Positions 1 to 64,000 of a stretch of DNA of 64,000 bases are shown in pieces; position 1 is the first letter of the stretch, and each line of letters starts with the position of its first letter. Location: the NCBI GenBank assembly GCA_020832305.1, contig JAFIEV010000046.1:124001-188000 (forward strand), given 5' to 3'. The DNA comes from Cyclobacteriaceae bacterium (GTDB lineage Bacteria; Bacteroidota; Bacteroidia; Cytophagales; Cyclobacteriaceae). The position numbers were made by a program, and so were the translations under genes. Under the pieces are notes generated by a model. The model was not told the origin of the DNA and did no database searches. It worked only from the letters and a program-made list of their open reading frames with translations.

Positions 1-419
1 CCTTGTATTTATCAGTTCTAAGCCTGATATGGCTGGTTTCCTGTGGTCCTGATAAAAAAGCAGAAGACCGCGATGCACTATATAAAAGCATGATGCAAGT
101 GCATGATGAAGTGATGCCCGAAATGGGAACCATCAGCAACCTGCAAAAACAGATCAAAGAAAAACTTGAGGGTCTGGATGAAAATGCTGAAAATTATGAG
201 GCTGAAAAAAGCGAACTTGAAGATTTACACCAAGATCTGAAAAATGCCCATGATGGTATGATGATGTGGATGCGTCAACTTAAAAGAGGAAATGACCTTG
301 AACAAATGCCGCATGATGAAGTCGTAGCATACCTGAAAGATGAGTATGAAAAAATTTCTGAAGTAAAAGACATGATGTTGCAAAGCATCAACGATGCCAA
401 AAACTATCTTAATAAGTAG
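1..419 (+). CDS. Small coiled-coil lipoprotein, 5' end cut by window edge
   Basis: The reading frame is open from the first bases, and the first codon that could start it (TTG at 3) lies inside a hydrophobic stretch with no basic n-region. The true start is therefore probably upstream of the window. The visible part begins with the end of a signal peptide and a lipobox (LVSCG), so the mature protein should be a lipid-anchored envelope protein. The remaining ~120 residues are highly charged, rich in Glu, Lys and Met, and predicted to be helical or coiled coil, with no catalytic motif. Small lipoproteins of this look in Bacteroidota are often given the uninformative label 'viral A-type inclusion protein'. 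I cannot assign a function. It converges on the M61 peptidase gene with a 34-base gap. Confidence 0.75.
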   Translation, partial: LYLSVLSLIWLVSCGPDKKAEDRDALYKSMMQVHDEVMPEMGTISNLQKQIKEKLEGLDENAENYEAEKSELEDLHQDLKNAHDGMMMWMRQLKRGNDLEQMPHDEVVAYLKDEYEKISEVKDMMLQSINDAKNYLNK

Positions 420-453
420 TTTTTCTGTTAGCAGCTTACCCTGAAAAAAAAGA

Positions 454-2259
454 TTACCTGCTCAGCCATTTTTCGAAAACGAGTGAAGGTAATTTTTCAG
501 GGTTGGCTGTTTTTTGCAAAATGTACTCAACTTCTGTACTTTTTTCGGCCTGGCAGGTTATTTCATGTATAATTCCAGACCTTGAAAGAAGAATCTTCAC
601 CTCATCTCCTGCTTTGTAGTTTTGCATTAATTTGCTAAATGTATCGTTTCGCACCCTGAAACCATCAATGGCCAGGATTTCATCATCGACATTTATTCCA
701 GATTTCCATGCAGGCCCGTCTCTTAGCACCGTTCGGACTACCATATTTGCCGATATATATTGAAAGCTAAAACCGAGCGATGCTGATTTGTTTTCACTGT
801 TTAGATCAAAAAGGTTTAAGCCCGCTTTTTCAAAATATTTTTCAAAATCTATCTCATCAGTACCATAGATATAAGACTCAAAAAAATCACCAAGATCTTT
901 CCCGGCATATCTTTCAAGATATTTTTTGACATCGTTTTCATTGATGCCCGCATCTTTTCTCTTATAAAATTGCTGATACATTTCTTTTAAGACATCATTT
1001 AAGCGATGTTTACCCATAGAATTAGATATTATTTCAAGGTCGAGCAAGGTGGCAAGTACTGCTCCTTTGTTGTAATACGACACCTGAGAATTATTGGAAT
1101 TTTCATCACGTCTGTAAAACTTTATCCAGGTATCGAATGAAGACGCTGCTACTGATTGAACCTTTCTTCCGGGTGTATTCATCAGGGTGCTGAAATTAAG
1201 GGCCACTCTTCTGAGATATTCTCTTTCAGACATCAGTCCGGCCCTTTTCAAAATAAGGTCATCGTAGTAGCTGACAAAGCCTTCCATTACCCACAAAAGT
1301 GGAGTGTATTGCTCCTGATCGTAATCATAAGGAATAAAAGCAGCAGGCCGCAATCTTTTAACAAGCCATAGATGAAAATATTCATGTGCTGCCAGTGATA
1401 AAAAATTAAGATAACTGTTTTCAGGCCCGTATGACCATCGGTCAACCTGTAAAACAGTGCTGTTCATATGTTCTAAGCCACCACCTCTGCGGTCAAGATT
1501 GTGCACAATGTAAACAAATCTTTTATTGGGGTTTTCTCCGAATATTTCCGTGCAAACTTCGGCAATCTGGCTCAAATCAGATATGATTCTTCTTGAATTG
1601 TAGTTCCCGGGTCCAACCATTGCAAGTTCGTGTTCGACACCTGCAGCATTGAAGGTAAATACTTCATGATTTCCGATTTGTATTGGAGAATCTGCCAGTT
1701 CATCATAATTTTGAATTTTGTAAATCCATGATGATTCCCCTTCCTTTTGCAGACCTGTACTGATTTTTTCCCAATTTTTATGGGGATGTATAATTAATCT
1801 GGCAGGAAGATTTCGAAGGTAATCAGCATACATAAATACATTGCTTCCATTTACAAAGGCAAAATCTTCATCTACAAAACTGGTTCTTACCGTAAGGTCA
1901 AAGGCATACACCCTGTACCGGATCACCAGAGAACTGTTTCTGCCATTAATTATTTGCCAGCTATTTTTATTGGTTTTCGAAAATTGCAGCGACTTTCCCG
2001 TTGAAGTTTCTACATGAAAACCCTCAATGTGGCGTGGAAACTCTCTGATCAGGTAAGAGCCCGGTGCCCATACAGGCATTTTCAACAGCAATTCTTGTTT
2101 GTCATAGCCGCTTAACTGTATTTCTACTTCAAGATAGTGGGTTTGCGGTTCTGGCATACTTAGTTTGTAGAGCACTTCAACTTTTGCATAAGTGCCTGTG
2201 TATGCTATACATAAAATGGCGATGATAAGGAACAAAGACCAAAAATGAAATCTTTTCAT
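454..2259 (-). CDS. Exported M61-family metallopeptidase with C-terminal PDZ domain
   Basis: This is an M61 (glycyl aminopeptidase-like) zinc protease. The zinc site HEYFH lies at about residues 292-296, followed by the family's WVMEGFVSYYDD segment, which carries the third ligand Glu. An N-terminal beta domain precedes the catalytic domain. A PDZ domain near residues 495-575 (GPAWKSGINVDDEILAIDG) follows, as is usual in this family. The start at 2259 is preferred because MKRFHFWSLFLIIAILC gives a clean signal peptide; Met codons at 2277 and 2334 would only add a poorly conserved extension. The product is about 601 residues, normal for the family. It should act in the periplasm or at the cell surface on peptides. 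It appears monocistronic, with a terminator of the upstream minus-strand gene at 2335-2374 just before it. Confidence 0.9.
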   Translation of the reverse strand: MKRFHFWSLFLIIAILCIAYTGTYAKVEVLYKLSMPEPQTHYLEVEIQLSGYDKQELLLKMPVWAPGSYLIREFPRHIEGFHVETSTGKSLQFSKTNKNSWQIINGRNSSLVIRYRVYAFDLTVRTSFVDEDFAFVNGSNVFMYADYLRNLPARLIIHPHKNWEKISTGLQKEGESSWIYKIQNYDELADSPIQIGNHEVFTFNAAGVEHELAMVGPGNYNSRRIISDLSQIAEVCTEIFGENPNKRFVYIVHNLDRRGGGLEHMNSTVLQVDRWSYGPENSYLNFLSLAAHEYFHLWLVKRLRPAAFIPYDYDQEQYTPLLWVMEGFVSYYDDLILKRAGLMSEREYLRRVALNFSTLMNTPGRKVQSVAASSFDTWIKFYRRDENSNNSQVSYYNKGAVLATLLDLEIISNSMGKHRLNDVLKEMYQQFYKRKDAGINENDVKKYLERYAGKDLGDFFESYIYGTDEIDFEKYFEKAGLNLFDLNSENKSASLGFSFQYISANMVVRTVLRDGPAWKSGINVDDEILAIDGFRVRNDTFSKLMQNYKAGDEVKILLSRSGIIHEITCQAEKSTEVEYILQKTANPEKLPSLVFEKWLSR

Positions 2260-2334
2260 AAATAAGGCTGAATACATAGGGCTAAACTCTTTCTTATAGA
2301 AGGGCAAAGAAATACAATTGCGGCAAATAGACAA

Positions 2335-2374
2335 AAAAACCGTCAGTTAACATTAATTTGTTTAACTGCGGTTT
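2335..2374 (-). terminator. Rho-independent terminator of the small gene at 2420-2668
   Basis: A 13-pair stem with one bulged base (arms at 2337-2350 and 2362-2374) reads, on the minus strand, into a run of seven T. It lies 46 bases past the stop codon of the small conserved gene and separates it from the M61 peptidase gene. Confidence 0.75.
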
Positions 2375-2419
2375 ATTGATGGATATTTAATGAATAATTT
2401 GGTTGGTGTTAAAAGGGGA

Positions 2420-2668
2420 TCAGGAAGCAGCATTTATGGCAGGATAAAATGAGTCATCAACCGAAAGGTAATCCGACGCTCTGTAAGCTTTAATATCATA
2501 TAGTGTAAATTCACTTGAATTTAACCAAACTTCGGCATAGAAATCTTCTACCTTAAAAAGTTTTATCATCATGGCGCCTTCCATTTTCCACTCCAGGAAT
2601 ACCCCGTTTTCCTTGACTGCACTGGCCTTGGTTTCCAGGGACAAATTTTTAAATTCGTTGTATTGCAT
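2420..2668 (-). CDS. Small conserved Bacteroidota protein of unknown function
   Basis: The predicted 82-residue cytoplasmic protein begins MQYNEFKNLSLETKAS. I recall a family of short Bacteroidota proteins with the same plan: a start like 'LsLeeKa', then a 'G-x-FLE' turn, then hydrophobic strands around 'FYAEVWLNS' and a final 'I-x-A-[FY]' strand. The function of that family is unknown. The frame is open upstream to a Met at 2725, but the extra 19 residues are basic and low in complexity, and the shorter start matches the remembered family better. It has its own terminator just downstream, so it may be a separate unit. No catalytic motif is visible. Confidence 0.6.
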   Translation of the reverse strand: MQYNEFKNLSLETKASAVKENGVFLEWKMEGAMMIKLFKVEDFYAEVWLNSSEFTLYDIKAYRASDYLSVDDSFYPAINAAS

Positions 2669-2756
2669 TGTACTTTTTTTTGATGAAACATTCCGAAACT
2701 TATGAAAAGACTGATGCTTTTTCAAATGTCTTTTCCAGGTATCAGCACATATGTAA

Positions 2757-2799
2757 TGTTTATATCTACCTTTACTTCAAAAGGTGTTATATATAAACA
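2757..2799. repeat. Two-tier inverted repeat between small gene and permease
   Basis: The outer arms TGTTTATAT (2757-2765) and ATATAAACA (2791-2799) are perfect complements. Within the loop, ACCTTT and AAAGGT can also pair. No T-run follows on either strand, so it is not a classic terminator. It could be a processed hairpin in the permease transcript or part of the leader of the small gene at 2668. Confidence 0.4.
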
Positions 2800-2868
2800 C
2801 AGCAATTAATCTTATCGAATTTTGGCAAAAAAGGTTACTTAAATTCGATCTTTTTGTTTTACAGAGTA

Positions 2869-3912
2869 TCATGACATCAATCTTACAATCCAACGGGTAC
2901 TTCTGAATTCTCCCAGAATGGTTTTCATAAGAACCGTCATAGGAATAGCGAGGATAAGGCCGGGCACCCCCCATAAATAGCTCCAGAACATAAGCATAAC
3001 CAATACCACGACTATATTGATGGAGAATGACTTGCCCATTAATATTGGCTCTATTACGGAGCCAAAAATAAGCTGTACCGCAATTAAGAGAAAAATTACC
3101 AGCACCAATGTACCAGGATGCTCAATTTCAATAAAAACCAGCAAGCTCAACAGAACCGTTACAACCACTGAACCAACCAATTGAACAAAATTCAGAACAA
3201 ATGCGAGTAATCCCCAAAATAATGGAAAGTTGATGTTAAAAAAATAACAGATCAAACCGAAACTCAAACCGGTGCAAAGACTCATTAAAAACTTAACTTT
3301 TAAAAATCGGGTAATATTTTTTTCAACCGAAACGAAGGTTTTAATGGTCTGGGTACTTCCTCTGGAAAATAATTCTTGTATGATCATTTTAAAATTCAGG
3401 GAACCCGCAAGGAGTAATACCAAAAAGAAAACGGTCATAAGCACCATTACAGCAGTTTTTTGAAGCATGGCAATTGTATTGCCAAATTCACCAAAAATAA
3501 TTTCACTTATTTGCTTGCTCTGCAAAATGTTCTTGATTGTACTGGTAGTGTCAGGGTTTTCCTGTATACCAAGTATTTCCAGATAAGGCGCAAATATTGT
3601 AGCAATTTTTATATCCAGTTTATCATACAGCTCACGCTTTCCCATATTGATTTCATGGCCTGATAAAACAACGAGTTTATAAATAATCAATATTGCAACC
3701 GTAGTCGTGGCAATCACTATGGCAACCGCCATCAATTTTGGAAAATTTTTCTTCTTTAACCATCTCATAAGCGGGCTGTACAACATACCTATGAATATGG
3801 CAAACATGAATGGGATAAAGATAAAAGACAATACGTCCAGGATGTAGAACAAGATAGGGATGACTATAATCATCAATAATTTGTTCGTGGTAGTTATTTC
3901 GTTCATTCGCAT
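2869..3912 (-). CDS. AI-2E family transporter (UPF0118/PerM-like permease)
   Basis: This is a 347-residue polytopic inner-membrane protein. It opens with two closely spaced membrane segments (LLMIIVIPILFYIL and FIFIPFMFAIFIGMLYSP), followed by a basic loop, a soluble central section (about residues 90-150) and a block of five to six more membrane segments. The conserved C-terminal turn around GSVIEPILMGKSFSINIVV, then FWSYLWGVPGLILAIP, is characteristic of the AI-2E/PerM family. Members export varied small molecules or act as ion antiporters, and the family name does not prove autoinducer-2 transport. The gene stands alone and reads toward the small gene at 2420-2668. Confidence 0.88.
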   Translation of the reverse strand: MRMNEITTTNKLLMIIVIPILFYILDVLSFIFIPFMFAIFIGMLYSPLMRWLKKKNFPKLMAVAIVIATTTVAILIIYKLVVLSGHEINMGKRELYDKLDIKIATIFAPYLEILGIQENPDTTSTIKNILQSKQISEIIFGEFGNTIAMLQKTAVMVLMTVFFLVLLLAGSLNFKMIIQELFSRGSTQTIKTFVSVEKNITRFLKVKFLMSLCTGLSFGLICYFFNINFPLFWGLLAFVLNFVQLVGSVVVTVLLSLLVFIEIEHPGTLVLVIFLLIAVQLIFGSVIEPILMGKSFSINIVVVLVMLMFWSYLWGVPGLILAIPMTVLMKTILGEFRSTRWIVRLMS

Positions 3913-3984
3913 TTCCTAAGCCCTGTGAAAAAGTAAGGAACCCTGTTTAGACAAATCCAAAATTACGATATAAAAGCTGATAAA

Positions 3985-4782
3985 TCATGTTAAGGATATG
4001 TTGTTTTTATTTACTATGCTGGTATTTTCAGGATTGTATTGCATGGTAATTACCTTGCGGCCATATACCTCGACAATTCTATATCCCCGGTAGTCTACTC
4101 CCCAGCTTCCTCCCAGGTGCCCGTCCCAGAAATAGGGTTTGCCATCGAAATATTTTACGTCATCCTCCTGATGATCATGCCCATGGAAACTGGCAATTAC
4201 ATTGCTATTTTTATAGGTATTTATTAAAGCTTCATCACAATCCACACCGTGCTTGGTCCATTTTCTCTGTGAAACGTGTTGAATTACAAAGACACCTTTG
4301 AGTTTTTTGAAATCATTCAATTGGCTTTTTATCCAGTCATAATCAGAACATAGATACTTGCCCTGTGCATTGGCGGTATCGGCAAGAATAAATCCGAACT
4401 TTTTAAAAATGAAGGAGTAATTTACGGGAGTCCCCCAGAGTTTTTCCCATTCTTCCGGTTCGACCCTGTCGTGGTTTCCCCTGCACACATAATAAGGTAC
4501 AGGCAGCTGATCCCAGACCTTTTTCAATTGGGGCATAAATACCGGGTCATCGTGAATAAGGTCGCCATTGAATATTACAAAATCCAATTGATTTTTTTGT
4601 TCGAGTTTCATCCATTCGATAAACTCTTTATGGTATTGCTCATAGTTTGTGTCAGGTTGCCCGTAATGACCGTCTGAGGCAATAATAAACCTGATTCTCG
4701 GTGAACTTTCTGAAAAGGCCTGATTGCCTGACAGATATAATCCAGCTGCACCAATGGTTTTGATAAAATAGCGCCTTTTCAT
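3985..4782 (-). CDS. Exported calcineurin-like metallophosphoesterase
   Basis: The 265-residue protein carries the metal-binding blocks of the calcineurin-like phosphoesterase superfamily in order: SDGHYG near residue 35, FNGDLIHDD near 70, CRGNHDR near 100, and FHGHDHQ near 200. The first block reads D-G-H where D-x-H is usual, which is fine. The N-terminus MKRRYFIKTIGAAGLYLSG is a Tat-like signal, predicting a periplasmic enzyme folded with its metals before export. The substrate cannot be told from sequence; phosphodiesters or phosphomonoesters are possible. It lies downstream of the Gfo/Idh/MocA gene but behind that gene's strong terminator, so it is probably transcribed separately. Confidence 0.85.
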   Translation of the reverse strand: MKRRYFIKTIGAAGLYLSGNQAFSESSPRIRFIIASDGHYGQPDTNYEQYHKEFIEWMKLEQKNQLDFVIFNGDLIHDDPVFMPQLKKVWDQLPVPYYVCRGNHDRVEPEEWEKLWGTPVNYSFIFKKFGFILADTANAQGKYLCSDYDWIKSQLNDFKKLKGVFVIQHVSQRKWTKHGVDCDEALINTYKNSNVIASFHGHDHQEDDVKYFDGKPYFWDGHLGGSWGVDYRGYRIVEVYGRKVITMQYNPENTSIVNKNNISLT

Positions 4783-4875
4783 GTTTTAGATAGTATGCAA
4801 AAAAAACTACTGACAAGTAAATAATACAGTTATTGCTTAGGGCAAGCAAAGTAAAACAAATGATGATACATATAA

Positions 4876-4911
4876 AAATTACCGGAATCCACACTGGGAC
4901 GCCGGTAATTT
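4876..4911 (-). terminator. Terminator of the Gfo/Idh/MocA gene
   Basis: Perfect 10-pair arms AAATTACCGG (4876-4885) and CCGGTAATTT (4902-4911) are followed on the minus strand by a T-rich tract. The structure lies 11 bases beyond the stop codon of the gene that ends at 4923. Confidence 0.85.
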
Positions 4912-4922
4912 ATGGAGGTATT

Positions 4923-6308
4923 TTATGAATATTTATATTTGCCCGGCATAGGTACCGGTTCTACCGGATTATCGCCAAACTTATATTCAGCTGGACCTTG
5001 CCGCTGGTTGAGATTCATGGCAGTTTCCCAGTCGATTTCATGGCCACTGTAACAAACTTCCCTGCCCATAATTGCAGTAAGAGTCGATTCGGCAATTTGC
5101 CTGGCTTCATTAATGGGGTTTCCCGATCTTATGCTTTCTATGAGTTTTTCATGTTCTACCTGGTATGGGTTATTTCGTTCACCTCTGAACCGCCAGTTTC
5201 CTTCAGAAGAGGTATAGCCCATAGTTCTGTAGGCAAAAGTAGCCCGCCCTTTACTGCCAATAATTACATCATCCACAAAATTGGTGCAACCATTGATTTG
5301 ACGGTCGAGCGCGTAAACTGTTATATCGTTAGGGTATTCATATTGAACGGCAAAGTGATCATATACATTTCCATATAATTTCGGATCTGTACGTACTTGC
5401 CGGCCACCTATACCTACAGCCTTGAGTGGGGTAGATTGTAATACCCAGTTGATTAAATCGATAGAATGAATAAATTGCTCAACAATAATATCGCCTGAGA
5501 GCCAGTTGTAATAATTCCAGTTTCTGAGCTGGGCTTCCATCTGAGTCCATTCGGGTTTAGGTTCCACCACCCAGATTTCTCCTCCCAACCAACGTGCCAC
5601 ACCTGATCTGATTTCCCCGATGGCGCCGTTTTGTATATGCTTAACATTATCAGCCATGGCATTATCATACCTTCTTTGGGTTCCCGCGCCGATGGCCAGA
5701 CCTTTTTGTTTAGCCAATTCGCCAGATTCAATTACAGAACGAACCCCTGCTGAATCAACGCCGGCTGGTTTTTCCATAAAAACATTTTTGCCGGCTTCGA
5801 TACATGCCCGCAAATGCATAGGTCTGAAATGCGGTGGCTCGGCCAGAATTATATAATTGATTTCAGGTACCTGCAGTAATGCTTTATACCCATCAAAGCC
5901 TGAAAAACACATCTCCTGACTAACCGGCATACCGACTTTTTCAAGTTCTCTTTTACATGAAGCTATTCGATCAGGAAATAAATCTGCAAGTGCAATGATT
6001 TTTACATTTTTGGCTTGTGCTCTGGCTCCCTCTAAAGCAGATTCAGTATGGTATCCAAATTCAGGATAGATAATTTTGGTTGCAGCATTTAAAGCATCGA
6101 GTGCAGCTCCTGTTCCCCTGCCCCCGCACCCGATCACACCTATATTGATAGGATCATCGTTTACTGCCCTTGCGGTGATAATATTGGGCACATGCATAGA
6201 CATGGCAAATCCTGCCAGTCCCGCACCCGATTTTTTAATAAATTCTCTTCTGCCAGGCTGGCTCGCCGAATTTAGTAATTCACGGGCTTTTTCATTGTTT
6301 GAAATCAT
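4923..6308 (-). CDS. Exported Gfo/Idh/MocA-family oxidoreductase
   Basis: The N-terminus (GRREFIKKSGAGLAGFAMS) is a twin-arginine signal. It is followed by a Rossmann fold with the dinucleotide loop GVIGCGGRGTG, the VFMEKPAG segment typical of the family, and a C-terminal alpha/beta substrate domain. Export by Tat agrees with relatives such as glucose-fructose oxidoreductase, which carry a tightly held NAD(P) to the periplasm. The substrate is probably a sugar or sugar derivative, but this is inference. The start at 6308 is chosen over a Met at 6332 because it leaves a more usual Tat n-region. It is divergent from the DUF1549/DUF1553 operon with about 98 bases between starts, suggesting shared control. 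Confidence 0.88.
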   Translation of the reverse strand: MISNNEKARELLNSASQPGRREFIKKSGAGLAGFAMSMHVPNIITARAVNDDPINIGVIGCGGRGTGAALDALNAATKIIYPEFGYHTESALEGARAQAKNVKIIALADLFPDRIASCKRELEKVGMPVSQEMCFSGFDGYKALLQVPEINYIILAEPPHFRPMHLRACIEAGKNVFMEKPAGVDSAGVRSVIESGELAKQKGLAIGAGTQRRYDNAMADNVKHIQNGAIGEIRSGVARWLGGEIWVVEPKPEWTQMEAQLRNWNYYNWLSGDIIVEQFIHSIDLINWVLQSTPLKAVGIGGRQVRTDPKLYGNVYDHFAVQYEYPNDITVYALDRQINGCTNFVDDVIIGSKGRATFAYRTMGYTSSEGNWRFRGERNNPYQVEHEKLIESIRSGNPINEARQIAESTLTAIMGREVCYSGHEIDWETAMNLNQRQGPAEYKFGDNPVEPVPMPGKYKYS

Positions 6309-6406
6309 TCTGCATTTTTTTGAGTTATGCATCTAATTTAGAGTATGTACAGCAAAAAAGAAACAAGCAAATGTTTTTTTTAATTTTCAATTGCTATATT
6401 GGTGAA

Positions 6407-9148
6407 ATGAAAACGCAGCCATTGATTAAATACCTGCTGTTTGCCGGCCTTTTCTTGTTTTTTGCGGTCCTGGTTTATCAGATAAATCTGGAGCAAAAGG
6501 TCGACTATAATGCCGAAGTTAAACCTTTGCTCAATAAGTATTGTATATCCTGTCATGGAGGCGTGAAGCAAAGTGGCGGATTTAGTCTTTTGTTTCAGGA
6601 AGAGGCATTTGCACCTACTCAATCAGGTGTCGCGGCCATCATTCCCGGCCATCCTGAAAAAAGTGAAATGATCAAAAGACTGCACAGCAATGATCCGGAA
6701 GAGCGAATGCCCTACAAAGAAAACCCACTTAGCAAGGAAGAAATTGATATTTTAACCCGCTGGATTAAGCAAGGTGCAGAATGGGGACGACATTGGGCTT
6801 ATGAACCGGTAAGGCAACCAGAAATCCCTATTAAATACCTTAAATCATCTGCAGGCAAAAAAAATACACCAAATTCCAGTTTAAGAGAAGTAGACCTTTT
6901 TATTCTTAAAAAGCTTGAGGAAAATCAATTACAGTTTTCACCTTTGGCAGATAAAAAAACGCTTTTAAGACGTCTCAGTCTGGATATAATCGGTATGCCG
7001 CCCCCTGATCAAATAGCAAATGATTTTCTTAATGATTCAGACGATAGCGCTTATGAAAAACTGGCAGATGCCTTGCTGTCTACTGAAGCCTTTGGAGAAA
7101 AATGGGCAACTATGTGGCTCGATCTGGCCCGCTATGCCGACACTAAGGGCTTTGAACGTGATGGCCACAGAAATATCTGGAAGTACCGCGACTGGCTCAT
7201 CAGGGCTTTCAATGAAGACAAACCCTATGATCAATTTCTTACTGAGCAGCTTGCCGGAGACCTATTGCCTGATCCCGATGAAAATAAATGGATTGCCACG
7301 GCATTTCACAGAAATACCATGACCAACGATGAAGGGGGTACCGATAATGAGGAGTTTAGAATTGAAGCTGTATTAGATCGCGTTAATAATACCTGGGAAT
7401 CAATTATGGGCACTACTTTTGAATGTGTTCAATGTCACAGCCATCCATACGATCCCTTTACGATAGAAGAATATTATCAATTTTACGCTTTTTTTAATAA
7501 TACCCGTGATGAAGATACCTTCGATGATTATCCGCTGCTGCGTCATTTCAGAAGCGAAGATAGTCTAACACTTGAGCGACTGATAATTTGGCTTACAGAG
7601 AATTGCGATGATGAAAAATCATCTGAAGTACTGAAACTATTACGCACCTGGCAGCCGTCCTATAACTCTCTGACAGCCACTGATTTTATCAATAGCGAAT
7701 TGGCAGATACCAAATGGCTGGTTTTCAGGAATAATGGCATAGCCCGACTGCCCTCGGTAGACCTCAATGGCAAAAAAATACTTATAACAAGGTTCAGAAA
7801 TTTGCAGGATGGCGGCACCTGGTTTATGCGGGCCGGGCATCCAGATGGACCAGTATTGAGATCTGTTGCATTGGGTAAGTCGAACCGTTCATGGTATATC
7901 GACACCGTTAGCTTTACCCAAAGCCATGGCATCCAGGATCTATATTTCAGTTATCATAACCCCGGCATTACCAATCCCGATGCCAATGCCCTCATGTTTG
8001 ACTGGTTTTTCTTTACAGATTTTCTGCCTTTTGAAGATAATCAGGAAATGGCTGATGCTTTCTGGGAACTGCTTCGCCAGAAAACACATACAACGCCTGT
8101 AATGATGGAAAATCCGGCAACCATGCAACGAAAGACACACGTTTTCATCAGAGGAAGTTGGCTGGAAAAAGGGGAAGAAGTATATCCTGATGTTCCTGCA
8201 AGCCTGCTTCCCTTGCCAGAGGAAGCGCCGGCAAACCGTTTAGGAATGGCGCTTTGGATCAGCGATAAAAACCACCCCCTTACTTCGCGGACATTTGTCA
8301 ATAGAATATGGGAGCAGTTGATGGGGAAAGGTCTTGTTGAAACCCTTGAAGATTTTGGTTCCCAGGGTGCCGACCCAACGCATCCTGAGCTGCTCGATTA
8401 TCTGGCATGGCATTTTATGCACGATCTAAAATGGTCGGTTAAAGGTCTGATAAAATCCATTGTTATGTCCCATACTTACCGGCAACAATCGGTGAATACA
8501 GAGGAAATGATGCGGAAAGACCCTTATAATATCTATTACGCCAGGGCACCAAGGGTAAGACTAACCGCTGAGCAAATCAGAGATCAGGCCTTGGAAGTAA
8601 GCGGGTTGCTCAGTGCGAAAATGTATGGACCGCCGGTAATGCCCTACCAGCCCGAAGGCATTTGGTTGTCACCTTATAATTCTGATAAGTGGGTTATGAG
8701 TGAAGGCGAAGACAGATATAGAAGGGCTATTTATACCTATTGGAAAAGAACAAGCCCTTATCCTTCAGCCCTTACCTTTGATGGAATGGCCCGTGAAGTT
8801 TGTGTCTCAAGAAGAATAAGAACCAATACCCCTTTACAGGCCCTGGTTACTTTAAATGATTCGGTATACGTTGAAGCTGCAGTAGCCCTTGCTTCACATA
8901 TGATGGAAAAAGGCGCTGGTGATTTACAAAGAGCAATTAATGCAGGCTACCAATTGGCTATGCTGCAAGATGCTTCTTCTGAAAAATTGGCGGTTTTGCA
9001 AGGCCTGTACCATAATACGCTGAATGAGTTGAAAAACATTAATAATCCGTTATTTAATAAAGATAAGATTCATGAACCTGAGCAGGTGGCAATGCAAATG
9101 GTAGCTACGGCCATTCTCAATTTAGATGAATTCTTAACTAAAAACTAA
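6407..9148 (+). CDS. Haem-binding DUF1549/DUF1553 protein (planctomycete-type cytochrome)
   Basis: The start at 6407 gives a 913-residue protein with an N-terminal membrane anchor or signal (residues 8-25). A planctomycete-type cytochrome c domain follows, with haem motif CISCH at 46-50 and a likely distal Met in ERMPYKEN. Then come DUF1549, with a second C-x-x-C-H (CVQCH, about 340-344) in the family's CxxCHxHPxDPF context, a beta-sandwich insert, and DUF1553, recognisable by HPLTSRTFVNRIWEQLMGKG and the C-terminal RIRTNTPLQALVTLND. The family is abundant in Planctomycetes and Verrucomicrobia and nearly always sits with a DUF1501 gene; its reaction is not established. Here it is followed by DUF1501 (15-base gap) and another cytochrome gene. 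It probably works in the periplasm on a large substrate, possibly an oxidised carbohydrate. Confidence 0.9.
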   Translation: MKTQPLIKYLLFAGLFLFFAVLVYQINLEQKVDYNAEVKPLLNKYCISCHGGVKQSGGFSLLFQEEAFAPTQSGVAAIIPGHPEKSEMIKRLHSNDPEERMPYKENPLSKEEIDILTRWIKQGAEWGRHWAYEPVRQPEIPIKYLKSSAGKKNTPNSSLREVDLFILKKLEENQLQFSPLADKKTLLRRLSLDIIGMPPPDQIANDFLNDSDDSAYEKLADALLSTEAFGEKWATMWLDLARYADTKGFERDGHRNIWKYRDWLIRAFNEDKPYDQFLTEQLAGDLLPDPDENKWIATAFHRNTMTNDEGGTDNEEFRIEAVLDRVNNTWESIMGTTFECVQCHSHPYDPFTIEEYYQFYAFFNNTRDEDTFDDYPLLRHFRSEDSLTLERLIIWLTENCDDEKSSEVLKLLRTWQPSYNSLTATDFINSELADTKWLVFRNNGIARLPSVDLNGKKILITRFRNLQDGGTWFMRAGHPDGPVLRSVALGKSNRSWYIDTVSFTQSHGIQDLYFSYHNPGITNPDANALMFDWFFFTDFLPFEDNQEMADAFWELLRQKTHTTPVMMENPATMQRKTHVFIRGSWLEKGEEVYPDVPASLLPLPEEAPANRLGMALWISDKNHPLTSRTFVNRIWEQLMGKGLVETLEDFGSQGADPTHPELLDYLAWHFMHDLKWSVKGLIKSIVMSHTYRQQSVNTEEMMRKDPYNIYYARAPRVRLTAEQIRDQALEVSGLLSAKMYGPPVMPYQPEGIWLSPYNSDKWVMSEGEDRYRRAIYTYWKRTSPYPSALTFDGMAREVCVSRRIRTNTPLQALVTLNDSVYVEAAVALASHMMEKGAGDLQRAINAGYQLAMLQDASSEKLAVLQGLYHNTLNELKNINNPLFNKDKIHEPEQVAMQMVATAILNLDEFLTKN

Positions 9149-9163
9149 GGAGTATCCTGAACG

Positions 9164-10660
9164 ATGGGAAAGAAGGAAGATATACAGCAGGAAGCAAAGT
9201 TGAGATCCCTCGAGTGGGTCACACGAAGACATTTTCTAAAAGACTGTTCATTGGGCATCGGAGCAATGGCTTTAAGTGGTTTTCTCGGAAGCTGTGGTAG
9301 AAAAAGTGCCGAAGTATCTGGGATAGTACCGTCTGCAAACCGGCCATTGGCTGCCAGACCTCCCCACTTTCCGGGGAAAGCCAAATCTGTGATTTACCTG
9401 CATATGGCAGGGGCTCCATCACAACTTGAGTTATTTGATTTTAAACCCGAATTACAAAAGCTTGACGGACTTGCATGCCCTCCGTCTTTGCTTGAAGGAA
9501 AGAGATTCGCATTTATTCGTGGAGTACCGAAAATGCTGGGACCACAATCAAATTTTCACCAAAGAGGGCAAAGTGGTGCCTGGATATCTGATCACCTTCC
9601 GCATCTTGCGTCCATTGCAGATGAAGTAGCATTTCTAAAAGCGGTTCATACCGATCAATTTAATCATGCGCCGGCACAATTGCTTATGCAAACCGGCAGT
9701 CCCCGGCTTGGGAGACCCAGTATAGGCGCATGGGTTACCTACGGTTTAGGTTCTGAAAACAGCAACCTGCCAGGTTTTGTAGTTCTTACCTCGGGCGGGA
9801 ATAATCCTGATGCCGGAAAAAGCGTGTGGGGGAGCGGTTTTTTACCTTCAGTTTACCAGGGTGTACAATGTCGCGCTGAAGGCGATCCTGTTTTGTTTAT
9901 CAAAGATCCCGAAAATATAAACCGTAACATCAGGAGAGCTTCAATAGAAGCAATCAATGAAGTTAATCGAATGACTTATGAGGAATTCAGGGACCCCGAA
10001 ACCATTACCCGCATTTCTCAATATGAAATGGCTTTTCGCATGCAGGCAACTGTGCCGGATGTAATGAATATAAACGACGAACCTGATTACATCCACCAAA
10101 TGTATGGAACCACACCCGGAAGGGCCAGCTTTGCAAACAATGCCCTGCTGGCCAGGAAATTGGTTGAAAAAGGCGTCCGTTTTGTGCAATTGTTTGATTG
10201 GGGCTGGGATACACACGGAACAGGGGTAAGCGGATCAATCGACATAGGTTTGGTCAATAAATGCCGACAGGTTGACAAAGCCACTAAAGCACTGATAATG
10301 GACCTCAAACAAAGGGGTTTGCTGGAAGAAACACTTGTGGTTTGGGGAGGTGAATTTGGAAGAACACCTATGCAGGAAAATCGCGAAGGAAAAACAAATC
10401 CCTATAAAGGAAGGGATCATCATACCGAAGCATTCACCATCTGGATGGCTGGAGGCGGCGTTAAACCAGGTATCAGCTATGGCGAAACCGATGAAATAGG
10501 ATATGCTGCCATTAAAGATCGCGTGGATGTTTTTGATATTCAGGCAACCATCCTCGACCGCCTGGGCTTTGATCACGAAAAATTAACTTATGACTTTCAG
10601 GGGCGTCCTTTCCGCCTGACAGATGTACACGGAAAAGTAATAAAGGATATCCTGAGCTGA
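9164..10660 (+). CDS. DUF1501 family exported protein
   Basis: The 498-residue protein has a Tat-like signal (TRRHFLKDCSLGIGAMALS). A DUF1501 body follows, with family segments including KSVIYLHMAGAPSQLELFD near the start, WVTYGLGSENSNLPGFVVL in the middle, LFDWGWDTHG, and WGGEFGRTPM before an acidic C-terminal part. DUF1501 proteins resemble the alkaline-phosphatase/sulfatase superfamily in fold, but no activity has been firmly assigned. It is co-transcribed with the DUF1549/DUF1553 gene (15-base gap) and the next cytochrome gene (1 base after its stop). That pairing is conserved in other phyla and implies a joint function in the periplasm. An alternative lipoprotein reading (GFLGSC followed by G) of the same N-terminus would anchor it to a membrane. 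Confidence 0.9.
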   Translation: MGKKEDIQQEAKLRSLEWVTRRHFLKDCSLGIGAMALSGFLGSCGRKSAEVSGIVPSANRPLAARPPHFPGKAKSVIYLHMAGAPSQLELFDFKPELQKLDGLACPPSLLEGKRFAFIRGVPKMLGPQSNFHQRGQSGAWISDHLPHLASIADEVAFLKAVHTDQFNHAPAQLLMQTGSPRLGRPSIGAWVTYGLGSENSNLPGFVVLTSGGNNPDAGKSVWGSGFLPSVYQGVQCRAEGDPVLFIKDPENINRNIRRASIEAINEVNRMTYEEFRDPETITRISQYEMAFRMQATVPDVMNINDEPDYIHQMYGTTPGRASFANNALLARKLVEKGVRFVQLFDWGWDTHGTGVSGSIDIGLVNKCRQVDKATKALIMDLKQRGLLEETLVVWGGEFGRTPMQENREGKTNPYKGRDHHTEAFTIWMAGGGVKPGISYGETDEIGYAAIKDRVDVFDIQATILDRLGFDHEKLTYDFQGRPFRLTDVHGKVIKDILS

Positions 10661-10661
10661 T

Positions 10662-12065
10662 ATGAATATTTTATATTTTTTTGGCAAGTTCCACCCTTTG
10701 TTGGTTCACTTGCCTATTGGAATTTTACTTTTTTCTGTTTTTTTATGGTTTTTGGCTTTGTTGAAGAAAACTTTTTCCCTCGTACCGGTAATACGTCTGG
10801 GATTAGGGGCTTCAGCAGTTTCGTCTTTATTTTCAGTTGCTACGGGGTTTTTGTTACGGGCAAATGAAAGTTATCCCGATGAAATCATAAACCCCCATAT
10901 GTTCATGGGCATTGCCCTGACTTTTTTATTGTTTTTCATTTTTAAAATCAGCAAAAGGTTATACAAATATCCGGCAGGTAGAAAGATTTTGTCCTTTTTA
11001 TTTATCCTTTCTGCTATTTTTTTAATTATCACGGGTCATTTCGGAGGGATGTTAACACACGGTGCGTCGTTTCTGGTTCCTCCTCCAATACAGGAGTGGT
11101 TTGGCACTAAAGAAACTGAATCATTTGTGCTTAATGAAAACACCACCGTATATGAGGCGGTGCAATATGTTTTTAACAGCAAATGTCTTTCTTGTCATGG
11201 GCCGGTACGTCAGCGGGGAGGCCTCAGGATGGATGATTATGCACAACTCATAAAAGGGGGTAAACATGGCGAAGTTGTTCTTGCCGGGAACCCACAGGAA
11301 AGTGAAATTCTCCAGAGAATTTTGCTCCCACTTAATGATGAATATCATATGCCTCCCAGGGAACGTCCCCAATTGACTGATGAAGAAATTAAATTGATGT
11401 TGTGGTGGATTGAAGACGGACTCAAACCAGATGAAAATATTTATAAATCTACACTGCCTGCTGAATTGATTACTTTGATTGAAACAATGGCCAGGCCAGA
11501 AGAGGAAATAATAAATGAAAATTACCTGCCAGATTACCAGGTTCCTTTCGCCGACGCTTCCATTATAAAAGAGTTTGAGGAATTAAACGTTGTTGTGGTT
11601 CCCTTATCTGTAAACCAACCATGGTTATCTGTGAGCCTCGTTGTAACCAGGCAGGAAGATATTCATTCCGTACTTGAGAAACTGGTTTCTCTAAAAGATC
11701 AGTTGATCGAGCTGAAAATACAAGACAGGATTCTGAAGACTGAGGACCTCATGTATATTGGCAAATTAGAATCTTTGAGAAGATTGTATTTGACAAATTG
11801 TACCTTAAATGCTGAAACATCCCTGCAACATATTTCGCATCTTTCAGCTCTCCGGTACCTCAATCTTTCACATAATCAGTTGGAAAAAGACAATATTTTG
11901 CCATTTTCCGGCCATTCTGCTTTGAAAAACCTTTATTTATACAACAATAATATAAATGCGGAGGGGGCAAAAGCATTAGAGAAGCTGTTACCCGAAACCA
12001 AAATACTGGCCACTGGCTTTGATGTACCAACCTTTACCTCCGACACTACAGAATTGACCCCATAA
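10662..12065 (+). CDS. DUF2231 membrane domain, cytochrome c and leucine-rich repeat fusion
   Basis: The 467-residue protein starts with a four-helix DUF2231-like membrane domain (FHPLLVHLPIGILLF, then three further segments to about residue 140, with His residues facing the membrane). A planctomycete-type cytochrome c domain with haem motif CLSCH at 175-179 and a distal Met candidate in EYHMPPRERP follows. The C-terminal third (about 325-455) contains leucine-rich repeats such as LESLRRLYLTNCTLN and LSALRYLNLSHNQL. The start codon lies one base after the DUF1501 stop, so the three genes form one operon. A plausible role is a membrane-bound electron acceptor for the DUF1549/DUF1553 protein, with the repeats as a docking surface. 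That role is inference; the domains are seen directly. Confidence 0.87.
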   Translation: MNILYFFGKFHPLLVHLPIGILLFSVFLWFLALLKKTFSLVPVIRLGLGASAVSSLFSVATGFLLRANESYPDEIINPHMFMGIALTFLLFFIFKISKRLYKYPAGRKILSFLFILSAIFLIITGHFGGMLTHGASFLVPPPIQEWFGTKETESFVLNENTTVYEAVQYVFNSKCLSCHGPVRQRGGLRMDDYAQLIKGGKHGEVVLAGNPQESEILQRILLPLNDEYHMPPRERPQLTDEEIKLMLWWIEDGLKPDENIYKSTLPAELITLIETMARPEEEIINENYLPDYQVPFADASIIKEFEELNVVVVPLSVNQPWLSVSLVVTRQEDIHSVLEKLVSLKDQLIELKIQDRILKTEDLMYIGKLESLRRLYLTNCTLNAETSLQHISHLSALRYLNLSHNQLEKDNILPFSGHSALKNLYLYNNNINAEGAKALEKLLPETKILATGFDVPTFTSDTTELTP

Positions 12066-12067
12066 GG

Positions 12068-13498
12068 CTATTTATATACACGTTCGAGGAGTTCTTCCAT
12101 CATTTCAATCGTAGCCACTTCCAGAAAAGTTGGGCCATGGTGGTGACCAAAATTTCCGCCAATAACAACGACCTTATCTGAACTTTTTAATTTTGACTTA
12201 TTTATAAGGGAATCTATGGCGGGTTTTAGGAAACCCATACGCTGATTGCCCAGTTCACAATAATTTACATAAACGCCATATGAGAGTGCCAGTTCACGCA
12301 TGGTTCTTTTGCAATAGCATTCGGCAAAGATTAATTTGGCCCCCCGATACGCTGCAAGTGCCCGTATGGTACGTCCATTTTCTGTATCCGCTATTATTGC
12401 TTTGGCACCAAGCTCAACAGAAGCTCTTACAGCAGAATATGCCAGGAATGCTGATACTTCATTATTAACAATCGCCCGGGGTGTATCCCGCATAAGCGGT
12501 ATAGCAGCTTCAACTTCAATGGCAATCTGGCTCATGGTCTCTACTGTCCTTTCAGGATATTTCCCATAAGCAGTTTCTCCACTGAGCATTACTGCATCAG
12601 CACCGTCGTATATTGCATTGGCCACATCGCTGATCTCAGCACGGGTGGGTCTTGGGTTGTTGATCATAGAGTGCAACATCTGCGTGGCAATAATCACTGG
12701 TTTTCTTCGCATGATACACTTGTCTACAATCATTTTCTGAACAATTGGAATTCTTTCCTGCGGAATTTCTACCGCAAGGTCTCCTCTTGCAACCATGATA
12801 CCATAGACATGATCGAGTATTTCATCTATATTATCAACACCTTCCTGATTCTCAATTTTGGCTATCACTTTCATTTGAGAACCTCTCTCGCAAAGGATTT
12901 CCTGAACTTTAATTATATCTTCTTTATTGCGCACGAAAGAATGGGCAATGAAATCCACATCATTATCAACAGCAAAGTGAATAAAATCAATATCTTTTTG
13001 CGTTAGGGCAGGAAGTTTTACACTCACACTGGGTATGTTAACGCTTTTTCGACCATTGATAAAACCGTTGTTTTTCACCTCGCAGAGTAGTCTGTCACCT
13101 TCCTTAGCAACAACAATCATCTCAATATCACCATCATCTATCAAAACGCGACTGCTTATATGTACATCTTCAACAAAACCAGCGTAATTTACGTAGATGC
13201 ACTCTCGGGAAGTAATACCAGCCGGATCGCCTTTCATATATATTTTGTCACCAAAAGTGACGGGTATGCTTTCTTCGGCTGATGTGGTTCGGATCTCAGG
13301 ACCTTTGGTGTCGAGCAACAAAGCAATACGCTCTGAAACCTGCCTTACAGATTTTATGACTTTCAACGTGTCTTCATGAGTTTGATGAGCAGTATTCAGA
13401 CGAACTACATTCATACCTGCCCTGCGTAAAGCCCTGAGAAAGTCAGGATCACAATTCTTATCTGATATGGTGGCTACAATTTTTGTTTTCTTCCTCAT
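12068..13498 (-). CDS. pyk: Pyruvate kinase
   Basis: This enzyme makes pyruvate and ATP from phosphoenolpyruvate and ADP in the last step of glycolysis. The 476-residue protein has the family's N-terminal KIVATISD and GMNVVRLNTAHQ blocks, the LLDTKGPEIRT metal/ADP segment, VARGDLAVEIP, and the active-site signature IIATQMLHSMINNPRPTRAE followed by DAVMLSGETAYGKYP. The replacement of the usual 'IGPAS' by 'ISDKN' and 'FSHG' by 'TAHQ' matches the form I know from Bacteroidota. The C-terminal regulatory domain is present. It converges on the cytochrome-LRR gene with only two bases between stop codons, so no terminator fits between them and the transcripts may overlap. Confidence 0.95.
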   Translation of the reverse strand: MRKKTKIVATISDKNCDPDFLRALRRAGMNVVRLNTAHQTHEDTLKVIKSVRQVSERIALLLDTKGPEIRTTSAEESIPVTFGDKIYMKGDPAGITSRECIYVNYAGFVEDVHISSRVLIDDGDIEMIVVAKEGDRLLCEVKNNGFINGRKSVNIPSVSVKLPALTQKDIDFIHFAVDNDVDFIAHSFVRNKEDIIKVQEILCERGSQMKVIAKIENQEGVDNIDEILDHVYGIMVARGDLAVEIPQERIPIVQKMIVDKCIMRRKPVIIATQMLHSMINNPRPTRAEISDVANAIYDGADAVMLSGETAYGKYPERTVETMSQIAIEVEAAIPLMRDTPRAIVNNEVSAFLAYSAVRASVELGAKAIIADTENGRTIRALAAYRGAKLIFAECYCKRTMRELALSYGVYVNYCELGNQRMGFLKPAIDSLINKSKLKSSDKVVVIGGNFGHHHGPTFLEVATIEMMEELLERVYK

Positions 13499-13517
13499 AC
13501 GTTTTTGTTTGATAGGG

Positions 13518-13525
13518 CAAAAATA
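13518..13525 (-). promoter_or_regulatory. Candidate -7 box of the pyk promoter
   Basis: On the minus strand the sequence reads TATTTTTG, a match to the Bacteroidota -7 consensus TAnnTTTG, about 20 bases before the pyk start codon. No good TTTG-type -33 element is seen at the usual distance, so the call is tentative. Confidence 0.4.
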
Positions 13526-13777
13526 CGCAAAATATGTATGCAGATTTGCACGAATCGCATATTAATTCCAATATATTTTAATTATTTTCAAATAATATCA
13601 ATCCTGATTGCGATACTTAAACCAATAGTCCTCTAATAATACGTTTTTCATAAAAACATTACGTTAGAATTTAAACGTATACCTGTTGTCAGCTAAAGTG
13701 AAATTCACTTATTTTCCAATGCAAAGTCTGAAGATACAGCGACCAATGGTTTCACTTAAACGACGTAATAGCACGAT

Positions 13778-14686
13778 TTATGGAAGTGTAACTGTGGCAA
13801 TAACCGGTAAATGATCAGAAGGATATTTGCCATATTTCGAATCTGTTAGAATTGCATGATTGTGAACTGTTACATTTTCCGCCGTGAATATAAAATCTAT
13901 TCTTCTTCTGGGCTCTGTGGTGCCGCATACATCAAATGTACTCCATGTGCCATCTGGTCCGTAATGGCCACTCAATGAAGTTTCTTTGGCATCACTAAAG
14001 GCCGCGGCCATTAGTTTATAAGGCTCAGAAGTATCCGGAACATTAAAATCACCAGTTAAAATAAAGGGTAATCCGTTTCTCATGCTGTTTACTTTTTCAA
14101 TAATCAGCATTGAGCTTTGATTTCTGGCCTCTACACCAACATGATCAAAGTGAGTATTAAAAAAATAAAATTCATTATTGCTTGACTTATGGCGCAATTT
14201 TGCCCAGCTTACTATTCGATTGAGCGCAGCGTCCCATCCCTTACTGGGAACTTCCGGTGTTTCAGACAGCCAGAAGGTGCCGTGATCCAATGCTTCAAAC
14301 AAATTGTTATCAAAGAAAATCGGACTAAATTCACCGGCTTTGTCACCGTCGTCCCGGCCTGAACCTACATATGAAAAGTTCTCAAACTGCTCATCTATAA
14401 AAACCAGCTGATTGTACAAAACCTCCTGTAATCCAAAAATCTGTGGATTATGGTACCGCAGGAGTTGTATCATCCAGTCTTTTCGACCTTCCCAGCCATT
14501 TCCCCTGGGGATGTCACTGTCTGTATCCAGGCGAATATTATATGACATTACTTTAAAATTTGCATCTTTCATTCTATGTGATGGGTTTGTGCAAGAAAGT
14601 AAATGTAGGGTTGTTGTAAATGCTATAACAATGGCATAAAATATGTTTGAGATTGTGCCATTTAAAAAGTTGGAATAGGTATTCAT
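13778..14686 (-). CDS. Endonuclease/exonuclease/phosphatase-family lipoprotein
   Basis: The 302-residue protein has the EEP (DNase I-like) fold motifs in order: KVMSYNIRLDTDSD (metal-binding Asn), FGLQEVL with the catalytic Glu, NTHFDHVG, LTGDFNVPDTSE with the Asp-Asn pair, RRIDFIF, and a terminal SDHLPV His. The N-terminus has a hydrophobic stretch ending in LLSCTNP, a likely lipobox, so the enzyme should be attached to the envelope facing outwards. EEP proteins of this size in Bacteroidota may hydrolyse phosphodiesters or inositol/sphingolipid-type phosphates; the substrate is not clear. It appears to be transcribed alone, with no convincing terminator before the gap leading to pyk. Confidence 0.85.
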   Translation of the reverse strand: MNTYSNFLNGTISNIFYAIVIAFTTTLHLLSCTNPSHRMKDANFKVMSYNIRLDTDSDIPRGNGWEGRKDWMIQLLRYHNPQIFGLQEVLYNQLVFIDEQFENFSYVGSGRDDGDKAGEFSPIFFDNNLFEALDHGTFWLSETPEVPSKGWDAALNRIVSWAKLRHKSSNNEFYFFNTHFDHVGVEARNQSSMLIIEKVNSMRNGLPFILTGDFNVPDTSEPYKLMAAAFSDAKETSLSGHYGPDGTWSTFDVCGTTEPRRRIDFIFTAENVTVHNHAILTDSKYGKYPSDHLPVIATVTLP

Positions 14687-15094
14687 GATGTGTCAGTAAT
14701 AGTTTTCTAACTACAAAAAAAGCATTCTTATCGCAATAATGAAAATCTTTCAATGCCAAGCCAAGTAAACTATTGCGTATATCAGTTGGCTTTATTTTCA
14801 TAATAAACTAATCATCAGGCTTTTATTTGATATCCGTCGATTTGTGGATAAAAAAAACCAATCAAAAATGTTTTTAACCACACATAAAATTTATTTATGG
14901 ATAAAAGGCTAAATGATTTTTCTTTAATTCAGTAAAACAAAAAAATATTTATGTATTATTGAAAATAAATACAGTTTGTGTATTAATATTGCAAAAAGCG
15001 GAGGTGTATGGTTTGAAATTAACAAAAGCGTCTGTTTTTCAAAGCAAATTGAAATAGTCAAAGATTACCCCAACCTTACCTTAAAATACTTATT
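14687..15094. other. AT-rich intergenic region with DnaA-box-like sites
   Basis: This 408-base gap lies between the divergently read EEP gene and a small plus-strand gene, so it should hold both promoters. It contains one perfect DnaA-box match (TGTGGATAA, 14843-14851) and two one-mismatch copies, TTAACCACA (14874-14882) and TATGGATAA (14896-14904), within 62 bases. A very AT-rich tract follows (about 14905-14990). A perfect 9-mer is expected about once by chance in a window of this size; the cluster is less expected. It may be a minor DnaA-binding site, an origin element, or coincidence. Confidence 0.3.
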
Positions 15095-15349
15095 ATGGAA
15101 AAAGAAGTGAGCAATGGCAGGCAGGATAAGATTCTGGCGGCCATACATGAAGCCCTGAGCAAAAATGATTTGCGTGGTGTAATGAAAACGGTTTCTTCGA
15201 TAGAAACAAATCTTGAGCTTGACGCAGTTATTCAGGCCTTTCTTTTGAAATATCAATATAATTTTAAAACACGCTTTTTTGAAAAAGCAGAATTTGAAGA
15301 TTGCCTCCTATTTTCGAATGTGTTGAATCGAAGGGTGGTGGTTGAGTAA
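15095..15349 (+). CDS. Small hypothetical helical protein
   Basis: An 84-residue open frame (MEKEVSNGRQDKIL...) with a balanced, soluble, mostly helical composition and no signal peptide, membrane segment or cysteine pattern. I do not recognise it. It is likely to be real because it starts with ATG after a typical AT-rich leader, occupies the only sensible frame in the gap, and ends cleanly before the convergent PAS-protein gene, 66 bases away. The residue pattern (LSKNDLRGVMKTVSSIETNLELDAVI) suggests short amphipathic helices such as are found in small regulatory or adaptor proteins, but nothing proves that. Confidence 0.45.
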   Translation: MEKEVSNGRQDKILAAIHEALSKNDLRGVMKTVSSIETNLELDAVIQAFLLKYQYNFKTRFFEKAEFEDCLLFSNVLNRRVVVE

Positions 15350-15415
15350 GGAGAATTCCAAAATAAATTTGTTCTTACAGAGAAAAACCAGTGTATAGAC
15401 AATCAGTTCATTTCT

Positions 15416-16780
15416 TTACATGCGATAGGTCTCCTGTACTATCTGATTAATAATATCATCAAGCCTTGATGCAGAAACTTTAAGAAATGATAGTAATTGT
15501 TCATGTTCAGAATCTCCAGATGCACTTTCCAGAAGATTGCATAAGCCCAGTATATTAGCTAAAGGTCCACGAACTTCATGAGACTGACGCCATGCAATCT
15601 TCTTTAATTGTTCATTATTTTCTTTCAGCTTTTGTTCAGACTTTCTAAGTAGACTTACATCATGCATAATTGCAACCACATACAATTCATCTTGTATCTT
15701 GTAATGGTTTAAATATACCTCGACTTCCAAGTGAGAATTATTCTTTCTTTTTGCATATATAATATCATTTCTCAATTTTGATATTAATAAAGGCTTTTCA
15801 TAATACCCATTCACCATTTTTTCATGCATTGAGTGAAGATGATCAGGAATTAAAACATTCAGATCATGATGTATAAGCTCATCTCTTTCATAGCCAAGAC
15901 CTTTTTCCAGCATGGGATTTACATAGGTAATTTTTTTTGACGAATCAATGATGGCAACCATTACTGGGGCTACTTCCAGGGTTTTTCTGAATTTCTCTTC
16001 GTTTTCAAACATTTTCAGCTCTACTCTCTTTTCGCTGTCAATATACTGAGCACTAAATGTCACACCAATCAGGGTGTTTTTTTTATCATATACCGGGTTG
16101 TAAAGTATCCTGAACCATATTTTATTTTCATGAAATGGGATTTCCATATCAAAAGAAATCGATTCACCTTGTAATGCCCTGTTAAAATCTTTGTAAAAAC
16201 CTGCCTCTGTACCTGGCACTACATAATTCCTAAAGTCATCTCCCTCTAAAAGCTCTTTTCCCAGAAGCTCAGAGGTGTTTTTTTGAGCTGCTTTATTAAA
16301 AGAAAGTACTTTCAGGTCTGGAGAAATGAGGATATTACCATCGCTGCTGCTATCTAAAATGGCCCTAAGCTTATTTTCGGATAGTTGTAATTCACTTTTG
16401 GTCTTACTTTCAGAACTGATATCATACCCTACACATAAAATACCATCCGGTAATACTTGATCTCCCTTGAAATATGAAAACTCCCACTGCGTCCAAAAAA
16501 AATCATTATTGGTTAAACCCGGTTTCCTAAGTACCACTTTTTGCTTTGACTCTTTATTTTCAATACATTTTATTGCGGCTTCAATACCCTGATTGACATC
16601 TTCATGGTGAATGGTAAGAGAGAAAGGCAGGTTTATCAAGCTTTTGCCTTCAGGACAAAAACTGCACGTAAAATACTTGTTATAATATACATATTTGCCT
16701 TCCAGATCCGTAATAATGACAAATATTGAATCAGAAGTTACCAGAAAGTCGGGTAGTGCTCTTTCATAATTTTTTTCCAC
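15416..16780 (-). CDS. Triple-PAS protein with phospho-acceptor helix, no ATPase domain
   Basis: The 454-residue cytoplasmic protein has three PAS-like domains (about 5-125, 140-255 and 270-385), joined by short helical linkers. A HisKA-type dimerisation helix ends it, with H-box WRQSHEVRGPLANILG and candidate phospho-acceptor His401. The gene stops about 50 residues after this His, so the HATPase_c catalytic domain (N, G1 and G2 boxes) is absent, and no ATPase-like frame lies downstream. No frameshift is apparent. It cannot autophosphorylate alone. It could receive phosphate from another kinase, act as a dimeric signalling decoy, or be a decayed gene. It lies alone between the small gene and the M14 gene, and no response regulator is nearby. 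Confidence 0.82.
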   Translation of the reverse strand: MEKNYERALPDFLVTSDSIFVIITDLEGKYVYYNKYFTCSFCPEGKSLINLPFSLTIHHEDVNQGIEAAIKCIENKESKQKVVLRKPGLTNNDFFWTQWEFSYFKGDQVLPDGILCVGYDISSESKTKSELQLSENKLRAILDSSSDGNILISPDLKVLSFNKAAQKNTSELLGKELLEGDDFRNYVVPGTEAGFYKDFNRALQGESISFDMEIPFHENKIWFRILYNPVYDKKNTLIGVTFSAQYIDSEKRVELKMFENEEKFRKTLEVAPVMVAIIDSSKKITYVNPMLEKGLGYERDELIHHDLNVLIPDHLHSMHEKMVNGYYEKPLLISKLRNDIIYAKRKNNSHLEVEVYLNHYKIQDELYVVAIMHDVSLLRKSEQKLKENNEQLKKIAWRQSHEVRGPLANILGLCNLLESASGDSEHEQLLSFLKVSASRLDDIINQIVQETYRM

Positions 16781-17047
16781 AATGATAGATTTTTGATATT
16801 TTTGAAACCTGTAATGTTGACTGTTAAAATAATTATTGCATGATATTCTTTTAACCTCGGAATATCTAATGAAAACAAACTAATGCGAAATCTTTTTGGC
16901 CCAAACTTTTTAATACACATAGATTGGATTTTATTTTTTTTTGAGATTGTCAAACATGCTACTTTTGCAATGCTTCTAATAAATAAAAATAATGGCTGAT
17001 TTTTTATCATAGGGCCAAATGGTTTACTAATAATCTAATACAAATAC

Positions 17048-18700
17048 ATGAAAATTATAAAAATTGCCTTTTTGTCTGGTATGTTAGTGTACTGTCATTT
17101 CTTTGCATTTGCCCAATACAAAACTACAGATCAGATCATCAGAGAGCTTCAACAATTACAAGGCAGGCATACATCCCTGGCAGAATTCAGAATTATTGGA
17201 AAAAGCTATGGTGGCATTGATCTACCTGTGATTTTATTGGGTGAAAATCCTGCTGAAGTTAAACCTGCTATTCTTCTTGTTGCGGGTATTGATGGAAGAC
17301 ATATTTCAGGCACTCAGCTGGCGCTCAAAATTGCCGCAGAGACCCTGAATAATCCAGATGACAGCATCAGGCAGGCTTTGCTAAATCATCATCTTTACAT
17401 TATTCCATTCATCAATCCCGACGCACTGAGTTCTTATTTTGGTGAAATGCGCTTTGAGAGGAGAGGAAATGCCAGACCGACCGATCACGATAGAGACGGA
17501 CGTGTTGATGAAGATCCATTCGAAGACCTGAATAGAGATGGCCTTATTACACTTATGCGGATTGCTGACCCATCTGGAACACATATTCCTCATCCCGAAG
17601 ACGAAAGGATTCTCATTCAGGCAGATCCATCAAAAGGTGAAAAAGGTAAATATCTCGTTTATACAGAAGGGATAGACAATGATAAAGATGGCAGATTTAA
17701 TGAAGATGGATTGGGAGGTGTATGGATAGATAAAAATTTCAGCTTTGATTATCCGGCTTTTTCTGAAGGTGCGGGTGAAATGGCTGTATCGGAACCTGAA
17801 TCCCGGGCATTGCTTGATTTTATTTACCAACACCCGAATATCCACACCATAATTACCCTGGGGCCATCCAACAATCTTACGAAAGTTGCAGCCTATGATG
17901 AAAAACAAGCTACAGCCAGGATTATGACATCGCCGGCAAAAGCAGATGTTGTGGCGGCCGAGTGGGTATCAGCATTATTTAACCGAAGTATGGCCACCAA
18001 CGAAGCCCCAGAATTGCCTTTGCAAAGAGGAGACTTTGTTCAAACTGCATACTTTCATATGGGTCGATTCAGCTATGCCAGCCAGGGATGGTGGCCACCT
18101 GAAGTAAATTTGCCAAAGGATACAACGCAAACGAATGAAGAAAAAGTAAAAAGCGACGAACGCGCCAAAAATGAACTAAACTTTTTGCGGTGGGCCGACC
18201 GTGAAGGAATCGATGTCTTTGTTCCATGGCAGTCCATACAACATCCTGACTTCCCAGGCAAAACAGTAGAGGTTGGAGGAATCCGGCCTTTTGCTATGCT
18301 CAACCCACCGGTTGTTTACCTCGACACTGTGAGTCAGTATTATAAAAAATTCATCCGCGATCTACTCTGGGCCTCGCCCAAAGTAGAATTGGTCGATGCC
18401 ACTGTGGAACAAATTGATAAGCAATTATTCAGAATTACGGTAAAAGTAATTAACAGCGGACTCTTACCCACCGGCACAGGCAGTGGCGATAAGCTGCGCT
18501 ACATGCCCAACCTTAAAACTGAAATAGTTTTAACTGAAAAGCAAACACTGCTTTCAGGCAAGAAACACTACCTGAGAGGAGCCCTGGCACCCGGGGAATC
18601 TGTGGAATACAGCTGGCTGATCCAGGGTTCAGGCGCTGTTTCACTTAGCACCGGAAGCCCGGCTGCCGGAAAGGCAACGTACCAAACACAATTGAAGTAA
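17048..18700 (+). CDS. M14 carboxypeptidase-like protein lacking zinc ligands
   Basis: The 550-residue secreted protein (signal peptide about residues 1-23, ending FAFAQ) aligns by eye with the M14 peptidase encoded next to it, but its catalytic positions are gone. Where the active relative has IDGNIHSNELQGSE, this protein has IDGRHISGTQ (81-90), without the HxxE zinc pair. Where the relative has LYHNYGG, it has ITLGPSN, and no NELM-type catalytic Glu is present. It keeps two acidic, Ca-binding-like inserts (DHDRDGRVDED with DLNRDG, and DNDKDGRFNED). It is therefore probably a non-catalytic M14 homologue, perhaps a binding protein or partner of the downstream enzyme. The gap between the two genes is 96 bases. 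Confidence 0.82.
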   Translation: MKIIKIAFLSGMLVYCHFFAFAQYKTTDQIIRELQQLQGRHTSLAEFRIIGKSYGGIDLPVILLGENPAEVKPAILLVAGIDGRHISGTQLALKIAAETLNNPDDSIRQALLNHHLYIIPFINPDALSSYFGEMRFERRGNARPTDHDRDGRVDEDPFEDLNRDGLITLMRIADPSGTHIPHPEDERILIQADPSKGEKGKYLVYTEGIDNDKDGRFNEDGLGGVWIDKNFSFDYPAFSEGAGEMAVSEPESRALLDFIYQHPNIHTIITLGPSNNLTKVAAYDEKQATARIMTSPAKADVVAAEWVSALFNRSMATNEAPELPLQRGDFVQTAYFHMGRFSYASQGWWPPEVNLPKDTTQTNEEKVKSDERAKNELNFLRWADREGIDVFVPWQSIQHPDFPGKTVEVGGIRPFAMLNPPVVYLDTVSQYYKKFIRDLLWASPKVELVDATVEQIDKQLFRITVKVINSGLLPTGTGSGDKLRYMPNLKTEIVLTEKQTLLSGKKHYLRGALAPGESVEYSWLIQGSGAVSLSTGSPAAGKATYQTQLK

Positions 18701-18796
18701 AAAAATTATTCGCAATACAGGCAAATTACCGGCAACAACTATTCTGGCAATGATTATGATGAACTGTGGTTTGCAGTATTTGAAAATATAGATATT

Positions 18797-20554
18797 ATGA
18801 AAATCAAGAGAATTATTTTTGCAAGTACCTCATGGTTGCTTTTTTCTTTTGGGATTGTTATAGCCCAAACTCCGACTGCAGAAGATCTTACCGGACTTCG
18901 GGCCATAGGCTCACCCGCCAATCCCAAAGTGAAAATGTCATGGAACCGCTACCATAACTACCAGCAAATCACAGATTTTTGTCGCCAGTTGACCTCCGCC
19001 TATCCGGGATTGGTCACCATGGAAAGTATGGGTAAATCCTTTGAAAACAGAGACTTGTGGGTATTGGTTATCAGCGATAAGTCGACAGGTGACCCTGGAA
19101 AAAAACCTGGTTTTTATATTGATGGCAACATTCATTCCAACGAATTACAAGGCTCAGAAATAGCTATGTATACTGCATGGTACCTGGCAGAAAGTTTTGC
19201 CAGTGTAAAATTTATCAGAGAATTGCTCCAGGATAAGACTTTTTACATTGCGCCAACTGTAAATCCCGATGCCCGGGAGTATTTTATCTATCATCCCAAT
19301 ACCCCTAATTCTCCCAGATCAGGAATGGTTCCCTTCGATGATGATGGAGATGGAAAAGTGGACGAAGATAAGTACAATGACCTGGATGGTGATGGAAATA
19401 TTGTGATGATGCGCCGTAAAAGCCCTGCAGGACGATGGAATCAGGATCCTGATTTTCCGAATCGCATGGTGCCTGCCAAACCAGGTGAGCCAGGTACCTA
19501 CGAATTACTGGGTTATGAAGGTTATGATAATGACGGCGATGGATTGGTCAATGAAGATGGTATTGGCAGTTATGATCCCAACCGCGATTGGGCCTGGAAC
19601 TGGCAGCCGAGTTATATCCAATATGGCGCCTTGCCTTATCCTGCCTATTTGCCGGAAACCCAGGCTATGAAAGAATATGTATTGAAAAATAAGAACATAG
19701 CAGGGGCTCAGTTATACCACAACTATGGAGGGATGTTTCTGCGAGGCCCCGGAGTGGCAGAAGATGCCCCACTTTATTCCCAAGCCGACATTCAGGTCTA
19801 CGATGCCATAGGAAAACTGGGAGAGAAAATCATACCCGGTTACAATTATCTTGTATTGTACAAAGATCTTTACTCTGTGTATGGCGGCGCCATTGACTGG
19901 TTCAGCCTGGGCAGGGGTATTTTTACGTTTACCAATGAACTCATGACTTCCTATAAGCTCTTTGGACAATCTTCAAAAGAAGGCAGGTGGCAGAATACGG
20001 ATTTTTATGAATTTGATAAGTACCTTTTATTTGGCGATGGATATGTTGAATGGAAGCCATTTAAGCACCCGCAATTTGGCGATATAGAAATCGGCGGTCC
20101 CAAGAAAAACTATATCCGCAACCATCCGGGTTTTCTGCTCGAAGAGGAGGCGCACAGAAATATGGCTTTTACGATCTTTCATGCCTGGTATATGCCCAAG
20201 CTTACCATACAGGAAATTAAACAAAAAGACCTGGGCGGGGGGTTAACGGAAATTACCGCTACTGTGCTTAACGAGCGATTAATACCTACCCATTCTGACC
20301 ATGACATCAAAAACAAAATCACCCGACCCGATTTTATCCGTATCAAAAATGCCAGTGTATTGGCAGGTATGGTTGTTGAAAATGAAGATCTTGGCATAAC
20401 ACGGGAACAAAAATTCAGGCCTGAGGAAATTGAGCTGGCCAATATCCCTGGTATGTCTATGGTAAAAGTCCGTTGGATTGTAAAAGGAAAAACGGGAAAA
20501 GCCGCCGTTGAAGTCGATAGCGAAAAGGGTGGTTTTATAAGTCGTGAGCTATGA
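18797..20554 (+). CDS. Secreted M14-family zinc carboxypeptidase
   Basis: The 585-residue protein has a signal peptide (residues 1-24) and the full M14 active site. The zinc pair is H113-x-x-E116 in GNIHSNE, followed by NPDARE, DPNRDWAWNW with the Asn-Arg pair that holds the substrate carboxylate, LYHNYGG with the third zinc ligand, and FTNELMTSY with the catalytic Glu. Two acidic inserts (DDDGDGKVDED with DLDGDG, and DNDGDGLVNED) look like EF-hand calcium loops, an addition seen in some bacterial M14 proteins. It should remove residues from the C-terminal end of peptides in the periplasm or outside the cell. The next gene (PLP decarboxylase) overlaps its last four bases, which implies co-translation. 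Confidence 0.92.
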   Translation: MKIKRIIFASTSWLLFSFGIVIAQTPTAEDLTGLRAIGSPANPKVKMSWNRYHNYQQITDFCRQLTSAYPGLVTMESMGKSFENRDLWVLVISDKSTGDPGKKPGFYIDGNIHSNELQGSEIAMYTAWYLAESFASVKFIRELLQDKTFYIAPTVNPDAREYFIYHPNTPNSPRSGMVPFDDDGDGKVDEDKYNDLDGDGNIVMMRRKSPAGRWNQDPDFPNRMVPAKPGEPGTYELLGYEGYDNDGDGLVNEDGIGSYDPNRDWAWNWQPSYIQYGALPYPAYLPETQAMKEYVLKNKNIAGAQLYHNYGGMFLRGPGVAEDAPLYSQADIQVYDAIGKLGEKIIPGYNYLVLYKDLYSVYGGAIDWFSLGRGIFTFTNELMTSYKLFGQSSKEGRWQNTDFYEFDKYLLFGDGYVEWKPFKHPQFGDIEIGGPKKNYIRNHPGFLLEEEAHRNMAFTIFHAWYMPKLTIQEIKQKDLGGGLTEITATVLNERLIPTHSDHDIKNKITRPDFIRIKNASVLAGMVVENEDLGITREQKFRPEEIELANIPGMSMVKVRWIVKGKTGKAAVEVDSEKGGFISREL

Positions 20555-21987
20555 TGGACAAAGAAACTTTTAGAAAAGAAGCCCATAAAATGGTCGATTG
20601 GATGGCCGATTACCTTGAAGGAGTAGAGAAATATCCTGTGCGAAGTCGGGTAAAACCCGGAGAAATTTATGATCAAATGCCTGAAAATGCTCCGGAATTT
20701 CCCATTCCTTTTGAAAAAACCTTTGAGGACTTCAACCAAATACTAATGCCAGGCATTACCCATTGGCAGCATCCAATGTTCATGGCTTACTTTAATGCCA
20801 ATACCAGTTATCCGTCGATTTTGGGGGAAATGCTTACAGCAACCCTCGGTGCACAATGTATGATTTGGGATACCTCTCCGGCAGCTGCAGAGCTGGAACA
20901 GAGAGTTTGTGAATGGATGCGGGATTTGCTTGCCCTGCCTAAAGACTTCACAGGGGTTATTCAGGATACCGCATCTACCTCAACCCTATGTGCGCTGCTC
21001 ACTGCCAGAGAAAAATATTCCGATTATGCCATCAATCGCAAAGGATTTGGTTCAATGCATAAATTCAGGATTTATTGTTCTGAACATGCCCATTCATCCA
21101 TAGAAAAGGCGGTGAAAATAGCTGGTTTCGGACAGGAGAACCTGGTGAAAATCGAATGTGATGAAAAGTTTTCAATGAAAACCGCTGAACTGGAGAAAGC
21201 AATTCACGGAGACCTTGCCGATGGACTCAAGCCTCTGATGGTTGTAGCTGCCCTGGGAACTACGAGCACCCTGGCCTTGGATCCTGTAGAGGAAATAGGC
21301 GAAATTTGTAAACATTTTAAGATATGGTTACATGTAGATGCTGCCTATGCCGGAACAGCCGCCGTGCTCCCCGAATACCGGTGGATTCATAAAAGCATGG
21401 AATATGCCGATTCTTATGTGGCAAATCCGCATAAATGGATGTTTACCAATTTCGATTGTTCTTTGTATTATGTGAGGGATCAGGAAAGCCTTATACGTAC
21501 CTTTGAGATACTTCCCGAGTACCTCAAAACAAAAAATACAGACAGGGTAAACAATTACCGCGATTGGGGTATACAATTAGGCAGGCGTTTTCGCGCCCTT
21601 AAATTGTGGATGGTACTTAATACTTATGGAGCTGAGGGCATCCGTCGTCTGTATCGCAAACACATCGAAATCACCGAGGTTTTTACTGAAAAACTACAAA
21701 GGAATAAAGATTTCAGGATCATGGCACCGGTTTTTTTAAACCTGGTCTGCTTCAGATACCAACCCGAAGGAATGAATGAGGATGATGCAGATGCAATGAA
21801 TGCACGCATTCTGGATGCAATAAACAGCAGTGGCCATGCCTACCTGAGTCATACGCGCTTGCATGGCAGGTATGTAATCAGGGCCTGTTTTGGCCAAACC
21901 CGGGTAGAATGGCATCATATGGAGCGATTGTATGAGGAACTAATATCAGTCTCAGGGCTTGAATGTGAGAGCCCTGAGATTAAATAA
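20551..21987 (+). CDS. PLP-dependent group II decarboxylase (aromatic amino acid type)
   Basis: The 478-residue protein matches the group II pyridoxal-phosphate decarboxylases (aromatic-L-amino-acid, tyrosine, glutamate). It begins with the FRKEAHKMVDWMADYLEG segment typical of the aromatic branch and has HPMFMAYFNANTSYPSILGEM, the substrate/PLP block HVDAAYAGTAAV (Asp about 264) and the PLP lysine in NPHKWMFTNFDC (Lys about 295). It should convert an aromatic amino acid into an amine and CO2 in the cytoplasm. The start overlaps the preceding M14 stop codon (ATGA), so the two are translationally coupled. The link suggests that amino acids freed by the peptidase feed the decarboxylase, which would give amines such as tyramine or phenethylamine, but that is inference. 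Confidence 0.9.
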   Translation: MMDKETFRKEAHKMVDWMADYLEGVEKYPVRSRVKPGEIYDQMPENAPEFPIPFEKTFEDFNQILMPGITHWQHPMFMAYFNANTSYPSILGEMLTATLGAQCMIWDTSPAAAELEQRVCEWMRDLLALPKDFTGVIQDTASTSTLCALLTAREKYSDYAINRKGFGSMHKFRIYCSEHAHSSIEKAVKIAGFGQENLVKIECDEKFSMKTAELEKAIHGDLADGLKPLMVVAALGTTSTLALDPVEEIGEICKHFKIWLHVDAAYAGTAAVLPEYRWIHKSMEYADSYVANPHKWMFTNFDCSLYYVRDQESLIRTFEILPEYLKTKNTDRVNNYRDWGIQLGRRFRALKLWMVLNTYGAEGIRRLYRKHIEITEVFTEKLQRNKDFRIMAPVFLNLVCFRYQPEGMNEDDADAMNARILDAINSSGHAYLSHTRLHGRYVIRACFGQTRVEWHHMERLYEELISVSGLECESPEIK

Positions 21988-22044
21988 AGTCTTTTTTCAT
22001 CATGGAATTTTTGCATTTGCCGGTTATCAGCGAGATATAATCTT

Positions 22045-23394
22045 TTAATTCAGGTTAAATGGGTACTTAATCACCTTTCCATAGATTCCATTTTCGACCA
22101 GTGTAATGCCTTTGGGTACATCAAACAGGTTGCTTTCATTGAGTGATTCCACCTCGGCATCGTATAATGTTTGATTTCCCTCTTCATCATACGTAGCTGA
22201 TATTACGGTATAAATACTGATGCGGTCAGGCAGATCGTTTTCGGCAGGCATTACATGCATCCATTTGATTTGATTTCCACTGAAACTTTTAATGGTCCAG
22301 GGTTTATCGTCGTCATTGGCACGTGGATAGGCACCGTAACTTCCCTCACCCAAAAACATTGTGCCTCTTTCATCATCTCTCACATAACCCATGTAGGAAT
22401 CAACCGCTGAACTGTCGGGACGCAAAGGGTAGGTAATTTTACTCATATGAGAATCCCCATCAAAGGAAAGGTTTAAACCGTATGTATAAAACAAATGAGC
22501 CCATTGATTGTACTGATAGGGTTGTTCTGGTTTCTTTTGCGTATGAGGCCACATAGGTTTGTGGTAACCGGCAATTTTGATTCTGTAATCTGCATTCCTT
22601 TTAAAATCATTTTCAAGCCATTGCCTTTGTTCTCCTGCCTGATCTATAGATGAATTAAGCGCCATCAAATGAACAAAATCACCTCCAAATGATACAGAAT
22701 AGTAAATATGAGAAGAGTCGTTGTACTGATAGGGACTATTGAAAATATAATTCAGGTTGGCCTTATCGCCGTTTTCATGGTTTCCATGTAACGGGAAAAT
22801 CGGAATCATTCTTCCATCATCGGTAGTGGTGAGTTCATGCCAGTCTTTAAGCCATAATTGCCAGGCTTCAGGGTCAGTGCCATCTCCGCTGCAGAAGTCG
22901 CCGTTAAACATCACAAAAAGAGGCCGCAGTTTTGAAACCAATCTGTGAGATGCCCGTCCTGCTTCCAGCGGATCTCCGGAACTTTTGGTATCTCCACCGG
23001 CAATAAATGTGAAGGCTTCAGGCTTATCCGGTGCAGTTTTAAACCAATATCTTTCACTTACACCTGTATCATCTTTAATAACAAAATAGTATTCAGTATC
23101 TGGTTTCAGATTGCTCAGTTTGGTAAAATGGGTTGTCATACCGTATTTGTCAAGGATGCGGTCTGCACTTTTTGAGGCTTCATATTTCCAGAAAGCCCTG
23201 CCTTTATCCCTGGTGCCAAACCAAACTACCGGATTAGCCAATTCGTGTTGGTCCCAGGCCAGGGTTATATTCGTTGCGGGGTCATCATTCCAGATAAGTC
23301 TGTATTTATCTGAAACTGCCCTTGTTTCAGGGATGGTTTGACAGGCACTGATTATATAAACTAAAAGGGGGATAAATAGAGCTTTGATTTTCAT
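22045..23394 (-). CDS. Purple-acid-phosphatase-like lipoprotein
   Basis: The 449-residue protein has an N-terminal signal with a lipobox (IISAC). A fibronectin-type domain (about 30-120: ITLAWDQHELANPVVWFG) is followed by a calcineurin-like metallophosphoesterase domain with AGGDTKSS, FNGDFCSGDG, HGNHENGD, GYHKPMWPH and FDGDSHMSK. These are the five blocks of the purple acid phosphatase family. In PAPs the metal-binding Tyr follows the second block; here it reads NGDFC, so the redox-active Tyr seems absent and a mixed metal centre is uncertain. It should release phosphate from extracytoplasmic esters. It is convergent with the PLP-decarboxylase gene and may be monocistronic. Confidence 0.85.
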   Translation of the reverse strand: MKIKALFIPLLVYIISACQTIPETRAVSDKYRLIWNDDPATNITLAWDQHELANPVVWFGTRDKGRAFWKYEASKSADRILDKYGMTTHFTKLSNLKPDTEYYFVIKDDTGVSERYWFKTAPDKPEAFTFIAGGDTKSSGDPLEAGRASHRLVSKLRPLFVMFNGDFCSGDGTDPEAWQLWLKDWHELTTTDDGRMIPIFPLHGNHENGDKANLNYIFNSPYQYNDSSHIYYSVSFGGDFVHLMALNSSIDQAGEQRQWLENDFKRNADYRIKIAGYHKPMWPHTQKKPEQPYQYNQWAHLFYTYGLNLSFDGDSHMSKITYPLRPDSSAVDSYMGYVRDDERGTMFLGEGSYGAYPRANDDDKPWTIKSFSGNQIKWMHVMPAENDLPDRISIYTVISATYDEEGNQTLYDAEVESLNESNLFDVPKGITLVENGIYGKVIKYPFNLN

Positions 23395-23695
23395 AAGAGG
23401 TTTTATTTTATTTGAATTCTTCCCTGGTTATTTCATCACATGAACTGACAAGGCTACTAAAAAATTGCCATAACTTCTATTCATACTTAAATTATACCCA
23501 TCAAATGTTGTATCATCCTATCGGCATTAAGTAAAAGTTTAACTTTCATTCTTGCTATGCGAATGCAATGTCATTGCCTGGGTCAGATAACTGCCATTGT
23601 AAACTAAAGCAAACAAATGAAAATAGTGGGTGAAATGTTTCTGAAAAGGATTAATTTTAGAGAAGGCTTAGATCATTGTTAAAGATAATATTTAA
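23395..23695. other. Intergenic region between two divergent genes
   Basis: This 301-base AT-rich stretch holds the leaders of the phosphatase (minus) and the FAD oxidoreductase (plus). The only structure I see is a small palindrome GCAATG-T-CATTGC (23565-23577), about 120 bases before the FAD gene, which may be an operator. No convincing promoter or gene was found. Confidence 0.3.
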
Positions 23696-25066
23696 ATGAA
23701 GAGAAGAGACATCATTAGAAAAGTTGGAGCAGTATCCCTGGGGCTGGCGTCAACATCTTTAGCTGAAGTACATTCAGCACCGCAGCATCCATTAAATAAA
23801 AGTGGTAAAATCAACTGTGATATTGTTGTTGTTGGGGGAGGAACGGCCGGAGTCATCGCAGCCATACAGGCAGCGAGATTGGGTAAAAATACAATTCTCA
23901 TTGAAAGTGGAAGCCAATTGGGAGGTACCATGACAACGGGGGGCGTATCCTTTCCGGGCCTTTTTCACGCCTGGGGCAAACAGATTATAGGGGGTATAGG
24001 ATGGGAGTTGGTGAGTGAATGTGTGTCATTAAATGGCGATAAGTTGCCTGACTTTTCTGTGATACCAGATAATACTACCATTCGTCACTGGCGCCATCAA
24101 ATCGCTATCAATAGTTCATTGTACACCCTCATTGCAGAAGAAAAATGTTTACAGGCGGGTGTAAAAGTCAGGTATTATGAAAGTCCTGCCTCAATTTCAT
24201 TTAAGAGAAATAATTGGCTCGTTAAAACTGTAGGTAAGGGAACAAGCACAGAGATTTCCTGTAATCAAATAATAGATTGCACAGGAAATGCCTGTATAAC
24301 TGCTATGGCAGGTTTTGAGGTTTTAAGGGAGGATGAAACCCAGCCAGGTTCTCTAATCTTTAGTCTCGATGGCTATGAATATGATGACCTTGACCTGATC
24401 AAAATACCTTTTAAGTATCACAACCTGTTACGACAACAGATGCTTACAAGATCATTAAGTGAAAATACGCCGAATAATTTTCCATCCACAGTTCCGTATA
24501 ATTATGTATATGTTCCTAGTGCAGATTCCACCACCTCTGTCACACATACAGAAGCCAATATATACGGCAGGAATGAATTGCTCAAAATAATCAGGGAACT
24601 CAGATCATATCCCGGCTGTGAAAATATAAGGATATCAAACCTGAAGAGTGAGACAGCCATTAGAGAAACTTATCGGATATTGGGGCTTTACACCGTAACC
24701 CGGGAAGATTATATTGAAGGGGTGGATTTTGAAGATGCAATTTCATATTCTTTTTATCCGGTTGATTTACATAGAGAAGGTAAAAAGATACATCAGGAGT
24801 ATTTAAAGGAAGGTGTGGTAGGAAAAATCCCTCTCAGATCGCTTATCCCAAAGGGCAGTAAAAATTTGATGGTTGCAGGTCGCTGTTTAAGCAGTGATCG
24901 CATGGCTAATTCTGCACTCAGAGTTCAGGCTTCATGTATGGGTATGGGTCAGGCTGCTGCTGTTACCGCATCGCTGGCTATAGAATTAAACACAAGTCCA
25001 GAGAAAGTACCAATAAATAAAATTCATGCAGAACTCAGGAATCAAGGTGCCATTGTGCCAGCGTAA
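23696..25066 (+). CDS. Exported FAD-dependent oxidoreductase
   Basis: The 456-residue protein has a weak Tat-like signal (MKRRDIIRKVGAVSLGLAS) and an N-terminal Rossmann fold with the FAD dinucleotide motif GGGTAGVIAAIQAARLG and the following acidic strand end. A C-terminal part contains LMVAGRCLSSDRMANSALRV, typical of the PF12831-type FAD-dependent oxidoreductases. The acceptor/donor substrate is unknown. Relatives are common in Planctomycetes and Bacteroidota, often near Gfo/Idh/MocA and ThuA-type genes, and may oxidise sugar derivatives. It is followed by the nitroreductase gene after 145 bases with no clear terminator. The Tat signal implies that FAD is bound before export. Confidence 0.82.
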   Translation: MKRRDIIRKVGAVSLGLASTSLAEVHSAPQHPLNKSGKINCDIVVVGGGTAGVIAAIQAARLGKNTILIESGSQLGGTMTTGGVSFPGLFHAWGKQIIGGIGWELVSECVSLNGDKLPDFSVIPDNTTIRHWRHQIAINSSLYTLIAEEKCLQAGVKVRYYESPASISFKRNNWLVKTVGKGTSTEISCNQIIDCTGNACITAMAGFEVLREDETQPGSLIFSLDGYEYDDLDLIKIPFKYHNLLRQQMLTRSLSENTPNNFPSTVPYNYVYVPSADSTTSVTHTEANIYGRNELLKIIRELRSYPGCENIRISNLKSETAIRETYRILGLYTVTREDYIEGVDFEDAISYSFYPVDLHREGKKIHQEYLKEGVVGKIPLRSLIPKGSKNLMVAGRCLSSDRMANSALRVQASCMGMGQAAAVTASLAIELNTSPEKVPINKIHAELRNQGAIVPA

Positions 25067-25211
25067 TTATGTATCTGACCTGAGGGTTTTGCAAAGGCAA
25101 AATGCATCGGATTAGCAAATTCAAGGGCTTTTCATTTTTTCTGCAATTAAACAAAAACTGTAATTATTGCTTTATATATAATATACAATCAGACAAAAAA
25201 CAGTAATAATT

Positions 25212-25817
25212 ATGCAATTTACAGAAACAGATAAGCGTGCTAAAACTGAAAATAAACTCAATCCTTTGTTTGAAAACCGATGGAGTCCCCGGTCGTTCTC
25301 CGGTGAGAAGGTTGATAAAAAAATTATAAAAAAGTTTTTGGAAGCGGCATCGTGGTCTGCTTCTTCATTCAACGAACAACCCTGGAGGTTTATCGTTGGG
25401 ATAAAGGGAGAAGGAATGACATGGGATCATATTTTTGATTCAGTAAACGAGTGGAATCAGCAATGGGTCAAAAATGCTCCGATACTTATATTGGCTTGTG
25501 CTAAAAAGCATTTTTCCCGAAACCAGAAAGAAAACAGGCATCATTTTTACGATACCGGTCAGGCCGTGAATGCCATGATTTTGCAAGCCCTGGAAGATGA
25601 GGTATATGCACATCAAATGGCGGGTTTTGATCCGGCTGTATGTATAGATAAGTTTGAAATACCATCTGAATTTGTACCTGTAGTGGTTGTAGCAATGGGG
25701 TATAAAGGTGAGCCTCAAGAGCTGAAGGAGGAATATCAGAAAGCAGAGCTCGCTGAAAGAAGCAGAAAGGCCCTGGGTGAAATTGCCTTTACAGAAGTCT
25801 GGGAGAAAGCCTTTTAA
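25212..25817 (+). CDS. Nitroreductase-family flavoprotein
   Basis: The 201-residue cytoplasmic protein belongs to the nitroreductase superfamily (FMN-dependent, NAD(P)H-using). The N-terminal RWSPRSFSGEKVDKK and ASWSASSFNEQPWRFIVG blocks match the FMN and substrate-binding region seen in this family. YDTGQAVNAMILQALEDE and the C-terminal VVVAMGYKG follow. Length is normal. Members reduce nitro compounds, quinones or enones; the substrate here is unknown. A strong terminator at 25852-25889 ends the unit, so the next gene (EamA transporter) is independent. Confidence 0.9.
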   Translation: MQFTETDKRAKTENKLNPLFENRWSPRSFSGEKVDKKIIKKFLEAASWSASSFNEQPWRFIVGIKGEGMTWDHIFDSVNEWNQQWVKNAPILILACAKKHFSRNQKENRHHFYDTGQAVNAMILQALEDEVYAHQMAGFDPAVCIDKFEIPSEFVPVVVVAMGYKGEPQELKEEYQKAELAERSRKALGEIAFTEVWEKAF

Positions 25818-25851
25818 AAGAACCCATTTATCAAAAAAGAAAGTAAATGTT

Positions 25852-25889
25852 GAATTTGAGATAGTCTTCTGTCTCAAATTCTTTTTTTT
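25852..25889 (+). terminator. Rho-independent terminator after nitroreductase gene
   Basis: Perfect 10-pair arms GAATTTGAGA (25852-25861) and TCTCAAATTC (25872-25881) with a 10-base loop are followed by eight T residues, 35 bases beyond the nitroreductase stop codon. Confidence 0.9.
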
Positions 25890-25938
25890 AATGCGTATAT
25901 GCCAGGGCATTTTATAAATTGCCGGCACATTAGAATCG

Positions 25939-26814
25939 ATGAGCAAAGGCGTTTTACATATGATGGTGGCCACTTTATTTTTTGCGCTGATGAACGTCAG
26001 CGTAAAGCTGATACCACATATTCCGGCAGTGGAAATTGTTTTTTTTCGTTCTTTGATTACGCTGGTGTTGAGCTATGGTTTTTTAAAAAAGGCAAATATT
26101 CCCATCTGGGGCAACAATAAAAAACTTTTAATATTACGTGGTGTTAGTGGCTCTGTCTCTTTGATTTTATATTTCAGATTGATGCAGGAAATCCCCCTGG
26201 CGAGCGCAAATGCGCTGGTTTTTCTGGCGCCGATTTTTACCACCATCCTGGCCATTTTCATGAACAATGAAAAAGTTGATGCTCTTCAATGGATTTTCTT
26301 TGCCATCTCTTTTGCAGGCGTACTATTTATCAGGGGTTTCGACGTTAGAATAAGCAATTTTAACCTGTTGATGGGAATTTTGGCATCTCTTACTTCAGGA
26401 ATAGCATTTAACGCAATTCGCAAGCTAAGTACCTCTGAGCATCCATTTGTGATTATGATGTATTTTCCGCTGGTAACCATACCCTTTACCGGTGTTTTTA
26501 TAATGTTCAACTGGCAAACCCCAGAAGGTACCGACTGGTTAATCTTATTTGCCATTGGTATATTGACCCATATAGCCCAGTTGTATATGACTAAGGCATA
26601 TCAGACAGAGGAGGTATCGAAAGTTTCAAGTATAAGATATCTGGGTATTATATATGCATTGGCATTTGGTTTTGTGTTTTTTGATGAGCATTTCAATGTA
26701 GCCGTATATCTTGGAATGGCCCTAACCCTGACCGGTGTAATTCTCAATGTTTGGTACAAGCGATTTAAATTAAAACGGCTGGATAGTATTTTCAAAGGGA
26801 AATTATATAATTAA
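25939..26814 (+). CDS. EamA/DMT-family transporter
   Basis: The 291-residue protein has about ten hydrophobic segments arranged as two EamA repeats (about residues 4-130 and 145-280), with GVSGSVSLILYFRLMQEIPLASANAL in the first half and a similar AYQTEEVSKVSSIRYLGIIYA in the second. This is the drug/metabolite transporter superfamily; the cargo is not predictable. It opens 122 bases after the nitroreductase gene and behind that gene's terminator. The yebC gene follows after 65 bases that contain a good -7 box, so yebC is probably transcribed on its own. Confidence 0.88.
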   Translation: MSKGVLHMMVATLFFALMNVSVKLIPHIPAVEIVFFRSLITLVLSYGFLKKANIPIWGNNKKLLILRGVSGSVSLILYFRLMQEIPLASANALVFLAPIFTTILAIFMNNEKVDALQWIFFAISFAGVLFIRGFDVRISNFNLLMGILASLTSGIAFNAIRKLSTSEHPFVIMMYFPLVTIPFTGVFIMFNWQTPEGTDWLILFAIGILTHIAQLYMTKAYQTEEVSKVSSIRYLGIIYALAFGFVFFDEHFNVAVYLGMALTLTGVILNVWYKRFKLKRLDSIFKGKLYN

Positions 26815-26850
26815 TTGAAAATGTATTGGCTTGAAATGTTATCATTATTT

Positions 26851-26858
26851 TATTTTTG
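26851..26858 (+). promoter_or_regulatory. Candidate -7 box of the yebC promoter
   Basis: TATTTTTG matches the Bacteroidota -7 consensus TAnnTTTG and lies 21 bases before the yebC start codon. TTG sites at 26826-26828 and 26831-26833 could serve as the -33 element, with spacing of 22 or 17 bases. A short purine-rich stretch (AAAAGGAAAAG) follows. Confidence 0.5.
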
Positions 26859-26879
26859 CAAAAAGGAAAAGCATAGGAT

Positions 26880-27623
26880 ATGTCAGGACATAGTAAATGG
26901 GCAACCATAAAGAGAAAAAAAGGAGCGATAGATGCCAAAAGGGGTAAGATATTTACCAAACTAATTAAGGAAATTTCTATTGCAGCCAGATTGGGTGGCG
27001 GCGAACCAGATGCAAACCCAAGATTGCGTTTGGCGATTCAAAACGCCAAGGGCCAGAATATGCCGAAAGACAATATTGAAAGGGCTATTAAGAAGGCCAC
27101 CGGAGCCGATGCAACAGAGTATTTTGAAGTGACTTTCGAAGGCTATGGCCCTCATGGTGTGGCGATATTTGTGGAATGCACCACAGATAACAACAACAGA
27201 GCTGTATCTAATGTGCGTTCATTATTTACCAAATACGGAGGTAACCTTGGCACAAACGGCTCCCTTGAGTTTATATTTGATCGAAAAGGCAATTTCAGCA
27301 TAAAACTGCCTGATAATTTCGATGAAGATGCATTTATGCTCGAAATAATTGATGCCGGTGCTGAAGATGTAGAAGTGGAAGATGGCTATGTTAATGTAAC
27401 CTGTGGACTTACGGATTTTGGCAGTATTCAAAAAAAGCTTGATGAAATGGGTATAGAAGTTGAAGATGCCGAACTTCAACGGGTTCCTAAAACTACCGTT
27501 TCGCTTGAAGATGATGCATTTCAAAAAGTCATGAAACTGGTCGATTCCCTTGAAGATAATGACGATGTTCAAAAAGTATTTCACAATATCGAAGTGAGCG
27601 ACGCGCAGATGGAGCTCGTGTAA
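26880..27623 (+). CDS. yebC: YebC/PmpR family protein (TACO1 homologue)
   Basis: The 247-residue protein starts with the family signature SGHSKWATIKRKKGAIDAKR and has the blocks KEISIAARLGGGEPDANPRL, NMPKDNIERAIKKATG and YEG-type ATFEGYGPHG (here VTFEGYGPHG). It is normal in length. The family was annotated as DNA-binding regulators, but recent work on YebC and mitochondrial TACO1 points to a role in translation of proline-rich stretches. Which applies here cannot be told from sequence. It stands alone, with a good -7 box before it and a hairpin terminator after it. Confidence 0.95.
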   Translation: MSGHSKWATIKRKKGAIDAKRGKIFTKLIKEISIAARLGGGEPDANPRLRLAIQNAKGQNMPKDNIERAIKKATGADATEYFEVTFEGYGPHGVAIFVECTTDNNNRAVSNVRSLFTKYGGNLGTNGSLEFIFDRKGNFSIKLPDNFDEDAFMLEIIDAGAEDVEVEDGYVNVTCGLTDFGSIQKKLDEMGIEVEDAELQRVPKTTVSLEDDAFQKVMKLVDSLEDNDDVQKVFHNIEVSDAQMELV

Positions 27624-27640
27624 TTTCCTTATCGACTAAA

Positions 27641-27677
27641 AGGCCCTGCTTTTTAACAACGGCAGGGCTTGTGTTTA
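27641..27677 (+). terminator. Hairpin terminator after yebC
   Basis: Arms GGCCCTGC (27642-27649) and GCAGGGCT (27662-27669) pair, with one G-U at the base, around a 12-base loop. The T-rich tail (GTGTTTATA) is only moderate. It lies 18 bases past the yebC stop codon. Confidence 0.6.
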
Positions 27678-27733
27678 TAATACCTGTCAACTGCACTGGA
27701 CTTTAATTTTTTGTTTTCTCTCACCTACAAGAT

Positions 27734-29209
27734 ATGGGCACCCTAAGCAAAATATACAAGACACCGATGAGCCTTTTAACCGATTTATATCAATTGACAA
27801 TGGCTTATGGTTATTGGAAGACAGGTAAATCAGATACTACGGCGGTTTTTAATCTATTTTTCAGACATAATCCATATAAAGGTGGATTTACATTGGCTTG
27901 CGGGCTTGAATACATTTTGGAATTTCTTTCAAATTTCCGATTTACAAGTGATGATGCCACCTATCTGTCGACCTTAAAAGACACAAAGGGTCAGCCGCTT
28001 TTTGAAGATGCCTTCCTCGATTATCTGCTCTCGATGGAGTTTAACTGCGATGTTGATGCCATACCCGAAGGAACGGTGGTTTTTCCCCACGAACCCCTGA
28101 TCAGGGTGTCGGGTCCGGTTATTCAGGCGCAGCTCATAGAAACGCCATTGCTCAACATGGTAAATTTTCAAACCCTTATTGCTACCAAAGCTGCACGCAT
28201 ACGACAGGCCTGTGGCAATGCACCGGTTATGGAATTTGGCCTTCGTCGTGCGCAGGGCATAGATGGCGCACTTGCGGCCAGCCGTGCTGCCTACATTGGG
28301 GGTTGTGACACAACCAGCAATGTGGAGGCGGGCAAATTATTTGGAATACCGCTCAGCGGCACGCATGCGCACAGCTGGGTCATGACTTTTGAAGACGAGC
28401 AGAAAGCCTTTGATGCCTATGCCGATGCCATGCCCGGAAATTGTGTGTTACTGGTAGACACCTTCAATGTAGAAAAGGGTATTGAAAGAGCTATAGCTAC
28501 CGGAAAGAGATTACAGGCCGTTGGTCAGAAATTACTCGCCATTAGAATTGATTCGGGAGACCTCGCATATCTGAGTCGTAAAGCCCGGCAAATGCTCGAT
28601 GATGCCGGACTTACAGATACAAAAATAGTTGCCAGCAATGACCTGGACGAATACATTGTTAAAAGCCTTCAGGAGCAGGAATCAAGTATTGATATGTGGG
28701 GAATTGGCACCAAATTAATTACGGCTTATGATCAACCAGCGCTGGGAGGTGTTTATAAACTTGCAGCCTTAAAGGATGCATCGGGAACATGGAGACCCAA
28801 AATCAAATTATCGGAACAGTCCCTTAAAATCAACATTCCCGGCCGGCTTCAGGTGCGGAGGTTTTTTCAATCTGATGAACTCAGGGCTGATATGATTTTT
28901 GACGAATCTAAAAGCCCCTGTTCAGAATGTTATATCATTGATCCTATGGATCCTACACGCAGAAAAAAAATCTTTGCCAAAGATTATGAAACAACTGACC
29001 TGCTAATTCCGGTAATAAAGAAAGGGAGGCAGGTATATACCTCTCCTGATTTGACCGAAATACGTAAGGCAGCTATGCAAAATGTGCATCAGCTGCATAA
29101 AAGCATACGGCGCTTTATCAACCCTCACCAATACGTGGTAGGTTTGGAATATGATCTGTATCGTACCAGAGAAAATTTGATTTTAAAACTGAGGGAAGAG
29201 TCCCAATAA
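27734..29209 (+). CDS. pncB: Nicotinate phosphoribosyltransferase
   Basis: The enzyme makes nicotinate mononucleotide from nicotinate and PRPP, the entry point of the Preiss-Handler NAD salvage pathway. The 491-residue protein has the N-terminal MSLLTDLYQLTMAYGYW block of the family, the EFGLRRAQGIDGALAASR block, SGTHAHSWVMTF with the catalytic His, and NVEKGIERAI. Length agrees with the long bacterial form. It is followed after nine bases by pncA, so both are probably one operon that recycles nicotinamide into NAD. The unit ends at the strong terminator at 29852-29888. An upstream stretch reads TTTAATTTTTTG, close to but not matching a -7 box. Confidence 0.95.
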   Translation: MGTLSKIYKTPMSLLTDLYQLTMAYGYWKTGKSDTTAVFNLFFRHNPYKGGFTLACGLEYILEFLSNFRFTSDDATYLSTLKDTKGQPLFEDAFLDYLLSMEFNCDVDAIPEGTVVFPHEPLIRVSGPVIQAQLIETPLLNMVNFQTLIATKAARIRQACGNAPVMEFGLRRAQGIDGALAASRAAYIGGCDTTSNVEAGKLFGIPLSGTHAHSWVMTFEDEQKAFDAYADAMPGNCVLLVDTFNVEKGIERAIATGKRLQAVGQKLLAIRIDSGDLAYLSRKARQMLDDAGLTDTKIVASNDLDEYIVKSLQEQESSIDMWGIGTKLITAYDQPALGGVYKLAALKDASGTWRPKIKLSEQSLKINIPGRLQVRRFFQSDELRADMIFDESKSPCSECYIIDPMDPTRRKKIFAKDYETTDLLIPVIKKGRQVYTSPDLTEIRKAAMQNVHQLHKSIRRFINPHQYVVGLEYDLYRTRENLILKLREESQ

Positions 29210-29218
29210 AATTAAATC

Positions 29219-29818
29219 ATGAAAAAAGCACTTATCATTGTTGATGTTCAAAATGATTTTTTACCTGGCGGGGCTTTGGCTGTAACCGATGGTGATGCCA
29301 TTTTGCCTTTGATAAATGAAATACAAAAGGATTTTGAACTAATTGTTGCAACGCAAGATTACCATCCTCCCAACCACGCTAGTTTTGCGTCGAATCATCC
29401 GGATAAAAAGCCTGGTGATATTATTGATTTACAGGGTATTAAGCAGGTGTTATGGCCTGTGCACTGTGTCCAGGGCAGCGGGGGCGCTGAGTTTAGCCCG
29501 GAACTGGATACTACCAATATAACCCGTGTATTCAGAAAAGGAACCGACCCCAATCTTGATAGTTACAGCGGATTTTTTGACAATGGACATAGAAGAGACA
29601 CAGGACTCGAAAGGTACCTGGTGGAGTTGGAAGTAACAGATGTATATATTTGTGGTCTGGCTGCAGACTATTGTGTAAAGTTCACAGCACTTGATGCCGT
29701 GAAATGTGGTTTTAATACCTGGCTGTACCGCGGTGCTACCCGCGCTGTAAACCTCAAACCGGGAGATTTTGATAAATCCATCCATGAAATGGCCTCAGCC
29801 GGAATAAAAATGCTGTAG
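29219..29818 (+). CDS. pncA: Nicotinamidase
   Basis: The 199-residue cytoplasmic isochorismatase-like hydrolase deaminates nicotinamide to nicotinate and ammonia. It shows the catalytic triad blocks: the Asp in VDVQNDFLPGG, the Lys in FRKGTDPNLDSYSGF, and the Cys in GLAADYCVKFTA. The metal-binding residues lie in QDYHPPNHASF (Asp, His, His). It lies nine bases downstream of pncB, so the pair converts nicotinamide to nicotinate mononucleotide. The isochorismatase fold has other substrates, but the full set of motifs makes nicotinamidase the best call. Confidence 0.95.
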   Translation: MKKALIIVDVQNDFLPGGALAVTDGDAILPLINEIQKDFELIVATQDYHPPNHASFASNHPDKKPGDIIDLQGIKQVLWPVHCVQGSGGAEFSPELDTTNITRVFRKGTDPNLDSYSGFFDNGHRRDTGLERYLVELEVTDVYICGLAADYCVKFTALDAVKCGFNTWLYRGATRAVNLKPGDFDKSIHEMASAGIKML

Positions 29819-29851
29819 CATTTTCTTTTTTTGACCATACCTTTAAATCAT

Positions 29852-29888
29852 AAAACAGGCCAACCTTTTGCCGGGATGGCCTGTTTTT
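29852..29888. terminator. Bidirectional terminator between pncA and accC
   Basis: Arms AAAACAGGCC (29852-29861) and GGCCTGTTTT (29878-29887) pair perfectly. A T-run on the plus strand and an A-tract before the stem (T-run on the minus strand) suit both convergent genes. Confidence 0.88.
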
Positions 29889-29917
29889 ATTTGGTCAGTT
29901 TTATTATATGATCTCAA

Positions 29918-31264
29918 CTATTTCAAATCAGAAAAATCAAAATCATCGAGGAATTTAGTAGTAAATTTCCCTGATTTAAACTTTTCATCATCCATAAGCT
30001 TAATGTGGAATGGAATGGTGGTTTTTACACCTTCAACTATGAATTCCTGCAAAGCCCTTTTCATACGCAGGATGCATTCTTCCCGTGTCTGGGCAGTGAC
30101 AATAAGTTTGGCTATCATGCTGTCGTAGTTGGGAGGAATTACATAACCTGCATAAACATGGCTATCTACCCTCACCCCCAGACCCCCAGGGATATGCAAA
30201 GTTTCAATCCTTCCCGGGGAGGGTCTGAAATCGCGTGCCGGGTCTTCTGCATTGATACGGCATTCCATAGCACAGAGTCTTGGGTAATAATTTTGACCCG
30301 AAATAGGGATACCGGCAGCTACCTTTATTTGTTCTTTGATCAGGTCAAAATCAGTTACCTGTTCTGTTACCGGATGTTCAACCTGAATCCGTGTATTCAT
30401 CTCCATAAAGTAGAAATTGCCATGTTTATCCACGAGAAATTCTATGGTTCCGGCACCTTCATAATTAATGGCAGCAGCACCTTTTATGGCGGCTTCACCC
30501 ATTTTTTCCCTGAGTTCCTGATCAAGAATAGGTGAAGGAGTTTCTTCAACCAGTTTTTGATGCCGTCTTTGAATCGAACAGTCTCTTTCAGATAAGTGAC
30601 ATACTTTACCATGCTGATCTCCTACTACCTGAATTTCTACATGGCGGGGTTCTTCAACAAATTTTTCAAGGTATAATCCACTGTTACCAAAAGCGGCTCC
30701 TGCCTCTGTCTTGGCAGAATCCCAGGCTTTTTTAAATTCAGATGGATCATTTACGATTCGCATTCCTTTGCCGCCACCACCTGCGGTAGCTTTGAGAATA
30801 ATTGGATATCCGATTTCTTTTGCAATGGATAGGCCTTCCTCAACAGATTTCAACAGTCCGTCTGAACCGGGGATGGTAGGCACGCCTGCTTTTTTCATAG
30901 TATCTTTGGCAGTGGCTTTATCACCCATCAGATTAATCATTTCGGCACTGGGGCCAATAAATTTGATATTATATTCCTGGCATATCCTGGAAAATTCAGC
31001 ATTTTCAGCAATAAAGCCATAACCAGGATGTATGGCATCTGCATTGGTAATTTCTGCCGCCGATACCAGATTGGGAATGTTGAGGTAGGAAAGAGCGCTG
31101 GGCCCGGGTCCTATACATACCGCTTCATCAGCAAATTTGATATGCAGGCTGTTTTTATCGGCAGTACTGTATACTGCAACGGTTTTTATACCCATTTCGC
31201 GGCAGGTACGTATAACCCTGAGGGCAATTTCTCCCCTGTTAGCAATTAATATCTTCCTGAACAC
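29918..31264 (-). CDS. accC: Acetyl-CoA carboxylase, biotin carboxylase subunit
   Basis: The 448-residue protein carries out ATP-dependent carboxylation of the biotin on AccB. It has the start [24 protein letters not shown], the ATP-grasp glycine-rich loop [37 protein letters not shown] and the catalytic [20 protein letters not shown]. Length agrees with the family. accB lies 45 bases upstream, so both should be made from one transcript, separated from efp by a terminator. The partner carboxyltransferase subunits (accA, accD) are not in the window. Confidence 0.96.
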
Positions 31265-31309
31265 GTCATTTAAATTTGAGTTGAAAAATCACTTTTGCAG
31301 GTATTCCCG

Positions 31310-31786
31310 TTAGGAGGGATCTACCAGGAATAAAGGCTGATCAAACTCAACCGGAGACGCATTTTGCACTAATACTTTAACGATGCGACCGCTTATTTCC
31401 GATTCTATTTCATTAAAAAGCTTCATGGCTTCTATGATACATACCGCCTGTCCCGCTTTGATAACATCACCCTCTGACGATAAAGGTGGCGATTCGGGAT
31501 TTGAAGAACGGTAAAAGGTGCCGATCATAGGAGACTTTATTTCAACATACTTGCTGTCTGAACTGCTTTCAGTTGGGACTGGATCGTGCTCTTTTTTTGT
31601 GGTGGAAGAAGTGCTAACGGGAGCACTACTTACTGCAGCAGGAACGATCATTTGCGGTGCAGCTTGTACCTGTACCTGTGTATTTCTCCGGGTTGAAATT
31701 TTAAAATCCGGGGTTTCAATGTTAACCTCGTCTAAACCGGAGCTGGCAATAAAATCTAAAAGTTCTCGTAAATCTTTCACTTTCAT
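31310..31786 (-). CDS. accB: Biotin carboxyl carrier protein of acetyl-CoA carboxylase
   Basis: The small carrier holds the biotin that shuttles carboxylate between AccC and the transferase. The C-terminal biotinyl domain contains the target motif EAMKLFNEIE. An N-terminal helical part (MKVKDLRELLDFIASSGLDE) is followed by a Ser/Thr/Ala-rich linker (about 50-85). The start at 31786 is preferred, because MKVKDLRELL is the usual N-terminus and the frame upstream adds only nine hydrophobic residues. Length is about 158 residues. It lies between the efp terminator and accC, and is probably the first gene of the accBC unit. Confidence 0.95.
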   Translation of the reverse strand: MKVKDLRELLDFIASSGLDEVNIETPDFKISTRRNTQVQVQAAPQMIVPAAVSSAPVSTSSTTKKEHDPVPTESSSDSKYVEIKSPMIGTFYRSSNPESPPLSSEGDVIKAGQAVCIIEAMKLFNEIESEISGRIVKVLVQNASPVEFDQPLFLVDPS

Positions 31787-31896
31787 CAGAATTGTTGTAA
31801 CTAATAAAACCAAATCAAAGCAATTCCTTGCATTTTTCCAAAAGTTCTGTCTATCTCAGGAAAGACTAAGCTGATAAATGCATTTAGCAGGAAAAG

Positions 31897-31922
31897 AAAA
31901 ATGGCATAATCAAGTATGCCAT
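31897..31922 (-). terminator. Terminator after efp
   Basis: Arms ATGGCATA (31901-31908) and TATGCCAT (31915-31922) pair perfectly around a 6-base loop. On the minus strand the stem is followed by TTTTTC. It begins 19 bases after the efp stop codon and separates fabH-efp from accBC. Confidence 0.75.
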
Positions 31923-31940
31923 AAGCATGAGCAAATAAAG

Positions 31941-32507
31941 TTAATCTTTTACACGCTCATAATATGAGGATGTACGCGTATCTACTTTGATAACTTCTTC
32001 TTCATTAATAAACAGAGGTACCTGAATTTCAACACCTGTTTCAAGGGTCGCAGGTTTCGAGGCATTGGTAGCAGTATCTCCCTTTACCCCTGGCTCGGTG
32101 TATACTATTTTAAGTATAACAAAAGGAGGGAGCTCCACACTCAAAGCCGTTTCAGTTTCAGCATGATATATTACTTCAACTTCCTGTCCTTCCTTCAGAA
32201 ACTTGTGACCATCTATCATTTCTTCGGGCAGTGATACTTGCTCAAAAGTATTATTGTCCATAAAATGATATCCCAGATCATCTTTATAAAGGTATTGATG
32301 CGGGCGTCTTTCGATGCGGGCAGTGGTTACTTTAACACCAGCGTTAAAGGTATTTTCTATAACCCTTCCCGTCTTGATGTTTTTTAGTTTGGTACGTACA
32401 AATGCGCCGCCTTTTCCGGGCTTTACATGTTGAAATTCAACAATGGTATATAAATCGTTGTTGAATTCTAGACAAAGTCCGTTTTTAAAATCTGCTGTAG
32501 TAGCCAT
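31941..32507 (-). CDS. efp: Translation elongation factor P
   Basis: EF-P binds ribosomes stalled at polyproline stretches and helps form the peptide bond. The 188-residue protein has the three OB-type domains of the family and the N-terminal loop [17 protein letters not shown], whose Lys (in PGKGGA) is the tip residue that is modified in several bacteria. Whether it is modified here cannot be seen, and no epmA or earP gene is in the window. It is read from the same direction as fabH, 43 bases downstream of it, and ends at a terminator. Confidence 0.96.
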
Positions 32508-32550
32508 GCATGTATATTCATTTACGTTAATTAAATACTATTATCAGGGT

Positions 32551-33549
32551 TTATACAGGATTTAACGCCCACTTTACATAAACCGATCCCCATGTAAAGC
32601 CCCCTCCGAATGCAGCGAGCATTATATTGTCGCCCTTTTTTAGCCGCGACTCATATTCCCATAGTGCCAGGGGAATGGTTGCGTTTGTGGTGTTTCCGTA
32701 TTTTTCTATTACGATCATTACCTTATCATGGTTTATTCCTAATCTTCTGGCCGTGGCATCGATGATGCGCAAATTGGCCTGATGTGGAACCAGCCAGTCA
32801 ATGGTATCGGCATTCATGTTGTGTTTTTTTGCCAGCTCCTCAGATACATCTGCCATATTGGAAACTGCAAATTTAAAAACGGATGAGCCTTCCTGATATA
32901 CATAATGTTCCCGTGCATCAACGGTTTCATGGCTGGGTGGCCTTCTGGAACCCCCGGCTTTCATATGTAAAAATTGCTCTCCTGAACCATCTGACTTTAG
33001 AATGCTGTCGATAACACCAAGACCATCATTATTGGGCTCTAACAAGACAGCGCCCGCGGCATCACCGAAAATAATGCAGGTAGAGCGGTCTGTATAATCG
33101 ACAATTGACGACATTTTATCGGCCCCTACAACGATAATTTTCCTGTATTTACCGGTTTCAATAAATTGTGATCCTGTAACCAGGGCATATATAAAACCCG
33201 AACAGGCCGCATTCATGTCGTATCCAAAGGCATTGATAAGACCGGCATGATGACTTATAATGTTTGCCGTTGCAGGAAACATCATATCGGGCGTTACCGT
33301 CGAACAAATGAGCATATCAATCTCTTCGGGGCGGGTTTTGGTTTTTTTAAGCAAACCCTTAACAGCTTCAATGCCCATCACAGAGGTACCCTGATCTTTA
33401 CCTTTGAGGATTCTTCTTTCTTTTATCCCTGTTCTAGTGGTAATCCATTCATCGGTCGTTTCAACCATGGATTCCAAATCCTTGTTATGCAATATATCCT
33501 CAGGTGCGAAACAATGGATTCCCGAAATAGCTGCTGTGATTTTGCTCAT
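32551..33549 (-). CDS. fabH: 3-oxoacyl-ACP synthase III
   Basis: This enzyme starts fatty acid synthesis by condensing acyl-CoA with malonyl-ACP. The 332-residue protein shows the thiolase-fold catalytic triad in order: Cys in [11 protein letters not shown], His in [12 protein letters not shown], and Asn in [13 protein letters not shown]. The N-terminus ([17 protein letters not shown], then [16 protein letters not shown]) is normal. In Bacteroidota the primer can be a branched or straight acyl-CoA; the sequence does not show which. It lies between rpmF and efp, an arrangement shared with other Bacteroidota. Confidence 0.95.
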
Positions 33550-33733
33550 AGTAAAAAAAAATAAACATCCTTACCTGTAGACCAGTGGAATGTAGATGGT
33601 TAAAAAGTACAATCTGAAAGAAAGAAAGAAAAAGTTTTTATCAGCAAATTGCATATAAGAAAGTATGTCTAAATAATCCCTTTTCCGGAGATCTATCAAA
33701 CCAAACGCAGCAGTGGTAAATTGACAGGAGTGA

Positions 33734-33748
33734 AGGGGCCATGCCCCT
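33734..33748. repeat. Compact hairpin downstream of rpmF
   Basis: AGGGGC-CAT-GCCCCT folds into a 6-pair stem with a 3-base loop just past the rpmF stop codon. The minus strand lacks a T-run after it, so it may only pause transcription or stabilise the end of the rpmF message rather than fully terminate it before fabH. The plus-strand T-run has no gene to serve. Confidence 0.45.
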
Positions 33749-33755
33749 GTTTTAT

Positions 33756-33947
33756 TTATACAAGTACTTCCTTCTCTATTACAACTTTACCCTTGTAATA
33801 CAGCTTTCCTTCAAACCAGAAAGCCCTGTGGGGTAAATGAAATTCACCGGTAGTAGGACATTTAACCAATTGCTTCTCGGCAATTTTGTAATGTGTACGC
33901 CTTTTATCTCTCCTGGTTTTAGAATGTCTTCTCTTTGGATGTGCCAT
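33756..33947 (-). CDS. rpmF: Ribosomal protein L32
   Basis: A 63-residue basic protein of the large ribosomal subunit. It begins [19 protein letters not shown], the standard L32 N-terminus, and continues with the [15 protein letters not shown] block. Only one of the usual Cys residues is present, so this is a zinc-free (C-minus) L32 of the kind seen in other Bacteroidota. It follows the DUF177 gene by 11 bases, in the widespread yceD-rpmF-(plsX/fabH) order; plsX is missing here. Confidence 0.97.
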
Positions 33948-33958
33948 TTTTCAATTAT

Positions 33959-34492
33959 TTATTTAGTGTTTTTTAATTTCTTTAAAATATCCCAGCGTGG
34001 GTCTATAGTGTCATTTTCATTTTCATTATCATGGTCATCCTGTACATCTTCAGTACTAAAAAACATCGGTTCATCTTCATCTTCATAATCTGGATGAAGT
34101 CGTTTCATAGGCAATGACACATTGATAAACTCATAAATATATGATGCCGTATTTACTTTTTGCACATCCATTGGAATAACTTCCATCTCTTCTGACAAAA
34201 CATCGTAATCCTGACCGAACTTCAGCACAATAGTTTGTTTAAAAGAAATTGGGTGTTGAAAAGTTTTAAGACTTCTGTCACAAGTCAGTTCTGTTGTTCC
34301 CTGAATATCAAAATCAAGTTGAATAAAGGTTTCTCTTTTCTTTAGGATCAGTTTAACCACAAATTCACCTTTTTCTATCAACGAATATTCGAACAGGGAA
34401 AAAAACTTATCATCTATACGGTATTCATACGCATAGTCTTCGTATTTAAGACTTTGTATATCAATATCATAGGTTTTTAAGTCTTTCACCAC
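33959..34492 (-). CDS. DUF177 (YceD-like) protein
   Basis: The 177-residue acidic protein matches the DUF177/YceD family by its context (11 bases before rpmF), size and central LDFDIQGTTELTCDRSLKTF block, with the Cys of the family. YceD-like proteins are linked to 23S rRNA accumulation and ribosome assembly, but the biochemistry is unresolved. The start appears to be GTG at 34492 (or the next GTG at 34489), with no ATG close by. A strong -7 box lies at 34518-34525, so this is likely the first gene of the DUF177-rpmF unit. Confidence 0.85.
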   Translation of the reverse strand: MVKDLKTYDIDIQSLKYEDYAYEYRIDDKFFSLFEYSLIEKGEFVVKLILKKRETFIQLDFDIQGTTELTCDRSLKTFQHPISFKQTIVLKFGQDYDVLSEEMEVIPMDVQKVNTASYIYEFINVSLPMKRLHPDYEDEDEPMFFSTEDVQDDHDNENENDTIDPRWDILKKLKNTK

Positions 34493-34517
34493 AGCACCCT
34501 ATTTTAAATTAAGTCCG

Positions 34518-34525
34518 CAAATTTA
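34518..34525 (-). promoter_or_regulatory. Candidate -7 box of the DUF177-rpmF promoter
   Basis: The minus strand reads TAAATTTG, a perfect fit to TAnnTTTG, 26 bases before the GTG start. The -33 region is T-rich but does not contain TTTG. Confidence 0.5.
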
Positions 34526-34610
34526 GAGATATTAATCGTAAAATTAAAAAACTAGCCCATCAATTTATTGAGGATTACCAATCCTGATCAGAAGAGGGTT
34601 ATACTAAAAA

Positions 34611-35654
34611 TCAGGATTCGGCATAGGTTAGCCTTGAAATTCTTTGTCTGGCTATATCGCAAGCCAGGTATATGGCCTCTCTGATCGATTGTGGATCGGC
34701 CAGATTTTTACCGGCGATATTGTAAGCTGTACCATGATCAGGTGAAGTTCTGATCTTTGAAAGACCTGCTGTGTAATTCACCCCCTCTTCGAACGCAATG
34801 GTCTTGAAAGGAATGAGACCCTGATCGTGATACATTGCCAGTACGCCATCAAATTTATTTTGCTGCATGGTGCCGAAAAAACCATCGGCCGGAAATGGCC
34901 CGAAGACCAGGTGGCCTTTCTTTTTAAACTCTTCAAGGGTGGGAACAATCACCTTTTCTTCTTCATCTCCCAGCAAACCCGATTCACCTGCATGCGGATT
35001 GAGGGCCAGTACTGCCAGTTTGGGTTTTAAAATTCCAAAATCCTTTTTAAGGCTTTCGAGGAAAATGTCAATCTTTGCCTTGAGTAATTCAGGGCTTAGT
35101 TTCGCCGATATATCTTTGAGCGGTACATGACCGGTAGCTACACCCACCCGCAGGTTTTTGGCTACCATCATCATAAGACTTTCTTTGGCCCCCAGTTTTT
35201 CTGATATATATTCAGTATGTCCAACATATTTAAAGTTTTCGTTTTGAATGTTGTGCTTATTGATGGGTGCGGTAACCAATGCATCGATTTGATCTTGTAT
35301 GAGGTCATCTACTGCTTTTTCAAGGGCGAGAAGCGCTGATTTCCCGCCTTCAGGTGTAGCACTTCCTGTTTTAATTTCAAAAGTATCCTGCCAGCAGTTG
35401 ATAACATTGATTTTTTTATGATTGAGAAAATCAAACCCTTTTATCTGGGTATATTGCAGATCATCGATTTCGTACATTTTGCGGTAATAGGAAAGTACCT
35501 TGGTAGAACCATAAATGACAGGTGTCATCATTTCAAGCAGCCTGGTATCTCGCAGGGTTTTTATAATAACTTCAGGTCCTATTCCATTTATATCGCCCAG
35601 TGTTATACCTATTACAGGTTTGTCTGAACGGGCAACTTTAACTTGTGTGTTCAT
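34611..35654 (-). CDS. pdxA: 4-hydroxythreonine-4-phosphate dehydrogenase
   Basis: This enzyme oxidises 4-phosphohydroxy-L-threonine in the DXP-dependent pathway of vitamin B6 synthesis. The 347-residue protein has the N-terminal GITLGDINGIGPEVIIK block, the LVTAPINKHNIQN block, the metal-binding GHTEYISEKLG, the MYHDQGLIPFK block and SPDHGTAYNIAG. The order pdxA-DUF177-rpmF-fabH-efp-accB-accC is one I recognise from other Bacteroidota, but a 118-base gap and the DUF177 -7 box mean pdxA may be transcribed separately. A short hairpin lies in the leader between 35670 and 35692. Confidence 0.95.
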   Translation of the reverse strand: MNTQVKVARSDKPVIGITLGDINGIGPEVIIKTLRDTRLLEMMTPVIYGSTKVLSYYRKMYEIDDLQYTQIKGFDFLNHKKINVINCWQDTFEIKTGSATPEGGKSALLALEKAVDDLIQDQIDALVTAPINKHNIQNENFKYVGHTEYISEKLGAKESLMMMVAKNLRVGVATGHVPLKDISAKLSPELLKAKIDIFLESLKKDFGILKPKLAVLALNPHAGESGLLGDEEEKVIVPTLEEFKKKGHLVFGPFPADGFFGTMQQNKFDGVLAMYHDQGLIPFKTIAFEEGVNYTAGLSKIRTSPDHGTAYNIAGKNLADPQSIREAIYLACDIARQRISRLTYAES

Positions 35655-35796
35655 AAGATCATATTTATTATCAGGCTACAGCCTGTTATCAAATTTCTTT
35701 TAATTCGATAAAAGAATACATCAAAAATCTGCAACTTGCGCTTGGTAATTGCACCTGCAATTTAATGTAATTTTCAATACTTGCTCTATTATTTAC

Positions 35797-36579
35797 GTGG
35801 TCAGACCTAAAAAGTATCTGGGACAACACTTTCTGAAGGATGAAAATATTGCTTCTGCAATTGCATCATCGCTAACCTTTCACAAGGCATACAGGCATTT
35901 ACTGGAAATAGGTCCGGGCACCGGTGTACTCACCCGGCATTTGGTAAACATTCCGCTTGATAAATTGTATCTTATTGAAGTAGACGATGAATCGGTTCGT
36001 TATTTACAGCAAAAATTGAAAGATCCTCAGGTAGAATTACATTCCGGGGATTTTTTAAAACTGGGAGCTCTTTTCTTTACAAATCTTCCTTTAGGAATAA
36101 TCGGCAACTTTCCCTACAATATTTCAAGCCAGATTTTTTTCAAAATCCTGGAAAATTACCAGCAAATACCCGAAATCGTTTGTATGGTACAAAAAGAGGT
36201 AGGCCAAAGACTATGTGCCGATGAAGGTTCAAAAGTTTATGGCATATTAAGTGTTTTACTTGGCGCACATTACGAAAGAGAATATTTGTTTACGGTACCA
36301 CCTGAAGTCTTTTATCCACCTCCAAAGGTTGAATCTTCAGTAATAAGGTTCCGGCTTAAAGAAAATCACTCACTGCCATGCGATAAAAAGCTTTTTGCCA
36401 AAATTGTAAAACAAAGTTTTCAAAACCGGCGCAAAACATTGCGCAACGCCTTGAAACAGCTTAATTTGCCGCCGGGTATGGTAAGCGAAACCATCTTTGA
36501 CTTGAGGGCAGAACAAATCTCAATTGCAGGGTTTATCGAATTGGTGACAAAAATCGAAAAACAGTGGAAAATACAATAG
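35797..36579 (+). CDS. rsmA: 16S rRNA dimethyladenosine transferase (KsgA)
   Basis: This methyltransferase dimethylates two adjacent adenosines of helix 45 in 16S rRNA. The 260-residue protein opens with RPKKYLGQHFLKDENIA, the family N-terminus, then the SAM-binding LEIGPGTGVLT, the NFPYNIS catalytic motif, and the C-terminal FQNRRKTLRNALK. The conserved start falls at a GTG at 35797; a Met at 35749 would add 16 unrelated hydrophobic residues. The stop codon lies within the mgtE gene, overlapping it by 16 bases. Confidence 0.94.
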   Translation: MVRPKKYLGQHFLKDENIASAIASSLTFHKAYRHLLEIGPGTGVLTRHLVNIPLDKLYLIEVDDESVRYLQQKLKDPQVELHSGDFLKLGALFFTNLPLGIIGNFPYNISSQIFFKILENYQQIPEIVCMVQKEVGQRLCADEGSKVYGILSVLLGAHYEREYLFTVPPEVFYPPPKVESSVIRFRLKENHSLPCDKKLFAKIVKQSFQNRRKTLRNALKQLNLPPGMVSETIFDLRAEQISIAGFIELVTKIEKQWKIQ

Positions 36580-37928
36580 TCCCGTTTGAGCTAAGTAAAG
36601 AATATTTTGACCGCTTTAGTGAAGCAGTTGAGTTGCGTGATGATATTTTTATCAAAGAGAGTCTCGATGGTATAAAATATGAAGATATTACCACCTTACT
36701 TGAAGAATTTAATGCTGAGGAATCGGGGTATGTACTCAGTCTGTTATCAAAGGAAATCGCTGCCGATGTAATGGTAGGTCTTGATGAGGAGGTAAGATTT
36801 TCCTTTATCAAATCTAAAGATCCGTCTGAGGTGGCAGAATATGTGGAATTTCTCGAAACAGATGATGCTGCTGATATATTAAACGAGATGCCGGTAAAGT
36901 TCAGGGAAGAGGTACTGGCCAATATAAAAAGTAAAGAAAAAAGCAGGCATTTGCTCGAGCTGCTCCGCTATGAAGAAGACTGTGCCGGTGGGCTCATGGC
37001 CAAGGAAATCATTAAGACAAACCTCAACTGGAATGTTGTTCAAACGATTGAAGAAATAAGAAGGCAAGCCGAAAAAGTTGAAAAAATATATTCAGTATAT
37101 GTTGTAGATGATGATAATGTATTGCTGGGTAGGGTTGCCTTGAAAAAAATTATACTCTCCAATGACCATACCCTTATCAAGGATATTTACGAATCGGATC
37201 ATTTGCATGTATATACCTATCAGCATGAAGAAGAAGTTGCTGATTTGATGCGAAAATACGACCTGGAAGCTGTGCCTGTAGTAAATGTGAGCGATCAGTT
37301 GGTTGGGAGAATAACCATTGATGATATTGTAGATGTGATCACCGAGCAGGCAGAGCAGGAAAGACAATTGATGGCGGGTATCAGCGAAGATGTTGAAGAA
37401 GATGACAGTGTTTGGCTACTTACACGGGCGCGTCTTCCGTGGCTGGTCATTGGTTTGTTTGGGGGGCTTGTCGGCGCCAGGTTTATCAGTATATTTGAAG
37501 CCGATCTGTCGGCTGTTACAGCCCTGGCCTTTTTTATTCCACTGGTTACAGCTACCGGAGGCAATGTTGGCATTCAATCGTCAGCGCTCGTAGTACAAAG
37601 CCTTGTAAATCCCTCGGCCTTCAGTTCGGGACTCAAATCTAAATTACTTAAAGTCTTACTTGTTGCCATTGTTAATGGTCTTTTTTTGGCTGGAATAGTA
37701 TTTGGTCTGGTCTTCTTAACCAATAGCCTCAAACTTGCTTCCGTAGTATCCATTGCTCTTTTTAACGTGGTTTTGCTTGCCTCATTAATGGGTACACTTG
37801 TGCCACTGGCTCTCGATAAACTTGGCTTTAACCCTGCCCTGGCTTCAGGCCCATTTATTACCACGGCCAATGATCTGATAGGTCTGGCTGTTTACTTTGT
37901 CGTAGCTCATACTTTGTATAACATATAA
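36564..37928 (+). CDS. mgtE: Magnesium transporter MgtE
   Basis: The 454-residue protein has the MgtE plan: a helical N domain (about 20-130, rich in acidic residues), two CBS domains (about 130-255, with YVVDDDNVLLGRVAL and LVGRITIDDIVDVI), a plug helix and five membrane segments (from about 285), including TATGGNVGIQSSALVVQSL, the pore segment. It should be a Mg2+ channel gated by cytoplasmic Mg2+. The start is a GTG at 36564 inside the rsmA gene, so translation is likely coupled. No Mg-sensing riboswitch is seen because there is no leader. The next gene (2-hydroxyacid dehydrogenase) follows after five bases. Confidence 0.94.
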   Translation: MENTIVPFELSKEYFDRFSEAVELRDDIFIKESLDGIKYEDITTLLEEFNAEESGYVLSLLSKEIAADVMVGLDEEVRFSFIKSKDPSEVAEYVEFLETDDAADILNEMPVKFREEVLANIKSKEKSRHLLELLRYEEDCAGGLMAKEIIKTNLNWNVVQTIEEIRRQAEKVEKIYSVYVVDDDNVLLGRVALKKIILSNDHTLIKDIYESDHLHVYTYQHEEEVADLMRKYDLEAVPVVNVSDQLVGRITIDDIVDVITEQAEQERQLMAGISEDVEEDDSVWLLTRARLPWLVIGLFGGLVGARFISIFEADLSAVTALAFFIPLVTATGGNVGIQSSALVVQSLVNPSAFSSGLKSKLLKVLLVAIVNGLFLAGIVFGLVFLTNSLKLASVVSIALFNVVLLASLMGTLVPLALDKLGFNPALASGPFITTANDLIGLAVYFVVAHTLYNI

Positions 37929-37933
37929 AAATA

Positions 37934-38872
37934 ATGATTAAAAAAGTACTCATTTCTGATGTCGTTCATGAAAGCCTCATGCCTATGCTCAACGAAACAG
38001 GCTATCTGGCAGATTACCGGCCCGATATCAAACGCGATGAAATTCTTCAGGTATTACCTGAATATAAAGGTATTGTGGTGCGTAGCAAAACACCCATAGA
38101 CCGCGAATTGCTTGATGCCGGCACTCAATTGCTTTTTGTGGCAAGATCCGGCGCCGGACTGGATCAAATAGACATGGAGCATGCCAGAAAGCGGGGCATC
38201 AGTATAATAAATGCACCGGAAGGAAACCGCGATGCCGTAGCAGAACATGCGGTAGGAATGATTCTGGCATTACTCAATAAGCTGCATACCGCAGATCAGG
38301 AGGTAAGAAGTGGCATATGGGATCGCGAAGGGAACCGGGGTTATGAACTGGGAAATATGTGTGTAGGCATAATAGGTTGTGGTTTTATGGGCCAGGCTTT
38401 TGCCCAAAGGCTGCCTTCCTTTGGGTGCAGGGTTTTAGGTTATGATAAGTATAAAACAGGATTTGGCAATGCCAACCTGTTGGAGTGTAACCTTGAACAG
38501 ATTTTTGAAGAGGCTGATCTGGTTAGTTTCCACATACCACTCACCGAAGAAACCAGATTTTACATAAATGAAGATTTTATCGGCCGGTTTAAAAAGAATT
38601 TTTTCTTTGTGAATACCGCCAGGGGAGAAATCGTAAAATTTGAAACGTTGTTGAAATTTTTGAATAGTGGAAAAATAAGAGGCGCTGCGTTGGACGTATT
38701 GGAAAATGAAAAATTCTCTAAATATACAGATCCCCAAAAGGCAGCCTTTGAGGCCCTGAAACAATTGCCCAATGTGATTTTTAGTCCGCATGTTGCCGGA
38801 TGGACCCATGAATCATATGTAAAAATTAATCAAACAATGGTAAATAAAATTAAACTTATTAATTTGCCTTAG
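37934..38872 (+). CDS. D-isomer-specific 2-hydroxyacid dehydrogenase
   Basis: The 312-residue cytoplasmic enzyme has the split catalytic/NAD domains of the family. The dinucleotide loop is GIIGCGFMGQAFA, and the triad is given by NTARGEIV (Arg), LDVLENE (Glu) and FSPHVAGWTHES (His). The NAD discriminating residue (LGYDKYK) is an Asp, which suggests NADH use. Relatives include phosphoglycerate dehydrogenase and glyoxylate/hydroxypyruvate reductase. This short form has no ACT domain, so the serine-pathway role is possible but not proved. It is tightly coupled to mgtE (5-base gap), with no clear functional link. Confidence 0.9.
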   Translation: MIKKVLISDVVHESLMPMLNETGYLADYRPDIKRDEILQVLPEYKGIVVRSKTPIDRELLDAGTQLLFVARSGAGLDQIDMEHARKRGISIINAPEGNRDAVAEHAVGMILALLNKLHTADQEVRSGIWDREGNRGYELGNMCVGIIGCGFMGQAFAQRLPSFGCRVLGYDKYKTGFGNANLLECNLEQIFEEADLVSFHIPLTEETRFYINEDFIGRFKKNFFFVNTARGEIVKFETLLKFLNSGKIRGAALDVLENEKFSKYTDPQKAAFEALKQLPNVIFSPHVAGWTHESYVKINQTMVNKIKLINLP

Positions 38873-38987
38873 TCAAATCAACCCTTTGTATGTATTAAGA
38901 TATGATACTGAGATTGGGCCCAACTACCCTTCATTTGACTGAAGGCGGATTATAGAGTAAGCCTCAACTTTAAAATACTTCCATTTA

Positions 38988-39830
38988 ATGAAAGGAGCAG
39001 AAGGGCGTAAAAATTTTTTAAAAAAAATTTCTGAACTGGCAGAAGAACCTTTACTAACCTCAACCATTGTTTTGGTATTGGTGACTATAATCGTTCTTTC
39101 GGCAAGCTATCCTTACTATGTAAAAGATTTTGAAGATTTTCTGGGTCAAGTGCTTGCAGAGGCGCATGGCATGATTTTCGACATTTTGATTATTGGTATA
39201 CTATTGTACTGGCTCAACAAAACAGGTGAAAAAAGGCAACGTATCAGAATGTATAAAGATGAAATCGACGATTTCAGACTATGGGAATCAGACGAAGCCG
39301 CTTTTCGTACAGTAGGGAATATTAAAAGGCTAAACAGACATAAAATATATAATCTGAATCTGGTTAATTGTTATTTGTCTAAAACCAATTTAAATTATGT
39401 GAAACTGAAGGGAGCCAATTTAAACTATGCCAATGTATCAAACTCCAACCTTCTGGATGTCAACCTGGAGGAAGCCAGGCTGAATCAGACGCGTTTTGAA
39501 AACTGCAATATGAATCATGCCAGTTTTAAAGGCTCTTACGCCAATGGAGCCATTTTCAGGGATGCCTATCTCATTAAAACTGATTTTCAGCAGGCATTTT
39601 TAATTAAAGCAGATTTTACCAATGCATTCTTAATGGAAGCAGATCTTCGAAATGCATATCTGACCAATGCAGACTTTACCAATGTAAATTTATATAAAGC
39701 TGATCTAAGAGGTGCCAAAGGAATACAAATTGAACAGCTTTCAAAGGCAAAGACCCTTTACCTCGCCAAATTTGATGATGAATTGCAGGATTTGGTACGG
39801 GAAACGCTGCCCGATCTTGCAGGTGGTTGA
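38988..39830 (+). CDS. Membrane-anchored pentapeptide-repeat protein
   Basis: The 280-residue protein has two membrane segments (about 23-45, LTSTIVLVLVTIIVLSASY; and about 58-78, MIFDILIIGILLYWL). A basic helical stretch follows, and then a long block of A(D/N)LXX-type pentapeptide repeats (about 120-250: KGANLNYANVSNSNLLDVNL... ending ADLRGAKGI). The repeat forms a right-handed quadrilateral helix. Such proteins may be scaffolds or DNA mimics, but the N-terminal membrane part points to a membrane scaffold. It stands alone, 115 bases after the dehydrogenase gene and with no obvious terminator. Confidence 0.85.
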   Translation: MKGAEGRKNFLKKISELAEEPLLTSTIVLVLVTIIVLSASYPYYVKDFEDFLGQVLAEAHGMIFDILIIGILLYWLNKTGEKRQRIRMYKDEIDDFRLWESDEAAFRTVGNIKRLNRHKIYNLNLVNCYLSKTNLNYVKLKGANLNYANVSNSNLLDVNLEEARLNQTRFENCNMNHASFKGSYANGAIFRDAYLIKTDFQQAFLIKADFTNAFLMEADLRNAYLTNADFTNVNLYKADLRGAKGIQIEQLSKAKTLYLAKFDDELQDLVRETLPDLAGG

Positions 39831-39936
39831 TATTTTATTATTACTGGAGTAATTTTTATGTGCTATGATTGGCATTTGTACAATTAGGAAGCTGGTAAAT
39901 TGTAATCTCCTATATTTAATGTAAATTTTATCTAAT

Positions 39937-40875
39937 ATGGATTTATCCCTGGTTATTACCCTTTACAATGAAGAAGATAATATTGAACCTCTCATTAACC
40001 GTATAAACAATGCTTTGCAGGGGATTGATTATGAGGTAATTATGGTCGATGACGGATCAAAAGATACAACCGTAGATAAAGTACATAAATTTGCAGGTGA
40101 GCGGATAAAACTTATTCGTTTGCTCAATAATTACGGTCAAACAGCTGCAATGTCTGCAGGTATTGAACATGCACAAGGAGAAGTGATCGCTTTAATGGAT
40201 GGAGATTTGCAAAATGATCCGGAAGACATACCAGATATGTTGCGTTTTATGGCATCAGAAGGTTGGGATGTCGTAGCAGGCCGCAGGAAAAACAGACAAG
40301 ATGGATTTGTGTTGAGAAAGCTTCCGAGCAAAATTGCCAACAAAATCATCCGATGGCTCACCGGGGTTATGGTTCTTGATTATGGTTGTTCATTAAAGCT
40401 CATAAAGTCTGATGTAGCCAAAAATCTTGGCTTGTACGGCGAGCTTCACAGATTTATTCCCGTACTGGCTCATTTGCAGGGAGCGAGAATTACCAACAAG
40501 GATGTGAGACATCACCCCCGTATTCACGGTCAATCAAAATATGGCATAGGACGTACATCCCGTGTGGTGAGTGACCTGCTCCTAATGGTTTTTTTTCAGA
40601 AATACTTCAAAAGACCAATGCATTTGTTTGGCAGTACAGGCTTTGCGCTATTTGCAGTGGGCTTAATGGTTAATTTGTATCTTTTGGTACTAAAAATATT
40701 AGGAGAAGAAATTTGGGGTCGTCCCTTATTGATTTTTGGTATCACCATGTTTCTGGCAGGCATTCAACTCATATCACTTGGTTTTTTGGCGGAAATACTC
40801 ATGCGTACATATTTCGAATCCCAGGGCAAAAGAATTTTCAGAATAAAGTCTATTGAGACATTTCCCGCACACTAA
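39937..40875 (+). CDS. Family 2 glycosyltransferase (polyprenyl-phosphate type)
   Basis: The 312-residue protein has the GT-A signature (LSLVITLYNEEDNIEPLINR, EVIMVDDGSKDTT and the metal-binding GDLQNDPEDI), followed by two or three C-terminal membrane helices (about 225-300). This matches the GtrB/ArnC/DPM1-like branch, which transfers a sugar from a nucleotide donor to a polyprenyl phosphate. The donor sugar is unknown. It stands alone and converges with tsaD (3 bases between stops). Confidence 0.9.
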   Translation: MDLSLVITLYNEEDNIEPLINRINNALQGIDYEVIMVDDGSKDTTVDKVHKFAGERIKLIRLLNNYGQTAAMSAGIEHAQGEVIALMDGDLQNDPEDIPDMLRFMASEGWDVVAGRRKNRQDGFVLRKLPSKIANKIIRWLTGVMVLDYGCSLKLIKSDVAKNLGLYGELHRFIPVLAHLQGARITNKDVRHHPRIHGQSKYGIGRTSRVVSDLLLMVFFQKYFKRPMHLFGSTGFALFAVGLMVNLYLLVLKILGEEIWGRPLLIFGITMFLAGIQLISLGFLAEILMRTYFESQGKRIFRIKSIETFPAH

Positions 40876-40878
40876 AAA

Positions 40879-41877
40879 TTAAAAATGCATTCTTGGTAAC
40901 GGCACTTTATCCTGTGACAAAAAATCTTTATTGAGGTATTTATAGTGTGCGGCCATGGCAATCATGGCCGCATTGTCTGTACAGTATTCAAAAGCAGGAA
41001 TAAAAAGCTGCCACTTTCTTTTTTTGCTCTCAGTCTCCAGAACATTTCGCAGGCCTGAATTGGCAGATACTCCTCCTGCAATGGCTATTCTGTTGATACC
41101 GGTTTCACATGAGGCCTTTATCAGCTTTTTTAGAAGCATTTCAATAAGGCTGCGTTGAATACCTGCCGAAAGGTCATTCAGATTTTTTGCGATAAAATCA
41201 GGATCTTTGGCTACTTCATCCCTTAAAAAATACAAAATAGCAGTTTTAATACCACTAAAGGAATAATCTAAGCCAGGTATCTGACTATGCGGAAAACTAA
41301 AGCGCATAGGATCACCAGCGCTTGCATATTTATCAATTAAAGGGCCTCCAGGATAGGGAAGGCCCATAATTTTTGCAGCTTTGTCAAAAGCTTCCCCAAC
41401 AGCATCATCAAGGGTTTGTCCTATTATCTGCATGTCCAGGTAGTCATTTACTTTTACGATTTGTGTATGTCCGCCACTTACTGTGAGGCATAAAAACGGA
41501 AAGGATGGCCTGGGTTCATCTATAAAATGAGCAAGAATATGTGCCTGCATGTGATTTACACCAATAAGTGGAATATCCAATGCAAGGGCAAGGGCTTTGG
41601 CGAAAGAAGCGCCTACCAGCAAGGCTCCAAGTAAACCTGGTCCCTGGGTAAAGGCTATCGCGCTTAAATCCTTTTTATGTATATTTGCCAGGGCTTTATC
41701 GACTACATAAACAATATTTTGCTGATGGGCCCTCGAGGCAAGTTCAGGAACAACACCTCCATATTGTTCATGAATGATCTGTGATGCTATGATATTATTG
41801 AGTATTTTTCCGTTATGTACTACAGATGCAGATGTTTCATCGCATGAAGATTCGATTGCAAGTATAATTAGCTCCAT
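40879..41877 (-). CDS. tsaD: tRNA threonylcarbamoyladenosine transferase TsaD
   Basis: This enzyme transfers threonylcarbamoyl to A37 of ANN-decoding tRNAs, working with TsaB and TsaE. The 332-residue protein has the start LAIESSCDETSASVV, the metal-binding GVNHMQAHILAHF (His-x3-His), the SGGHTQIV ATP block, and the C-terminal GGVSANSGLR and CTDNAAMIAMAA. tsaB is not in the window. Its start codon is only six bases from that of tamB on the opposite strand, so each promoter must lie inside the other gene. Confidence 0.96.
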   Translation of the reverse strand: MELIILAIESSCDETSASVVHNGKILNNIIASQIIHEQYGGVVPELASRAHQQNIVYVVDKALANIHKKDLSAIAFTQGPGLLGALLVGASFAKALALALDIPLIGVNHMQAHILAHFIDEPRPSFPFLCLTVSGGHTQIVKVNDYLDMQIIGQTLDDAVGEAFDKAAKIMGLPYPGGPLIDKYASAGDPMRFSFPHSQIPGLDYSFSGIKTAILYFLRDEVAKDPDFIAKNLNDLSAGIQRSLIEMLLKKLIKASCETGINRIAIAGGVSANSGLRNVLETESKKRKWQLFIPAFEYCTDNAAMIAMAAHYKYLNKDFLSQDKVPLPRMHF

Positions 41878-41883
41878 TGAAAA

Positions 41884-44800
41884 TTGGACAATTTAGAAAA
41901 AACACCGCAAGATATTAAAAAATATATAGCTGTTCTGATCTTAAGAACACTCATAGGTTTCTTGTTGTCTTTCTTTTTAATTACGAGCATCATTAGCCTG
42001 CCTTTTGTTCAAACGGCAATAGTGAACCGTCTGGCTGCATGGGTATCTGAGAAAATTGATCATCAAACAGAAATTGGTTATGCCAATATTCGTTGGTTTG
42101 ATGTTGTGGTTCTCAAGGATATTAGAATCTCCGATACCCAAAGTGAGGAAATGATATTGGTTGATCACCTGGTACTTGATTTTAAACTTAAGGAGCTACT
42201 TTACAGCAGTAACGTTAATTTTGACCGTGCTGAACTCAATGGAGCACAGGTGAGTATGCGCCGAAACTCCCCTGACGATGATTTTAATATTAATTACTTC
42301 ATAAGCCGCATTCAAATGTTGCTGCCACCACGGCGCAGTGACGCAAAGGGTCCAAAGCCGTTTGTTGTGGATGCTGTTTATCTCAAAAATTCTGTATTTG
42401 TACTTGATAATTCAGGCAGAGATAGCCTGAAAGGCCAATTCGATTATAACCACTTTGAGCTGGAAGAGATTAAGGGTACAGTAAAGACTCTCAATCTGAG
42501 TGCAGGAGATTTGGAGCTCAAAGCTGTAAACCTTCAATTCCGCGATAGAGCGACAAAGCTGGAAGTTAAAAATTTAAATACTTTTTACAGTTTTACCAAA
42601 AAAGAAATGCGCTTTGAAGATTTTAACATCGCCATTGGTAATTCGGTAATTAAAAACGACATGGTTTTTTTATACGATTCTGTGCAAAATTTATCCTATT
42701 TTGTCGATGAAGTAGATATTGAAGCAGATTTTAAACCCTCAATCATACAATTGCAGGATTTAGCGATTTTTGCGCCTCAGCTCCGGGAATACAGTCAAAG
42801 AATTCAAATGAGTGGAGAATTCAGAGGCAGAATAAATCGATTCGATACAAAAAATCTTAAACTGGACTTCGGAAGCAGAAGTACAATAGAAGGAAATCTT
42901 TCAATGATGGGACTTCCGCTAGTAAAAGAGACCTTTGTTAATGCGCAGTTAAATAAAGCGAACATCCATATTCAGGACCTGAAGCCCTACCTTAATGATG
43001 AAGCGCTTCAAAGTGTTTCAACCTTTGGCAACACCCAAATCAACGGGAGGTTTACAGGCTTTTTCAGCGATTTTGTGTGTAATGCCGGGTTTGTAACTGA
43101 AGTTGGGAATTTTACCACTGATATTAACTTAAAAATCAATGAACTCTATCAGGAACAATCTACCTACACTGGCCGCCTGGTGACCAAAAACCTCAACCTG
43201 GGGGCCATTATTGGTGACAAGGAATTTCTGCAACTTTTAGATTTTGAAGGGAAAGTAAGTGGAAAAGGCTTTAGCATTGATAAGGCAGTTGTGGATATGG
43301 ATGCTTCCATAAAGAGAATTGGGATTAAAGGGTATAACTATAGCAATGTATACACCGATGCCCGGTTGGCTTTTGAACAATTCGAAGGAAGGTTGGTCAT
43401 TGAAGATCCAAACCTCTTTTTTAATGGAAAACTCAACCTTGACCTGCGTGACGGATTTGAAAAATTCATGGTAAATGCACAACTTGATTCTGCCCGTCTT
43501 CAGAATCTCGGGTTTACCAGTAACCATACTTTTGTCAGTGCGCGATTAGATGTAGATATTACCGGGCTTCAATTAGATGAAATGCTGGGAACTGCCCTGG
43601 TTTCCGACTTGTATATCGAATATAAAGACCGGTCACTGGAGATGGATATAATGAATTTCAGTTCTTTTTATGATACACTTGGTCGTTCGGTAGAGCTGCA
43701 AAGCGAATTAATTGATGGGCGTATTTTCGGGGATTTTAAATTTGCCGCTTTTTTCAAGGATATTTCAGAAATGTTTGAAGAATATAAGCTGGCCATCGAA
43801 AATGATGAAAAAAAACTTGAGACTTATTATGCCAAAAGCAAAACTACAAATAATACATTTTTCTATCTTGATATTAGCGCCCATCTCAAAAATGCCAATC
43901 CGATTATCAACCTGTTTGTGCCAGATCTTAAAATAACAGAAAATACATTTGTCACAGGCTCTTATATCGGCGGCCCCACCACATTTCTAAACCTGAATAC
44001 GCAAATCAGACAATTTTCTCTCAAAGATTATGTTTTCAGGAGAAATGAATTCAGCATTCAAACCAACAAATCCAACGCATCAAGACAGATCTATGGCCAA
44101 TTACATTTTCATTCAGACAGGCAGGGCTATATAAATCAGCAAAAAAGCCAGGATCTTATCCTTGATCTCGACTGGTACGGAAATCAAATAAACTTTTATA
44201 CCAGAATTGATGAATTTAACGGTGATAGCTATCTCAAAATTACTGGTAAACTCGATTTGCTGCCTGATGAACTGGTTATGAAGTTTAATCCTTCGGAAAT
44301 GGGTATCATTGGTAAAATATGGCATTTCAATGAAGATAATTATATAAGCTTCAAAAAGAGAAACATAGATGTGTATAGACTGGAGCTTAGTAATCAGGAG
44401 CAACGTATATTACTTGACGGCTCAGTTTCAGAAGACCCCGATGATGTACTCTTTCTGTCTATCATGCGGTTTAAAATGGAAAATATAAATCCTTTACTTG
44501 ATAAATCTCTTCTGGGCATGGCCAATGGTTTTGTTGAATTAAAAAATTATTATGCCAAAAGGGAAATCAATAGCAACCTTTCCATAGAAGATTTGTATAT
44601 AAGTGACTTTTTAATCGGCGATGTTACCAGCAGCAGTATTTACGAGCAAGAAGAAAACCGTTTCAGGGTAAACCTCAATACAGTGCGAAATGGTTTACAA
44701 ACTATTGAACTTAGCGGTTATCTCGATCCTGATGAGGTAACAGATCAATTTCAATTAAATGCCAAACTTGTAAAAACCAATCTCAATATTATAGAACCTT

Positions 44801-46500
44801 TTCTGGGGTTTATGTTTTCAGAAATGCAGGGATCGGTAGATGGTGATATGCAGATAAGGGGCAGGTTTGTATCACCGGAAATCAATGGTAAAGGAAAGAT
44901 TAATCAAGGCGCATTGACCTTCAATTACCTGAAAACCAGGTATAATATTGATGGAGATTTGCTGTTTGAAAACGATGAAATGCTTTTCAGAAATATGAGA
45001 ATTGCCGATGTTGAAAACAATACAGGAACCCTTAGCGGCGCCATTCGGTTTAATAGTATCAATGATCTGGTATTTAATCTGAGAGGAAATTTTAACCGGT
45101 TGCAGGTTATGAATACCAGTCCCGCAGACAATGACCTGTTTTATGGCATTGCATATGCAACCGGTAACATTAACATAACTGGCACAGATAAAAATTTGCA
45201 GATTAATACCACAGCCAGATCAGAGCGGGGAACCCGCATCTACATACCCCTTGAGGGGACAGCTGAAGTTGCGCAACAAGACTTTATTTATTTTGTGAGC
45301 CGAGAGGAGGAAAAAGCCAGAGAAGATGATGACTTTTTACCGGTGGAATCAAGAACAGAGCCCTCACGTATCACCATGAATTTTGACCTGGATATAACTC
45401 CTGAAGCTTATTGTGAAATTATTTTTGACATTACAGCGGGCGATATTATCAGGGGACGGGGAAATGGAAAATTTAATATGACCTATGATTCCCGGGCAGA
45501 TTTTACCATGTTGGGTGAGTATGAAATTACAGAAGGAGCCTATAATTTTACCTTGCGAAATATCATAAATAAGGAATTTGCAATCTTGCCAGGCAGTCGC
45601 ATTACCTGGATGGGGGATCCCTATGCCGCTATTTTAGATATCAGAGCATCTTATCGTCAGCTAGCTTCTTTGCAGCCTATACTCAATATTGGAGATGTGG
45701 AATCTCAGTCGCCTGATCTGGCACGTAGGTACCCGGCATACGTTAGGATGGATATCAAAGGGGATCTAAGTAACCCGGAAATTGATTTTGATATATCAAT
45801 TGAAGAATATCCAAGAAATCTTCTGGTGGATGGGGTATCATTGGAAACCCAGATAGGTACATTTAAAAACAGACTCGCCACAGATGAGCAGGAACTGAAA
45901 AGACAGGTTTTCTCACTCATCATCCTGCGAAATTTTTCTCCGCAGGATGCATTTAATATAAGTGGATCTGTAGGCAATAGCCTTAGTGAATTTATTTCAA
46001 ACCAGGTGAGTTATTGGATCAACCAGGTAGATGAAAACCTGATGATAGACCTCGACCTGGGCTCTCTTAACCAGGAGGCTTTCAATACTTTTCAATTGCG
46101 ATTGTCGTATTCTTTCCTCGATGGTCGCCTTAGAATCACCCGAGATGGAGGCTTCCAGAATGAAAGATCTGCCAATGAAGCTACCGCCATTATCGGCGAC
46201 TGGACTGTAGAATATATGCTTACCTCTGATGGCAAATACCGCATAAAAGTTTACAGTAAGTCGCAGTTTAATACCGTTTACTCTAATATAGACAACAGAA
46301 ACCTTACCACTACAGGATTCAGTATGATGCACACCCAAAGCTTCAATGAATTAAAGGATCTGTTTAAAAGCGCACGAAAACAGGCAAAAAAGTTGCGCGA
46401 GCAGAATCAAATTAACCCTGTTGAAGAGGAGGAAGATGACAATCCATATATTTTGCCTTCTGAGATCATTTCTAAAGAAGATGAGTTGTTTGATGATTAA
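41884..46500 (+). CDS. tamB: TamB-family translocation/assembly module protein
   Basis: The 1538-residue protein has one N-terminal membrane anchor (about residues 15-45), a very long repetitive beta-strand body and the C-terminal DUF490/TamB domain, recognisable by DFTMLGEYEITEGAYNFTL and KRQVFSLIILRNFSPQ. TamB-type proteins span the periplasm and carry lipids and/or help outer-membrane protein assembly. The size agrees with Bacteroidota members. The start appears to be TTG at 41884; an in-frame stop is at 41878-41880 and no ATG occurs before about residue 86. It is divergent from tsaD with a six-base gap between starts. Confidence 0.93.
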   Translation: MDNLEKTPQDIKKYIAVLILRTLIGFLLSFFLITSIISLPFVQTAIVNRLAAWVSEKIDHQTEIGYANIRWFDVVVLKDIRISDTQSEEMILVDHLVLDFKLKELLYSSNVNFDRAELNGAQVSMRRNSPDDDFNINYFISRIQMLLPPRRSDAKGPKPFVVDAVYLKNSVFVLDNSGRDSLKGQFDYNHFELEEIKGTVKTLNLSAGDLELKAVNLQFRDRATKLEVKNLNTFYSFTKKEMRFEDFNIAIGNSVIKNDMVFLYDSVQNLSYFVDEVDIEADFKPSIIQLQDLAIFAPQLREYSQRIQMSGEFRGRINRFDTKNLKLDFGSRSTIEGNLSMMGLPLVKETFVNAQLNKANIHIQDLKPYLNDEALQSVSTFGNTQINGRFTGFFSDFVCNAGFVTEVGNFTTDINLKINELYQEQSTYTGRLVTKNLNLGAIIGDKEFLQLLDFEGKVSGKGFSIDKAVVDMDASIKRIGIKGYNYSNVYTDARLAFEQFEGRLVIEDPNLFFNGKLNLDLRDGFEKFMVNAQLDSARLQNLGFTSNHTFVSARLDVDITGLQLDEMLGTALVSDLYIEYKDRSLEMDIMNFSSFYDTLGRSVELQSELIDGRIFGDFKFAAFFKDISEMFEEYKLAIENDEKKLETYYAKSKTTNNTFFYLDISAHLKNANPIINLFVPDLKITENTFVTGSYIGGPTTFLNLNTQIRQFSLKDYVFRRNEFSIQTNKSNASRQIYGQLHFHSDRQGYINQQKSQDLILDLDWYGNQINFYTRIDEFNGDSYLKITGKLDLLPDELVMKFNPSEMGIIGKIWHFNEDNYISFKKRNIDVYRLELSNQEQRILLDGSVSEDPDDVLFLSIMRFKMENINPLLDKSLLGMANGFVELKNYYAKREINSNLSIEDLYISDFLIGDVTSSSIYEQEENRFRVNLNTVRNGLQTIELSGYLDPDEVTDQFQLNAKLVKTNLNIIEPFLGFMFSEMQGSVDGDMQIRGRFVSPEINGKGKINQGALTFNYLKTRYNIDGDLLFENDEMLFRNMRIADVENNTGTLSGAIRFNSINDLVFNLRGNFNRLQVMNTSPADNDLFYGIAYATGNINITGTDKNLQINTTARSERGTRIYIPLEGTAEVAQQDFIYFVSREEEKAREDDDFLPVESRTEPSRITMNFDLDITPEAYCEIIFDITAGDIIRGRGNGKFNMTYDSRADFTMLGEYEITEGAYNFTLRNIINKEFAILPGSRITWMGDPYAAILDIRASYRQLASLQPILNIGDVESQSPDLARRYPAYVRMDIKGDLSNPEIDFDISIEEYPRNLLVDGVSLETQIGTFKNRLATDEQELKRQVFSLIILRNFSPQDAFNISGSVGNSLSEFISNQVSYWINQVDENLMIDLDLGSLNQEAFNTFQLRLSYSFLDGRLRITRDGGFQNERSANEATAIIGDWTVEYMLTSDGKYRIKVYSKSQFNTVYSNIDNRNLTTTGFSMMHTQSFNELKDLFKSARKQAKKLREQNQINPVEEEEDDNPYILPSEIISKEDELFDD

Positions 46501-46578
46501 AAATCGTTTACAAACCTGTACAATTTTTTTATTTTGAATAAGCTGACACAGGTCATTTATTATAAAGCTGTTAGCTAT

Positions 46579-46586
46579 TATCTTTG
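46579..46586 (+). promoter_or_regulatory. Candidate -7 box of the split-Soret cytochrome gene
   Basis: TATCTTTG fits the TAnnTTTG consensus and lies 22 bases before the start codon at 46609. No convincing TTTG -33 element occurs at the usual 19-base distance. Confidence 0.45.
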
Positions 46587-46608
46587 ATGTTCACTAAAAA
46601 AGCTGAAT

Positions 46609-47388
46609 ATGGCGAGGCTAAACAGAAGAGGCTTATTTAAGGCTGCAGGAATCGCAGGGGCTGGTTATGTTGCCAGTGTATTCACTGGTTTTGCAAGTGC
46701 AGGTTCTGATTCCCCTTCAACGGCACCATGGATTTATCATCCCCTGGATGCTGATCATACTGCTTCCCTTGCTTACGAAATATACCCGGGGCGCGGTTGC
46801 ATGTATTCTGTGTTTAAAAGCATAGTTGGCCAGCTTGCCGATAACTTTGGAGCACCTTATAATCAATTTCCGTTCGATATGCTTCAATATGGCCACGGAG
46901 GAGCAGGCTCCTATGGATCGCTCTGCGGGACGTTAAATGGCGGCGCCGCAGCCATAGGGCTTTTTTGTAATGATAAAAAAACTTCAGACCAGATGATCAG
47001 TCATTTGTTTAAATGGTATGAAGAAAGTGAATTGCCTGTATTTGTTCCGGAAAAGCCATTGATAGAAGATGAAATACCAACTGTGATAACAGAATCGGTA
47101 ATTTGCCATGCTTCAATATCGAGATGGTGCATGAAAGCGGCTTGCAGCCCTGATGACCCCATGCGTACTGAAAGATGCATGCGGCTTAGTGCAGATATAG
47201 CCGCAAAAACAGTCGAAATCCTCAATGCATATGCCGATAAGCATGTTGTTGCCTTTGCCTTAGACGCTAAAAGTGAAGAGTGCATGACCTGCCATGGAAA
47301 AGAGGAAGCAAAAATGTATAAATCAAAAGCCAAAACGTCCTGCGGTAGTTGTCATGGGGATCCTCATGTTCCCGCTTTTCAACCGTAA
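46609..47388 (+). CDS. Split-Soret-type exported cytochrome (C_GCAxxG_C_C family)
   Basis: The 259-residue protein starts with a Tat-like signal (MARLNRRGLFKAAGIAGAG). The mature part has the C_GCAxxG_C_C-type pattern (GRGCMYSVFKSIVGQLADN... then SLCGTLNGGAAAIGLFCND) and two CxxCH haem motifs near the C-terminus: CMTCH at 225-229 and CGSCH at 245-249. This matches the split-Soret cytochrome family of sulphate reducers, in which two haems stack at a dimer interface. The function here is unknown; a small periplasmic redox or electron-storage protein is possible. It has its own -7 box. Its stop codon overlaps the T-run of the convergent ThuA gene's terminator. Confidence 0.85.
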   Translation: MARLNRRGLFKAAGIAGAGYVASVFTGFASAGSDSPSTAPWIYHPLDADHTASLAYEIYPGRGCMYSVFKSIVGQLADNFGAPYNQFPFDMLQYGHGGAGSYGSLCGTLNGGAAAIGLFCNDKKTSDQMISHLFKWYEESELPVFVPEKPLIEDEIPTVITESVICHASISRWCMKAACSPDDPMRTERCMRLSADIAAKTVEILNAYADKHVVAFALDAKSEECMTCHGKEEAKMYKSKAKTSCGSCHGDPHVPAFQP

Positions 47389-47421
47389 AAAAAATCCGGC
47401 CTCCCAAAAGGAAGACCGGAT
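47387..47421 (-). terminator. Terminator of the ThuA-domain gene
   Basis: Arms 47394-47405 and 47410-47421 form a 12-pair stem with two G-U pairs and a 4-base loop. On the minus strand the stem is followed by eight T residues, the last of which overlap the stop codon of the convergent split-Soret gene. Confidence 0.85.
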
Positions 47422-47446
47422 AAATTCTTATAAATGGTTTGCTGAT

Positions 47447-48340
47447 TTATTCCTTAAAAGGTCTTTGACTCACCTTATCCGGTGCTGGAAAGTCACTGGG
47501 TACAGGTAATGTAACTTTACCACTTCCTGCCCATTCGGCACCTCGCTGATAAGTTGTAATAAAACCTACGCTGGTCATAGCATCACGGCTATGGCCTAAC
47601 ACAGAGTGGAATATACGACCTTTTCCATATTGTATAGTCATAAGAATGGGTTCATGTCTGTCGCTGCCTCCAAACTCCGGGGAAGCATAGGCCGTAGCCA
47701 ATACATCCATATTTTTTGCCGGCCCGCGTAGTTGTTCGTATAATTCATCTTTGGCATGCATCCATTTCTCGGGAAGCCCTTTCATAATCGGGTGTTCCGG
47801 CATTCGTGTTTGTACCTGAAAACTATGCTGAGCCCCGTGGTGTCCACCCCGGCCTGGACGATTGTCTCTGACCAGCTCACCTTCTTTATTGTAGTAAACA
47901 TAAGGGCCGTCCTTTTCATTCCGGCCACCCCAGCCACCAAGTCCAATCATTTCATTATACTCAGGCCATGAAGGGAATGAATTGTCTGCTGCATGTATAA
48001 CCACCAGACCTCCACCCGATCGAATAAACTGCTCAAACCTTTTGCGAACTTCGGGCAACCAGAGTACTTCATCGTCTATAATGCTAACAATAAGATCATA
48101 CTTTTTGAAATTGGGATTAAAAGTACTGATATCCTCTCCCGGAGCCGGGCAACTTACATGTTCCAACTCAAAACGACCAGTTTCAGTTAGATATGACTTT
48201 AATGGTGCAACCCATTCTTCCCAATGCTTGTGGTGTACACTGCGACCATCTAAAAACAAGGTTTTAATTTTCCTGCCTGATTGAGCCATAAGTGGCATCG
48301 CCATAATCAGGCAAACTACTACTGCAAAAAATCTTTTCAT
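47447..48340 (-). CDS. Secreted ThuA-domain protein
   Basis: The 297-residue protein has a signal peptide (MKRFFAVVVCLIMAMPLMA, cut after about residue 20). A ThuA-like domain with a flavodoxin/glutamine-amidotransferase-like fold follows, with FLDGRSVHHKHWEEW, LIVSIIDDEVLWLPE, GGGLVVIHAADNSFPSW, DELYEQLRG and YGKGRIFHSVLGHS. ThuA domains were first named from trehalose utilisation, but the function is not established; export suggests a sugar-related role outside the cytoplasm. It is divergent from the DoxX/Gfo-Idh pair, which is a common neighbourhood for this family. Confidence 0.88.
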   Translation of the reverse strand: MKRFFAVVVCLIMAMPLMAQSGRKIKTLFLDGRSVHHKHWEEWVAPLKSYLTETGRFELEHVSCPAPGEDISTFNPNFKKYDLIVSIIDDEVLWLPEVRKRFEQFIRSGGGLVVIHAADNSFPSWPEYNEMIGLGGWGGRNEKDGPYVYYNKEGELVRDNRPGRGGHHGAQHSFQVQTRMPEHPIMKGLPEKWMHAKDELYEQLRGPAKNMDVLATAYASPEFGGSDRHEPILMTIQYGKGRIFHSVLGHSRDAMTSVGFITTYQRGAEWAGSGKVTLPVPSDFPAPDKVSQRPFKE

Positions 48341-48793
48341 CTTTCAGGTTTTAATAAACATTACTCGTTATTGCAAAAACCAGGCCGCTCTTCAAAATTT
48401 GAAATAATTGACCCGCTATCCAAAAATATGATTTTAAATTCAAATCCCCATCTGCCAGAACAGTATAGTTTTGGAATATTTGTAATATATGTATTTGGAT
48501 TTATAATAAGGCGATAGCACCAACTTCATTTTACACCATGTTATCCTTTTAGTTTGAAAATTGTTTGAAAATTGTGAAATTATTTCTATTTTCGGGGCGT
48601 TTAATTACTGGAGCGAAAGTGCATCAACGTCTTTTTTTTGATCATTGACAAGGTTTAGGTTTTGCGTGATATATTGGTCATCAATTTTTTAAAAAGGCGA
48701 TGAAAGTTAATGGAATTGTTGAACATGTGGGAAAACTGGTAGTACAAGCTTAAATATATAATTTACATCTTTATTTATTAATCCAAAACAGTT
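48341..48793. other. 453-base intergenic region between divergent ThuA and DoxX genes
   Basis: An AT-rich region that should hold the promoters of both genes. I searched for a TAnnTTTG box near each start and found none that fits. No open frame with coding character, no hairpin and no RNA gene is visible. Confidence 0.3.
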
Positions 48794-49309
48794 ATGCAGT
48801 CGTTAAAAAATGTTAATTACACCAATGGACAGCTTAGCATGCTTGTCATGTTAAGAGTGCTTATTGGATGGCACTTTCTTTTTGAAGGTCTTACCAAGGT
48901 ATCGAAGTCAGGATGGACTTCAGCGGGTTATTTATTGGATTCAAAGGGATGGTTTTCCGGAATTTTTATCTGGATGGCAGAAAGCCCGGGTATTTTGAAA
49001 TTTATTGATTTTATGAATGTGTGGGGTTTGTTCTTTATAGGCCTTGCATTGATGATTGGTTTGTTTTCCAGACTCGCTGCTATAGGTGGTATGGCTCTGC
49101 TCGCAATGTATTATTTATCTCATCCGCCACTTGCAGGTCTTGAGTATGGTGCCCCGGGAGAGGGAACTTACCTGCTGGTAAATAAAAACCTCATTGAACT
49201 TTTTGCACTTGCAGTATTATTTGTATTCCCAACCAGCCAGATTATCGGCGTAGACAGGTTTTTGTATATCAGTAAATACAAAAGAAATCCGGACCCACAG
49301 CTTGCATAG
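48794..49309 (+). CDS. DoxX-family membrane protein
   Basis: The 171-residue protein has four membrane segments (about 15-35, 72-90, 96-112 and 135-155), with the DoxX-like start MLRVLIGWHFLFEGLTKVS. DoxX proteins are small integral membrane proteins; some act with thiosulfate:quinone oxidoreductase or in redox complexes, others have unknown roles. The gene is 32 bases before a Gfo/Idh/MocA gene and probably co-transcribed with it, so it may serve as a quinone-linked membrane partner for an exported dehydrogenase. That is inference. Confidence 0.88.
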   Translation: MQSLKNVNYTNGQLSMLVMLRVLIGWHFLFEGLTKVSKSGWTSAGYLLDSKGWFSGIFIWMAESPGILKFIDFMNVWGLFFIGLALMIGLFSRLAAIGGMALLAMYYLSHPPLAGLEYGAPGEGTYLLVNKNLIELFALAVLFVFPTSQIIGVDRFLYISKYKRNPDPQLA

Positions 49310-49341
49310 TTTTATTAAATAACTTAAAAATTTGAAACAGA

Positions 49342-50967
49342 ATGTCTGAAAATAAAAATAATGGCGGAATGAGCCGCCGGGATATTTTAAAAGGATTGGC
49401 TACCGTGCCTGCCGTTGGAGGTTTGTTTTACGGAGCCTATGTAAGTGGTAAAAAATACGATGCCACGCGTGAGGCCCGTCAAAGTATACTTAAAGAATTT
49501 AACATCGATGCGGGTGTTTCCACTCCCAGAATGACTTATACCCCCGGAGCAAAAAGCACCGGACAAAAGATAAGACTGGGCGTGATTGGATTCGGTATCA
49601 GAGGGCCACAGCTGGTGCAGGCTTCGGGATTTGCCACTCGCCGCTGGCTTGAGAATATGGAGAAGATGGGTCCTGATAACGACCGACTGAAAGCTTTTTA
49701 TGAGCAGGAAGACCTCAATATTGAGTACACCGCAGTTTGTGATATTTTTACCGTAAAGGCAGAAGAAGCTAAAGATACGGTTGACAATGGCAGTGCACAT
49801 GGTAAAAAGGGCAATGCAAAAGTCTATAAAAACTGGGAGGATCTGGTAAATGCCCCTGATGTAGATGCTGTTATTATTGCTACCCCAGACCACTGGCATG
49901 CACCCATGTCTATTGTCGCAGCAAAAGCTGGCAAACACGTATTTGTTGAAAAACCGATGACCCACAAAATCCAGGAAACCCATGAGCTTTTCAGGGTGAT
50001 CCAGGAAACCGGAGTGGTATTTCAGGTTGGCCATCAGCACAGACAAACTGATAGTTATTTCAAAGCCAAGGAAATTATAGATAAAGGTGTTTTGGGCCCG
50101 ATTTCCATGGTATTAACCCATACCAACAGAAACTCTCCCAATGGCGCCTGGGTTTATCCAATACATGAGCAGGCAAGTCCTGAAACCATCGACTGGGATA
50201 TGTTCCTGGGTAATGCACCTAAAGTGCCGTTTAACAAGGACCACTTCTTCCGATGGAGGAAATACTGGGCTTATGGCACCGGATTAAATGGTGACCTTAT
50301 GACCCATGAATTTGACGCCTTTAATCAGATTCTTGGCATGGGCATTCCCAAATCGGCTGTATGTTCCGGTGGAGTATACTTCTTTAAAGATGGCCGTGAA
50401 GTGCCTGATGTAATGAATGTCGCTTTGGAATACCCAGACAAAAACTACACATTTATCTATAGTGCCACCCAGGCCAATGAATATTCAAGAACTAACCTCA
50501 TCCTGGGCCATGATGCATCTATGGAAATCACGCGTGAATTAATAGTTAAACCAGACAGAAGGTCTACACGATTTGCCGAAAAATTTGAAAAAGGCATTAT
50601 CAAGCCCGATGAGCCTTTATTCTCATATGTGCCAGGAAGTACCAACCTCGATGCAGTAACTACAGCAACCGAAAGATACTTTGCAGCCAAAGGTTTATTA
50701 TATACCTACAGAGATGGCGTAAGGGTAGATTCTGGCCACCTGCATATAAAAGAATGGCTTGAGGCCATCAGGGGTAATGGTAAAACCAGTTGCGATATTG
50801 TTGCGGGATACGAAGAAGCCATTGCAGCTCACATGGCAACAGTAGCACATAAGATGGGAATCAAAGCATTCTGGAATGATGAAACTAAAGAAATTCACGA
50901 CCAGAATGGCAATGTAATTCATGAAATACCCACAGATTCTCCGGCCGATGTAGGGGTAATTGCATAA
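49342..50967 (+). CDS. Exported Gfo/Idh/MocA-family oxidoreductase, long form
   Basis: The 541-residue protein has a Tat-like signal (MSRRDILKGLATVPAVGGLF), with the RR preceded by an 11-residue polar stretch. A Rossmann domain with GVIGFGIRGPQLVQ and the family segment HVFVEKPMTHKIQET follows, along with the C-terminal alpha/beta domain. It is longer than the other copy at 4923-6308 because of an extended N-terminus and inserted loops. The substrate is probably a sugar or sugar acid. It follows DoxX by 32 bases and ends with a perfect terminator. Together with the divergent ThuA gene it forms a small exported-redox group. Confidence 0.9.
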   Translation: MSENKNNGGMSRRDILKGLATVPAVGGLFYGAYVSGKKYDATREARQSILKEFNIDAGVSTPRMTYTPGAKSTGQKIRLGVIGFGIRGPQLVQASGFATRRWLENMEKMGPDNDRLKAFYEQEDLNIEYTAVCDIFTVKAEEAKDTVDNGSAHGKKGNAKVYKNWEDLVNAPDVDAVIIATPDHWHAPMSIVAAKAGKHVFVEKPMTHKIQETHELFRVIQETGVVFQVGHQHRQTDSYFKAKEIIDKGVLGPISMVLTHTNRNSPNGAWVYPIHEQASPETIDWDMFLGNAPKVPFNKDHFFRWRKYWAYGTGLNGDLMTHEFDAFNQILGMGIPKSAVCSGGVYFFKDGREVPDVMNVALEYPDKNYTFIYSATQANEYSRTNLILGHDASMEITRELIVKPDRRSTRFAEKFEKGIIKPDEPLFSYVPGSTNLDAVTTATERYFAAKGLLYTYRDGVRVDSGHLHIKEWLEAIRGNGKTSCDIVAGYEEAIAAHMATVAHKMGIKAFWNDETKEIHDQNGNVIHEIPTDSPADVGVIA

Positions 50968-51005
50968 GAATAAAACAGAGCAACTGTTTTAAGTTATAGA
51001 AATAC

Positions 51006-51037
51006 AAAGCCCTGAATCATCGATTCAGGGCTTTTAC
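51006..51037 (+). terminator. Terminator after the DoxX-Gfo/Idh unit
   Basis: A perfect 13-pair stem (arms AAAGCCCTGAATC at 51006-51018 and GATTCAGGGCTTT at 51022-51034) with a 3-base loop is followed by TTTTA on the plus strand. It starts 38 bases past the stop codon. Confidence 0.9.
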
Positions 51038-51330
51038 TATTATATGTATTGTCCTGATCAACCTTAAAACATCATTAACAAGCTTAAAAACCTAAGATTT
51101 TAACCATTTATGGCGTTTTAACATCAAGGCCTCTGTGCGACGAACTTCATTTTGTGCTAAGGAGAGACCTGCCCAATTCACCGTTTATTAAATCTGACCT
51201 GGCTTGAAATGCGTCATGTTTGATAATTTTTATTTGTAATTGTCAGCATTATATCCTTTAATCCCAGATTATGTTTTTGGCTTTTGTACTTGTACTGCTA
51301 ATGCATAATTCGGTTATTAAGTCTGATGAA
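51035..51330. other. Intergenic stretch between two convergent genes
   Basis: About 300 bases between the Gfo/Idh terminator and the 3' end of the beta-helix gene. It is AT-rich and has no open frame of coding character or clear hairpin; I see nothing else in it. Confidence 0.3.
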
Positions 51331-52983
51331 TCAATCGGTTTTTATTTTCACATCTTTAAACATAAACATGTTATCGCTTATCCTTAAACTTTTTCCGCTG
51401 GTGGTAGCCACGTTCCTGAGAATAACTTCCTGAGTTTTTATATAAGGATATTTTTCCTGATAAGTTTCATCAAGCATTTCCGGATTGAAATTGGAAAAAA
51501 TAGCAGGTCCCTGATAATCCTCAGGGTGGCTTGAGTCGTCGATAGTGAGGTTTTCGATGGTAATACGCCAGGGCATATAGCATGTATACCCAAAATCATG
51601 CTGGCCTGAATAGGAGCCTCCGAAGAGACTGGCACTTACCGGTGCGCCCCCCGCAGGGATGAATTTGCAATTGCGAATGATAAACTCTCCTTGCCAGGTA
51701 CTTCCATAATCAGAACGCAGGTTGATGAGGCTCCTGCCGTAAATGGTAGAATTTTCAACGGTAAATATTCCGCTGCCAATGGTATTGATCCCCTGATGAC
51801 CCAGGGTCGAATTGCGGATCGTCGCATTGGCAACACCCATATGGGCATCAAACCGGGAAAATGTACATTGATCTAAAACCAGGTTTTTGCTGTAATTTGA
51901 TGCCATAAGACCCCAATAGGTTCTGTCTAATATGTCATTGGTCTGACTGCAATTTGTCAAAGATACATTAAGGGCTCTGTTAACAGTAATATCGTAGCTA
52001 CCCATTGAAACAGGTAGCCCCGCGGCCCCAATGGTCTGATAAATTTTTCGACCTGTTAATACAGAATTAGTGACGGTTACATTGGAACAATCGGCAATGT
52101 TGATAAATCCATTATATGGGGCACCATGATCCCCTTCACCTGTAACCTTGTGCTCAATGGCATCGATATGTACATTGGAGCGCCTTATGGCAATCCCCCT
52201 GCTGTAATAGGTATACCTTGACTCTGCCTGATTGGCAATAGTGGTGAAAAGCCCTCCTTTGATGTGCAATGTTTTTTCATCTACAGGTATGGCTACTATG
52301 TCGGTAATTTGTTCGAAGTCCCAGATGACAGGAGTGTCATTATCCACATTTCCATCTTTGTCAACTCTAAAAATATCGGTTTGCGGTCTACCATTGTTCT
52401 GATTTAAGCCATACCTGATATATCTTCTCACTGTCGAATCTGTGACAGTAATAATGTAATTGCCAGGCACCGGAATATCTATTTTTTCCTGGTTTTTCTT
52501 CAAGGAAGAAATGCCCTCTGGCTTGTAGGCTTTTAAATCAGAACTTGCCATGAAAACATGTGTTGTCCGGTTTTCTACATCGGTATCGTCAATGATAAAG
52601 ACAGCAGAGCCAAAATCAGTATCGGTTTGTATTATGGCTGTACGATCCTTACCACTTATTAAATAGCTCGCACCATTATCTGCCTTTACGGGAAGACCAT
52701 TGACATTGGCAAAGGCATGAGCAGCGGCAATGGCATCAATATCATCTGATTTGCCATCACCTTTGGCACCGAAATCACTATAGAACACCGTACCCCTGGT
52801 TAAAAATCGTTTAGCATCCTTTTTAGATACATTGATCAGCAATTCACCATCTCCACCGGTCATTGCTCCCGTTTTATTTTTTGTGATGGTAATGTTAGTT
52901 TTTTCTGAAGGATCAGGGTTTTGAGTCTGTGCGCTGCCAACAAGACAATAAAATAAGAAGAAAAATGTGCAAATGTATTTCAT
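51331..52983 (-). CDS. Secreted right-handed beta-helix protein (pectate-lyase-like fold)
   Basis: The 550-residue secreted protein has a signal peptide (MKYICTFFFLFYCLVGSAQ). The block VFYSDFGAKGDGKSDDIDAI is typical of the pectate lyase 3/GH28-GH55-like beta-helix superfamily, and many short Asn/Thr/Ile-rich turns typical of parallel beta-helix coils follow (about 230-500: FINIADCSNVTVTNSVLTG, NVSLTNCSQTND, ...). No catalytic pattern of a known polysaccharide lyase or hydrolase can be picked out. It is probably a binding or degrading protein for a polysaccharide. It stands alone, about 6 kb from the SusCD pair, so no direct operon link exists. Confidence 0.8.
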   Translation of the reverse strand: MKYICTFFFLFYCLVGSAQTQNPDPSEKTNITITKNKTGAMTGGDGELLINVSKKDAKRFLTRGTVFYSDFGAKGDGKSDDIDAIAAAHAFANVNGLPVKADNGASYLISGKDRTAIIQTDTDFGSAVFIIDDTDVENRTTHVFMASSDLKAYKPEGISSLKKNQEKIDIPVPGNYIITVTDSTVRRYIRYGLNQNNGRPQTDIFRVDKDGNVDNDTPVIWDFEQITDIVAIPVDEKTLHIKGGLFTTIANQAESRYTYYSRGIAIRRSNVHIDAIEHKVTGEGDHGAPYNGFINIADCSNVTVTNSVLTGRKIYQTIGAAGLPVSMGSYDITVNRALNVSLTNCSQTNDILDRTYWGLMASNYSKNLVLDQCTFSRFDAHMGVANATIRNSTLGHQGINTIGSGIFTVENSTIYGRSLINLRSDYGSTWQGEFIIRNCKFIPAGGAPVSASLFGGSYSGQHDFGYTCYMPWRITIENLTIDDSSHPEDYQGPAIFSNFNPEMLDETYQEKYPYIKTQEVILRNVATTSGKSLRISDNMFMFKDVKIKTD

Positions 52984-53396
52984 TACAAAACTATTTAGTT
53001 TAAACTTTGGCCTGATGGAGCTTGCATGTTGTACTTTACATCTCTTTAATGGAGCACATCGTTCATGCAGGGTTCATTCAAAAACGTTTAATTCGGATGC
53101 ACCCTATGGTAAATCAACCTGGTGCTTTGAATGTAAATATGCCAATAAAATCCAAATTTTTAAGCATTCATGTGAGCTAAATCTAAAATGTGTTTTTTGT
53201 AAACACATTTCATGATTAATTGACGGATAATCAAAGATGTTGTATTTAGCTTTATAAGCTCATCAGGTTATTTAAGGCCATTTTTTCGTATTTACAAGTA
53301 TTGCCATCCTCGCCAAAGATCGTCAAGACGTGATTAAAGTTTAGTCAAACAAGTATTCCTTCAAAAAATTCGTATTAAAGTCCACTGTTTACATCG

Positions 53397-53415
53397 TTTG
53401 TATTATGGCTGTACG
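53397..53415. repeat. 19-base copy of part of the beta-helix gene
   Basis: TTTGTATTATGGCTGTACG occurs here and, in the same orientation, at 52626-52644 within the beta-helix gene. It extends four more bases upstream (ATCG) if one inserted G is allowed. In the gene it encodes RTAIIQT on the minus strand. The surrounding sequence does not align, so only a short fragment is shared. It may be a remnant of a duplicated gene or chance. Confidence 0.5.
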
Positions 53416-53505
53416 TATTTCTAAATAACATAAATAGCAATTCCTAAGTGCTCATTTTATTGCGCCAATCTATGACCTGTATTCCAGGACTATACCACTG
53501 TGTAT

Positions 53506-53540
53506 AAAAAAAGGGTTCATCCGATTAAGATGACCCCTTT
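53506..53540 (-). terminator. Terminator after the small secreted protein gene
   Basis: Arms 53510-53521 and 53529-53540 pair over 12 positions with one mismatch. On the minus strand the stem runs into seven T residues. It begins 33 bases beyond the stop codon of the gene at 53574-53930. Confidence 0.75.
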
Positions 53541-53573
53541 GAGACAAATGAAATTTAGGATTTATATATATAT

Positions 53574-53930
53574 TTAACGTGTTCCCACAAGATATACACC
53601 TGTATCTCCCTTGGAAAACAGAAATTTGGCAATTGGCATCAAACGGTTAATAACCAGGTTGTCTTCAGTACCCTCAGCTATTACACCATATTCCATATCT
53701 ACAATCATAATACTGTTGTAGGGATGTAAAGTTTTATTGATGCCATGCATTTCCATACTGCTGATATATTCTTCCAGCAAACCCATTTTATTTTCACTAA
53801 AATAATTGGGATGCTCTAAGCTTATATCTTTTATTTCTTTTTTCTTATTACCTAAATCGTTGGCATATACAGTTCCATAAATGGCTGGTGCCATAAAGCT
53901 CAAAAGAATTACAAGAATTCTCACTTTCAT
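53574..53930 (-). CDS. Small secreted hypothetical protein
   Basis: A 118-residue open frame with a clear signal peptide (MKVRILVILLSFMAPAIYG, likely cut near residue 23 before YANDL) and its own terminator. The mature part is about 95 residues, charged and with no cysteine or metal-binding pattern (SMEMHGINKTLHPYNSIMIVDMEYG). I do not recognise it. The Met at 53930 is preferred over one at 53942 because it gives a better signal. The presence of a terminator supports a real gene. Confidence 0.6.
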   Translation of the reverse strand: MKVRILVILLSFMAPAIYGTVYANDLGNKKKEIKDISLEHPNYFSENKMGLLEEYISSMEMHGINKTLHPYNSIMIVDMEYGVIAEGTEDNLVINRLMPIAKFLFSKGDTGVYLVGTR

Positions 53931-54168
53931 GTATTTTAACATTTTAATTGAATTTTGGTTGTTTCGTTAATAAAATTTTAATAAATCATTTGTTTTGATG
54001 TATAAGTACATATACGGTTTGGGTGTAAAAAGTTGCCTTTCCTGAAATAAAATCTTCAAGTGTCGCACGGCAGTCAATTTTACGTTGTATTTAGCATCTG
54101 GTTTAGGTATAAATAATATTTTTTTACCTGTAAGGTTGATATTTCACTTTTATTCTTACTATAATTAA

Positions 54169-54891
54169 ATGATTAAACGTAAACCTGCACATATGGATAG
54201 ATTTTTTCATATGGCTTATGGAATTGCCTGCCTTGTCATTTTATTTTCGAGAGCCTTGCATATGCAGTCCCTTGATTTTCTGGCAAAGCCCTTGCTCATG
54301 CCCTTGCTGTTTTTATATTTTCATTTTTCATTTATATACAGGTCACGATCCCAAACGTATCTGCTTTTGTCTTTATCCTTACTTTTTTCATGGTTGGGCG
54401 ATGTTTTTCTTATGTTTTCAGGGACACAATGGTTTATGGCCGGCCTGCTGTCATTTTTACTTGCCCATGTGTTTTACATTATTCAATTCAGCCGGCTTAA
54501 GTACCAAAATGGCGCTGCTAAATTGAGTACCTGGCTGATCAGCCGGATGATTCTTATTTCCGTGGCCTGTCTCACCTTGTATATTTGGTTGTACGATGCA
54601 ATGGGAGATTTACAGATACCTGTTGCGATTTATGTGTTGGCCATAGGCACTATGGCCATTACAGCCCTGATGCGTAAAGGCAAGACAGGGGAAAACAGCT
54701 TTTTTCTGATTTATTCTGGTGCATTGCTCTTCATTATATCAGATGCGATGATAGCAATAGGCAGGTTTTACGGCGGATTTTTATATGCTGGATTTCTGAT
54801 AATGCTCACTTATATGTTGGCACAATATCTCATTGTCCGAGGGATAATGGCACATCAAAAACAAGTATCAAACCCAGTTACAGCAAGCTGA
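54169..54891 (+). CDS. YhhN/TMEM86-type lysoplasmalogenase-like membrane protein
   Basis: The 240-residue protein has about eight membrane segments and the family blocks LAKPLLMPLLFLYF, LFSWLGDVFLMFSG, FLLAHVFYI and SDAMIAIGRF, which contain the conserved Asp and His of the YhhN/TMEM86 family. Some members cleave the vinyl-ether bond of lysoplasmalogens; whether this one does is unknown. It starts at 54169 or at a Met at 54193. Its last 24 bases overlap the 3' end of the convergent gene at 54868-55473. Confidence 0.85.
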   Translation: MIKRKPAHMDRFFHMAYGIACLVILFSRALHMQSLDFLAKPLLMPLLFLYFHFSFIYRSRSQTYLLLSLSLLFSWLGDVFLMFSGTQWFMAGLLSFLLAHVFYIIQFSRLKYQNGAAKLSTWLISRMILISVACLTLYIWLYDAMGDLQIPVAIYVLAIGTMAITALMRKGKTGENSFFLIYSGALLFIISDAMIAIGRFYGGFLYAGFLIMLTYMLAQYLIVRGIMAHQKQVSNPVTAS

Positions 54892-55473
54892 TTTTATTAC
54901 AGGGTCAGTACAGCTATTTAATTGTGGAGGAATAATCCAATGTAAAAAATGATGAAAGACTTTTTCAGTGATTGCAGATACGATTTTGTTTAAGTCAAAG
55001 AATACTATGTCGGAGGTAGAATTAAAGAAAGTGTCATTTTCAGTTTGGGCTAGTTTTTCCGGTTCTTTTTCAGAAATTAAGAAATAATCTGAAGAAATGA
55101 TTTCGGCTTCTGCTTTAAAACTAAGCAGGTCTAAATTCTGAATATTAATATAAATATGCAGTTTATCTGACTCACCGGGAAGTCGTAAGCCAGTTAATGG
55201 ATTAATGCTGGCGTAGGAAATACTTAATTTTTCCTTGCCTTTCATGACTTTTATCGATTTAATCAATTTTTCCGGCCCTTCTAAAACCACACTTTGACCA
55301 TCGCCTTCAGTGATAAAGACCTTGCCCGAAATGGCTATTTCCAGTAATTGGTTGTTTTGTAGGTTGATGGAAAGGGTTTGGGTTGTCTGCTGATTTCTGC
55401 TGACAAATTGATTATAGCTCAGGGTGGTGATCATAAGCATCAATAAAAAATACAGGCTTAACTCTCGTCGCAT
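54868..55473 (-). CDS. Secreted hypothetical protein with possible GIN-domain
   Basis: The 201-residue protein has an N-terminal hydrophobic segment (LYFLLMLMITTLSYNQFV), so it is exported or membrane-anchored. A beta-rich part follows (LEIAISGKVFITEGDGQSVVLEG... KLSISYASIN), whose strand order resembles the GIN (DUF2807, auto-transporter adhesin head) domain of Bacteroidota. A C-terminal tail has several Cys. The resemblance is weak, and I would not assign a function. Its 3' end overlaps that of the YhhN gene by 24 bases, so the convergent transcripts share sequence. Confidence 0.55.
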   Translation of the reverse strand: MRRELSLYFLLMLMITTLSYNQFVSRNQQTTQTLSINLQNNQLLEIAISGKVFITEGDGQSVVLEGPEKLIKSIKVMKGKEKLSISYASINPLTGLRLPGESDKLHIYINIQNLDLLSFKAEAEIISSDYFLISEKEPEKLAQTENDTFFNSTSDIVFFDLNKIVSAITEKVFHHFLHWIIPPQLNSCTDPVIKSACCNWV

Positions 55474-55602
55474 CGGGTAATTTTTTTTGCTTTTGATTTA
55501 TAGATGCACAAAGATTCAAAATAGTTGCAAGCACTGGAAAATTTATTTGGTGTAATGCAGAAAAAACCTGATGAACCGTAAAAATTCTGGTCGGAAATGA
55601 AT

Positions 55603-57381
55603 CTATGGATTTCCAAAAAGTAAAGCCCGGTCTTTGCCTGCTTTACTATCTACGAAAGATTCTGGTACAATTCTCCAATTATGGTTTACCTCAGGCACCC
55701 AATTTCCTCGATTTTTAATAAATTCTTTAAGGTAATAGCGCAGGTCGAGGTCGGTACTGTAAAGGATGCGCTCACTTAATTCCTTTTTATCTATTCCGGC
55801 TCCAATGGTCAAATGGCCGCCACCACCATTGCCCCGGTATGAATTGATGGCTACTTTATAGATTGAGTCGGGAGAAAAAAGACCACCATCTGACATTGAT
55901 TTAATATTAACCCTATGGCCGGGTTTTTTACTCAGGTCTATTTCATAGATAATACCTTCGGCAGAATCGAAATTGAAAAAGGGATTTTTTAATTCATAAC
56001 CACTATGGTGTACACTTTTTACAAAGTCGCCATTCTGGTCTTTTTTGAAGGCTAATATTGTATTGTCATTCACGCCTTTTTCAGTAAACCATAGTCCTGC
56101 AGCATGTTCGAGAAGATCTTTTACTTCCTTTCCACTTAACTGCATGGTATAGAGCAGGTTTTCATAGCGATATAATTTAAACATATCAGAAATTTTTAAA
56201 ACCCCCGGTTCCAGCAGCATACTCATTGACAAAGGGGCTGAAATAGAAATTTGGGCATCACTAAGTTCCAGTTGAAGAGTATGAATAAGATCGGTAAAGG
56301 CATTGTCTCCAAAGAGGGATTCACTTGCATCGAGTTTTCCCCGGAGATATCCTATGGGTTCGTTAACCCATGCTTCGATACTGTCCATTGCGTTTTTAAA
56401 TGCCTCAAGGTAGACCTCATCGGGAGAGAAATCGCTCATTTCCTGCAGAAAACCTCTTTTATTAATTTCCCATCCGTATTTTGATTTATTTCCGGTGATT
56501 TCGGCCACAGCAACATTTTGTGCATAAGCCCTGGGTGCAAGCAGCAGTACTTCATCACCTGTTTGGTTAAAAAACACTTCATTCCAGCCCCGATGGTCGT
56601 GACCGGCAAATACAATATCAAAACCGGGAATTTGCTCTGCTACCAGTTTTGATGCATTTTCATTATATACGCTTTCCTTTGTATAACCTGAGGCTGTGTA
56701 ATCCACACCGGCATGAAACATGCCAATTAATATATGTGGCTTTTCATTTTCTTGAATATATGGCACCCATTGCGATGCAGCCTCAAGCATATCCTGAAAA
56801 TACATGCCTTCCCATATGTTTTCAGGCAGCCAGTTCGGAATAGCTGGGGTAATTAATCCCAGTATAGCTATCCTTATACCTTTGATATCAATTATCGTAT
56901 AGGGTTTGAAATAAGGTTTACCACTACTTTTGTCAATAATATTGGCCGCAATTAAGGGAAAATTCATTTCCTGCGGAAGGCGGTCATAAACCTTATGTCC
57001 TGCCTCTATATCATGATTGCCCGGAGTCATGGCCTGGTACTGAAGATAATTCATGGCACGGCTTGCTATGTGTTTAACTTCCGGTACCTCAAAATTGTAA
57101 TAATATACCGAAGGGTCGCCCTGAATTATATCTCCATTATCGATCAAAACAACATGACAGGAATCAGCCTCTCGCATTGACTTGACATAGGCTGCAATAT
57201 TGGCCATAGAGTAAGGGCGTTCTGTACCTTCAGCATAATTTACAGGAAAGAAAGCGCCATGAATATCGCTGGTTTGAACTATACATAAACAAACGTGATC
57301 ATCATCATTTGACTGAACACAGGCGAAAGCCCATAAAATGGATAAAGTAATAAATAATTTGCCTTGAAAAATTTGGTTCAT
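55603..57381 (-). CDS. Exported bifunctional metallophosphatase/5'-nucleotidase
   Basis: The 592-residue protein has a signal with lipobox-like LWAFAC, then the UshA-type metallophosphoesterase domain: QTSDIHGAFFP, IDNGDIIQGDPSVYY, TPGNHDIEAG, GMFHAGVDY and FAGHDHRG. The C-terminal 5'-nucleotidase domain starts about residue 340 (GDNAFTDLIHTL, ELSDAQIS, RYENLLYTMQLSGKEVKDLLEHAA). It should hydrolyse nucleotides or nucleotide sugars outside the cytoplasm to release nucleoside and phosphate. It is divergent from the M1 aminopeptidase gene, with only 14 bases between start codons, or 50 if the M1 gene starts at its second Met. Confidence 0.9.
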   Translation of the reverse strand: MNQIFQGKLFITLSILWAFACVQSNDDDHVCLCIVQTSDIHGAFFPVNYAEGTERPYSMANIAAYVKSMREADSCHVVLIDNGDIIQGDPSVYYYNFEVPEVKHIASRAMNYLQYQAMTPGNHDIEAGHKVYDRLPQEMNFPLIAANIIDKSSGKPYFKPYTIIDIKGIRIAILGLITPAIPNWLPENIWEGMYFQDMLEAASQWVPYIQENEKPHILIGMFHAGVDYTASGYTKESVYNENASKLVAEQIPGFDIVFAGHDHRGWNEVFFNQTGDEVLLLAPRAYAQNVAVAEITGNKSKYGWEINKRGFLQEMSDFSPDEVYLEAFKNAMDSIEAWVNEPIGYLRGKLDASESLFGDNAFTDLIHTLQLELSDAQISISAPLSMSMLLEPGVLKISDMFKLYRYENLLYTMQLSGKEVKDLLEHAAGLWFTEKGVNDNTILAFKKDQNGDFVKSVHHSGYELKNPFFNFDSAEGIIYEIDLSKKPGHRVNIKSMSDGGLFSPDSIYKVAINSYRGNGGGGHLTIGAGIDKKELSERILYSTDLDLRYYLKEFIKNRGNWVPEVNHNWRIVPESFVDSKAGKDRALLFGNP

Positions 57382-57395
57382 GTCTTAATGGTACA

Positions 57396-59138
57396 ATGAG
57401 AAAAACAAAAATAATATTAGTTTTGAAAGCTATGGGCTCAGTTGTAAAATTTAACTATTATATAATATTTCTGCACTTAAGCATCGCTTTCCTTCTGCCG
57501 GTACATTTAGTGGCCGCAGAAGACCCAACCACAATTTATACACGGCAGGATAGTTTGAGAGGTTCTCTAAATCCTTTCAGGACTTGTTATGATGTATATT
57601 ATTACGACTTGCGGGTCATGCCTGACATTGCTGCAAAGAGCCTGGAAGGTTCTTGTGAAATATTCTTTACACTACTCGAGGAAAGTGACAGCATGCAAAT
57701 TGATTTATTTGAAAGTTGGAAGATAGATAATATAAAATTTAGTACGGAAAAAGGCCAGGCCCATTATCGACGTGAGGGAAATGCAATATTTGTTGCCACG
57801 CCAGCAAGTATAAAAAGCAAAAAGCGCCATTCCTTAAAAATAGTGTATTCAGGCAAGCCGGCAGAGGCCGAAAACCCGCCCTGGGATGGCGGTTTTGTCT
57901 GGGATAAGGATCAAGAAGGCAAACCATGGATCGGTGTTGCCTGCCAGGGCTTTGGAGCAAGTTCATGGTGGCCTAATAAAGACCATCTTTCTGATAAACC
58001 CGACAGTATGCGCATAAGTATTACCGTGGCTGGCGATCTTATGGGCATAAGCAATGGAAAACTGGAGTCAGTTCGCAGGCTCAGGGCAAATAGAAAGGAA
58101 TACCGCTGGTTTGTGTCCTATCCCATTAATAACTACAACGTGAGTATTAATATAGCTAATTATGCACATTTCAGCGAAATTCATCGGGGCGAACATGCAA
58201 CAACTGAGCTTGATTTTTATGTTTTGCAGGAAAACCTGCCAAAAGCCAAATCCCATTTCAGACAGGTTTTGCCAATGCTCGATTGTTTTGAGCAATATTT
58301 TGGAGCTTATCCATTTAGCCGTGATGGTTACAAGCTGGTGGAAACACCCTATTTGGGGATGGAGCACCAGAGCGCAGTGGCCTATGGTAATGGATACAGA
58401 AATGGAACCCTGGGTATGTCTCCTTCTGAGCCGGGCACCTGGTTTGACTATATTATTATCCACGAATCAGCTCATGAATGGTGGGGAAATACGGTAAGTT
58501 GTGCAGATCTGTCAGATATGTGGATACACGAAGCCTTCACGACCTATGCAGAAGCTTTGTACGTTGAATGTTTGTATGGATACGATAGGGCTATGGAATA
58601 TCTGGGGCCTTACAAAAAACTCGTGTTGTACGACAGACCAATGCAGGGAGATCCGGGAGTAAATAAGGCCGGCTCAAGAGATATGTATTACAAAGGAGCC
58701 CTGATGCTGAATACCCTCAGACACATCGTAGATAATGACAGTCTGTGGTTTGGCATGTTTGGATATATGTTGAAAGAGTTTGCTTTTAAACCTACCAACT
58801 ACGATGATTTTGTTGAGGCAATAAGCGATTTTCTGAAAATTGACCTGGAGGCTTTTTTTAGTCAGTATGTGCAACATATTTATATTCCCCAATTGGTTGT
58901 GGAAATTATCGTAAGTTCAGATGAAGTGATGTTGCATTACTACTGGCAGTCGGATGTAGAGGAATTTGAGATGCCCGTATGGGTTGACTTTGGAACCGGA
59001 GAATTTGAGAAAATTACACCAGATACATCCTCAAAGGTAGACATAAGACCAAGGTTTGATCCCGGTAAGTTCAGGGTAGCTATTGATCGCTTTTTTATCG
59101 ATCTCGATGTAAATATCCGATATATGGCTGAAGACTGA
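57396..59138 (+). CDS. Secreted M1-family zinc metallopeptidase
   Basis: The 580-residue protein has an N-terminal signal (FNYYIIFLHLSIAFLLPVHLVAA). The M1 fold has an exopeptidase segment GMEHQSAVAYGN (GxMEN-like), the zinc site HESAHEWWGN (His356, His360) and the third ligand Glu379 in MWIHEAFTTYAEA. The GxMEN motif is altered, with the final Asn replaced by His, so substrate binding may differ. The catalytic part is full, while the C-terminal domain is shorter than in PepN. A Met at 57432 is a possible alternative start. It should act in the periplasm on the N-termini of peptides. A terminator at 59172-59209 follows. Confidence 0.9.
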   Translation: MRKTKIILVLKAMGSVVKFNYYIIFLHLSIAFLLPVHLVAAEDPTTIYTRQDSLRGSLNPFRTCYDVYYYDLRVMPDIAAKSLEGSCEIFFTLLEESDSMQIDLFESWKIDNIKFSTEKGQAHYRREGNAIFVATPASIKSKKRHSLKIVYSGKPAEAENPPWDGGFVWDKDQEGKPWIGVACQGFGASSWWPNKDHLSDKPDSMRISITVAGDLMGISNGKLESVRRLRANRKEYRWFVSYPINNYNVSINIANYAHFSEIHRGEHATTELDFYVLQENLPKAKSHFRQVLPMLDCFEQYFGAYPFSRDGYKLVETPYLGMEHQSAVAYGNGYRNGTLGMSPSEPGTWFDYIIIHESAHEWWGNTVSCADLSDMWIHEAFTTYAEALYVECLYGYDRAMEYLGPYKKLVLYDRPMQGDPGVNKAGSRDMYYKGALMLNTLRHIVDNDSLWFGMFGYMLKEFAFKPTNYDDFVEAISDFLKIDLEAFFSQYVQHIYIPQLVVEIIVSSDEVMLHYYWQSDVEEFEMPVWVDFGTGEFEKITPDTSSKVDIRPRFDPGKFRVAIDRFFIDLDVNIRYMAED

Positions 59139-59171
59139 AAAAGTCAGAAACAAACCAATCTAATAAAGTAA

Positions 59172-59209
59172 AAAAAGGCAGACAGGCTTAAAAAGCCGTC
59201 TGCCTTTTT
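59172..59209. terminator. Bidirectional terminator between M1 peptidase and SusD genes
   Basis: A stem with arms AAAAAGGCAGAC-a-GGCT and AGCC-GTCTGCCTTTTT, with one bulged A, has a T-run on both strands. It serves the convergent M1 peptidase and SusD genes. Confidence 0.9.
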
Positions 59210-59219
59210 GGATTATGCA

Positions 59220-60779
59220 TTAATTCCAATCATTGGCTATATCTCCTTCCATTCCTGCATTTACTTCTTTTTCAGCCTGAGGAATAGGTAATAATACATT
59301 TCTCGGCTGGAACGGCTGTCGGTCTATTTGTATTTGTTTTTCAGCATTTAGCGTTTGCTGAGCCGTACCCCAACGGATAAGATCGAAATATCTGACTTGT
59401 TCACCACTGAGCTCCAATCTTCGTTCTCTTCTGATGATATTGCGTGCGTTTTCCTGATTGCCCAGGGTGGTATAGGCGAAAGCGCCTACTCTGGCACGTA
59501 CATCATTTATATGTTGCAATGCCTGACCGAGATCTTTATTTTGTTCGATCAGTGTTTCAGCCAGCATAAGTTTGACATCGGCAAAGCGGATTACTTTTGA
59601 GTGAATTTCACTTTCAGGCTGACCTTCATTTACACGATACTCATATCGATTGTATTTTCTCCAGCGGAATCCTTCTGAAATAGGGTAGGTGATGGGCCCT
59701 CCGTCGCAGAAATTACAATAATTGGTATCCCCTCCACTGGCTGCATCCCCATAGAAAGTAAGTGCAGCACGTGGGTCAATATAGGGATTTCCCTGCTCAT
59801 TATTGTACCTGAAGGCATTAACGGCAGCTGTGGAAATGAATACATTTCGCCAGTCATTCCATCCGTATTCCATATTTCTACCGGTATGGGTAGTTCTTCC
59901 GCCCCAGGCTTCCTGACCGCCAAACATATAGAAGGCATTTCCGGAACCCCAGCCTGTCCAGTTATGTTTTACTTCAAAAACAGATTCTTTTGTCGTAATT
60001 CTTTCCCTGAAAAGATCGTCATAATTGGCAGTTAGGGCATAATCATAAGGAGCAGTTATTAATTTTCTGAGTTCGGTTTCTGCTTCCGCAAATTTTCCCT
60101 GATACAGATAGGTTTTTGCCAGAAAAGCTACGGCAGCACCACGGGTTGCCCTTCCTGAATCGTTTACATTGGGATAAGCCACAGGAAGCCCTTCAATAGC
60201 CAGTTTAAATCCTGTTTCAGCGGCATCCCACACTTCCTGTGCAGTACGACTTCTGGGGGTAAACAATTCACCACTGCTTGCAAAATTTGGTTTTAAAGGC
60301 ACCCTTCCCCATAACATGGCAAGATATAAATGAGAGTAACCTCTGAAAAACTGTGCTTCTGCAATATATTGTCGTTTCAGATTGCGATCAGCTTCAGCAG
60401 AAGGTTCCCATTTTTCAGCTTGTTCGATTACCAGATTGGCCCTAAGGATCATTCGATACAATGATTGCCATAATTCGCTGATCTGAATGTGGCTGCTGCC
60501 AAAGGTGAAATCGTGTAATTGCAGTAAATCACCTAACAGGGGCGCATCTCTTTCGGCATCATTGCCCATAAGGTCAAATAGAAAGTACCAGTCACGCGCA
60601 TACAAGCCTTTACCGAGTAATATGGCATAGGTTGCAATCACCGCTTCATTAAACTGAGCGCTACCTGTAAAATAGGTATCATAGCTGTACTGATTCTGGT
60701 TTTTTACTTCCAGCATATCTTCATTACAGGCACTTGCAAAAATCATCAATGCCAGTAAACTAATTAATATCTTTTTCAT
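59220..60779 (-). CDS. SusD/RagB-family outer-membrane lipoprotein
   Basis: The 519-residue protein starts with a lipoprotein signal (MKKILISLLALMIFASACNED). The SusD plan follows: an N-terminal cap (QFNEAVIATYAILLGKG), TPR-like helices (RRQYIAEAQFFRGYSHLYL-type, GEAxFLRA-like; RGAAVAFLAKTYLYQGKFAEAE) and the C-terminal VRARVGA...RRERRLELSGEQVRYFDLIRWG, which is diagnostic. It caps the SusC channel to bind the substrate at the cell surface. It is 28 bases downstream of susC, so both are one operon. No glycosidase or other enzyme lies next to it, so the substrate cannot be inferred. Confidence 0.94.
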   Translation of the reverse strand: MKKILISLLALMIFASACNEDMLEVKNQNQYSYDTYFTGSAQFNEAVIATYAILLGKGLYARDWYFLFDLMGNDAERDAPLLGDLLQLHDFTFGSSHIQISELWQSLYRMILRANLVIEQAEKWEPSAEADRNLKRQYIAEAQFFRGYSHLYLAMLWGRVPLKPNFASSGELFTPRSRTAQEVWDAAETGFKLAIEGLPVAYPNVNDSGRATRGAAVAFLAKTYLYQGKFAEAETELRKLITAPYDYALTANYDDLFRERITTKESVFEVKHNWTGWGSGNAFYMFGGQEAWGGRTTHTGRNMEYGWNDWRNVFISTAAVNAFRYNNEQGNPYIDPRAALTFYGDAASGGDTNYCNFCDGGPITYPISEGFRWRKYNRYEYRVNEGQPESEIHSKVIRFADVKLMLAETLIEQNKDLGQALQHINDVRARVGAFAYTTLGNQENARNIIRRERRLELSGEQVRYFDLIRWGTAQQTLNAEKQIQIDRQPFQPRNVLLPIPQAEKEVNAGMEGDIANDWN

Positions 60780-60807
60780 CTTTTAAATCTTTTTTTTGTT
60801 ACCTGCA

Positions 60808-63800
60808 TTAAAAACCAATTTGTACTCCCAATAAATAAGACCTGGGTTGTGGAACAACACCAAAATCAATACCTCTTCTAAACAGGAAGTCGCGATCACC
60901 GCCACCCAGTGCCATAATTTCAGGGTCATAACCACTGTACTCAGTAAAGGTGAGCAGGTTTTGACCTGTTACATAGATCCTGAAATTGCTGAATACTTTT
61001 GAACCCTGCATGAGGCTGGAAGGCAGGGTATAACCAACTGTAAGGTTCCTTAGACGCAGAAAAGCTCCGTTTTCGAGGTATCGGTCTGACGGCCTCAGGT
61101 TTAAGTCTGCATTGGCATTTTGCCCGGCCCTTGGAACATCTGTTATGTCGCCATCTTGCCTCCAGCGATCCAATAACCTGGCGCTGCCGTTAAACGGACG
61201 GGTGGTTCCCATCATCCAGTAATCTAAGCCATTAATAATATCCACGCCACCAACACCCTGAAATACCAGCTGGAAGTCAAAGTTTTTATAATTAAGAAAG
61301 GCGTTAAAACCATAATTCCACTTCGGAATCGGGCTGCCAATAAACTCCTGATCTTCTTCATTTACGATACCGTCGCCATTCAAATCTTTAAAAATGATAT
61401 CCCCGGGCATAAAACTGGCTTGATAAACCGCAGTGGGGTTACCTGTAATTGCCCTGGCCTGCTCATTTAGCCTGTCCACATCGGACTGATTGGCGACGCC
61501 CATGGTACGGAAGCCGTAAAAAGCGCCAATGGGGGCACCTACATCCGTACGGGTAATGGAAGGCACCTGTGCAAAACGGCCATCGATAATTGGAGTGGCT
61601 GCTTCTGTTCCCAGCGATGTTACTTCATTGATGTTGTAGCTGACATTGGCAGAAATATTATACCTGAAATTGCCTTTCTCACCGTTAAGGGTGGTTGTCA
61701 ACTCCAGCCCTCTGTTGAAGGCACTTGCAGCGTTGATCGGCAAACGCCCCGGAAAATCATAGGGGCCGCCGATACCGGTGGAAAGTGGAATCGGCACTTC
61801 TACCAGAAGGTCATCATTTCTTCTGTCGTAATAATCGAGACTGATAAAAAGTGCATTGCTAAACAAACCTACATCCAGACCGATATCTATCTGGGTGGTT
61901 TCTTCCCATTTCAAGGCAGGGTTTGGCGCTGTATTTATGGTGGCGCCTTGTACCATATCAGCGTCGGGGCCCAATGAATATACTATATTTTGCTGATCAC
62001 CTCGCCAGATTACCGGTGAAGTTCTGAACAAGCCTATATTGCTGTTGCCGGTTATGCCCCAGCTGGCCCTGAGCTTAAGTGTAGATATAAAATCGACACC
62101 CTGCATAAAGCTTTCTTCATCAATTTTCCAGCCCAGACCTATTGATGGAAAATTACCAAAGCGGTTGTCAGATCCAAAAGCAGGTGAGCCATCTCTTCTA
62201 AAGGTGAAGTTTGCAATGTATTTATCATCGAGTATATAATTAACTCTACCGAAATAAGACAACAGGTTTGAATAATTTAAACCCGCTCCTCCACCGCTGA
62301 TACGACTTTGTGGCGCTATGCCAATGTGCCTGAGGTCGTCGTTGGGAAAATCGCTTCCATCAAGACTGACGTTGCGTTGTACTGAGCCATTGGAATATGT
62401 ATTACCTGCCACTACATTTATGGCGTGGCGGCCCATGATCTTGTTGTAGGTAAAGAAGTTTTCGAAAATGGGCCTTAAGAAGTAGGAGTAGTTTTCGCTT
62501 ATATTATTGGGATTGGTGAGGTTACCATTACGATTGGCCTGTATGTAATTGTAGTCGTGATAAAAGCTTGGATTAATGGAAAATTGCGACTTAAAGGTTA
62601 GGCCAGGCAGTATATCAACTTCTCCAAACAACTGGAAATAATTAAGCAGATCCCTGTTTCTTCTTTCGCTGAGGAAAACATTGGTTAAGGGGTTAAAGGC
62701 ATCATTTAAATCTTCAATGGTGGTTACCCTTGAAAAACCACCCAGGTTTTCAGGATCTCTGGTAGGTGCATACGGAGGCATTCTCAATGCGCCGATAAAA
62801 TCAGCAGTGTTGCCTTTTTCCAGGGTGTAGCGCATGTTGAAGTTTTGACCGAGGCGAATTCTGCTGCCGACTTTTTGCTCTAGATTTACCCTGAAATTAA
62901 AACGCTGAAAATTGCGATCGATGATAATGGCATCCTGGCTGGTATACCCAAAAGAGATATTATAGGTAGATTTATCGGTTCCACCCGACATATTGATATG
63001 GTGTTCCGTAAGCTTGGCGGTTCTGAAAATTTCATCCTGCCAATCGGTGCGATCTACCAGCACATCCTGTGAATTTAATTTAGGCGGCACTGTGCTGCCT
63101 TGTGCATCAGCTATGTCCTTTACAAGGCCTACGTATTCTCTTGCGTTGAGCAAATCGAGTTTATTCCAGGCCTGTGAAACACCTACATAACCATTATATG
63201 TAATTTTTGGAGCGCCGGTTTTAGCTCTTTTGGTCGTAACAATTACTACCCCATTGGCCCCCTGGGCACCATATATAGCAACAGAGGCTGCATCTTTCAA
63301 CACAGTGATATCTTCAATGTCGTAAGGGCTTATGGAGTTGAAATCGCCTGCTCCACCCTGTATACCATCAATTACATACAGTGGGCTGGCACTGGTAAAT
63401 GAACCGGTACCACGAATCACTATCCTGGGGGTGGCACCAGGGATACCATTGGCATTGACAACCTGTACACCAGCAATTTTTCCCTGGAGTAGTTGTTGAA
63501 CATTGCCAACGGTTACATCTCCAAATTCATCAGATGAGGCAACGCCAATTGAGCCGGTCAAGTCTCTTTTTCTTTGGGTTCCGTAGCCCACTACAACTAT
63601 TTCATCCAATGCAGTGATATCTGCGGTTAGGGTTATGTCAATAACTGACCTGTTGCCAACTTCCACTTCTTCACTGAGATAACCAACAGACGAAAATACG
63701 AGAGAACTGCCTGCTGGCACATTAATCGAGTATCTGCCATCCAGGTCAGTTACAGTTCCCGTTAGTGTACCTTTAATTACAACATTTACACCCGGCAACG

Positions 63801-64000
63801 GACTCTTGTCTTCCTGACCCCTTACAACTCCGCTCACCTGCAAATCTTGTTTTTTGTCAAGGCCTATTTCCATCAGATCCGGCATGCCTTTATCGCGGAC
63901 GGAAACAAATATATTTTCATTTACACGCTTAAACTGCAAATTGGTATTGCGTGATATTTCCCTTAATACCTCGGCAAGGGACGCATTTTCAATTGAGGTC
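60808..64000 (-). CDS. SusC/RagA TonB-dependent transporter with STN domain, 5' end cut
   Basis: The frame is open to the window edge, upstream of the apparent first codon (TTG at 63939). The extra codons spell an STN-type segment (LAEVLREISRNTNLQFK), so the gene starts beyond the window. Domain order: STN; a carboxypeptidase-like/plug linker (VSGVVRGQEDKSPLPGVNVV); a TonB box with VVVGYGTQRKRDLTGSI; plug; then a 22-strand barrel ending SYLLGVQIGF. It transports large or complex ligands with SusD. An STN domain usually signals to an FecR-type anti-sigma factor and an ECF sigma factor; these would lie upstream, outside the window. Confidence 0.93.
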   Translation of the reverse strand, partial: TSIENASLAEVLREISRNTNLQFKRVNENIFVSVRDKGMPDLMEIGLDKKQDLQVSGVVRGQEDKSPLPGVNVVIKGTLTGTVTDLDGRYSINVPAGSSLVFSSVGYLSEEVEVGNRSVIDITLTADITALDEIVVVGYGTQRKRDLTGSIGVASSDEFGDVTVGNVQQLLQGKIAGVQVVNANGIPGATPRIVIRGTGSFTSASPLYVIDGIQGGAGDFNSISPYDIEDITVLKDAASVAIYGAQGANGVVIVTTKRAKTGAPKITYNGYVGVSQAWNKLDLLNAREYVGLVKDIADAQGSTVPPKLNSQDVLVDRTDWQDEIFRTAKLTEHHINMSGGTDKSTYNISFGYTSQDAIIIDRNFQRFNFRVNLEQKVGSRIRLGQNFNMRYTLEKGNTADFIGALRMPPYAPTRDPENLGGFSRVTTIEDLNDAFNPLTNVFLSERRNRDLLNYFQLFGEVDILPGLTFKSQFSINPSFYHDYNYIQANRNGNLTNPNNISENYSYFLRPIFENFFTYNKIMGRHAINVVAGNTYSNGSVQRNVSLDGSDFPNDDLRHIGIAPQSRISGGGAGLNYSNLLSYFGRVNYILDDKYIANFTFRRDGSPAFGSDNRFGNFPSIGLGWKIDEESFMQGVDFISTLKLRASWGITGNSNIGLFRTSPVIWRGDQQNIVYSLGPDADMVQGATINTAPNPALKWEETTQIDIGLDVGLFSNALFISLDYYDRRNDDLLVEVPIPLSTGIGGPYDFPGRLPINAASAFNRGLELTTTLNGEKGNFRYNISANVSYNINEVTSLGTEAATPIIDGRFAQVPSITRTDVGAPIGAFYGFRTMGVANQSDVDRLNEQARAITGNPTAVYQASFMPGDIIFKDLNGDGIVNEEDQEFIGSPIPKWNYGFNAFLNYKNFDFQLVFQGVGGVDIINGLDYWMMGTTRPFNGSARLLDRWRQDGDITDVPRAGQNANADLNLRPSDRYLENGAFLRLRNLTVGYTLPSSLMQGSKVFSNFRIYVTGQNLLTFTEYSGYDPEIMALGGGDRDFLFRRGIDFGVVPQPRSYLLGVQIGF

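Follow-up and report, generated by a model that had tools for sequence, protein, structure and literature searches.

Why should a bacterium keep, directly beside an intact peptidase gene, a full-length homologue from which the catalytic residues appear to have been lost? The question is raised by two adjacent genes, here termed A and B, in a 64,000-nucleotide stretch of DNA from a Cyclobacteriaceae bacterium (contig JAFIEV010000046.1, positions 124,001 to 188,000; the whole of this stretch is referred to as the window). Both products match the Pfam family Peptidase_M14 (PF00246) above its curated cut-off (A, 58.8 bits against 21.6 bits; B, 123.9 bits), and the two intact reading frames lie on the same strand, 96 nt apart (table 1). 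The original prediction held that A lacks the HxxE zinc pair, the third zinc His and the catalytic Glu, all of which B retains, that it keeps its signal peptide, fold and calcium-like inserts with no stop or frameshift, and that it serves a function without catalysis. Here, we follow these claims through the sequences, predicted structures and genomic neighbourhoods of A and B.

Table 1. Features of the A–B locus, in window coordinates. Counts for A refer to the best 80 of at least 477 relatives, and counts for B to 78 B proteins.
Feature	Position	Strand	Basis or conservation
Bacteroidetes-type promoter-like site (weak), 5′ of A	16940..16967	+	5 matches in window versus 4.1 expected
Gene A: M14-fold pseudopeptidase, 550 aa, putatively exported	17048..18700	+	ORF, Pfam, model
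A signal peptide, residues 1–22, likely cleavage A22|Q23	17048..17113	+	sequence; cleavage inferred
A D82..H85, replacing zinc pair H69xxE72	17291..17302	+	E 33 and D 32 at position 82, H 60 at position 85; never HxxE
A Asp-rich calcium-like insert 1, residues 146–171	17483..17560	+	most conserved of all domain windows of equal length
A Asp-rich calcium-like insert 2, residues 207–220	17666..17707	+	98th percentile of windows
A K229, position of carboxylate-binding R145	17732..17734	+	K 67, R 13
A G272–N276: G for third zinc ligand H196, then conserved NN	17861..17875	+	
A residues 335–348: invariant Y335, H337 and W348; Q346 replacing catalytic E270	18050..18091	+	
Gene B: intact M14 metallocarboxypeptidase homologue, 585 aa, putatively exported	18797..20554	+	ORF, Pfam, model
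B zinc pair H113xxE116	19133..19144	+	H 77/78, E 76/78
B R174 (R127-like)	19316..19318	+	78/78
B N262–R263 (N144–R145-like carboxylate anchor)	19580..19585	+	78/78
B third zinc ligand H308	19718..19720	+	78/78
B catalytic Glu E381	19937..19939	+	78/78

The loss in A is complete. Zinc ligands H69, E72 and H196 are replaced by D82, H85 and G272, and the catalytic E270 by Q346, exactly the residues that had been reported missing, so that nothing is left of the HxxE, later His and catalytic Glu of an active M14 site. The zinc pair has become DxxH, in which the two ligand types are swapped, a detail absent from the earlier account; in a phmmer alignment with carboxypeptidase A2, D82 and H85 fall on the HARE motif. 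A also has D228–K229 where B has N262–R263. B carries H113xxE116, R174, N262–R263, H308, Y359 and E381, each in M14 register, and includes the four catalytic residues (H113, E116, H308 and E381) attributed to it. The spacing from D367 to E381 is the same as that from D256 to E270 of bovine carboxypeptidase A. Because its site is complete, from the zinc ligands and the catalytic Glu to the carboxylate anchor, we infer that B is an active carboxypeptidase.

AlphaFold2 models, built with 80 homologues, were obtained for A (mean pLDDT 90.8, pTM 0.90) and B (mean pLDDT 85.0, pTM 0.87). In structural searches, for which Foldseek was also run, the top-ranked match of both models was carboxypeptidase T of Thermoactinomyces vulgaris (1obr, 6f79), a rank tied with other M14 enzymes (A, Z 31.5 over 289 residues at 2.6 Å; B, Z 35.2 over 304 residues at 2.9 Å). 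Profile score and structural match thus both place A in the M14 alpha/beta fold; unlike carboxypeptidase T, which is a single active enzyme, A lacks the zinc site, and the two are 19% identical. The models also bear on the alignment itself. The zinc-pair loop follows strand 74–79 in A and 105–109 in B, G272 and H308 follow strands 265–271 and 301–307, and Q346 and E381 follow strands 341–345 and 376–380. Equivalent positions come after equivalent strands in both models, which confirms the residue register and matches the altered positions of A to the catalytic positions of B by strand order.

Signal peptides with the A|Q cleavage site of Bacteroidetes (the Q-rule; PMC5837995) suggest that A and B are both exported, to the periplasm or cell surface; AQ is the majority pair at this site among the A proteins of the best 80 of at least 477 relatives. 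Neither protein matched a T9SS sorting domain in an NCBIfam search, and secretion by that route is unsupported. Asp-rich DxDxDG inserts, which resemble calcium-binding loops, occur in both proteins and in A belong to its best-conserved parts. The signal peptide (residues 1–22), the fold and the inserts (146–171 and 207–220) are kept in A, as had been proposed. The promoter-like site upstream of A is suggestive only. A gene resembling PLP-dependent aromatic-amino-acid decarboxylases (window positions 20551–21987) overlaps the B stop by 4 nt (ATGA) and may be co-transcribed with the pair in the window; as a general neighbour of the pair it was rejected, a homologue being found in 0 related loci.

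Relatives of A were sought in two ways. Among 395 genomes from the phylum, searched at the protein level, 36 had a homologue, and the neighbourhoods of these were retrieved. A scan of genome contigs with the single sequence returned no relatives of A, but a profile scan of GTDB representatives recovered at least 477, from which the best 80 were retained. These include Flavobacterium, Arcicella, Runella, Larkinella, Rufibacter, Siphonobacter, Pedobacter, Dokdonia, Cellulophaga and Roseivirga, together with Saprospiraceae, Chitinophagaceae, Bacteroidales, Balneolaceae and Rhodothermia MAGs. In the alignment of the best 80, which contains the A of the window, neither the zinc triad nor the catalytic Glu is present in a single protein. 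Position 272 is Gly in 77 and Ser in three, and is followed by N275 (79/80) and N276 (75/80); position 346 is Pro in 75, Gln in four and Thr in one. The same loss in all 80 homologues shows that it did not arise by chance in the window, and on the strength of these alignments it is ancient and fixed.

A protein stripped of its original ligands might still bind metal, or act as an enzyme, through a rearranged site in which [D/E]82xxH85 is joined by a further residue, for example H337. The swapped motif [DE]xxH does occur in 47 of the best 80 relatives, and H337 is invariant. However, residues other than D or E stand at position 82 in 15 of these proteins and residues other than H at position 85 in 20, the third ligand and the catalytic Glu have given way almost throughout to Gly and Pro, and H337 corresponds to position 261 of CPA, which precedes E270 by nine residues and is not a zinc-site position. 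Judged by conservation of His, Asp and Glu, no alternative set of ligands has been fixed at the old site, and a relocated zinc site was rejected on these grounds; we regard this explanation as improbable.

Could A simply be a pseudogene in early decay? Its catalytic residues are gone and, by Nei–Gojobori estimates, it changes about twice as fast as B. Against this, pairwise dN/dS at dS < 1 lies at about 0.02–0.12 for A (about 0.01–0.08 for B when the same pairs of genomes are compared), far below 1, which excludes the neutral decay that would have undone the original prediction. A is under strong purifying selection. Its length is kept at 534–601 aa in the best 80 relatives, the loss is common across the phylum, and 32 columns are invariant across 26 diverse A sequences, so that decay is scarcely credible. 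With its catalytic residues lost and its gene maintained by selection, A is a pseudopeptidase. The former zinc-pair loop is of average conservation (57th percentile). Segment 335–339 reaches the 99.5th percentile of windows, segment 340–351 the 97.5th and the Asp-rich inserts the 100th and 98th, and Y335, H337 and W348 are invariant in all 80. This pattern implies that A has a fixed residue set of its own, distinct from that of the enzyme.

The next gene downstream of A, on the same strand, is B in all 79 loci that could be tested among the best 80 of at least 477 relatives (at the remaining locus, L129, the sequence stops about 250 nt past A), with gaps of −14 to 242 nt, mostly below 100. No other gene family is common to more than seven of 81 neighbourhoods, and the linkage is therefore specific to the M14 pair. 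Across the 395 genomes, 36 have both genes, none has A only, one has B only and 358 lack the pair altogether (Fisher p 2e-50, a value that ignores relatedness). Strong B matches accordingly number 37, and in the lone-B genome (G135) the locus is cut by a contig end, with B opening the contig. Of the 36 copies of A, one is partial at a contig start (G326) and another is a partial copy of 365 aa (G116). A single genome (G192) has A and B inside different contigs, with the partner beside neither, and keeps both. Active and inactive homologues thus form a conserved gene pair.

The pair spans 13 family codes in the 395-genome sample, in which it is patchily present. The trees of A and B mirror each other with the same groupings, as expected for a unit that is moved and lost together. 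Among the matches listed, the pair in the window is closest to pairs from Flavobacterium, Arcicella and Spirosomataceae and less like pairs from its own family, a hint that the unit may have been transferred horizontally. Natural fusions of A and B, which would have spoken for a partnership, were not seen. In some Bacteroidota the active partner has been duplicated a second time: at L110, L114, L126, L070 and L073 (the last starting inside A), two B-type genes come after A. Two longer pseudo-M14 proteins of about 690–730 aa, with EGTIP in place of HxxE, are encoded at L071 (7628–9703, − strand) and L072 (5911–8115, + strand) beside a deep-branching B type; their placement with A in the tree is not firm, and they may be another dead lineage, or one that has diverged very far. 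In a Flavobacteriales MAG (L087:7655–9413), B is split into two frames by a frameshift or an assembly error.

Purifying selection, kept length, fixed site loss, and near-obligate co-occurrence and adjacency with B together uphold the proposal that A functions without catalysis. The linkage further favours a partnership, and we consider it reasonably probable that A is a dedicated non-catalytic partner of exported B, encoded directly upstream of it. As part of that reading, A would be unable to bind zinc or to hydrolyse peptides in the M14 manner. B would trim C-terminal residues from peptides, and A, physically associated with B, would aid it as a subunit by assisting its folding, by binding substrate beside it or by shaping access to its active site. 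A stronger version, in which the two form an obligate two-subunit M14 carboxypeptidase and A is needed for B to fold, to select its substrate or to be active, is put forward more tentatively.

Operon linkage and co-occurrence would also fit if the proteins shared a pathway and never touched. A might then be an independent binding protein, in which the old cleft captures peptide C-termini in the same pathway as B and no stable complex forms. The position of R145, a carboxylate anchor, is Lys or Arg in all of the best 80 relatives (K/R229), and position 138, beside the R127 equivalent, is Arg or Lys in 76. Yet A has no counterpart of Y248, its residue 331, at specificity position 255, varies among the relatives, conservation of the old zinc loop does not exceed the average, and the cleft may be filled by conserved Trp residues that come after position 346. 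We therefore hold such capture to be rather unlikely, and partnership with B remains the favoured explanation.

In two Hymenobacteraceae genomes the only close B has itself lost zinc ligands: it has E116Q in Sabulibacter ruber (L121:7662–9410), and H113R and E116Q in Rufibacter psychrotolerans (L152:7666–9414); H308 and E381 are kept in both. In this clade B evolves faster than A, which stays conserved, and both proteins may be non-catalytic in the two species. Loss of zinc ligands from B implies that the value of A there is independent of an active B, and argues against a role for A limited to boosting catalysis by B.

In the review PMC11266112, pseudopeptidases of the M14 family are described for eukaryotes only (CPD domain III, AEBP1/ACLP, CPXM1, CPXM2 and Ecm14), and their roles are mostly unclear. 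A resembles them in combining an M14 fold with substituted zinc, substrate or general-base residues and in being putatively exported, and CPD domain III adjoins active CPD domains much as A lies beside B. All of them retain at least one zinc ligand (H69 only in CPD domain III, all three in Ecm14; PMC11266112, table 2), whereas bacterial A has lost H69, E72, H196 and E270 together and is encoded on its own, immediately 5′ of its active homologue. The nearest functional precedent is found in the M16B peptidases, where subunits from neighbouring bacterial genes assemble into heterodimers and only one of the two chains carries the zinc motif (PMC12731061), as in TTHA1264/TTHA1265, SPH2681/SPH2682 and AlbF/AlbE; mitochondrial MPP alpha/beta is a further case (PMC12731061, PMC11266112). 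These, too, are paired genes, one for a zinc peptidase and the other for a homologue that lacks the zinc motif, but they belong to an unrelated peptidase family and fold. No description of a bacterial M14 pair of active and inactive genes was found in the open-licence PMC literature; pseudopeptidases are known, as are peptidase pairs with one active and one inactive member, but their combination in M14 is apparently new.

A bacterial pair so strictly linked throughout the phylum offers a genetically simple system in which to examine what use a live carboxypeptidase has for a dead one, and it occurs in culturable genera, including Flavobacterium, Runella and Pedobacter. If the obligate two-subunit version is true, A and B would constitute a heteromeric M14 enzyme, built of an active and a dead homologue from one gene pair.
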